DNA of 36,668 nt from NCBI GenBank assembly GCA_029240695.1, contig JARDZU010000003.1, forward strand, positions 1 to 36,668, read 5' to 3'. The position numbers were made by a program, and so were the translations under genes. The stretch comes from Acidimicrobiia bacterium. GTDB taxonomy: Bacteria > Actinomycetota > Acidimicrobiia > Spongiisociales > ZC4RG35. Shown in pieces: positions 1 through 36,668 of the stretch (position 1 is its first letter; each line of letters begins with the position of its first letter). Under the pieces are notes generated by a model, which ran no database searches, was not told where the DNA came from, and saw nothing but the letters and a program-made list of their open reading frames with translations.

Positions 1-275
1 TGAAGAGCGAGGATTCATTCGCTCCGGTGGTCAACGGCCTGATCCTCCCCGTCCTGCTCCTGTCGGGGATCCTCCTGCCCATGACGCTCGCCCCGGGCTG
101 GCTCCAAACCATGGCCGACGTGAATCCTTTGACCCACATCGTCGACGGGGTGAGGGCGATGTATCGCGGCGAGCTCGCATCGACCGACGCCTGGCTCGGC
201 GCCGTTCTCACCGTCGGCCTCTTGGTCGTCGGCGTCTTCTACGGGGGGCGGGTCTTCCGCAAGGAATCCGCCTGA
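1..275 (+). CDS. ABC-2 type transporter permease, C-terminal fragment (5' end outside window)
   Basis: ORF 27..275 continues from the window edge; PVLLLSGILLPMTLAPGWLQTMADVNPLTHIVDGVRAMYRGE is typical of ABC-2 permease C-termini. Confidence 0.75.
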   Translation, partial: KSEDSFAPVVNGLILPVLLLSGILLPMTLAPGWLQTMADVNPLTHIVDGVRAMYRGELASTDAWLGAVLTVGLLVVGVFYGGRVFRKESA

Positions 276-280
276 ATCTC

Positions 281-297
281 TCCCCCCGAAGGGGGGA
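281..297. terminator. G/C hairpin TCCCCCC-GAA-GGGGGGA after the ABC permease
   Basis: Perfect 7-bp stem with 3-nt loop, 6 nt after the stop codon; no strong U tract. Confidence 0.55.
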
Positions 298-330
298 ATA
301 CCGGTGCAGCAGAGAGGGGAGAACATTCAG

Positions 331-359
331 GTATCGGCCGGGGTTGGCTCGGCCGATAC
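331..359. promoter_or_regulatory. Inverted repeat GTATCGGCC-N11-GGCCGATAC overlapping the putative pfkA -10
   Basis: Perfect 9-bp arms; the right arm overlaps TACCAT (357-362), 12 nt before the GTG start. Confidence 0.5.
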
Positions 360-368
360 CATCACATC

Positions 369-1484
369 GTGGCGAGAAGCATCGGGATACTCACTGCCGG
401 CGGCGACAGCCCCGGTCTGAATGCCGCCATCAGGGCCGTGGGCAAGGCCGCCCAGCGTGCCTACGGGATGCACGTCATCGGCTTCTATGACGGTTTCCTG
501 GGCCTGATGCAGAACCGGTTCGTACGATTCGACTCCGATTCTCTGTCGGGAATCCTCACCAGGGGAGGCACCGTCCTTGGCACCAGTCGGGCCAAGGTCG
601 ACAAGATGGAGATGGGCGACGGCAGACGCATGGACATGCGGTCCCTGATGCGTGACGTCGTCGATCAACACGATCTCGAGGCCCTCGTGGTCCTGGGCGG
701 CGACGGCACGATGCGCAACGCTCTCAAGCTCGAAGACGTCGGCATAAAGGTCCTGGCCCTTCCCAAGACAATCGACAACGACGTCACCGGGACCGACGTC
801 ACTTTCGGCTTCGACACTGCGATGGGGATTGCCACTGAGGCCATCGACCGGTTGCATTCGACCGCTCACTCCCATCACCGAATCATCCTCGCCGAGGTAA
901 TGGGGCATGAGGTGGGGTGGCTGGCGCTGGGTGCTGGGCTCGCCGGTGGTGCCGATGTGATCCTCATCCCCGAGATCCCATACGACATCGAGGCCATTGC
1001 CTCGTCTATCCAGGCGAGGAAGGCGGCGGGCAGCGCCTTCTCCATCATTGCTGTGGCCGAGGGCGCATATTCCAGGGAGGACTCCCGCCTCCGGGCCTCA
1101 CTCCTGGCGGACATGGATAGCACCGAGGGGGAAGATCGACGCGCCGTCAAGGAGAGCCTGACGGCTCTCGCCAGATCAGCACGGACCGAGAAGCTCGCCG
1201 CCGCCCTCGAAGAGGTCACCGGGCTCGAGTCGAGGGTGACGATCCTCGGGCATGTTCAGCGCGGGGGCACACCCTCCCCAGCCGACCGTCTCCTCGCCAC
1301 GAGACTGGGCACGGCGACCGCTTCCTACATCGCCGATAGCGTGCACGGCGTACTGGTGGCGGCCAGAGGGCAATCGACCGAGGCGGTGCCTCTGAAGAAA
1401 ATCGCGGGGATCACCAAGTTCGTGCCCCTCGATCATCCTTGGGTGGCCTCCGCACGGAGCCTCGGCATCGTCCTGGGAGACTGA
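369..1484 (+). CDS. pfkA: 6-phosphofructokinase (group with Gly104/Lys124-type signature)
   Basis: [36 protein letters not shown] motifs. Confidence 0.93.
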
Positions 1485-1486
1485 GA

Positions 1487-2053
1487 ATGACTCTGCTCGG
1501 CGCTGTCCTCGCCGGCGGCGCCAGTCGGCGCATGGGCACGGACAAGGCCGATGTCGAGATCTCAGGGTCCACCCTCCTCGACCGTGTGACGTCGGCCGTG
1601 GCCGAGGTCACGGACAGGGTGGTGGTCCTCGGTGGGCAGCGCGAGGGTTACGAGACCTGGCCCGACGAGGCACCCGGCTCCGGGCCCCTGGCCGGGTTGG
1701 CGACCGCCCTGAGCCGAATGACGGAGGACCGGGCCCTGGTGGTCGCAGTCGACAACGCATTCGTCCAGGCCGGAACCCTTGCTCATCTTGCATCCGTCGA
1801 GTCGGACCTGCCCGTGGTGCCGGTCGATCACAGCGGGGTGCGTCAGGTCACTTGTGCCGTATACCCGCGCCAGATCGCCGGTCAGGCGCTCGAGGAGGCG
1901 GAGTCGGGTGGTTCGGTCCAGACTTTGCTCGACCGTGTCTCCTTCCTACCGGTCACGCCCGAACAGTGGGAGGCGTGGGGCGAGGACGGCCGGAGCTGGT
2001 ACTCGGTGGACAGCTCTGAAGCCCTCGCCACCGGGATGCGCCGCTTCACCTGA
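1487..2053 (+). CDS. mobA: Molybdenum cofactor guanylyltransferase / MobA-like NTP transferase
   Basis: LLGAVLAGGASRRMGTDKA nucleotidyltransferase motif; GSGPLAGL. Start ATG 1487 chosen over the ORF-track start at 1439 because it sits just after the pfkA stop. Confidence 0.72.
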   Translation: MTLLGAVLAGGASRRMGTDKADVEISGSTLLDRVTSAVAEVTDRVVVLGGQREGYETWPDEAPGSGPLAGLATALSRMTEDRALVVAVDNAFVQAGTLAHLASVESDLPVVPVDHSGVRQVTCAVYPRQIAGQALEEAESGGSVQTLLDRVSFLPVTPEQWEAWGEDGRSWYSVDSSEALATGMRRFT

Positions 2054-2060
2054 GCCTCGG

Positions 2061-3296
2061 TCAGAGTTCGGCCCGCTCCTCGAGGAAGCGTCTTTCTGTC
2101 TCGTTGGCGGTGAGCGAGAGGGCACGATCCAGTGCCTCACGCGCCTCTGTCTCCTCTCCCAATTCGCGCAGCATCTCGCTTCGGGCGAGATGAAAGGCGT
2201 GATACCCGTCGAGAGCTCCTGCCAGATCACCCAACGCGGCCAGGCCTTCGGTGGCGCCGAATGCCTCGAACACCGCGACCGCACGGTTGAGCCGGACCAC
2301 CGGTGCGGGGTGGATCGACGTCAGGCGGTCGTACAACTCGACGATATGGGCACGGTCGGTCGCATCTGTCGACGGCGCCATGGCGTGTTGTGCAGCTATC
2401 TCGGCCTGCAGCTGATAGGGCCCGGGTCGCCCGAGCCGCCGAGCACGTTCCAGTACGTCGAGGCCGGCGCCGATCGCTCCTGTGTCCCAGCGTGAGCGAT
2501 CCTGATCACGAAGCAGGACCAGTCGGCCCAACTCGTCGACCCGGGCATCACGACGGCTGTGCTGGAGCAGCATCAGGGCGTGGAGCCCGAGGACCTCTGG
2601 TTCGTCGGGCATCAGGTCTGATATCAACGAGGCCAGCCTGATGGCTGATTCGGCGAGGTCGGTCCTGACCAGGTCATCACCCGTCGTGGCGAAGTAACCC
2701 TCGTTGAACACGAGATACACGACGGCGAGCACCGCCGAGAGCCGGTCGCCCAGGTCGACGCCGGTGGGGACCCGGAACGGGATGCCGGCGTCCCGAATTT
2801 TCGATTTGGCCCTGACCAATCGCTGGGCCATGGTCGGCTCTGGGACGAGAAAGGCGTGAGCGATCTCGAGTGTGGTGAGCCCTCCGACGGTGCGCAGGGT
2901 CAGGGCGACCTGCTTGTCGGTCGCCAGCGACGGGTGACAACAGGCGAAGAGCATCTCGAGACGGTCGTCTCCGAGGGATAGGTCGGTCACGCCTTCGGGA
3001 GGGCTGTCACGGTCTGCCTTCTCGTAACCGGCCAGGATGGAGGTCTTCCTCACCAGCGTGGCCTGGCGGCGGATGCGGTCGATGCCCCGACGTTGGGCGA
3101 CCGCCGAAATCCAGCCGGGCGGATTGTCGGGGATTCCCTTCTCCGGCCAGCTGCGGAGCGCCTCGACAAGAGCATCCTGAACCGCTTCCTCGGCCAGGTC
3201 GATGTCGCGGAATCGAGTGGCCAGCCCGGAGAGGACCACGGCATACGACTCCCTGAACACCGCCTCGATGACATCCTTGTGGTCTACCGAGCTCAT
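2061..3296 (-). CDS. ECF sigma factor, ECF42/SigJ-like with C-terminal TPR-like extension (DUF6596)
   Basis: Sigma region 2/4 ([71 protein letters not shown]) plus long C-terminal domain with [15 protein letters not shown] and [15 protein letters not shown] 3296 (MSSVDHK) preferred over TTG 3305. Confidence 0.88.
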
Positions 3297-3367
3297 CCCT
3301 CCCAAGTCTCGTCGCCAACATCACCCAGGATGTCGAACACGACAACCCCGTGTCGACTCCTACCCGC

Positions 3368-3415
3368 GAACCTGAGGTTCTGCGTCACGTATTTGTTACG
3401 GAGAGCCTCAGCTTC
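3368..3415. promoter_or_regulatory. 48-bp nested palindrome, copy A
   Basis: GAACCTGAGG-TTCTGC-GTCAC-GTATTT-GTTAC-GGAGAG-CCTCAGCTTC; same geometry as copies at 3438 and 31522. Confidence 0.75.
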
Positions 3416-3437
3416 GTCTCAGACAGGGCCCCCGGTT

Positions 3438-3485
3438 GAACCTGAGGCGGTTGGTAACGCATTTGTTACGTGCAACCTCAGGTTC
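3438..3485. promoter_or_regulatory. 48-bp nested palindrome, copy B
   Basis: GAACCTGAGG-CGGTTG-GTAAC-GCATTT-GTTAC-GTGCAA-CCTCAGGTTC; both the outer 10-bp and inner 5-bp arms are perfect. Confidence 0.8.
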
Positions 3486-3515
3486 GGGGCAGCAGAACCC
3501 CTATTCTCGCCAACC

Positions 3516-4040
3516 GTGCCACTCCACCTGCCCGAGCCGAAGATCGATCCTGGGGCTTTCGTGGCTCCGGGGGCCCACATCTACGGCGATGTGACCCTTC
3601 GACACGGGGTTTTCGTTCTCTTTGGGGTGGTGATTCGGGCGGAGCTCGATCGGGTCGAAGTCGGTGCAGAGACGAACATCCAGGACAACTCGGTCCTCCA
3701 CTGTGACGAAGACGTGCCGTGCGTGCTCGGGAGGCGGGTGACAGTCGGCCATGCAGCCGTCGTCCACGGTGCCCTGGTCGGGGACAGGTGTCTCATCGGG
3801 ATCGGCGCCAGGCTGCTCAACCGCTCACGTCTGGGCGAAGGCGCCTGGCTCGCCTCGGGCTCCGTCCTTACCGAAGGCAAGGACGTACCACCCTGGACCC
3901 TGGGGCTGGGCATCCCGGCGAAGCCGGTGCGGGAGCTGACCGAGGCAGAGATTCAGAGAGCCGACGAGGGCGTCGACCACTACCAGGAGCTCATGGAGAG
4001 GTACCGCGGGCACCTCGGAGCCGGATCAGGGACTGAATAG
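3516..4040 (+). CDS. Gamma-class carbonic anhydrase / left-handed beta-helix hexapeptide protein
   Basis: GTG start 3516: PLHLPEPKIDPGAFVAPGAHIYGDV...NSVLHCDE...VTVGHAAVVHGALVGDRCLIGIGARLLN; His ligand pattern of the gamma-CA fold. Confidence 0.85.
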   Translation: MPLHLPEPKIDPGAFVAPGAHIYGDVTLRHGVFVLFGVVIRAELDRVEVGAETNIQDNSVLHCDEDVPCVLGRRVTVGHAAVVHGALVGDRCLIGIGARLLNRSRLGEGAWLASGSVLTEGKDVPPWTLGLGIPAKPVRELTEAEIQRADEGVDHYQELMERYRGHLGAGSGTE

Positions 4041-4072
4041 GTCGACCGCCCGCCGCGCCCTACGATGAGACC

Positions 4073-5503
4073 GTGGCCAAGGAGGTAGCCGTCCCCCTCA
4101 CCAAAGGCCCCCGCGAGGCGTGTGGGGTCTTCGCCGCCTACACACCCCGGCAACGGGTCTCCAGCCTGATCTACTTCGGCCTCTACGGGCTTCAGCATCG
4201 GGGCCAGGAGTCAGCCGGCATTGCGACATCGAACGGGGAGACAGTCACGGTGTTCAAGGACTTGGGCCTCGTGTCCCAGGTCTTCGACGAGCCCGCGCTC
4301 GCCGGTCTGGACGGTCACCTGGGCATCGGACACACCCGATACTCGACGACCGGCTCCAACAATTGGGCCAACGCCCAGCCAGCACATCGACAGGTCGGTG
4401 CCACGAGCATCGCCCTCGGGCACAACGGGAACCTGACCAACACCCCCCAGCTGGCTGAGCGCCTCGGAATTCGGGGGGCGACGACCGACTCGGACCTCAT
4501 GGCCGAAGGCATCGCCCGGGCCATCGACGACGAGCGCTCCGACCAGCGTGGCCTCGAGATGGCGGTGATGGAGGTGGCCCCTACATGGGAGGGCGCCTTC
4601 TCACTCGTGATCATGGATCAGGGCCACGTCATTGGGTTGCGGGACCCCAACGGGTTCCGCCCTCTCTGCCTCGGCTCATTGCCCGACGGCGGATGGGTTC
4701 TGTCCTCGGAGACTGCCGCCCTCGATCTGGTGGGCGCGAGATTCGTCCGCGAGATCGCGGCCGGGGAGATGGTGGTGATCGACGCAGTCGGGGTGCACAG
4801 CTTCTACCCGTTCTCGGCCACAGACCCGACACTCTGTCTCTTCGAGTTCGTCTACTTCGCCCGGCCCGACAGCCAGATGTACGGGCGCGGGATCCACGCG
4901 GCGAGACGGCAGATGGGCGAGACATTGGCCGCCGAGCACCCGGCCGACGCCGACGTGGTCGTCCCGGTACCCGAGTCAGGGCTACCCGCTGCTCAGGGAT
5001 TCGCCGCCGCCAGCGGTATCCCTTACTCCGACGGCCTGGTGAAGAACCGCTACATCGGTCGCACCTTCATCGAGCCCAGCCAGAGCCTGCGTGATCGAGG
5101 GATCAGGCTCAAGCTGAACCCGATACCGGACAACCTCAGGGATAAGCGGGTGGTCCTGGTCGACGACTCGATCGTGCGCGGCTCGACAACCCGGAAGCTG
5201 GTCCACATGGTGCGCGACGCCGGAGCCACCGAAGTCCATCTCCGCGTGTCTTCCCCTCCTTACCGCTGGCCATGTTTCTACGGCATGGACACATCGGACC
5301 GGAGCACCCTGATCGCGGCGTCCCTCGAGGTCGACGAGATCAGAGAGCACATCGGGGCCGACTCCCTCGGTTACTTGTCATTGCAGGGCCTGCTCGATGC
5401 GACCGGAGTCGCCGACGCCGGGTTCTGCACGGCTTGTCTCTCCGGCAACTATCCGACCGAGGTCCCGGAGGCAGCAGACAAGTTCCAGCTCGAGCGCTCC
5501 TAA
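4073..5503 (+). CDS. purF: Amidophosphoribosyltransferase
   Basis: REACGVFAAY N-terminal nucleophile Cys, YGLQHRGQESAGI, GHTRYSTTGS, PRPP loop RVVLVDDSIVRGST; GTG start. Confidence 0.97.
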   Translation: MAKEVAVPLTKGPREACGVFAAYTPRQRVSSLIYFGLYGLQHRGQESAGIATSNGETVTVFKDLGLVSQVFDEPALAGLDGHLGIGHTRYSTTGSNNWANAQPAHRQVGATSIALGHNGNLTNTPQLAERLGIRGATTDSDLMAEGIARAIDDERSDQRGLEMAVMEVAPTWEGAFSLVIMDQGHVIGLRDPNGFRPLCLGSLPDGGWVLSSETAALDLVGARFVREIAAGEMVVIDAVGVHSFYPFSATDPTLCLFEFVYFARPDSQMYGRGIHAARRQMGETLAAEHPADADVVVPVPESGLPAAQGFAAASGIPYSDGLVKNRYIGRTFIEPSQSLRDRGIRLKLNPIPDNLRDKRVVLVDDSIVRGSTTRKLVHMVRDAGATEVHLRVSSPPYRWPCFYGMDTSDRSTLIAASLEVDEIREHIGADSLGYLSLQGLLDATGVADAGFCTACLSGNYPTEVPEAADKFQLERS

Positions 5504-6478
5504 ATGACCACCTACGGGGAGGCCGGGGTAGATCTGGAAGGCGCCCACCGGCACGTCGAGGCTATCGCCAATCCGGTAACCGCCACGTGGACCGAAAACG
5601 TCATCGGCAACTTCGGTGGCTTCGCGGCGGGCGTCACCATTCCCGCCGGCTACCGCGAGCCCGTGCTGATGATGTCGACCGACGGGGTGGGAACGAAGCT
5701 GGAGCTGGCGAGGAGGGCCGGTCGCTGGGATGGAGTGGGCCAGGATCTCGTTGCGATGTGTGTCGACGACCTCGCCGCGGTAGGGGCGAGACCCCTCGGA
5801 TTCGTCGACTACCTGGCCGTCGGCGCCCTCAACGCGACGCGCGACCGGGCCATCGTCGAATCGGTGGCTGCGGCATGTGCCATCGCCGGGTGCCCCTTGC
5901 TGGGCGGGGAGACCGCTGAGCACCCCGGAGTGATGGAGCCCGATGCCGTCGACCTGGCCGGCGCGGTCATGGGCATCGTGGAGCGTGGCCAGGAGTTGGG
6001 CCCGACCCTGGTGACCGAGGGTGACGTCGTCGTGGGTCTCACCTCACCCAACCTGCGGTCGAATGGGTTCTCACTCGTCAGGGCGCTGTTTGGCGACGAC
6101 ATCGAGTCCCAGGTCGACCGATTTCTCGAACCCTCGGTCATCTACTCACCGGATGTCCTGAGAGCAGTAGAGGGTGGCGGGGTTCGAGCCGCAGCGCACA
6201 TCACCGGCGGTGGGCTGGCCGGGAATCTGGCGAGGGTCCTCCCTCCCGGGATGGGCGCCCACGTGGATACCGGTGCCTGGGAGGTGCCGCCCGTCTTCGA
6301 GACCATTGCGTCACGTGGTGCCCCCGATGCCGAGATGTGGTCCACATTCAACATGGGGATCGGCTTCTGCCTGGTGGTGACTCCAGACGCCGCCGAATCT
6401 GTGATTTCGACTGTCTCCGCCCACGAAGGAAGGGTCATCGGCGAGATCGGCGTCGGTGAAGGAGTTGCGCTCGGGTGA
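5504..6478 (+). CDS. purM: Phosphoribosylformylglycinamidine cyclo-ligase
   Basis: MMSTDGVGTKLELA, DLVAMCVDDLAAVGARPLGFVDYLAVG, LLGGETAEHPGVM; directly abuts the purF stop (TAAATG). Confidence 0.96.
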   Translation: MTTYGEAGVDLEGAHRHVEAIANPVTATWTENVIGNFGGFAAGVTIPAGYREPVLMMSTDGVGTKLELARRAGRWDGVGQDLVAMCVDDLAAVGARPLGFVDYLAVGALNATRDRAIVESVAAACAIAGCPLLGGETAEHPGVMEPDAVDLAGAVMGIVERGQELGPTLVTEGDVVVGLTSPNLRSNGFSLVRALFGDDIESQVDRFLEPSVIYSPDVLRAVEGGGVRAAAHITGGGLAGNLARVLPPGMGAHVDTGAWEVPPVFETIASRGAPDAEMWSTFNMGIGFCLVVTPDAAESVISTVSAHEGRVIGEIGVGEGVALG

Positions 6479-7269
6479 AATTCACCGGCGCCTCGGCGGT
6501 GGCACCCGCCGGACAGGGGATCTGGAAAGCAGACGTACAGCCGGACTGGGACATCTTCGGGATCGCGAACGGCGGCTATCTGATGGCCATCGCCGCTCGG
6601 GCGATGTCAGCCGCGGCTGGGGGCCGTCTTCCGGTGAGCGTCACCGCCCATTTCACGAGGCCGGTCGCGGCAGGCGCTGTCATGGTGACGGTGGACCCTG
6701 TGAAAGCGGGTCGCACTTTCTCCACCCTGCGGGCCACCTTGACCGCCGAATCCGATTCCATCTCGCTCCTGGGCAGTTTCGCCGAGCCACAATCCGGCGC
6801 CGTCGAGCCCCTCTATGCGGCAGCCGCTCCACCGGAGATGCCGCCACCAGAGGAGTGCATCCGCGCCGTTCCCTCGGTGGACGGGCCCCTTCCCCCACCG
6901 CTGATGGCCCAGTTCGAAGAGCGAATCCACCCCGAAGACGTCGGGCCGCTGCAAGGTGAGCCCAGCGGCACAGCCCAGATGCGAGGGTGGTTTCGACTCC
7001 ACGATGGTGAGCCGCTGGACGCCTTCACGCTGCTGCTCGCAGCCGACTCCTTCCCACCCGCGGTCTTCAACGCCGACCTTCCCCTCGCCTGGACCCCGAC
7101 CCTGGAGATGACCACCCAGATCCGCGGCGTACCCGTCCCGGGTTGGCTGAGGTGTCAGTTCTCGACGCGTTTCGTGACCGGCGGCCTGCTCGAGGAAGAC
7201 GGGGAGATATGGGACGAGGCCGGCCACCTCGTCGCCCTATCCCGTCAGTTAGCCCTCGTCCCCCGCTGA
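6475..7269 (+). CDS. Thioesterase (TesB/acyl-CoA thioesterase-like, hotdog fold)
   Basis: IFGIANGGYLMAIAARAMSAA...PVSVTAHFTRPVAAG...GRTFSTLRATL; starts with GTGA overlap with the purM stop. Confidence 0.75.
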   Translation: MKFTGASAVAPAGQGIWKADVQPDWDIFGIANGGYLMAIAARAMSAAAGGRLPVSVTAHFTRPVAAGAVMVTVDPVKAGRTFSTLRATLTAESDSISLLGSFAEPQSGAVEPLYAAAAPPEMPPPEECIRAVPSVDGPLPPPLMAQFEERIHPEDVGPLQGEPSGTAQMRGWFRLHDGEPLDAFTLLLAADSFPPAVFNADLPLAWTPTLEMTTQIRGVPVPGWLRCQFSTRFVTGGLLEEDGEIWDEAGHLVALSRQLALVPR

Positions 7270-8259
7270 GAAGGATTCGAGATCGAGGAGCAGCGCGGTC
7301 TTCCTCCTGTCATCGAGGAACGATGAGTTGATCGAGTTGCGGGCGATGACCGTGATCGTGGCATCGTCGAGGCCCAGATCATCCCGGACACCGCGGTAAT
7401 TGTCGCCGATATACCCACCGAAGTACGCAGGGTCGTCGGAGTTGACCGACACCACCAGCCCTGCCTCGATCATCGCGGGAAGCGGATGTCGTGCCAGATC
7501 CTCGACGACCTTCAGGGCCACGTTGGACAAAGGGCACACCGTGAGCGGAACCTTGTCGCGGCTCAGCCTCGCCACCAGCTCCGGGTCCTCGAGGCTGCGC
7601 ACACCGTGATCGATCCGCTCCGCTCCGAGGACGTCGAGGGCGGCTCGGACGTACTCTGGCGGGCCCTCCTCTCCGGCATGGGCGACGGAGCGAAGACCGA
7701 GCTGCCGGGCCCGGGCAAAGGCCCTCTCGAACAGGTGCGGAGGGCGACCGCGCTCCGACGAATCGATCCCGACCCCGATAACCCCGTCGAGGAACGGCTC
7801 GGCCTCCTCGATCGTGGAGACGGCCTCTTCCCCCGACAGATGACGGAGAAAGCACATGATCAGGTCTGCACTGATTCCCCGCCGTCTCCGGCCATCCGAG
7901 ATGGCATCCCGGAATCCCCTCATGAACACTTCGAAGCCGATGCCCCGCCCGGTATGGCTCTGGGGATCGAAGAAGATCTCGGCATGTCGCACCCCATCGT
8001 CGGCAGCCCGGTCGAGGTAGGCGGTCATGAGGTCGTAGAAATCATCCGGAGTGCGGAGGACCTCGCCACCCTGGTAGTAGATGTCGAGGAACGACTGGAG
8101 GTCGCTGAATCGGTAGGCGGCATGGACCTGGTCGATGTCCTCGAAAGGCAGCGACAGGCCGTTTCGGGTGGCGAGGCGAAACATCATGTCCGGCTCCAGC
8201 GTGCCCTCTATATGGACATGCAACTCCGCCTTGGGGAGACGGGTGATCAGATCGTCCAT
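7249..8259 (-). CDS. Adenosine/adenine deaminase family, adenine deaminase-type
   Basis: LPKAELHVHIEGTLEPDMMF, HAGEEGPPEYV, VNSDDPAYFGGYIGDNY; last motif resembles adenine deaminases more than adenosine deaminases. Confidence 0.85.
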   Translation of the reverse strand: MDDLITRLPKAELHVHIEGTLEPDMMFRLATRNGLSLPFEDIDQVHAAYRFSDLQSFLDIYYQGGEVLRTPDDFYDLMTAYLDRAADDGVRHAEIFFDPQSHTGRGIGFEVFMRGFRDAISDGRRRRGISADLIMCFLRHLSGEEAVSTIEEAEPFLDGVIGVGIDSSERGRPPHLFERAFARARQLGLRSVAHAGEEGPPEYVRAALDVLGAERIDHGVRSLEDPELVARLSRDKVPLTVCPLSNVALKVVEDLARHPLPAMIEAGLVVSVNSDDPAYFGGYIGDNYRGVRDDLGLDDATITVIARNSINSSFLDDRRKTALLLDLESFSAGDEG

Positions 8260-8269
8260 GTCCGAAATC

Positions 8270-10495
8270 TCATTCGAGAGCGATGTCCTGTGGGCGAATG
8301 GGCACCCGATTGAGCTCCTTCCCCGAGGCGGCTCGAATCGCAGCGGCGACCGCCGCCGTCGAGGAGATGGTCGGCGGCTCTCCCACGCCCTTCGCCCCGA
8401 AGGGGCCCCACGATCCCTCCCTTTCGATCAACAGGGCCTCGACGTCGGGTGCGTCCAGGATGGTGGGGAGCAGGTAGTCGGTGAATGTCGGATTGAGAAT
8501 GACACCATCCTTCATCACCAGCTCCTCCATCACGGCCAGACCCACCCCCTGGAGGATGCCGCCTTCGATCTGACCTCGCACCGACTGCGGGTTCAGGGCG
8601 AGACCAACGTCTTGCGCAGTGTCGACACGGACCACCTTGACCAGGCCCAGCTCGGTGTCGACGTCGACCACCGCCCGATGGCCGGCCACGGCGAAGTCGG
8701 CGTGTATCACGCCTTGACCGTTCTCGTCTGGGCCGGTCGTGGGCGGGTGCCGGAAGGTGACTGTCTCTTCCCAGTCTTCCTCAGCGAGGACCGACCAGGA
8801 GACCACTAGCTCATCGCCCTTCCAGACCCCGTCATCGTCGAGTTCCTCACCTTCGTGTCTGTCCAGGACCCTCTGCCGGAGCTTTACCGAGGCCTCGAGA
8901 GTGGCCCCACCGGAGAGCTGGGTCTGCCTAGAAGCCGAGGTGGAGCCGGCTGAGTCGATCTTCGATGTGTCCACGTGGTTCACGTCGACGCGGGAGATCC
9001 CCAGCGCGCTGCGGACTATCTGAGCCAGGACGGTGACCAGGCCCTGCCCGACTTCTATCGCGGCGGTTTCGACGACCGCACCATCAGGAGTAAGGCGAAC
9101 CCTTGCCTGGGCGTAGTCATCGGATCCCTCGGAGAAGCCGAGGTTCTTGAGACCGAGGGCATATCCCACCCCTCTCCGAACGTGATGTGGCTCGGTGGTG
9201 AGACCCGAGCCTCCGGGAAGCTCGCTGTGATGCGCCATCGTTGCCGGTTCCGGAAGAGGCATTGCCTGCAGACTCCGTATCACCTCGATCGTGGGAAGCG
9301 GGGTCTCGATCACCTGCCCGGTGGTCGGCATCGGGTCGCCGGTGCCGAGAGCATTCAGCTCGCGCAGATCGAGCGGGTCCATTTCGAGGGCCGCGGCGAG
9401 CCGGTCCATTTGTGCTTCGTAGGCAAAGCAGACCTGTACCGCTCCAAATCCCCTCATCGCCCCACAAGGCGGGTTGTTGGTGCGGGCTCCCACCCCGTCG
9501 ACTGCGACCGAGTCGCTCCGATATGGCCCGACTGCGAAATAGCACGCGTTGGCCAGAACGGCGGATGTTGTCGAGGCGTAGGCCCCACCATCGATCATCA
9601 CCCGCGCTTCGACGCGGACTAGACGTCCGTCCTCATCGGACTCGTGGCGGTAGCGGAGCCACGCCGGATGGCGGTGGACATGCCCGGTGAACGACTCCGA
9701 GCGGTGATAGACCATCTTGACCGGCCGCCCGGTGTGGAGGGCCAGCATGCAGAGATGGATGTGCAGGTTGACGTCTTCTCTGGCCCCGAAGGCGCCACCG
9801 ATCCCCGTCGGGTGGGCTCGCACCTGATCCGGTCGGAGACCGAGGCTGGCCACCACTTGCTCTTGATCGACGTGCACGTATTGGCTCGTCGCGTATAGAT
9901 CGACACCACCCTGGCCGTCCGGGATGGCGAGACCGGCCTCGGTCCCCAGCGGCGCCTGATCCTGCATCCCGACCTCGTACTCACCTTCGACCACGACGGA
10001 CCCGTGCAAGCCCTGGTCTCCGCGACGGATGCTCAGCCGGCGAAACACCTCGTCACGGTCGTCGGCCTCTTCGGGGTCGGTCCGCGCGTCGAGCTCTTCG
10101 TAGCGAACCTCGACCGCAGCCGCCGCCCTCCTGGCGGTGTCGTCGTCCTCGGCGGCTACCACTGCCACCGGCTCTCCCCAGAACTTGACCTCGTCGCCGG
10201 CCAGAACCGGCTGGTCGGCGTGCTCCAATCCAAACGTAGCCCTCCCCGGGACATCGGCTGCCGTGAGACACGCGTGCACACCGCCGATTGCCAGCGCCGG
10301 GCCCAGGTCGATCGAGACGACGCGTGCCCGGGCGTGGGGGCTACGGACCGTGGCCGCCCAGAGCATCCCCTCGGCTCTCAAGTCCTGGGCGTATTCGAAC
10401 TCGCCACGGAGCTTGGGCACGCCATCGGGACGGAGCGGGGAATCCCGGATCACACCACGCGGCACTCCGACGCGGCGTCCCGTCCTAGTGCTCAT
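8270..10495 (-). CDS. pucD: Xanthine dehydrogenase, molybdopterin-binding subunit (PucD/XdhA-type)
   Basis: DSPLRPDGVPKLRGEFEYAQD, GGAFGAREDVNLHIH, AMRGFGAVQVCFAYE, IEVGQGL, GAKGVGEPP. Start taken as 10495 (MSTRTGRR), overlapping the Fe-S gene by ~11 bp. Confidence 0.9.
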   Translation of the reverse strand: MSTRTGRRVGVPRGVIRDSPLRPDGVPKLRGEFEYAQDLRAEGMLWAATVRSPHARARVVSIDLGPALAIGGVHACLTAADVPGRATFGLEHADQPVLAGDEVKFWGEPVAVVAAEDDDTARRAAAAVEVRYEELDARTDPEEADDRDEVFRRLSIRRGDQGLHGSVVVEGEYEVGMQDQAPLGTEAGLAIPDGQGGVDLYATSQYVHVDQEQVVASLGLRPDQVRAHPTGIGGAFGAREDVNLHIHLCMLALHTGRPVKMVYHRSESFTGHVHRHPAWLRYRHESDEDGRLVRVEARVMIDGGAYASTTSAVLANACYFAVGPYRSDSVAVDGVGARTNNPPCGAMRGFGAVQVCFAYEAQMDRLAAALEMDPLDLRELNALGTGDPMPTTGQVIETPLPTIEVIRSLQAMPLPEPATMAHHSELPGGSGLTTEPHHVRRGVGYALGLKNLGFSEGSDDYAQARVRLTPDGAVVETAAIEVGQGLVTVLAQIVRSALGISRVDVNHVDTSKIDSAGSTSASRQTQLSGGATLEASVKLRQRVLDRHEGEELDDDGVWKGDELVVSWSVLAEEDWEETVTFRHPPTTGPDENGQGVIHADFAVAGHRAVVDVDTELGLVKVVRVDTAQDVGLALNPQSVRGQIEGGILQGVGLAVMEELVMKDGVILNPTFTDYLLPTILDAPDVEALLIEREGSWGPFGAKGVGEPPTISSTAAVAAAIRAASGKELNRVPIRPQDIALE

Positions 10496-10958
10496 CAGTC
10501 GCCCCCACTCCCTCCAGGGCGCGGATGATGGCGCCGTACCCGGTGCACCGGCAGATGTTCCCGGCCAGGGCGTCTTTGATCTCGTTACTGCTCGGATGAG
10601 CGTTCCGGGCAAACAGGTCGACCGCGGCCACGACGATGCCCGGTGTGCAGAAGCCACATTGGACGGCTCCAGCGTGGTGCATCGCCTCCTGGACAGGGTG
10701 CAGGCCGTCGTCGGGGCTGACCCCTTCGACCGTGGTCACCGACGAACCGGCGGCATCCGCCGCCATCACCAGGCAGGAGCAGACCAGCTCTCCGTCGAGG
10801 ATGACGCTGCACGATCCACATTCTCCCTGCTCACAGGCATTCTTTGAGCCGGGCAGGCCGAGCTCGTCCCGCAGGAGATCGAGGAGGCTGCCGGGGTTGG
10901 TGACCCGGGCCGTGACCGGTACTCCGTTTACCGTCAGCTCGACGATCACGAGAGACAC
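10485..10958 (-). CDS. pucE: Xanthine dehydrogenase 2Fe-2S subunit
   Basis: CEQGECGSCSVILDG...CSCL...CGFCTPG...CRCTGYG. Confidence 0.93.
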   Translation of the reverse strand: MSLVIVELTVNGVPVTARVTNPGSLLDLLRDELGLPGSKNACEQGECGSCSVILDGELVCSCLVMAADAAGSSVTTVEGVSPDDGLHPVQEAMHHAGAVQCGFCTPGIVVAAVDLFARNAHPSSNEIKDALAGNICRCTGYGAIIRALEGVGATDEH

Positions 10959-11740
10959 CTCTCCAGGAGACGTCTGGCCAGGACGCCTGCCCCGTGACGC
11001 CGGTACTCCTCAGTCGACCGGTGATCGGTTATCGGCCGCACTTCTTCGCTGACGAGCCGCTGGAACTCGACCAGATCACCCGCGCTCGGATGGCCGATCG
11101 ACGAGATCATGTTCTCGGCTCCGGTAGCCCTGATGGGGGTGGGGGCCACTGACCCGAGGGCTACCGTGGTCTTGCCGTCGTCGGCCCGGGTGACCACAGC
11201 GCACACAGTGGCTATGACCATGGCGTTTCGGATCCCGATCTTGCCGAAGCATTGCCGCTCGGGCAGGCCGGCGGGCAGGTGGACCGCCATGATCAACTCG
11301 TCTGGCCGTCGGGCCGTCTCCTTGACACCGGTGAAGAACTCCTGCCAGGTCAGCGTTCGCTGTGACGCTGTCGAAGCGAGCTCGATGGAGGCGCCGACCG
11401 CGGCCAGGAACGGATGCCCGTCGCCGGCAGGGCTCGCAGTCCCCAGATTCCCGCCGATCGTCCCGGCATTCCGGATCTGTGGTGAGCCCACGGTGCGCGC
11501 CGCTTCGGCCAAGGCCTTGGGGCCATGGGTCTCGATCCGGCGCCATGTGACGCCTGCCCCGATCCGTTGGCCGTCCCACTCCTTCAGCTCGGCGAGCCGG
11601 CGCAGCCCGATGACACGCTCGGGGCGGATGTGGCCGAAGTTGACCTCGACCATGAGATCGGTTCCCCCGGCCAGTGGGATCGCTCCGTCGCCCAGTCCGG
11701 CGAGGGCCTCATCGATCGAGTTCGGGTGCACGATCTCCAC
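10946..11740 (-). CDS. pucC: Xanthine dehydrogenase FAD-binding subunit
   Basis: AIPLAGGTDLMVEVN, RNAGTIGGNLGTASPAGDGHPFLAAVGA (FAD/CO-DH flavoprotein family). Confidence 0.92.
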   Translation of the reverse strand: MEIVHPNSIDEALAGLGDGAIPLAGGTDLMVEVNFGHIRPERVIGLRRLAELKEWDGQRIGAGVTWRRIETHGPKALAEAARTVGSPQIRNAGTIGGNLGTASPAGDGHPFLAAVGASIELASTASQRTLTWQEFFTGVKETARRPDELIMAVHLPAGLPERQCFGKIGIRNAMVIATVCAVVTRADDGKTTVALGSVAPTPIRATGAENMISSIGHPSAGDLVEFQRLVSEEVRPITDHRSTEEYRRHGAGVLARRLLERCLS

Positions 11741-11768
11741 TGGCGGGCAAAGCTAGTGCCGGTTTCCG

Positions 11769-13124
11769 TTACACAAGTGTCGCGGCAAGCCGGTTGTGCT
11801 CTCTGACCAGAGACGCGGTGTCGACGCCGATCAATTGGCCGCTCTCGATGACCTTCCTTCCGCCGACCCAGGAGTGATCGACCGTCACCGGGGCGCACAT
11901 CACCACCGCCGCCACCGGATCGTGGAGCGCGCCGGCAAAGTCGACCCGGTTCAGGTCATAGGCAATGAAGTCGGCGCACATCCCGGGGGCAAGTCTCCCG
12001 ATGTCGTCACGGCCGAGCACCCCCGCCCCACCTACGGTGGCCAGACCGAGCGCCTGCCGCGCCGTCATCTGCGGCCCCTCGCCGATGCCCGGCGAGACAC
12101 CGAGACGATTGAGCAGGAGCGCCTGTCGGACCTCCCCCATCATGTGCGAGGCGTCGTTCGAAGCCGAGCCGTCGACACCGAGACCCACCCCGACACCCGC
12201 CTCCAGATACCGCGAGACCGGGGCCAGCCCGGAGGCGAGACGCATGTTCGAGGTCGGGCAATGGGCGACACCTGTCCCGGAATGACCCATCCGTCTCACT
12301 TCGTCCTCGGCCACGTGCACGGCATGGGCGTACCAGACATCCGGACCGGCCCAGCCAAGGTCCTCCATGTACTCCACCGGACGACGACCGAACCGGCCAA
12401 GGCAGAATTCCTCCTCATCGGCCGTCTCGGCGAGATGGGTGTGCATGGCGACTTCCAGATCGCGTGCCAATTCGGCGGTCTCTTCCATCAGATCGGTGGT
12501 CACGCTGAACGGGGAGCATGGGGCGAGGACGACCTGCGTCATCGACCCGGGGGACGGGTCGTGGAAGAGGTCGACCACCCGCCGGGAGTCTTCGAGGATC
12601 ACATCATTGGTCTCGACGACAGAATCCGGCGGCAGCCCGCCCTCCGACCGGCCGAGGCTCATCGACCCGCGCGAGACATGAAATCGAACTCCTACCGGGG
12701 CGGCGCCTTCGATTTGATCGTCGACCCGCGAGCCGTTCGGCCACAGATAGTGATGGTCGAAGGCGGTGGTGCAGCCGCTCAACGCGAGCTCGGCGAGACC
12801 AAGACGGGTGGAGACCCGCACATGATCCGGCGTCATCCCCGCCCAGATCGGATAAAGCGTGAGAAGCCAATCGAACAAACCCGCATCCTGGGCACCCGGC
12901 ACTACCCGTGTGAGCGTCTGATAGAGGTGATGATGGGTGTTGACCAATCCGGGGAGGACGACATGGCCGCTGAGGTCGACCATCTCGTCGGCCTCTTCGG
13001 GCAGCTCGGCCGTACGGGCAACCTGCTCGATCCAACCGTCGCGTGCGAACAGACCCCCGTCCTCGATCTCCTCGCCGCCCATGGTGACCAGCACTTCGGC
13101 ATGACGGACGAGCAGGGTTCCCAT
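11769..13124 (-). CDS. Amidohydrolase, 8-oxoguanine deaminase-like
   Basis: VLPGLVNTHHHLYQTLTR, GCTTAFDHHYLWP, HTHLAET, AHAVHV, AHCPTSNMRLASG, GLGVDGSASND; context with xdh and uricase genes. Confidence 0.8.
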   Translation of the reverse strand: MGTLLVRHAEVLVTMGGEEIEDGGLFARDGWIEQVARTAELPEEADEMVDLSGHVVLPGLVNTHHHLYQTLTRVVPGAQDAGLFDWLLTLYPIWAGMTPDHVRVSTRLGLAELALSGCTTAFDHHYLWPNGSRVDDQIEGAAPVGVRFHVSRGSMSLGRSEGGLPPDSVVETNDVILEDSRRVVDLFHDPSPGSMTQVVLAPCSPFSVTTDLMEETAELARDLEVAMHTHLAETADEEEFCLGRFGRRPVEYMEDLGWAGPDVWYAHAVHVAEDEVRRMGHSGTGVAHCPTSNMRLASGLAPVSRYLEAGVGVGLGVDGSASNDASHMMGEVRQALLLNRLGVSPGIGEGPQMTARQALGLATVGGAGVLGRDDIGRLAPGMCADFIAYDLNRVDFAGALHDPVAAVVMCAPVTVDHSWVGGRKVIESGQLIGVDTASLVREHNRLAATLV

Positions 13125-13162
13125 CGGCACCAAAGCTAACTGCTGTCTTAGAGTCGCCCGCC

Positions 13163-14488
13163 ATGACTCTGCGCGATGACTCGATGACTCGCTGGGGTGA
13201 ACGTCTCGGGGCGGTGGCGACCCGTCTCGGCACCGACTTCCCGGGCGAAAGCCCCGAACGCCAGCCGGTGCACACCGTGTATGGCGGCGCCCATCTCTTC
13301 TCGGCCAACACAGCGGAACGCTTGGGCGAGTTGTCCCTGGCCGCCCTCGATCGTTGGGCTCCCGCCCCCGAGGACCTGGCTTCCATTCTCGGCCTCCCCG
13401 AATCGCAGGCCGGGCCAGTTCACGATCTCGTGGCCGAGAAATTGAGAAGGGAGCCGGTGGAGGACTTCCGCATCGATTTCGAGGATGGCTACGGGCATCG
13501 GCCCGATGACGAGGAGGACGGGCACGCCCGATCGGCTGCCACCGAGCTAGCCGGTGGCATGACGGCCGGGACGCTCCCTCCCTTCACCGGGATCCGGGTC
13601 AAGTCGCTCTCCGGTGAGCTGCACCGGCGCGCCTTGCGCACCCTCGATCTGTTCGTCACCACAGTCGTGGAGAAGGGGGGGCATCTCCCACCCGGCTTCA
13701 CCGTGACCCTCCCCAAGATCCAGGATGTCGAGCAGGTCCTAGTGCTCGGCGAGGCCCTCGCCGAGCTGGAGCAAGATCTGGGCATCGACCCCATCCCGGT
13801 GGAGCTCATGGTCGAGACTCCGCAGACAGTCATCGACCGGGACGGGACCTCAGGGGTTCGCAAATTCGTCGACGCCGGGCAGGGCCGCGTGCGTGGCGCC
13901 CATTTCGGGACCTACGACTACACGGCATCGCTCACCATCACTGCTGCCTATCAGACGATGACGCATCCGGCCTGTGATTTCGCCCGACACGCATTGCAGG
14001 TGAGCCTGGCTGGGACCGGGGTCTGGATCTCCGACGGGGCGACCAACGTGATGCCGGTGGCACCGCATCGTGGCGAGGAGTTGACCTCGAGCCAGGAAGA
14101 GGAGAACCGCAAGACCGTCCACGATGCGATGCGGCTCCACTACGAGCACATCAGAAATTCGCTGATCCACGCCTATTACCAGGGGTGGGACCTCCATCCT
14201 GCCCAGTTCCCGACTCGCTATGCCGCCGTCTACGCCTTCTTTCTCGAGGGTCTGGACCAGGCCGGCGAGCGGCTCTCCAACTTCGTCGAATCGGCGGCCA
14301 AGGCCACCCTCGTCGGTGAGGTGTTCGACGACGCTGCGACCGGCCAGGGTCTCCTCAACTTCTTCCTACGAGCTATCAACTGCGGTGCGATCGACGAGAG
14401 GGAGGCCACCACACGCAGCGGCCTCACGCTCGATGAGATCCAGACCCGCTCCTTCCTCGCCATCCTGGAGAGCCGGACCGCTGGATAG
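13163..14488 (+). CDS. HpcH/HpaI (CitE-like) aldolase family protein (DUF6986-like), possible C-C lyase/synthase
   Basis: DFRIDFEDGYGHRPDDEED, GIRVKSLSGE, VTLPKIQDVEQV, PVELMVETPQTVID, GAHFGTYDYTASL; inserted between the two minus-strand purine operons. Confidence 0.75.
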   Translation: MTLRDDSMTRWGERLGAVATRLGTDFPGESPERQPVHTVYGGAHLFSANTAERLGELSLAALDRWAPAPEDLASILGLPESQAGPVHDLVAEKLRREPVEDFRIDFEDGYGHRPDDEEDGHARSAATELAGGMTAGTLPPFTGIRVKSLSGELHRRALRTLDLFVTTVVEKGGHLPPGFTVTLPKIQDVEQVLVLGEALAELEQDLGIDPIPVELMVETPQTVIDRDGTSGVRKFVDAGQGRVRGAHFGTYDYTASLTITAAYQTMTHPACDFARHALQVSLAGTGVWISDGATNVMPVAPHRGEELTSSQEEENRKTVHDAMRLHYEHIRNSLIHAYYQGWDLHPAQFPTRYAAVYAFFLEGLDQAGERLSNFVESAAKATLVGEVFDDAATGQGLLNFFLRAINCGAIDEREATTRSGLTLDEIQTRSFLAILESRTAG

Positions 14489-14491
14489 ATC

Positions 14492-15307
14492 TCAGCGCGA
14501 GACGATGAAACCGATATCGCCGTAGGGCTGGCTGACCGGCTGGAAGACCGTGTGCTCGTCCTCGATCCCGAATCTGGACAGGTCGTAGCTCAGGTGATGC
14601 TGATTGGGGAGTCGAAAGTCGACCTCCTCGATCTCTGGAATCGCTCCCAGCAAGGCCTCTGCCATCATCCATCCCTGGTGTTGTACGGACTCCGAGTGTT
14701 CGCCCATGAAACTCTCGATCATGGCTTCACGCGCCGTCTCCCAGGTGGCCGTGGTGTCGGCCGGGGTGGCTGAATATCGCCACACCGCCTTCACAGACGT
14801 GGCCAGGATCCGCTCGTCGGTCTCGGGAAGCAAGGTGAACTCGTCCCGGGGGAAACCGGCGAAGGCCGAACCCGTGGTCTTGAGGACCACCAATCCGTCC
14901 ACTCCGGCCCACACCCCAGCATTGGTCCCGGCGACCACCCGGCCCAACCGTCGCTCTGAGCCTCCACCGACGAAGCCCGACGGGCCCCTCCGGTTCCAGA
15001 TGAGCTGGGATACAGAGACGTCCGCTGCGCTGATGCCTTCACGCTCCAGGAAGCGGTCACAGAGGACAGCAGCGAACGCCTCCAGGTCTCGATTGAGATG
15101 CTCCTGAGCCAGGCCGTAGACGGTGTTCTTCATGGTGTCGGTAGGCAGAACGCCCCTGTTGTCACCTCGGACATGGGCCGCCTCGACGTCACCCTGGAGC
15201 AGCACCTGGACCGTCAAGTCCAGAAAATCGTCACCCGACTCGGTGCGGAGGATCTTCGACACCCGAACATCGGACTTGCCCCATCGGTTCTCGCCGAGCC
15301 GAGCCAT
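14492..15307 (-). CDS. Urate oxidase (uricase)
   Basis: NRWGKSDVRVSKI, DNRGVLPTDTMKNTVYGLA, PNQHHLSYDLS, uricase C-terminus PYGDIGFIVSR. Confidence 0.95.
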   Translation of the reverse strand: MARLGENRWGKSDVRVSKILRTESGDDFLDLTVQVLLQGDVEAAHVRGDNRGVLPTDTMKNTVYGLAQEHLNRDLEAFAAVLCDRFLEREGISAADVSVSQLIWNRRGPSGFVGGGSERRLGRVVAGTNAGVWAGVDGLVVLKTTGSAFAGFPRDEFTLLPETDERILATSVKAVWRYSATPADTTATWETAREAMIESFMGEHSESVQHQGWMMAEALLGAIPEIEEVDFRLPNQHHLSYDLSRFGIEDEHTVFQPVSQPYGDIGFIVSR

Positions 15308-15624
15308 CAGCTACCCCGGTAGGTCGTGTACCCGTAGCTGCTGAGCAAAAGCGGGACGTGATAGTGGTCCGGGGCATCGTCGAGGTCGACGATGACGTGC
15401 ACCTCGGGGAAGAAAGGATTGCCGGCATCACCCGTGGCAAAAACGAGACGGTAGATGCCGGCGCCCAAGGCGACGCCGAGTGCGGCGACGCGCCCATCGT
15501 CATCTGTCGTTCCTTCGCTGACGTGCTGCCAGCCAGCGTCCGATGAACGCTCCAGCGTCACCTTCACCCCGGACGCGGGCTGACCGGACTCTGTGTCGAG
15601 AACGTGTGTGCTGAGGCCGGTCAT
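15307..15624 (-). CDS. hiuH: 5-hydroxyisourate hydrolase (transthyretin-like)
   Basis: LSTHVLDTESGQPASGVKV, YHVPLLLSSYGYTTYRGS C-terminal tetrapeptide YRGS. Confidence 0.96.
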   Translation of the reverse strand: MTGLSTHVLDTESGQPASGVKVTLERSSDAGWQHVSEGTTDDDGRVAALGVALGAGIYRLVFATGDAGNPFFPEVHVIVDLDDAPDHYHVPLLLSSYGYTTYRGS

Positions 15625-17054
15625 CGGGCGTCTCCAAGGCAGAGCATGCGACGCAGTCTGGTCTCCGTGATCGCCCGTTGCTCCGCGGCTGCGTTGGCCA
15701 TCTCTTCGTCTCGCGTGTTGCCGAGTCGGCTGCGGGCGATGTCGAGCATCTCCTGAGCGGTCTTCCCGGAGGCATAGATGATGTAGGTGAAACCGTGGGT
15801 GGATTCGTACTCCTTGTTCGCCTCAGCCAACGCGGTCAGCAACGACCCTTCTGCATCGGCGGTGCCACTCTGCTCGCGATCCGCCTCGTGGTCTCCCCTC
15901 TCGCCGATTCGGGGGTGACCGGCGAAGGCCTCGAGCCAGTCGCTCTCATCCAGCGCATCGAAGGCGACGCCCGCTGCGGCCAGCACGGCATCGCCGTCAG
16001 CGAATGGCCGGTTCGCGATCATCCGGTCCACCCAGTTCGTGGAAGCGCAGGCGGTCTGGAAGAAGCGCCGCCCTTCCTCGTCGAACAGTGCGTTCAGGTA
16101 TGTGAGCCGAAGCTTCTCGGCTCCATCAGGGTCGGGCCGGCCCCTGACACGGAGACGTGCCACCCCGCCGTCGGGATGGATGTCTAGACGGACGAAGCGG
16201 GCTCGAGCAGGGCGATCGAGTATCAAGAGATTGACTGCGTCCGGCTTCGCCTCGGCCCGGTCGACCACCACCTCCCAGGTCTGGCCGTCATTCGAGACCT
16301 GGACCGAGACCCAGCCAGGTGCGTTTCCCTTGAAATGCCGGGTGTCGACCTCGAGGGAGTCGACTGCTCCGGGCAATCCGAGGCGGAAGACGGCCCAGTC
16401 GTTGCCCGGCCCGCGTCGACGCTTGGTCTCCCAGCCGTCCCACATCCCAGCCGGCTCGGTGGGCCGGAGGAGATTGGAGGGTGGTGAGTAGTGGACATCG
16501 GAGGCATCGAGGGCCTCGCCACCGACAACGGACGAAGCCAGGTCGATACCCCCGTCGTCGAGGCACACCTCATGTCGGGCAGGTATCGGGTCGCCGTCGA
16601 GGCGCAGGCGCGCCACCCCTCCGTCGGGGAAGATGTTGAGACGAATATGGGTGACCCGATGCGGGTCGTCGACCTCGAAGCTCGAGGTGGTGTCACCGGA
16701 GAGGGAGGTACGGGGGATGATCTGGACCCAGTCGGCCGCCTCGATTCGCTCGTCCCCACCCACGCCGCAGGCCTCCAACGAGAAGGATTCGGGGTAATTG
16801 CCGGTGAAATAGGAGGTGTCGACCGTCACCGAACGGACTCGCCCCGCCACTCCGAGGGCGAGAACACACCAGTCGTGGCCCGGCTCGCGACGTCTCCGGG
16901 TCTCCCAACCGTCCATCCATTTCCCCCGTTCGGTGTAGAGGTCCTCCTTCCACACCGGATTTGCCGTTTGCAGGAGATTGCGCGCTTCGGCGAAGAACTC
17001 GTCGTTGCAGGCAACCACCCGCCCGCCAACTGCCTCAGATATCAGATCGGTCAT
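15621..17054 (-). CDS. alc-uraD: Bifunctional fusion: allantoicase (N-terminal, two repeats) + OHCU decarboxylase (UraD, C-terminal)
   Basis: Two DGWET(R/K)RRR.PG.DW...F.GN repeats and (L/I)(N/H)..PDGGVARLR (allantoicase), then LTYLNALFDEEGRRFF..CAS..WVDRM..RPF...AGHPRIGE...EYESTHGFTYIIYASGKTAQEML (OHCU decarboxylase) in one uninterrupted ORF. Confidence 0.92.
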   Translation of the reverse strand: MTDLISEAVGGRVVACNDEFFAEARNLLQTANPVWKEDLYTERGKWMDGWETRRRREPGHDWCVLALGVAGRVRSVTVDTSYFTGNYPESFSLEACGVGGDERIEAADWVQIIPRTSLSGDTTSSFEVDDPHRVTHIRLNIFPDGGVARLRLDGDPIPARHEVCLDDGGIDLASSVVGGEALDASDVHYSPPSNLLRPTEPAGMWDGWETKRRRGPGNDWAVFRLGLPGAVDSLEVDTRHFKGNAPGWVSVQVSNDGQTWEVVVDRAEAKPDAVNLLILDRPARARFVRLDIHPDGGVARLRVRGRPDPDGAEKLRLTYLNALFDEEGRRFFQTACASTNWVDRMIANRPFADGDAVLAAAGVAFDALDESDWLEAFAGHPRIGERGDHEADREQSGTADAEGSLLTALAEANKEYESTHGFTYIIYASGKTAQEMLDIARSRLGNTRDEEMANAAAEQRAITETRLRRMLCLGDAR

Positions 17055-18360
17055 TGCGCCTCAACATCCTGCCAGCAATGGGGCCGACGCTCGTCCCGTC
17101 GAAGACAGTGACACCTGCGAGGATGGTCGTCACGACCGAACCACGAAGTGACATCCCCTCGTAAGGAGTCATGGGGTGACGATGTTCGAGGTCGCCCCCC
17201 CGGACGCGGGTGACGCCGTCAGGATCCCAGACAACGAAGTCGGCATCCATCCCGACCTCGATCGAGCCCTTGCGATCGTCGAGCCCGGCTAGGCGCGCCG
17301 GCTCGAGGGCCAACCATCGAGTCAGCTGCGGCAGCTCGATCTCACGCTCCACCGCCCCAGTCCACGTTGCGGGCAAGCGCAGCTGTAGTGAGCCGATACC
17401 TCCCCAGGCCTCACCGAAGTCCCCATCGTCGAGACGCTTGACCTCGGCCGGGGCCGGAGAGTGATCGGAGACGATCATGTCCAGGCTCCCATCCATCAGA
17501 CCATCCCACAGGGCGTCGCGGTGCTCGGCGGCCCGAATCGGTGGGGCGCATTTGAACGAGGTGGCGCCGGCGCCGATTTCTTCGGCGCAAAACGTCAGAT
17601 AGTGGGGGCATGTCTCCCCAGTGAGCGAACCGGGCCCATCGGCCACCGCTCTCATCGCCTCGGCCGACGACACGTGAAGCACGTGAACCCTGGCCCCGGT
17701 GGCCCGGGCCAGATCTGCGACCGTGGTGACCGCGGCGGCCTCGCCGTCGGCTGGACGGGTCTCCAGATACGACTGGTAGTCGGTCGGATCGCCCGATAGT
17801 CGGAGGATCCGGGTCGGGTCCTCGGCGTGCACGAGTGAGGGAACCTCGAGCTCCCGCATGAGGGGGAGGGCAGAGGCGAGCTCAGAGGGGCTCACCAGCG
17901 GGAACTCCTCGACTCCCGAGTCGACCAGGAACGACTTGAAGCCACAGACGCCCTCGGCCACGAGAGGGCCGATCTGATCTTCGGATCCCGGGATGAGGCC
18001 TCCCCAGAAGGCCACGTCGGCACTCAGCTTCCCCTCGGCCGCGGCTCGCTTCTTCGACAAGGCGCGGACGTTGACTGTCGGTGGAATCGAATTTAGAGGC
18101 ATGTCGACGATCGTCGTCGTCCCCCCGGCGACTGCGGCTCGTGTCGCCGTCTTGAACCCCTCCCATTCGGACCTACCCGGCTCGTTGACATGGACGTGAG
18201 AATCGACCAGTCCGGGCATCACGACCAGGTCGCCGAAGTCGACCTCGGCCCGGCCCTCACCGATATCGACGATCACGCCCTGGTCGATCCGTATCGATGC
18301 CGGGCGCACCTCCTCGCCCAACACCACCCGGTTGCTGCCGATTATCGACATCGGTGGCAA
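17035..18360 (-). CDS. allB: Allantoinase (cyclic amidohydrolase)
   Basis: MPGLVDSHVHVNEPGRSEWEGF, GGTTTIVDMPLNSIPPT, GFKSFLVDSGVEEFP, SDHSPAP; likely start ATG at 18351. Confidence 0.93.
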   Translation of the reverse strand: MPPMSIIGSNRVVLGEEVRPASIRIDQGVIVDIGEGRAEVDFGDLVVMPGLVDSHVHVNEPGRSEWEGFKTATRAAVAGGTTTIVDMPLNSIPPTVNVRALSKKRAAAEGKLSADVAFWGGLIPGSEDQIGPLVAEGVCGFKSFLVDSGVEEFPLVSPSELASALPLMRELEVPSLVHAEDPTRILRLSGDPTDYQSYLETRPADGEAAAVTTVADLARATGARVHVLHVSSAEAMRAVADGPGSLTGETCPHYLTFCAEEIGAGATSFKCAPPIRAAEHRDALWDGLMDGSLDMIVSDHSPAPAEVKRLDDGDFGEAWGGIGSLQLRLPATWTGAVEREIELPQLTRWLALEPARLAGLDDRKGSIEVGMDADFVVWDPDGVTRVRGGDLEHRHPMTPYEGMSLRGSVVTTILAGVTVFDGTSVGPIAGRMLRRNDRSDI

Positions 18361-18450
18361 AAGTTACCGGTGCAGCCTTCCTTTCTTGCCGTCCCGACGA
18401 ACGAGGTGGTAAGTAGCGTGATCGCCGTCGCCCAGCCCAAAGGAGTCGCC

Positions 18451-18978
18451 ATGGAGTCGGTGAGTAGCAGCCCGCCGGATCGGACCATCAACTACGCCTT
18501 CATTCTCGGCGGTGTCACCGCCCTGATCTTCGGGATCATCCTCCTCGTCCGCCAGGAAGAGGCATTGGCCCTGCTTATGGTGGTCCTGGGATTGTGGTGG
18601 CTCATACAGGGCGCCTTCATGATCTTCGCAGTCTTTGTCGACCGCACCGACATGTGGTGGAAGCTGATAATCGGCGTCTTGGGCGTCGTGGCCGGCTTCC
18701 TCGTCCTGACCAACCCCGGCGAGGCCGCCGATGTGTTCCAAGGGGTCATTGGCGTCATTCTCGGCATTATCGGAATCGCGGTGGGAGTGACCGCCCTCAT
18801 CGGCTCCTTCCGAGGCGGTGGCGTCGGTGCCTTCGTGTTCGGGGCCGTCAGTGTCCTTATCGGCCTCCTCATCCTGTTCAACGCCCAGTTCTCCACAGAG
18901 CTCCTGATAACCCTGTTCGCCGTCCTCCTTCTCATCGACGGTGTGGCCGGTATCTATCTGGGCATCAAGAACCGGTAG
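18451..18978 (+). CDS. HdeD/DUF308-family multi-pass membrane protein
   Basis: Repeated glycine-rich TM segments (LLMVVLGLWWLIQGAFMI...); SD AAAGGAG ahead of ATG 18451. Confidence 0.75.
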   Translation: MESVSSSPPDRTINYAFILGGVTALIFGIILLVRQEEALALLMVVLGLWWLIQGAFMIFAVFVDRTDMWWKLIIGVLGVVAGFLVLTNPGEAADVFQGVIGVILGIIGIAVGVTALIGSFRGGGVGAFVFGAVSVLIGLLILFNAQFSTELLITLFAVLLLIDGVAGIYLGIKNR

Positions 18979-18996
18979 CGACGACCGCATTCCGTT

Positions 18997-19026
18997 GCAG
19001 GGCGTCACTGATAGATGACGCCCTGC
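18997..19026. terminator. Hairpin GCAGGGCGTCA-CTGATAGA-TGACGCCCTGC
   Basis: Perfect 11-bp stem just after the DUF308 stop. Confidence 0.75.
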
Positions 19027-19076
19027 ATTCGGTTTGGCCACTTCTACCGGCGCCAACGAGCCGGTAGCATCCTCCG

Positions 19077-20360
19077 ATGTCCGATTTCCTGAGCAGACAC
19101 AACGACGTTCTCGCCCCCGTGCTCGCCTTCGACACGGATATCCACGCCGCCAAGGCCGAGGGGATCTGGATCACCGACGTCGACGGGAAACGCTGGGCGG
19201 ACTTCGCCTGCGGAACCGCAGTGACCAACCTGGGCCACAATCACCCGGCAGTGCTCGAGGCGGCACATCGTCAGCTGGGCTCCCTGGTGCACTCGGGCTG
19301 CATCGTCCGCTATGACTCGATCGTCGAGGCCGCCGAGCGTCTGCGGGCAATCACGCCACCCGGAATCGAGAAGTTCAGCTTCGCCAACTCCGGCGCCGAG
19401 GCGGTCGAAGCGGCGGTGAAACTGGCCAAGCACACCACGGGCAGACAGGGCGTCATCGCATTCCGGGGTGCGTTCCACGGCCGCACCATGGGGTCGGTCA
19501 CCTACACGACCTCGAATGCGAAATACCGGGATGGATATCACCCGGTGCTCGGCTCGGTGTTCGTGACCCCCTATCCCCACCCTTACCGATGGGGCATGAC
19601 CGAGGACGAGGCCACCGATCTCTCCCTCAACGAGTTGCGGATGATGTTCAAGCACGTGGTGACACCGAAGAACATCGCCTGCATTCTCATCGAGCCGGTC
19701 CAGGGCGAGGGTGGCTATTACCCGGCGCCGGCTCGCTTCCTCGATGCTCTGCGTGAGATGGCGGACGAGCACGGGATCAAGCTGCTCTACGACGAGGTGC
19801 AGTCCGGTTTCGGGCGGACGGCCGAGTGGTTCGCCTTAGATCACTACGACGCCAAGCCGGACATCATGGCCATGGGCAAGGGAATCGCCAACGGTCTCCC
19901 CCTCTCGGCTTACGGCTCCTCGCGGGAGACGATCGATGCCTGGCCCAGGGGCGCGCACGGCACTACATACGGCGGCAACCCGGTCTCGACCGCGGCCTCT
20001 GTGGCGGTGATCGATACGATGGAGGGCCTCCTCCCCCACGCGCGTGAGCTGTCGAAGCGCGCCTTCGAGCGATTCAGCGAGATGGCGGACAGTCATCCCA
20101 CGATCGGAGACGTCCGCGGCCTCGGCCTCATGATCGGCGTTGAGCTGGTGACCGATCGGGAGAGCCGCACCCCGGACGCCAAAGCCTTCAGCCACGTCGA
20201 GAAACACGCCTTCGATCGTGAGCTGATCATCATCAACTGTGGCCCGGATGCAAACGTCATTCGCTTCATCCCTCCGTTGATCACGACCCGGGAGGAGCTG
20301 GACTGGTCCCTCGATCTGGTCGACGAGGGTCTCACCAGCTGGGAAAGCCAGGACCGCTGA
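19077..20360 (+). CDS. Class III PLP aminotransferase (4-aminobutyrate aminotransferase-like)
   Basis: DFACGTAVTNLGHNHP, FANSGAEAVEAAVKLAK, FRGAFHGRTMGSVT, IIEPVQGEGGYYP-like, YDEVQSGFGRT, MGKGIANGLPLSA. Confidence 0.9.
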   Translation: MSDFLSRHNDVLAPVLAFDTDIHAAKAEGIWITDVDGKRWADFACGTAVTNLGHNHPAVLEAAHRQLGSLVHSGCIVRYDSIVEAAERLRAITPPGIEKFSFANSGAEAVEAAVKLAKHTTGRQGVIAFRGAFHGRTMGSVTYTTSNAKYRDGYHPVLGSVFVTPYPHPYRWGMTEDEATDLSLNELRMMFKHVVTPKNIACILIEPVQGEGGYYPAPARFLDALREMADEHGIKLLYDEVQSGFGRTAEWFALDHYDAKPDIMAMGKGIANGLPLSAYGSSRETIDAWPRGAHGTTYGGNPVSTAASVAVIDTMEGLLPHARELSKRAFERFSEMADSHPTIGDVRGLGLMIGVELVTDRESRTPDAKAFSHVEKHAFDRELIIINCGPDANVIRFIPPLITTREELDWSLDLVDEGLTSWESQDR

Positions 20361-21145
20361 ACCGCAGCCGGCTGCTCCTGATCGCAGCCGTCATCGGCTT
20401 GACGGGCCTGGTGTTGCTGTTGCTCCAACTCGATTCGAGGCCGACTTCAACTACGTTTGCTGCCGCCGTCACGACCAGCGTCGCGCCATCCTCCACCTCC
20501 TCGACCACCACCACAACGACATCGACGACCACGACGGGCCCGACCACTACAACAGCCGCCGCGATCACGACTCTCTCGACGCCGGTCTTCCAGTCATCCA
20601 TCGGCCCGGTAGGCGCAGCCGATCTCCCCTCCTCATGGCGTGAGGGCTGCCCGCTGGAAGTGGAATCTCTCCGGGCGGTGGACGTCTCCCATATCGGTTA
20701 CGACGGCGAGGTGCACACCGGGAGGCTGATCGTCGCCGGCGAAGTGGCAGAGGACATCGTCGAAATCATGTCCCGGCTGTTCGAGGCACGCTTCCCGATC
20801 GAGCGCATCGAACCCGTCGATGTCTACGAGGGCGAAGACGACCTGAGCATGGCAGCCAACAACACGAGCGCATTCAATTGCCGACCGGTTACAGGCGGAT
20901 CGTCGTGGTCAGAGCATTCCTATGGGAGTGCCATCGACTTGAACCCCCTTGTCAACCCGTATGTCGCGGGGAAAACAGTCTTGCCTCCCGAAGGCGCCGT
21001 CTACGCCGATCGCAGCCTCGATGCGCCGGGCATGATCCACGATGGTGACGTGGTGGTGGAAGCCTTCGCCGCCTACGGGTGGATATGGGGCGGGACCTGG
21101 TCCTCGCCCAAGGACTACCAGCATTTCTCCACGTCAGGCAGGTGA
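20357..21145 (+). CDS. Secreted/anchored M15-family (VanY/M15C-like) peptidase with Thr-rich linker
   Basis: Hydrophobic N-terminus, TTTTTTSTTTTGPTTTT linker, AFNCRPVTGGSSWSEHSYGSAIDLNPLVNPYV and YGWIWGG...DYQHFS metal-ligand motifs. No ATG/GTG in frame upstream of the hydrophobic segment; CTG 20357 or TTG 20399 are the candidates. Confidence 0.75.
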   Translation: MNRSRLLLIAAVIGLTGLVLLLLQLDSRPTSTTFAAAVTTSVAPSSTSSTTTTTTSTTTTGPTTTTAAAITTLSTPVFQSSIGPVGAADLPSSWREGCPLEVESLRAVDVSHIGYDGEVHTGRLIVAGEVAEDIVEIMSRLFEARFPIERIEPVDVYEGEDDLSMAANNTSAFNCRPVTGGSSWSEHSYGSAIDLNPLVNPYVAGKTVLPPEGAVYADRSLDAPGMIHDGDVVVEAFAAYGWIWGGTWSSPKDYQHFSTSGR

Positions 21146-21151
21146 GGACGT

Positions 21152-21907
21152 CTAAGTGCCGCCGGCGAAGAACTCCAGGGCAGTCTTGGTCTTGGTTTGC
21201 TGCTCTCCCGACACATCGACACCTTTGCTCTCTAGGAACGCCCGCCATTCCACCGCGGTCTGAAAAGCCTCGGACGGTGATGTCTTGGTCGACAACTCGA
21301 CGACCTGCGAACCGTCGGGATAGAGCCACAGCTCGCCGACTATCGGGTGCTTGAACCCTTTCGACTGGAACTTGACCCTCAAGGTGGGGATCGGTCCCAG
21401 CACCTGGAGATCCTCGAGAGCAGGGCCGTTCGCCGCGTGGTCCGCGAAGAAGGCGCGCTGACGCTTGGAGAAGAGCTTGCGCGCCGAACGTCCACCTGCG
21501 GCAACCTGCTTTATCTCTTCATTGTCAGCCGAGCCTTTGTAGGACGCCGAGCAGACATAGCCGCCTGGCATCGCGTCAACCTCCACGCCGAACCTCTTAT
21601 CGGCCCGAAGGTTGTCAGAGATCTCGGCGGGGTCCACAGGCCGGATCTTGACTACGGTGTCGCCCTTCTCACCCTGACGGCGGCGGGCCCGCACCACGAC
21701 ACCGGCCTCGTTGAGAGCTAGGTCCTTCGTGTCCAGGAAGAACACCTGGCGAAGCTGGGCATCCAGGGGATCGATGCCCAGTGCCTGAGCCACCCCGGCT
21801 CGCTTCGTCTCGACCAGGGTGAGCTTCAATTCGACGCTATCGGCCCCGGAGACGACATCGAGCACCTGCTGCAGCTCTTCTCCGGACATGTCGGACAATC
21901 GGGTCAT
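21152..21907 (-). CDS. CYTH-domain (triphosphate tunnel metalloenzyme)-like protein
   Basis: VELKLTLVE...VFFLDTKDLALNEAGVVVRARRRQGEKGDTVVKIRPV pattern. Confidence 0.6.
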   Translation of the reverse strand: MTRLSDMSGEELQQVLDVVSGADSVELKLTLVETKRAGVAQALGIDPLDAQLRQVFFLDTKDLALNEAGVVVRARRRQGEKGDTVVKIRPVDPAEISDNLRADKRFGVEVDAMPGGYVCSASYKGSADNEEIKQVAAGGRSARKLFSKRQRAFFADHAANGPALEDLQVLGPIPTLRVKFQSKGFKHPIVGELWLYPDGSQVVELSTKTSPSEAFQTAVEWRAFLESKGVDVSGEQQTKTKTALEFFAGGT

Positions 21908-21935
21908 CTCTTTCCTCTATCTCAGGAACGCCGCT

Positions 21936-23294
21936 TCAGCCGGCCACCACCGGCACGCGCTCCATGGCGGCGGCGATGCGCTCCGCAGGGTATTCGTAGT
22001 CGATGAGGGTGCCGCCCAGGTATTCCTGGTAGGCGGCCATGTCGAAATGGCCGTGGCCGGAGAGGTTGAAGACAATCACCTTCTCCGCGCCTGCCTCCTT
22101 GGCCTTTTCCGCCTCGATCATCGCCGAGGCCACGGCATGGGCGGGCTCGGGACCAGGGATGATCCCCTCGGCCCGGGCGAACAGCACGGCGCGGCCAAAG
22201 GCCTCCGTCTGATGGAGGGACTCGGCCTCGATGATCCCTTCCTCCTTGAGCAGCGATACAAGCGGCGCCATCCCGTGATAGCGAAGACCGCCGGCGTGTA
22301 TCGGGTCGGGTACGAAGTCGTGGCCGAGGGTGTGCATCTTCACCAGGGGCGTCATCCCGACCGTGTCCCCGAAGTCGAACTGATAGTTGCCCCGGGTCAA
22401 GGATGGCGCCGCCGCCGGCTCGACGGCTCGAATCACGGGGTCCATCTTCCCTGCCAGCTTCTCCCTGACGAAGGGGAAGCTGAATCCAGCGAAGTTGGAA
22501 CCGCCCCCCGCGCAGGCGATGATGACATCGGGCGTCTCCTCGACCAGGGCGAGTTGCTTGAGGGCCTCCTCGCCGATCACCGTCTGATGCATCAAGACGT
22601 GGTTGAGCACGGAGCCGAGGGAGTATTTGGTGTCATCATCGGTGGCCGCCACCTCGACCGCCTCGGAGATTGCGATCCCAAGGCTGCCGGGCGTATCGGG
22701 ATCGGCCTCACGGATGGAGCGGCCGGCCTGCGTCAGCTCCGAAGGCGAGGAGTGGACTGTGGCGCCCCAGGTCTCGATCATCGCCTTGCGATACGGCTTC
22801 TGATCAAACGAGGATCGGACCATGAAAACCTCGCATTCAAGGCCAAAGAGGGCGCAGGCAAAGGAGAGTGCCGAGCCCCACTGTCCGGCGCCGGTCTCCG
22901 TGGAGAGCTTCTTCACCCCTGCCTTGGCGTTGTAGTAGGCCTGGGCAACAGCTGTGTTCGGCTTGTGCGAGCCAGCCGGGCTGACTCCCTCGTACTTGTA
23001 ATAGATGCGAGCCGGGCCGTCGATCAGCTTCTCCAGGTTGTGGGCGCGATACATAGGGGTAGGGCGCCACAGCCGGTAAATCTCGCGGATTTCTTCAGGG
23101 ATCTCGATGAATCGCTCGCTGCTCACTTCCTGCAGGATGAGATCCATGGGGAACAAGGGGGCGAGATCATCGGGGCCGACCGGTTCATGGGTCCCCGGAT
23201 GCAGCACGGGCGGAGGGGGCACCGGCAGATCGGGGACGACGTTGTACCAGTGAGAAGGAAGGTCGGTCTCCGGCAAGGTGATCTTCGTGAGCAT
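21936..23294 (-). CDS. TrpB2-type tryptophan synthase beta-like PLP enzyme
   Basis: [64 protein letters not shown]-terminal extension characteristic of TrpB2. Confidence 0.92.
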
Positions 23295-23360
23295 GACCGA
23301 AAGCTACACAAATGCAGATCCCAGGTACCTTTGGGTCAGTCCCCGATCGGGAGGCCCCCG

Positions 23361-24188
23361 ATGACCACCCACCGCCTGATCAATCGTCGCATGGCGATTG
23401 CCGAAATGGGGAAGGCGGGTCTCGCCGTCGTCGTCTTCGGCACCGCGGCGTGCTCGGATGAAGGTGCCGGCGCCACAACCACGGCGCCTGGAACGTCTCC
23501 AACCACCACGGCCACTCCCGGCACGAACGCCACCGCCGCAGGATCGACAACCACGCTGGCGTCGACCACCACCACCGGGCCCGCCGCCACAACTGGCGGC
23601 GCCCCGACTTCCTTTCAGCGCGTGAACCTCCAGTTCGTCTCGGCCTACATCCTCTACCGGGGTGGGGAGGCAGCCCTGGTCGACACCGGGGTGGGAGGGA
23701 GCGCAGCCGCGATCCAGGCAGCCCTCGGCGAGGCCGGGCTGGATTGGGACGCTATCGGACACGTCATCCTCACCCACAAACACCCCGATCATGTCGGGAG
23801 CGTCGACGAAGTCATGACACAGGCGAGTGGTGCCACGCTGTACGCCGGGGCGGCTGACATCCCGGAGATCGGTTCTGCCACGGCTCCGCAGGCGGTTGGC
23901 GACGACGACAGCGTGTTCGACCTCGAAATCATTGACAGCCCCGGGCACACCCCCGGACACATCAGCGTCCTCGATGCAGCGACCGGGATCCTGGTCACCG
24001 GCGACGCCCTCAACGGAACGGGCGGCGGCGTGGGCCCTCCCGATCCGGGTTTCAGCGAGGACATGACCGTGGCCATGGAGTCTGTTCTCAAGCTCGGAGG
24101 CTTCGACTACGAAGTCGCCTTGTTCGGCCATGGCGAACCATTGCTGGAGGGCGCCTCCGCCGCGGTCGCAGCCCTGGCTGCGGGCTGA
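23361..24188 (+). CDS. Exported MBL-fold metallohydrolase with twin-Arg-like signal and Thr-rich linker
   Basis: MTTHRLINRRMAIAEMGKAGLAVVVFGTAAC; TTT-rich linker; HVILTHKHPDHVGSVDEV (HxHxDH), GHTPGHIS, TGDALNG. Start is at ATG 23361 with GGGAGG upstream; the 789-aa track ORF is an antisense extension. Confidence 0.85.
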   Translation: MTTHRLINRRMAIAEMGKAGLAVVVFGTAACSDEGAGATTTAPGTSPTTTATPGTNATAAGSTTTLASTTTTGPAATTGGAPTSFQRVNLQFVSAYILYRGGEAALVDTGVGGSAAAIQAALGEAGLDWDAIGHVILTHKHPDHVGSVDEVMTQASGATLYAGAADIPEIGSATAPQAVGDDDSVFDLEIIDSPGHTPGHISVLDAATGILVTGDALNGTGGGVGPPDPGFSEDMTVAMESVLKLGGFDYEVALFGHGEPLLEGASAAVAALAAG

Positions 24189-24227
24189 GCTCGGGCGGTC
24201 CTGCCCGCCCCCGCCTACGATCCGCCG

Positions 24228-24707
24228 ATGGATGAGCTCGGCGAGCTGGCCATCGGCCTGATAATCGTCGTCTCACTCTTCGGGATCGTCATCCCCATCA
24301 TTCCGGGCCTTGTGATGGAGGTAATCGCGATATTCCTGTGGGCCTTCGTGAAGGGTGGCGCAGGCGCATGGGCAGTCGCCATCGCCGCTCTGCTCCTTGC
24401 CGGCGTCGGAACTTTCATCAAGTACTCCATCCCCAAGCGAAGGCTAAATGAGGTCGGAATCCCCAATCGGACCCTATTGATCGCAACTGCAGTCGCCATC
24501 GTTGGCCTTTTCGTGATCCCGGTGGTGGGGGCGCCGATCGGTTTCGTCCTGACCATCTACGTCTTCGAACGAATCAGGGTGGGTGCGGAGCAAGCCTGGC
24601 CGGCCACCAAAACCAGCCTGGGGGCGATCGCAACCTCGATCGGGATCGAGCTCGCCACCGGGCTGATCATCGCTGCTATCTGGTTCGGAACGGTGTTGCT
24701 CGCCTAG
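24228..24707 (+). CDS. DUF456-family membrane protein
   Basis: Pattern of ~4 TM helices: VVSLFGIVIPIIPGLVMEVIAIFLWAF...GVGTFIKYSIPKRRL...FVIPVVGAPIGFVL. Confidence 0.75.
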   Translation: MDELGELAIGLIIVVSLFGIVIPIIPGLVMEVIAIFLWAFVKGGAGAWAVAIAALLLAGVGTFIKYSIPKRRLNEVGIPNRTLLIATAVAIVGLFVIPVVGAPIGFVLTIYVFERIRVGAEQAWPATKTSLGAIATSIGIELATGLIIAAIWFGTVLLA

Positions 24708-24713
24708 CGGGCC

Positions 24714-26663
24714 TCAGTCCTCTGTTGTTTCCGCTGCCTTTTCCGCGATCTCGTGAACGACGGCCTCGTTGGCCAGGGTGGTCACGTCGCCGAGCTGACG
24801 TTGTTCCGAGATGTCCTGAAGGAGGCGCCGCATGATCTTCCCCGATCGGGTCTTGGGAAGGTCGTCGGTGAAGACGATCGACTTGGGCTTGGCGATCGGC
24901 CCCAGTGTGTTGGCGACGTGGTCCCGCAGCTCCTGAATGAGATCCTCATCTCCTTCTACGCCGGAACGGAGGGTCACGAAGGCAGCGATGGCCTGACCAG
25001 TGACGTCATCGCGGCGGCCAACCACCGCTGCTTCAGCGACGGACACGTGGGAGACGAGCGCCGACTCGACCTCGGTCGTGGAGATGTTGTGACCCGAGAC
25101 CAGCATGATGTCGTCCACGCGTCCCAGTAGCCAGAAGTACCCGTCGAGATCGCGCTTGGCGCCGTCTCCAGGGAAATAGAGGCCGGGAAACCTCGACCAG
25201 TACGTGTCTGCGTAGCGTTGATCGTCCCCGTAGATGGTCCGGGCCATCGCCGGCCACGGCTTGGTGATGACCAGATAGCCCCCGCCGCCGAGCGGGACCG
25301 ACTCTCCGGCGTCGTCGACCACGTCGGCAAAGATGCCGGGGAAGGGGACCGTGGCAGACCCGGGCTTGGTGGCCACAACACCGGGAAGCGGGCTGATCAT
25401 GGCCGCCCCGGTCTCTGTTTGCCACCAGGTGTCGACGACAGGGCATCCGCCTCCACCAATCGTCTTCTGGTACCAGATCCATGCCTCGGGGTTGATCGGC
25501 TCTCCGACAGTCCCGATCAGTCGCAACGAGCTGAGGTCGTGCTTGGTCACGTGCTCGTCACCCCATTTCATGAACGTGCGGATCGCCGTGGGTGCGGTGT
25601 AGAAGATGGTGACCCCGTACTCCTCGATGATCTGCCACAGACGATCGAGATCAGGGAAATTGGGGGCGCCCTCGTACATGACGCTCGTCGCCCGGTTCGA
25701 GAGCGGGCCGTAGACGATGTAGCTGTGACCGGTGACCCATCCGATGTCGGCGCCGCACCAATAGACATCAGTGTCGGGCTCGTGATCGAAGATGTAATGG
25801 TGGGTGGTGACGATCCCGGTCAGATAACCGCCCTGGGTGTGGACGATCCCCTTCGGGCGCCCCGTCGTGCCCGAGGTGTAGAGAATGTACAGGGGGTCTT
25901 CTGCGCCCAGGACTGCCGGCTCACATTCGTCCGATTGCCCGTCGACGAGGTCGTGCCACCACATATCCCGACCCTCGGTCATGTCGACTCCGTGGTCGGT
26001 CCGCTTCAGGACGACGACGTGGCTGACATCCGGAGTGCTGGCCAGGGCCACGTCGGCGTTGGCCTTGAGCTGGACCACGTTTCCGGCGCGCCACGCGCCG
26101 TCCTGGGTGATGACCACCCGGGCCTCGGCGTCGAGGATCCGGCTGGATAGGGCGTCCGAGGAGAACCCGCCGAACACAACCGAGTGAACCAGACCGAGTC
26201 GAGCGCAGGCCAGCATGGCGATGGGGAGCTCGGGGACCATGCCCATGTAGATGGCGACCCGGTCGCCTTTCGCCAAGCCGAGGCTGAGAAGCCCGTTCGC
26301 GAAACGGCACACCTCTGAGTGGAGGTCCCGGTACGTCAGCGTGCGTTTATCGCCGGGCTCACCGACCCAGTGATATGCAACCTGGTCGCCGTGCTCGCCG
26401 AGATGACGATCGAGGCAGTTGAAGGAGATGTTGAGCTCGCCGTCGGCGAACCACTCGAAGAAGGGCGGGTTGGAGTCGTCCAGGACCTGAGTCGGTTCCT
26501 TGTGCCACGTGATGCGCTGCAGGGCCTGGCGATGCCAGAAGTCGAGATAGTCGTCCGCTGCATCCTCATGGATCCCCGGCTTGGCCTTTGCTTTGGCTGC
26601 GAATCCGGGCGACGGCTCGAACTTGCGGTCTTCAGTGAGCAGGTTCTCCAGGGCCTGGGACAT
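24714..26663 (-). CDS. acs: Acetyl-CoA synthetase
   Basis: [75 protein letters not shown]. Confidence 0.96.
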
Positions 26664-26669
26664 CGATTC

Positions 26670-28160
26670 TCACTCCTCCTGGTCGATCGCGGGGGCGGAA
26701 ACTACCAGCGGCCGCCGGACGCGCCACCAGGTGAGGAGCCCGATGAGGGCGGCGGCGATCATGACGACGTCGCCGGTTCTGGCGTAGAAGGACGGTGTGC
26801 GACCGGCGACCGCGCCGTAGATGATCTCCTGGGTACCCAGTCCGGTGGTTTTGCCATATACCCCCGATGCATCGATAAACGTCGACTTCCCGGTCACGGC
26901 GGCGTGAACCACGTCGAGACCGAGCTCTGCGGCGCGCATCCGGGTCATGCCGATGAACTGGTCGGTGCCGGGGGTGGTCCCATATGAGCCCTCGTTGGTG
27001 GCAACCACGATCAGATTCGCCCCCGCCTCGGCGTGTTGGCGGGGATAGCGGGAGAACCCGCCTTCGAAGGAGATCACGGACCCGATCTGCAGCAGACCTG
27101 TATCGAACACCACCGGACCCGTGCCCGGAATCATGTCCCGGGGCACCTGTTCCAGCTCGGGGATCCAGTCGAACAGCGGCCGAAACGGGATGTACTCCCC
27201 AAACGGAACCGGGTGCTGCTTGCGGTACTCACCGACGATCTCCCCCTTCGGATTGAAGACGATATTGACGTTCTCCCATTGAGTCTCACTCAGCGGGCGA
27301 TCGCTGCCGACCAGGAACCAGGCCCCGATTCGTCGTGCCTCTTCGGCGATCGCATTCCCCACCTCGGGGTTCTGCACCGGATCGGCGTTCAAGCCCCCGG
27401 TGGATCCCTCAGACCACACAACCAAATGCACGGAGCCCGGTTCGATCGTCCGGGTCAGGTCGAGGTGCTGGAAGAAGGTGCGCAACCGCTCGTCCGGCGG
27501 ACAGTGCTCGAAGGGACAAGGAGTGGATCCCTGGACGATCGCCACGTCTACAGCAGGGAGGGCCTCCGTCGGGCTGCTCGGCCACCACGACCAAACCGCG
27601 AAGACACCGATGGCGGCCAACGGAACCCCGAGGAGCGACCACTTGCGATGGCGAAAGGTGAGAGCGACCACGGTGGCCGCGACCAACACTGTCAGCACGG
27701 TGATTCCGCTGGTCCCGTATAGAGGCGCTAGCGCGCGGGCCCAGGCCTGGTCGGAGAGGGCGTACCCGGGCGCTCCCCACTCGAAGCCGTTGAAAGGGAA
27801 GTAGGACCGGATCAACTCCATGAGAGCCCAGCCCCCGACTGCCAACGCCAGCCATATCCCCAGGGTCCGGTGGTTGTATCCGGATAGCCACCACCCGTAG
27901 AGCACATGGAACCCCGCAAACGCAACGACCAAGGGGAACACTGCGACCAGGCCGAGTTCCCCGATCCACCAGATCAGACCACTGAAGAACGTAAGTCCGT
28001 AGAGGGCCCCGTAGAGAAGTCCTTGTGCGCGGCTTCCGGCCATCCGGAGCCCGGCAAGGAATAGGGCGATGCCGGGCAGGATCAGCCAGCCCGGCCCGAT
28101 TCGGGGGAAGGCCAGAGCTGATAGGGCGGCACCGGCGAGGACGAGAAGACCACCGATCAC
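26670..28160 (-). CDS. lnt: Apolipoprotein N-acyltransferase-like (nitrilase fold); Ser at the usual catalytic Cys position
   Basis: N-terminal TM region, VVWSEGSTGG, YRKQHPVPFGEY, GSVISFEGGFSR, ATNEGSYGTTPGTDQFIGMTRMRAAELGLDVVHAAVTGKSTFID. Confidence 0.88.
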   Translation of the reverse strand: MIGGLLVLAGAALSALAFPRIGPGWLILPGIALFLAGLRMAGSRAQGLLYGALYGLTFFSGLIWWIGELGLVAVFPLVVAFAGFHVLYGWWLSGYNHRTLGIWLALAVGGWALMELIRSYFPFNGFEWGAPGYALSDQAWARALAPLYGTSGITVLTVLVAATVVALTFRHRKWSLLGVPLAAIGVFAVWSWWPSSPTEALPAVDVAIVQGSTPCPFEHCPPDERLRTFFQHLDLTRTIEPGSVHLVVWSEGSTGGLNADPVQNPEVGNAIAEEARRIGAWFLVGSDRPLSETQWENVNIVFNPKGEIVGEYRKQHPVPFGEYIPFRPLFDWIPELEQVPRDMIPGTGPVVFDTGLLQIGSVISFEGGFSRYPRQHAEAGANLIVVATNEGSYGTTPGTDQFIGMTRMRAAELGLDVVHAAVTGKSTFIDASGVYGKTTGLGTQEIIYGAVAGRTPSFYARTGDVVMIAAALIGLLTWWRVRRPLVVSAPAIDQEE

Positions 28161-28251
28161 CGGCGGGAGAGTATGCCGTGCTTGATTCTTTCTGCACTAC
28201 GCCACTCCCTGCATTGGGAACGCGGTGTGTGCTGGCCCGTATCCTGAAGCC

Positions 28252-29058
28252 ATGTGGGAAGGTGATGTTTGGGTTGCGGTGCGTGCGGCGCGGGCCGGCG
28301 CCGGCGTGGTGCGCCGTGGCTTCGACCAGGAGTTCACCACTGAGATGAAGGGAGTGGTGGACCCGGTCACAGAGATCGACCACGAGGCGGAATACGCCAT
28401 CACGAGCGTCATCGCATCGCATTTCCCCAACGACTCGATCCTGGCCGAAGAAGGGGGAGGAGCAGACTGGCGCAGCCGCCGGGTCTGGATCATCGATCCG
28501 CTGGACGGCACGGTCAATTTCGTCAATCGAATCCCCCAGGTCGCGGTATCGGTCGCCCTCTGGGACGAGGGAAGACCCTTGGTCGGCGTGGTCATCGATG
28601 TCGCCCGGGATGAGGAGTTCGTCGCCAGCCAGGGTGAGGGTGCTCGATCGAACGGGAGGCCTATCCGCGTCTCCGAAGCGGCAGCACTCCAGGACTCCCT
28701 GCTGGTCACCGGTTTCCCCTACGACCGGCAGGAGCATGCCCGTGCCTATCTTCACGTCATGGAGCAAGTGATGACGCGATCACGGGGTACGAGACGCATG
28801 GGGGCTGCCGCCCTCGACATGGCGTGGGTGGCCTGTGGACGATTCGACGGCTACTGGGAGCATGGCGGCCCAGCCGGCGTCAAGCCGTGGGACGCGGCGG
28901 CCGGGATGCTGCTGGTCACCGAGGCCGGTGGAACGGCGACGGACAGCAAGGGATCGACCAACGAGCTCCAGCCATCCGCATTCGTTGTGACCAACGGGAA
29001 GATCCACGAGGAACTGCGTCAGATCGTCGACGATTCGATGCCCGAGCATCTCCTCTGA
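28252..29058 (+). CDS. Inositol monophosphatase family protein
   Basis: DPVTEIDHEAE, DSILAEEGGG, VWIIDPLDGTVNFVN, PWDAAAGMLLVTEAGG. Confidence 0.92.
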   Translation: MWEGDVWVAVRAARAGAGVVRRGFDQEFTTEMKGVVDPVTEIDHEAEYAITSVIASHFPNDSILAEEGGGADWRSRRVWIIDPLDGTVNFVNRIPQVAVSVALWDEGRPLVGVVIDVARDEEFVASQGEGARSNGRPIRVSEAAALQDSLLVTGFPYDRQEHARAYLHVMEQVMTRSRGTRRMGAAALDMAWVACGRFDGYWEHGGPAGVKPWDAAAGMLLVTEAGGTATDSKGSTNELQPSAFVVTNGKIHEELRQIVDDSMPEHLL

Positions 29059-30296
29059 TGTATCACGACCACCACTTCCACCCGCTGGGCTACGCCGCCC
29101 TGGTGACCGGTCTGGAGCTCATGGATGCCCCGGACCTGGACACGGTGGCGCGTCGGGTCGGCGAATTCGCCAGCCGGGTGGAAGGCCCGGTGATCGGCCA
29201 ACGTCTCAACGACGAACGGCTAGCCGAACGGCGGCTGCCCACCCGGGAGGACCTGGACAATGCCGTCGGAGAACGACCCGTTCTGATCTACCGGTACTGC
29301 GGTCACATCGCGGTCGCCAACAGCGCAGCGTTGTCGCTCGCCGGGGTCGATCGCGACAGCACCGATCCGGAAGGTGGGTCATTCGACCGCGACCTGGCGG
29401 GTTTGCCCAACGGGGTGCTTCGAGAGACGGCGATCCAGACCGTCTCCTCGGCAATCGCCCCGCTGGTGACCGGCCCTCCTGACTCAGCCATCCTGCGCGC
29501 CCTCAGCGATCTCACCAGGATGGGCATCGGATCCGTGACCGGGATCGTCTCGGCGGGCGAGCCGCTCTGGTGCGGGGTCCGCGACGAGCTCGACGCCCTT
29601 TGCCGTCTTGCCCCAGCCCTGCCCATCGATGTCGACGTTTTGGTCATCGCCTCCGACACCCATCAGCTGGCCGAAGCGGCTGAGAAGATTCGCAACACAC
29701 AGGGCAGGATTCAATTCCTCGGGTGGAAGGACTTCGCCGATGGCAGCTTCGGTGGCCACACCGCGGCGATGCACGAGCCTTTCGCCGATCGCCCGGATAC
29801 CAGCGGCACTGATCGGCTCGACGCGGAGCATGTCATGACCATGGCTCGGGCCTCGATGATGCTGGGAGGTTCGGTCGCCATTCACGCCATCGGTGATCGG
29901 GCCAACGATCGGGTCCTCGATGTGTTCGAGGAACTGGTCGAAATGGGGGCCGACCCCGAGCGTCTTCGAGTCGAGCACGCCTCGCTATTGACGGACGCGG
30001 CGATCGAGCGGATGGCTCGGCTCGGCGTAACCGCTTCGGTCCAGCCCGCCTTCCTCGCGTCGGAGGGCGACTGGCTGGAAAAGCGCCTCGGAGAGGAGCG
30101 GATGAACCGGGTCTATCCCTTCCGGTCGTTGCTCGAAGCGGGGGTCAAGGTGATCGGTGGGAGCGACTCACCTGTCGAGCTGCCCGACCCGGCGATCGGT
30201 ATCGCCGCCGCGGTCGACCGGCCCGGATTCAACCAGTCGGAGACCCTGACCCCCGATCAGGCCGAGGCCCTCTTCGCCCCACCCGCCCGCTTCTGA
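29058..30296 (+). CDS. Amidohydrolase-3 (YtcJ-like) family protein, apparently minimal (barrel only)
   Basis: ATG 29058 in TGATG overlap; MYHDHHFHPLGY, FADGSFGGHTAAM, VAIHAIGDRAND, LRVEHASLL, GSDSPVE; no N- or C-terminal beta-sandwich. Confidence 0.78.
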   Translation: MYHDHHFHPLGYAALVTGLELMDAPDLDTVARRVGEFASRVEGPVIGQRLNDERLAERRLPTREDLDNAVGERPVLIYRYCGHIAVANSAALSLAGVDRDSTDPEGGSFDRDLAGLPNGVLRETAIQTVSSAIAPLVTGPPDSAILRALSDLTRMGIGSVTGIVSAGEPLWCGVRDELDALCRLAPALPIDVDVLVIASDTHQLAEAAEKIRNTQGRIQFLGWKDFADGSFGGHTAAMHEPFADRPDTSGTDRLDAEHVMTMARASMMLGGSVAIHAIGDRANDRVLDVFEELVEMGADPERLRVEHASLLTDAAIERMARLGVTASVQPAFLASEGDWLEKRLGEERMNRVYPFRSLLEAGVKVIGGSDSPVELPDPAIGIAAAVDRPGFNQSETLTPDQAEALFAPPARF

Positions 30297-30302
30297 GCGG
30301 GC
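30285..30302. terminator. Hairpin GCCCGCT-TCTG-AGCGGGC overlapping the amidohydrolase stop codon
   Basis: Perfect 7-bp stem, 4-nt loop; lies in a convergent gap. Confidence 0.55.
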
Positions 30303-30347
30303 TTCCCCGACACTCAGTCCCACAGCCCGTCCCCGGGTCGAGGGACC

Positions 30348-31544
30348 TCAGGTTCGCAGCATCGCGGCCAGAGCCGAATAATCGTCAGCGGTGTTGTGGA
30401 GATGGGCGGAGATGCGCAGCAATTGATGGGGCCATCGCGGCCAGTTCATGACGATGGTCGAAAAGCCGGCATCGAAGAGGTCGTCCATGATCGGGGACAG
30501 CTCGCCACCGGGGTCCGGGCCGGTGGCATCGGGTAGGACCACGGAGGCCATGGAGCCCACCATCCCGTCAGGCGCCGGCAAAGGGGTTGCGACCGTCTCC
30601 GAGATCAGATGCCTCCCATATAGAACGAGGTCGTGGTTGCGCTTCATCACGGCGTCCCAACCCCCGGCCTCCAACCCGCCCACCAGACGCAGGGCGTCGG
30701 GCACAACCGCCCAGGCGCTGAAATCGTCCGTGCCCAGCCAATCGAACAGCGCGTGGTACCGGTCCTTCGGGGCCTCGACCTCGGCGTTGTATCCGTGGGA
30801 GATGACAGCCGGCACCGTCATCTCGATCCGGTCGGCCCTCGAGTGGAGGAAAGCCGCCCCCTTGGGGGCGCACACCCACTTGTGCAGGTTCCCGGTGTAC
30901 CAGGACGACCCCAGGTCATCGATCGTCAATGGAACCTGACCCGGGCCATGCGCCCCGTCGACGACAACCGCGATATCGGGCTCGAGAGCCGCAACGATGT
31001 CCTGGATCGGAAATACAAGGGCCGTCGGTGACGTGACATGGTCGATGACGGCCAGCTTCGTCTTCGGCGTAACCGCGTCGAGGACCGCCTCGGTGACCTG
31101 ATCTGGGCTTTCGATCGGAAACGGCACCCGGGCCACCACCACGTCGGCCCCGGTCCGCTCGCCGGTGAACCGGAGGATCTGACGAACCGCGTTGTAGTCA
31201 TGGGCGGTGGTCAGCAACTGGTCGCCGGGCCGGAGCAAGGGCGCGAATGATTGAAGAACCGATGCGATCCCGGTGGTCGCGTTCAGCACCGGTGCCAGGC
31301 TGACTGGGTCGGCGCCCACGAATTCGCCAACAGCCTCCCGAGAACGGTCCATGGCAGGCTGCAGCTCCCTCCACACAAAACGGCTGGGATCGGCCTCGAA
31401 CCTGCGCCTCCAATCCGTCTGCAACTCGAGCACATCGTTCATCACCGCACCGAACGAGCCATGGTTGAGATGCCGGACTCCAGGATCAAGCGCCCATGTC
31501 GGTCGACCCTGCTCGTCATGCGAACCTGATGCAGTTCGTTGCAT
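30348..31544 (-). CDS. Class V PLP aminotransferase (isopenicillin-N epimerase-like)
   Basis: LNHGSFGAV, VLNATTGIASVLQS, VIDHVTSPTALVFPI, VVVDGAHGPGQV, WYTGNLHKWVCAPKGAAFL. Confidence 0.88.
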   Translation of the reverse strand: MQRTASGSHDEQGRPTWALDPGVRHLNHGSFGAVMNDVLELQTDWRRRFEADPSRFVWRELQPAMDRSREAVGEFVGADPVSLAPVLNATTGIASVLQSFAPLLRPGDQLLTTAHDYNAVRQILRFTGERTGADVVVARVPFPIESPDQVTEAVLDAVTPKTKLAVIDHVTSPTALVFPIQDIVAALEPDIAVVVDGAHGPGQVPLTIDDLGSSWYTGNLHKWVCAPKGAAFLHSRADRIEMTVPAVISHGYNAEVEAPKDRYHALFDWLGTDDFSAWAVVPDALRLVGGLEAGGWDAVMKRNHDLVLYGRHLISETVATPLPAPDGMVGSMASVVLPDATGPDPGGELSPIMDDLFDAGFSTIVMNWPRWPHQLLRISAHLHNTADDYSALAAMLRT

Positions 31545-31569
31545 ATGTGCAACGTAGAGCCTCAGGTTC
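31522..31569. promoter_or_regulatory. 48-bp nested palindrome, copy C
   Basis: GAACCTGATG-CAGTTC-GTTGC-ATATGT-GCAAC-GTAGAG-CCTCAGGTTC; same 10-6-5-6-5-6-10 geometry as copies A and B. Confidence 0.78.
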
Positions 31570-31600
31570 GGTGTCGCGGCCCCTCGCTACCGTGGCGGGC

Positions 31601-33565
31601 ATGACGAATTTGGATTTTGGGTTCTCTCAGGTGACTGCGGACAAGGTGAGCGAGGGGATGGACGAGGCGCTCGAGGGTGCGCAAAAGCTCCTCGAGGCTC
31701 TCGTCGCGCCAAAAGGGACCCGGACGTTTGAGAACACCATGTTGCCCCTCGACCAGATCGCCGATTTGCTCTCCAAGGCCAATGCCACCCACGCCTTCAT
31801 GGGCTATGTCCACCCCGAGAAGGAGGTCCGCTCTCAGGCCAAGGCCGCCGAGGAGAAACTGGAGACCTTCGGCGTGGAAATGGTCTTCCGCGACGACCTC
31901 AATGCAGCCATCAAGGAGTACGCCGCCACCGATGAGGCGGAGAGCTTGGAGGGCGAAAAGGCTCGTCTGGTCGAGTTCACCCTCAGAGATCTGCGTCATG
32001 CCGGCCACGAGCTCTCACCCGAGGCGAGAGCCAGGGTCAAGGAGAGGACGCAGCGCCTTGTCGAGCTCGGGGTCCGCTTCCAAGAGAACATCGACGAATG
32101 GGAGGACCACATCCTCGTCGACCCGGAGGAGCTGGATGGTCTGCCTCCCAGCTTCGCCGAGTCGCTCGAGACCGACGCGGAGACGGGCAAGCTCAAGGTG
32201 ACTCTCGCCTACCCCCATCTCATACCATTCATCGAGAACGCCACACGCCGCGATCTGCGCGAAGAGTTGTCGTTCAAGTTCAACACACAGGCGGTCGAGG
32301 CCAACCGGAAGATCCTGGAGGAGGCCCGCGACCTGCGTCATCAGATTGCGGAGGAGTTCGGCGTCCCCAGCTGGTCCCATCACAGGCTCGAGGACAGGAT
32401 GGCCAAGGATCCGGAACGGGTGGCCGCGTTCTATGAAGACCTCGTGCCACCACTCACCAAGCAAGGCGAGATCGAACTAGCTCACTTGGGTGAGCTGCTC
32501 CAAGCCGACACAGGCGACAGCCAGATCCAGACCTGGGATTGGCGTTTCTACGACACCCAGCAGCGTCGCACCGACTACGGCGTCGATCCCTTCGAGGTGG
32601 CCAACTACTTCCCGCTCGACTCGGTGCTCGGCGGGATGTTCGATTTGGTCCAGGAGACTTTCGGCCTCGAGTTCCGCGAAACCCAGGATCCGGACGTCTG
32701 GCATCCCGATGTGCGTCTGTTCGCCATCCACGACGCCGGGAGCGGCGACGAGCTCGCCCACTTCTATCTCGATCTCTTCCCGCGCGAGGGCAAGTACGGC
32801 CATGCCGCCGAGTTCCCATTGGTAATGAGCCGACGACTGGAGGACGGTTCATATCAGAACCCCGTGTGCGCCATGGTCGCCAACTTCACCAAGCCGACCG
32901 CCTCGGCTCCATCCTTGCTCCAACACGGCGAGGTCGAAACGCTCTTCCACGAGTTCGGCCATGTCCTCCACCAGAACCTGGGCAGGACCGAGCTCGCCAG
33001 GTTCGCCGGGACCAGCGTGGAGAGAGACTTCGTGGAGGCGCCGAGTCAAATCATGCAGCATTGGGTGTGGCGCGCCGACGTTCTCAGCCGTTTCGCCCGC
33101 CACCACCAGACCGGTGACCCCATCCCCGATCACCTGGTCGAGCAACTGGTCGCCGCTCGCCAGCTCAACGTGTCCATCCACCAGCTCCGCCAGCTCCAAT
33201 ACGGGTGGTGGGACCAGACGATCCACGGGACCGACCCAGAGATCGACCTCGACATCGTCCTCCGGGACGGGGCAACGCTGGGCCTTATCCCGTTCCACGA
33301 GGGCACGTTCGCCCTTGCCTCGTTCGGCCACCTCATGGGGGGTTACGACGCCGCCTATTACGGGTACATGTGGTCCGAAGTGTTCGGAGACGACATGTTT
33401 TCCCGGTTCGAGGATGAGGGAGTCACCAACCCGGAGGTCGGAATGGCCTACCGGCGTGAGGTGTTGGAAAAGGGCGGCTCGGTAGATGCCGATGAGATGC
33501 TCAGTGCTTTTCTGGGTCGTGAGCCCGACAACACCGCATTCCTGAGGAAGCTCGGCATCGAGTGA
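31601..33565 (+). CDS. M3-family oligopeptidase (thimet oligopeptidase/oligopeptidase A-like)
   Basis: ETLFHEFGHVLHQNLGRTELARFAGTSVERDFVEAPSQIMQHWVW (HExxH and downstream Glu). Start ATG 31601 (MTNLDFGF). Confidence 0.93.
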   Translation: MTNLDFGFSQVTADKVSEGMDEALEGAQKLLEALVAPKGTRTFENTMLPLDQIADLLSKANATHAFMGYVHPEKEVRSQAKAAEEKLETFGVEMVFRDDLNAAIKEYAATDEAESLEGEKARLVEFTLRDLRHAGHELSPEARARVKERTQRLVELGVRFQENIDEWEDHILVDPEELDGLPPSFAESLETDAETGKLKVTLAYPHLIPFIENATRRDLREELSFKFNTQAVEANRKILEEARDLRHQIAEEFGVPSWSHHRLEDRMAKDPERVAAFYEDLVPPLTKQGEIELAHLGELLQADTGDSQIQTWDWRFYDTQQRRTDYGVDPFEVANYFPLDSVLGGMFDLVQETFGLEFRETQDPDVWHPDVRLFAIHDAGSGDELAHFYLDLFPREGKYGHAAEFPLVMSRRLEDGSYQNPVCAMVANFTKPTASAPSLLQHGEVETLFHEFGHVLHQNLGRTELARFAGTSVERDFVEAPSQIMQHWVWRADVLSRFARHHQTGDPIPDHLVEQLVAARQLNVSIHQLRQLQYGWWDQTIHGTDPEIDLDIVLRDGATLGLIPFHEGTFALASFGHLMGGYDAAYYGYMWSEVFGDDMFSRFEDEGVTNPEVGMAYRREVLEKGGSVDADEMLSAFLGREPDNTAFLRKLGIE

Positions 33566-33653
33566 TGCTCAGGTCGCCGACCCGCCATGCCGATGACCAT
33601 GAGTACATCGCCGCAGGCTGGTCTGGCGATGGTCGGTGACCCGGAGGTAGACT

Positions 33654-33844
33654 GGGGTTTCCAGGGAACCGATTCGGGCTTCCCGACGTCTCAATCCCAG
33701 GAGCGGTTGTTTACCGCCGCTTTAAGGGCTGGCTCGCACAGTGATGGTGCGCACGAGAATCCTCCGGGATCCTCGTACCGGCAAAGAATCAGATCACAAG
33801 AGACTTGAACTAATCACCGGCCCAGGTCAAGGAGGGCCACTGAA
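33654..33844 (+). ncRNA. Candidate structured 5' leader / cis-regulatory RNA
   Basis: Putative -10 TAGACT 33648-33653; tandem hairpins 33664-33684, 33703-33717, 33736-33750, 33753-33776; SD AAGGAGGG 33829-33836 before ATG 33845. Confidence 0.45.
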
Positions 33845-34042
33845 ATGACAGACATCGTTAGAGGGGCCGCCATCAAGGGCATGACCCGACCTTCGAAGAG
33901 ATTCAACGAAGGCCGCGTCTGCGCCAAGAAGGGCTGCACCACCAAGCTTTCCCAATACAACAAGGCGGAGTACTGCCATGCTCATGCCCCGGTCCGGTTC
34001 CCCCGGGTCCGCGGCAAGATCATGGACGGACAAGACGCCTGA
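33845..34042 (+). CDS. Small Cys/His (zinc-ribbon-like) conserved protein, 65 aa
   Basis: RVCAKKGCTTKLSQYNKAEYCHAHAPVRFPRVRGK with C-x4-C-x12-C-x-H-x-H arrangement; strong SD. Confidence 0.8.
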   Translation: MTDIVRGAAIKGMTRPSKRFNEGRVCAKKGCTTKLSQYNKAEYCHAHAPVRFPRVRGKIMDGQDA

Positions 34043-34094
34043 GGACTCTGACCGGGACAGGTCCTCTCCCCCTCCCCGTTCCGAGTCAGAAAAT

Positions 34095-34127
34095 GCAAAA
34101 CGCATCGGCGATGCCGGTGCGTTTTGC
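34095..34127. terminator. Long hairpin GCAAAACGCATCGGC-GAT-GCCGGTGCGTTTTGC
   Basis: 15-bp stem including one T-G wobble, 3-nt loop; between the small Cys/His gene and the HMA gene. Confidence 0.8.
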
Positions 34128-34169
34128 GCGTCTGGTGGCCGACAGGAAGCAACGGGTAGCCTCGATGTC

Positions 34170-34379
34170 ATGAGCGAGGTTCTCCTGCAGGCTCCCGAGA
34201 TCCACTGCGATCAGTGCAAGACGAGCATCGAAGGCGCCGTCGGGATCATCGATGGCGTGCAATCGGTGGAGGTCGGCATCGCAGATGCCACGGTGAGAGT
34301 CGCCTACGACGACGCCCGCGTCGAGCTCGGCTCGATCAAGAAGGCCATTGAGGCGCAGGGCTACGCCGTATTCGGCTGA
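34170..34379 (+). CDS. Heavy-metal-associated (HMA) domain protein, copper-chaperone-like
   Basis: APEIHCDQCKTSIEGAVGIIDGVQSVEVGIADATVRVAYD: CxxC of HMA, length 69 aa. Start 34170. Confidence 0.88.
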   Translation: MSEVLLQAPEIHCDQCKTSIEGAVGIIDGVQSVEVGIADATVRVAYDDARVELGSIKKAIEAQGYAVFG

Positions 34380-34489
34380 CAGAGGCGCTTCCCGGGCCGT
34401 GGAGGCAGCAGTTTCAGTGCCGCGTTTGGTGCGGTTTCGCCCCGACCCGGAGTGAATCCCTAGTCGGGGACGAGGAGTAGGTTGGAGCG

Positions 34490-35311
34490 ATGGGCTCGTT
34501 GCAATGGCTCGACCGCCCGGTCCTCCAGGATCCGGTTGCCCTGGTCGCCTTCGAAGGCTGGGGTGACGCCGGCGAGTCTGCGAGTCAGGCAGTTTCCGAG
34601 TTTCTCGACAAGCTCGATGCCGAGCTGTTCGCCATCATCGACCCTGACGATCATTTCGACTTTCAGGTGCGGAGACCAATAGTCGAGCTCGATGCCACGG
34701 GGATCCGTTCGATCTCCTGGCCGCGCAACGAGTTGTACGTAGCCAGGGGTATGGAGCGGGAGATGGTGATCCTCCTCGGCGAGGAGCCGCACTACCGGTG
34801 GAAGTCGTTCACCAACGACGTGGTCGAAGTGATGAAGGTGATGGGGGTGCGCCGGGCCGTGACCATGGGCGCCTTCATCGGTCAGGTGGCACACACCCTT
34901 CCCGTCCCGTTGGTGGGGTCGGCGAACCGGCCCGACGACCTGGCGATTCACGGGTTGCTCCCGTCGGGATACGAAGGGCCAACCGGGATCCTCGGGGTGC
35001 TCAACCACTCCCTGGGCAATGTCGGAATCGATGTGATCTCGGTGTGGGCGGCCGTCCCGCACTACCTCTCCAATCAGGAATATCCCCCGGCCACTGAGGC
35101 CCTGGCGATCAAGGCCTCGGAGTTGTGCGGGGTGACGCTCGACATCGGTGACCTCGCCTCGGCCTCACGTCAGTTCCTCTCCACCGTGGACGCTGCCATC
35201 GAGGGAAACACCGAGCTCGAGGAATACGTCGAACGGCTGGAACAGGAGGCCGATGACGACCGCGGCGACCGTCTCGTCGAAGAGATCGAGAAGTATCTGA
35301 AGGGCCAGTAG
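34490..35311 (+). CDS. PAC2 family protein
   Basis: VALVAFEGWGDAGESASQAV, ISWPRNELYVARG, GEEPHYRWKSFTNDVV, YLSNQEYPPATEALA. Confidence 0.88.
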   Translation: MGSLQWLDRPVLQDPVALVAFEGWGDAGESASQAVSEFLDKLDAELFAIIDPDDHFDFQVRRPIVELDATGIRSISWPRNELYVARGMEREMVILLGEEPHYRWKSFTNDVVEVMKVMGVRRAVTMGAFIGQVAHTLPVPLVGSANRPDDLAIHGLLPSGYEGPTGILGVLNHSLGNVGIDVISVWAAVPHYLSNQEYPPATEALAIKASELCGVTLDIGDLASASRQFLSTVDAAIEGNTELEEYVERLEQEADDDRGDRLVEEIEKYLKGQ

Positions 35312-35312
35312 G

Positions 35313-35340
35313 GAAAGGACCGGCACGCACCGGCCCTTTC
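35313..35340. terminator. Hairpin GAAAGGACCGG-CACGCA-CCGGCCCTTTC
   Basis: GAAAGG/CCTTTC plus CCGG/CCGG stem, located between convergent genes. Confidence 0.75.
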
Positions 35341-35346
35341 ACGAAG

Positions 35347-35436
35347 TCACTTCCGCTTGTGGCGATTCGCCTTCAGACGCTTGCGGTATTTGTGCTTCGA
35401 CATCTTCTTGCGACGCTTCTTGACCAACGATCCCAT
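35347..35436 (-). CDS. 29-aa highly basic ribosomal protein bS22-like (AURKAIP1/COX24-domain) peptide
   Basis: Reverse-strand translation MGSLVKKRRKKMSKHKYRKRLKANRHKRK; absent from the supplied ORF track because of its length. Confidence 0.88.
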   Translation of the reverse strand: MGSLVKKRRKKMSKHKYRKRLKANRHKRK

Positions 35437-35519
35437 GCAAAACCTCTGTTCCGGGTGGGGAGACGACACATGGTCGCACCGATCGGTTCCCTATTCAAAC
35501 CGGGCCGGCATGTCTCACC

Positions 35520-36281
35520 TCAGTCCACCGGCTGCAGCGAGCCGGCCAGCGCCAGCGTTGGACCCAGGCCCACCGTCGTCTCGAGGCGATGGGTGACACC
35601 GTCTCTCTCCCACATCAGCACGTTGCCGGCCAGCCTCGTCTCTTCCTCGACCCGCTTGCCGGTGGCGTCCTCGTATGAGATCAGATGGGGCGCCCCTTCG
35701 ATCCAGAGCCCGATTGCGGCGTCGACCTCCACGGCCCGGACCGATGTATCCGGCATGACGCTCTTCACGAAGTCCGCTTCCTCGGCCAACTCCAGTGCGA
35801 ATTGGCTGTAGACCACTCCGATCCCGGTGTCGCCTGATGCAGGAAGTGCCTCATCGCTCTCCCACACCATCGTGACCCTGCCGGACGATGGCCGGTCAGA
35901 TAGGAAGACGCCGTCCGGTGGTCCCAGATTCCCTGGCACCGACAATTCGAAGTCCACCCCCTCCGCCGCCTCCTCGAAGGTGACGGCCTCGCCGAGGTCG
36001 AGCTCACCACCCACGACTTCAGGGGGATCGGGGTCGAAGCGAATCTCGATTCCGGCGACACCGAGCAGATCGGCCACGGCTTCCCGGGCCGTCGGCGAGA
36101 AGAGAAGCAATGAGGCGACGAGGATGAGAATGAGGGCCGTAACCGGAATCCAGCGATGTCCGGTGTGGCTCCGGGGACTCCCTTCCAGACGCCTACGGAG
36201 TTCCATCGCCTGATCCGACGGCTCCGGCCAGTCGATGTGGTGGGCCAGCTCCACGAGGGCCTGCTCGATAGGCCTACTCAT
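35520..36281 (-). CDS. Single-TM membrane protein, putative anti-sigma factor partner
   Basis: N-terminal soluble segment, one TM helix (WIPVTALILILVASLLLF), extracytoplasmic domain; overlaps the upstream sigma gene stop. Confidence 0.65.
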   Translation of the reverse strand: MSRPIEQALVELAHHIDWPEPSDQAMELRRRLEGSPRSHTGHRWIPVTALILILVASLLLFSPTAREAVADLLGVAGIEIRFDPDPPEVVGGELDLGEAVTFEEAAEGVDFELSVPGNLGPPDGVFLSDRPSSGRVTMVWESDEALPASGDTGIGVVYSQFALELAEEADFVKSVMPDTSVRAVEVDAAIGLWIEGAPHLISYEDATGKRVEEETRLAGNVLMWERDGVTHRLETTVGLGPTLALAGSLQPVD

Positions 36282-36668
36282 CGCGGCCTCCTCTGCTGAG
36301 ACTCGACAGGGAACGTTCGAGACGTCCGAGGGCGCGCGCCGTTCGTGACTTGACCGTTCCCACGGGGATTCGCAGCGTTGCGGCGGTCTCGGCTTCGGAT
36401 AGGCCGAGCAGATACCGGTGGGTCACCACCTCCCGGTATCGATCGGGTAGCCCGTTGACCGCGTCCAGGATCGTCCGCCTCTCGACCCCGGTAATGACCG
36501 TCGTCTCGGGAGATGGGGCCGCACCTCCCGAGACGGGGTCGTTGGCCAGGCGCAGGCTGAGCCGTTCCCGACGTCCGCGGCGGCGTCGCTGATTGAGAGC
36601 TTCGTTGCGGACGATGCGAAGCAGCCAGGGTCGGAACGACGAGTCGACCCGGAATCGCGACATCGCGT
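36274..36668 (-). CDS. ECF-family RNA polymerase sigma factor, truncated by the window end
   Basis: FRPWLLRIVRNEALNQRRRRGRRERL (region 2 end) and AVNGLPDRYREVVTHRYLLGLSEAETAATLRIPVGTVKSRTARALGRL (region 4). Confidence 0.9.
   Translation of the reverse strand, partial: AMSRFRVDSSFRPWLLRIVRNEALNQRRRRGRRERLSLRLANDPVSGGAAPSPETTVITGVERRTILDAVNGLPDRYREVVTHRYLLGLSEAETAATLRIPVGTVKSRTARALGRLERSLSSLSRGGRDE

Follow-up and report, generated by a model that had tools for sequence, protein, structure and literature searches.

The window (the whole 36,668-nucleotide stretch of Acidimicrobiia DNA analysed here) carries on its minus strand a run of four overlapping genes: allantoinase, an allantoicase-UraD fusion, 5-hydroxyisourate (HIU) hydrolase and uricase. 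The fusion gene (15621-17054) starts with ATG and runs as a single frame of 477 amino acids. The upstream gene (17035-18360, minus strand) had been read from the letters as an overlapping allantoinase and this assignment holds, as its product exceeds the cut-off of TIGR03178 (481 bits against 357.85) and its stop at 17035 produces a 20-nt overlap with the start of the fusion. Downstream, the HIU hydrolase gene (15307-15624; TIGR02962, 114.8 bits, cut-off 87.45) overlaps the stop of the fusion through an ATGA (15621-15624), and the run closes with uricase (urate oxidase; 14492-15307; TIGR03383, 253.5 bits, cut-off 168.4). A scan of 14300-19200 returned no sigma-70-like promoter site. Genes for an adenosine deaminase family protein, the Mo- and FAD-subunits of xanthine dehydrogenase and an 8-oxoguanine deaminase lie at 7249-13133 on the minus strand and, taken together with the urate operon, give the window the greater part of a purine breakdown pathway. 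Between the two xanthine dehydrogenase subunits, a 157-aa frame (10485-10958) is a candidate Fe-S subunit by its size.

Allantoicase converts allantoate into ureidoglycolate and urea, and UraD, the OHCU decarboxylase, converts OHCU into (S)-allantoin; HIU hydrolysis is the step between uricase and UraD. Domain searches bear out the description of the 477-aa frame as an allantoicase with two repeats and, behind it, a complete UraD. The allantoicase half (16132-17054, residues 1 to about 307) contains two copies of the Pfam repeat PF03561 (298.7 bits, E 9.7e-90, the better one at residues 10-155), scores 369.1 bits against the allantoicase model TIGR02961 (cut-off 277.9), matches yeast allantoicase (1sg3/1o59) and aligns with 1sg3 over residues 2-305 (E 8e-58). 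The UraD half (15639-16112, residues about 315-472) matches PF09349 at residues 321-468 over the entire profile (1-155 of 155; 121.6 bits, cut-off 24, E 5.6e-35), passes the UraD model NF010372 (157 against 124) and falls slightly short of TIGR03180 (134 against 139.4). OHCU decarboxylases of known structure align with residues 316-468, the aligned structures being 3o7h, 5uou and 2q37, and the motifs GHPRIGE and STHGFTYIIYASG are both present. The boundary between the domains falls around residues 306-316, at window positions of about 16108-16137, in agreement with the junction proposed earlier near 16090-16120.

An AlphaFold2 model of the fusion, computed with 30 fused homologues as input, reached a mean pLDDT of 92.3 and a pTM of 0.86. 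In a Foldseek search, its UraD half resembled 2q37 (target TM 0.91) and 3o7h (0.82), while its allantoicase half resembled 1o59/1sg3 (target TM 0.76). In the model, helix 309-322 starts two residues past the last allantoicase strand, so the two halves are predicted to be joined with almost no linker.

The fused frame is real, as confirmed by comparison with relatives. Two genomes of the same genus as the window (L119 and L121) give a gap-free codon alignment through the junction, with dN of about 0.18-0.23 and dS of about 0.93-0.97 over codons 296-345, and dN is also lower than dS in each half of the fusion in this same-genus comparison. A survey of the order covered 138 genomes, where 17 from the window's family and 11 from the sister family f2 match the fusion model. 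In the window's family, 15 of the 17 hold both domains in one match free of internal stops, the remaining two being a fragment at the edge of a contig and a match to allantoicase alone. Accordingly, the frameshift or sequencing error that had been named as a danger at the junction is not there. In the sister family, none of the 11 matching genomes carries the fusion, alc and uraD being separate genes; at locus L020, the uraD ATG sits about 19 nt inside alc in a different frame.

The architecture had been taken for an unusual one, a view that does not survive the wider survey: the fusion is common in several bacterial phyla and has already been modelled. The NCBIfam model NF010371 (PRK13797.1, 521 positions, named 'allantoicase') spans it, with residues 2-471 of the query corresponding to model positions 16-518. 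Because genes for allantoicase alone match positions of about 8-350 and genes for UraD alone positions of about 345-518, the model itself describes a two-enzyme architecture, in the same allantoicase-UraD order as the window protein and under a name that leaves out UraD. The window fusion scores 467 bits against it, below the cut-off of 814, and thus does not formally belong to this equivalog; no fused genome in the phylum and order samples passes that cut-off (best 607.6). Fused proteins are either called 'allantoicase' by the model or score below its cut-off, and for this reason UraD may be recorded as missing where it is fused. In a phylum sample of 398 genomes, allantoicase is matched in 37, of which 17 carry the full fusion. 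Among the best 80 loci of a scan of GTDB species, which were sorted by their open frames and do not represent frequencies, the fusion also occurs in Deltaproteobacteria/Myxococcota MAGs, Frankia, Euzebyaceae and one Acidobacteria MAG, and separate adjacent genes occur in Acidobacteria, Gemmatimonadota, Elusimicrobia, Hahella, Colwellia, Endozoicomonas, Saprospiraceae and others. In the plasmid collection, no record reached 80% coverage of the fusion, and the best matches were to allantoicase. Our search of the open-access literature found no paper with a biochemical characterisation or measured activity of an allantoicase-UraD fusion; a search on PuuE and UraD likewise yielded nothing about it, and the single hit dealing with the pathway, PMC4562309, makes no mention of allantoicase.

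The gene order around the pair is largely the same whether or not the two genes are fused. Of the 35 fused loci, 31 have allB no more than 300 nt upstream and 33 have hiuH no more than 300 nt downstream; for the 31 loci with separate but adjacent genes, the counts are 26 and 29. These similar counts indicate that the order allB-alc-uraD-hiuH is independent of fusion. Moreover, allB adjoins alc in 29 of the 44 loci whose uraD is neither fused to alc nor next to it.

Phylogenetically, the distribution calls for several changes between the fused and unfused states: six on the tree of the allantoicase part, seven on that of the UraD part and five on the combined tree. Forcing all fusions into a single clade lowers the log-likelihood by 104 units, and the AU test on the concatenated allantoicase and UraD parts rejects one ancient origin of all fusions (p-AU 6e-5). 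The window's lineage groups with the unfused f2 genes in all three trees (SH-aLRT 82-90), a group that also takes in two Myxococcota fusions in the UraD tree. Deep branches are weak in many places, and the strongly supported ones force only two to three changes, leaving the number and direction of the events (fusion or fission) uncertain. Merging of overlapping neighbour genes is the simplest account, and some lineages may have undergone fission instead. That the same two genes fused more than once could also reflect selection for physical association. Recurrent gain or loss, together with the separate overlapping genes of the sister family, provides a comparison set for the function of the fusion.

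We regard the window protein, with considerable confidence, as an ordinary bifunctional protein of purine catabolism that arose from merged neighbouring operon genes, each domain acting at its own step and its own site. Mechanistically, allantoate would be split into ureidoglycolate and urea by the N-terminal half, and OHCU turned into (S)-allantoin by the C-terminal half, each at a separate site; allantoin released by UraD would be opened by the separate allantoinase, and the allantoate would then come back to the allantoicase half. The fusion itself would have arisen because alc and uraD, neighbouring and often overlapping in a conserved allB-alc-uraD-hiuH operon, lost their boundary. The benefit would probably be equal dosage, simpler expression or simpler assembly, and not direct transfer between the fused domains.

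A more elaborate reading, the allantoinase-centred complex suggested from the sequence alone, which we consider unlikely, places AllB between the UraD and allantoicase domains, with the intermediates from OHCU to ureidoglycolate passed within one assembly. The position of allB directly upstream of the pair in most loci would suit such a complex, as would the several switches between the fused and separate states, the predicted lack of a floppy linker (helix 309-322 lying close behind an allantoicase strand) and an amphibian allantoinase-allantoicase complex cited in PMC3646786. However, allB adjoins alc even where uraD is elsewhere, the same operon order occurs without fusion, and a UraD fusion that skips a step has a precedent in PucL (PMC8305020). 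Since the adjacency of allB and alc and the operon order both hold without fusion, gene order alone explains the data, and we doubt that one assembly of UraD, AllB and allantoicase drove repeated fusion, or that the fusion marks a bacterial urate-to-ureidoglycolate complex.

It is considerably less likely still that one half has no catalytic role and was kept after fusion as a scaffold or regulatory domain. In the UraD half, H380 (the His of GHPxIG), E394 and Q395 (the Glu-Gln pair) and R466 (the C-terminal Arg), which we take to be active-site residues, show no variation in 45 of 45 aligned fused homologues, and the allantoicase motifs DGWE (48-51) and PDGG (143-146) are kept across 30 fusions. 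The window's genome has no UraD match beyond the fused one and dN stays below dS in both halves, further arguing against a domain released from catalysis. Finally, that sequencing or assembly joined two genes artificially, as a fragmented assembly of 282 contigs might suggest, is ruled out for practical purposes by the uninterrupted frame in the two same-genus genomes and most gene-bearing family members and by purifying selection across the gap-free junction.

Beside the urate operon, on the plus strand, lies a gene for a DUF6986 protein (PF22484, 13163-14488). In the 398-genome phylum sample, full-length DUF6986 is found in 32 of 37 allantoicase-positive vs 3 of 361 other genomes, a co-occurrence with a Fisher p of 1.7e-38 that takes species as independent and is therefore overstated by shared ancestry. 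Its AlphaFold2 model has a CitE-like lyase fold, with malate synthases resembled more weakly in Foldseek, and ureidoglycolate lyase PF04115 is matched in none of the 37 allantoicase-positive genomes of that sample. From its co-occurrence and predicted fold, DUF6986 could supply the missing enzyme that acts on ureidoglycolate or glyoxylate; the window's genome also contains a match to canonical malate synthase. Although the pathway releases urea, genome G000 has no match to the urease alpha subunit PF00449, nor to PF04115; as the assembly is 93% complete, this does not prove that the genes are absent.

Known fusions of pathway enzymes place the window protein in context. The sequence-only reading had stated that described UraD fusions link consecutive steps, which is wrong for uricase: Bacillus subtilis PucL is a bifunctional protein with UraD at the N-terminus and urate oxidase at the C-terminus, and the HIU hydrolase PucM is encoded apart from it, by the locus numbered directly after pucL (PMC8305020). 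Like the window fusion, PucL joins UraD to a non-adjacent enzyme with the gene for the intervening enzyme next door; unlike it, the partner is urate oxidase and UraD is N-terminal. Since PucL also skips a step, with pucM separately encoded, a skipped step does not in itself point to a complex. The apparent anomaly is thereby removed, as a step-skipping UraD fusion is neither unique nor rare and follows from operon gene order. In Marinagarivorans, a MAG locus (L073) has one open frame (4149-5018, plus strand) with UraD and HIU hydrolase matches, a bacterial fusion that adjoins a separate allantoicase. Arabidopsis TTL, a UraD-HIU hydrolase with both activities measured (PMC2834698), is like the window protein a bifunctional UraD fusion by architecture, the activities of the latter being those we infer for its domains; it differs in joining consecutive steps and in having UraD N-terminal. 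In Cryptococcus, DAL2,3,3 is an allantoicase-ureidoglycolate hydrolase whose deletion impairs growth in the way expected (PMC3646786), and it resembles the window fusion in joining allantoicase to another pathway enzyme, but its partner catalyses the next step.
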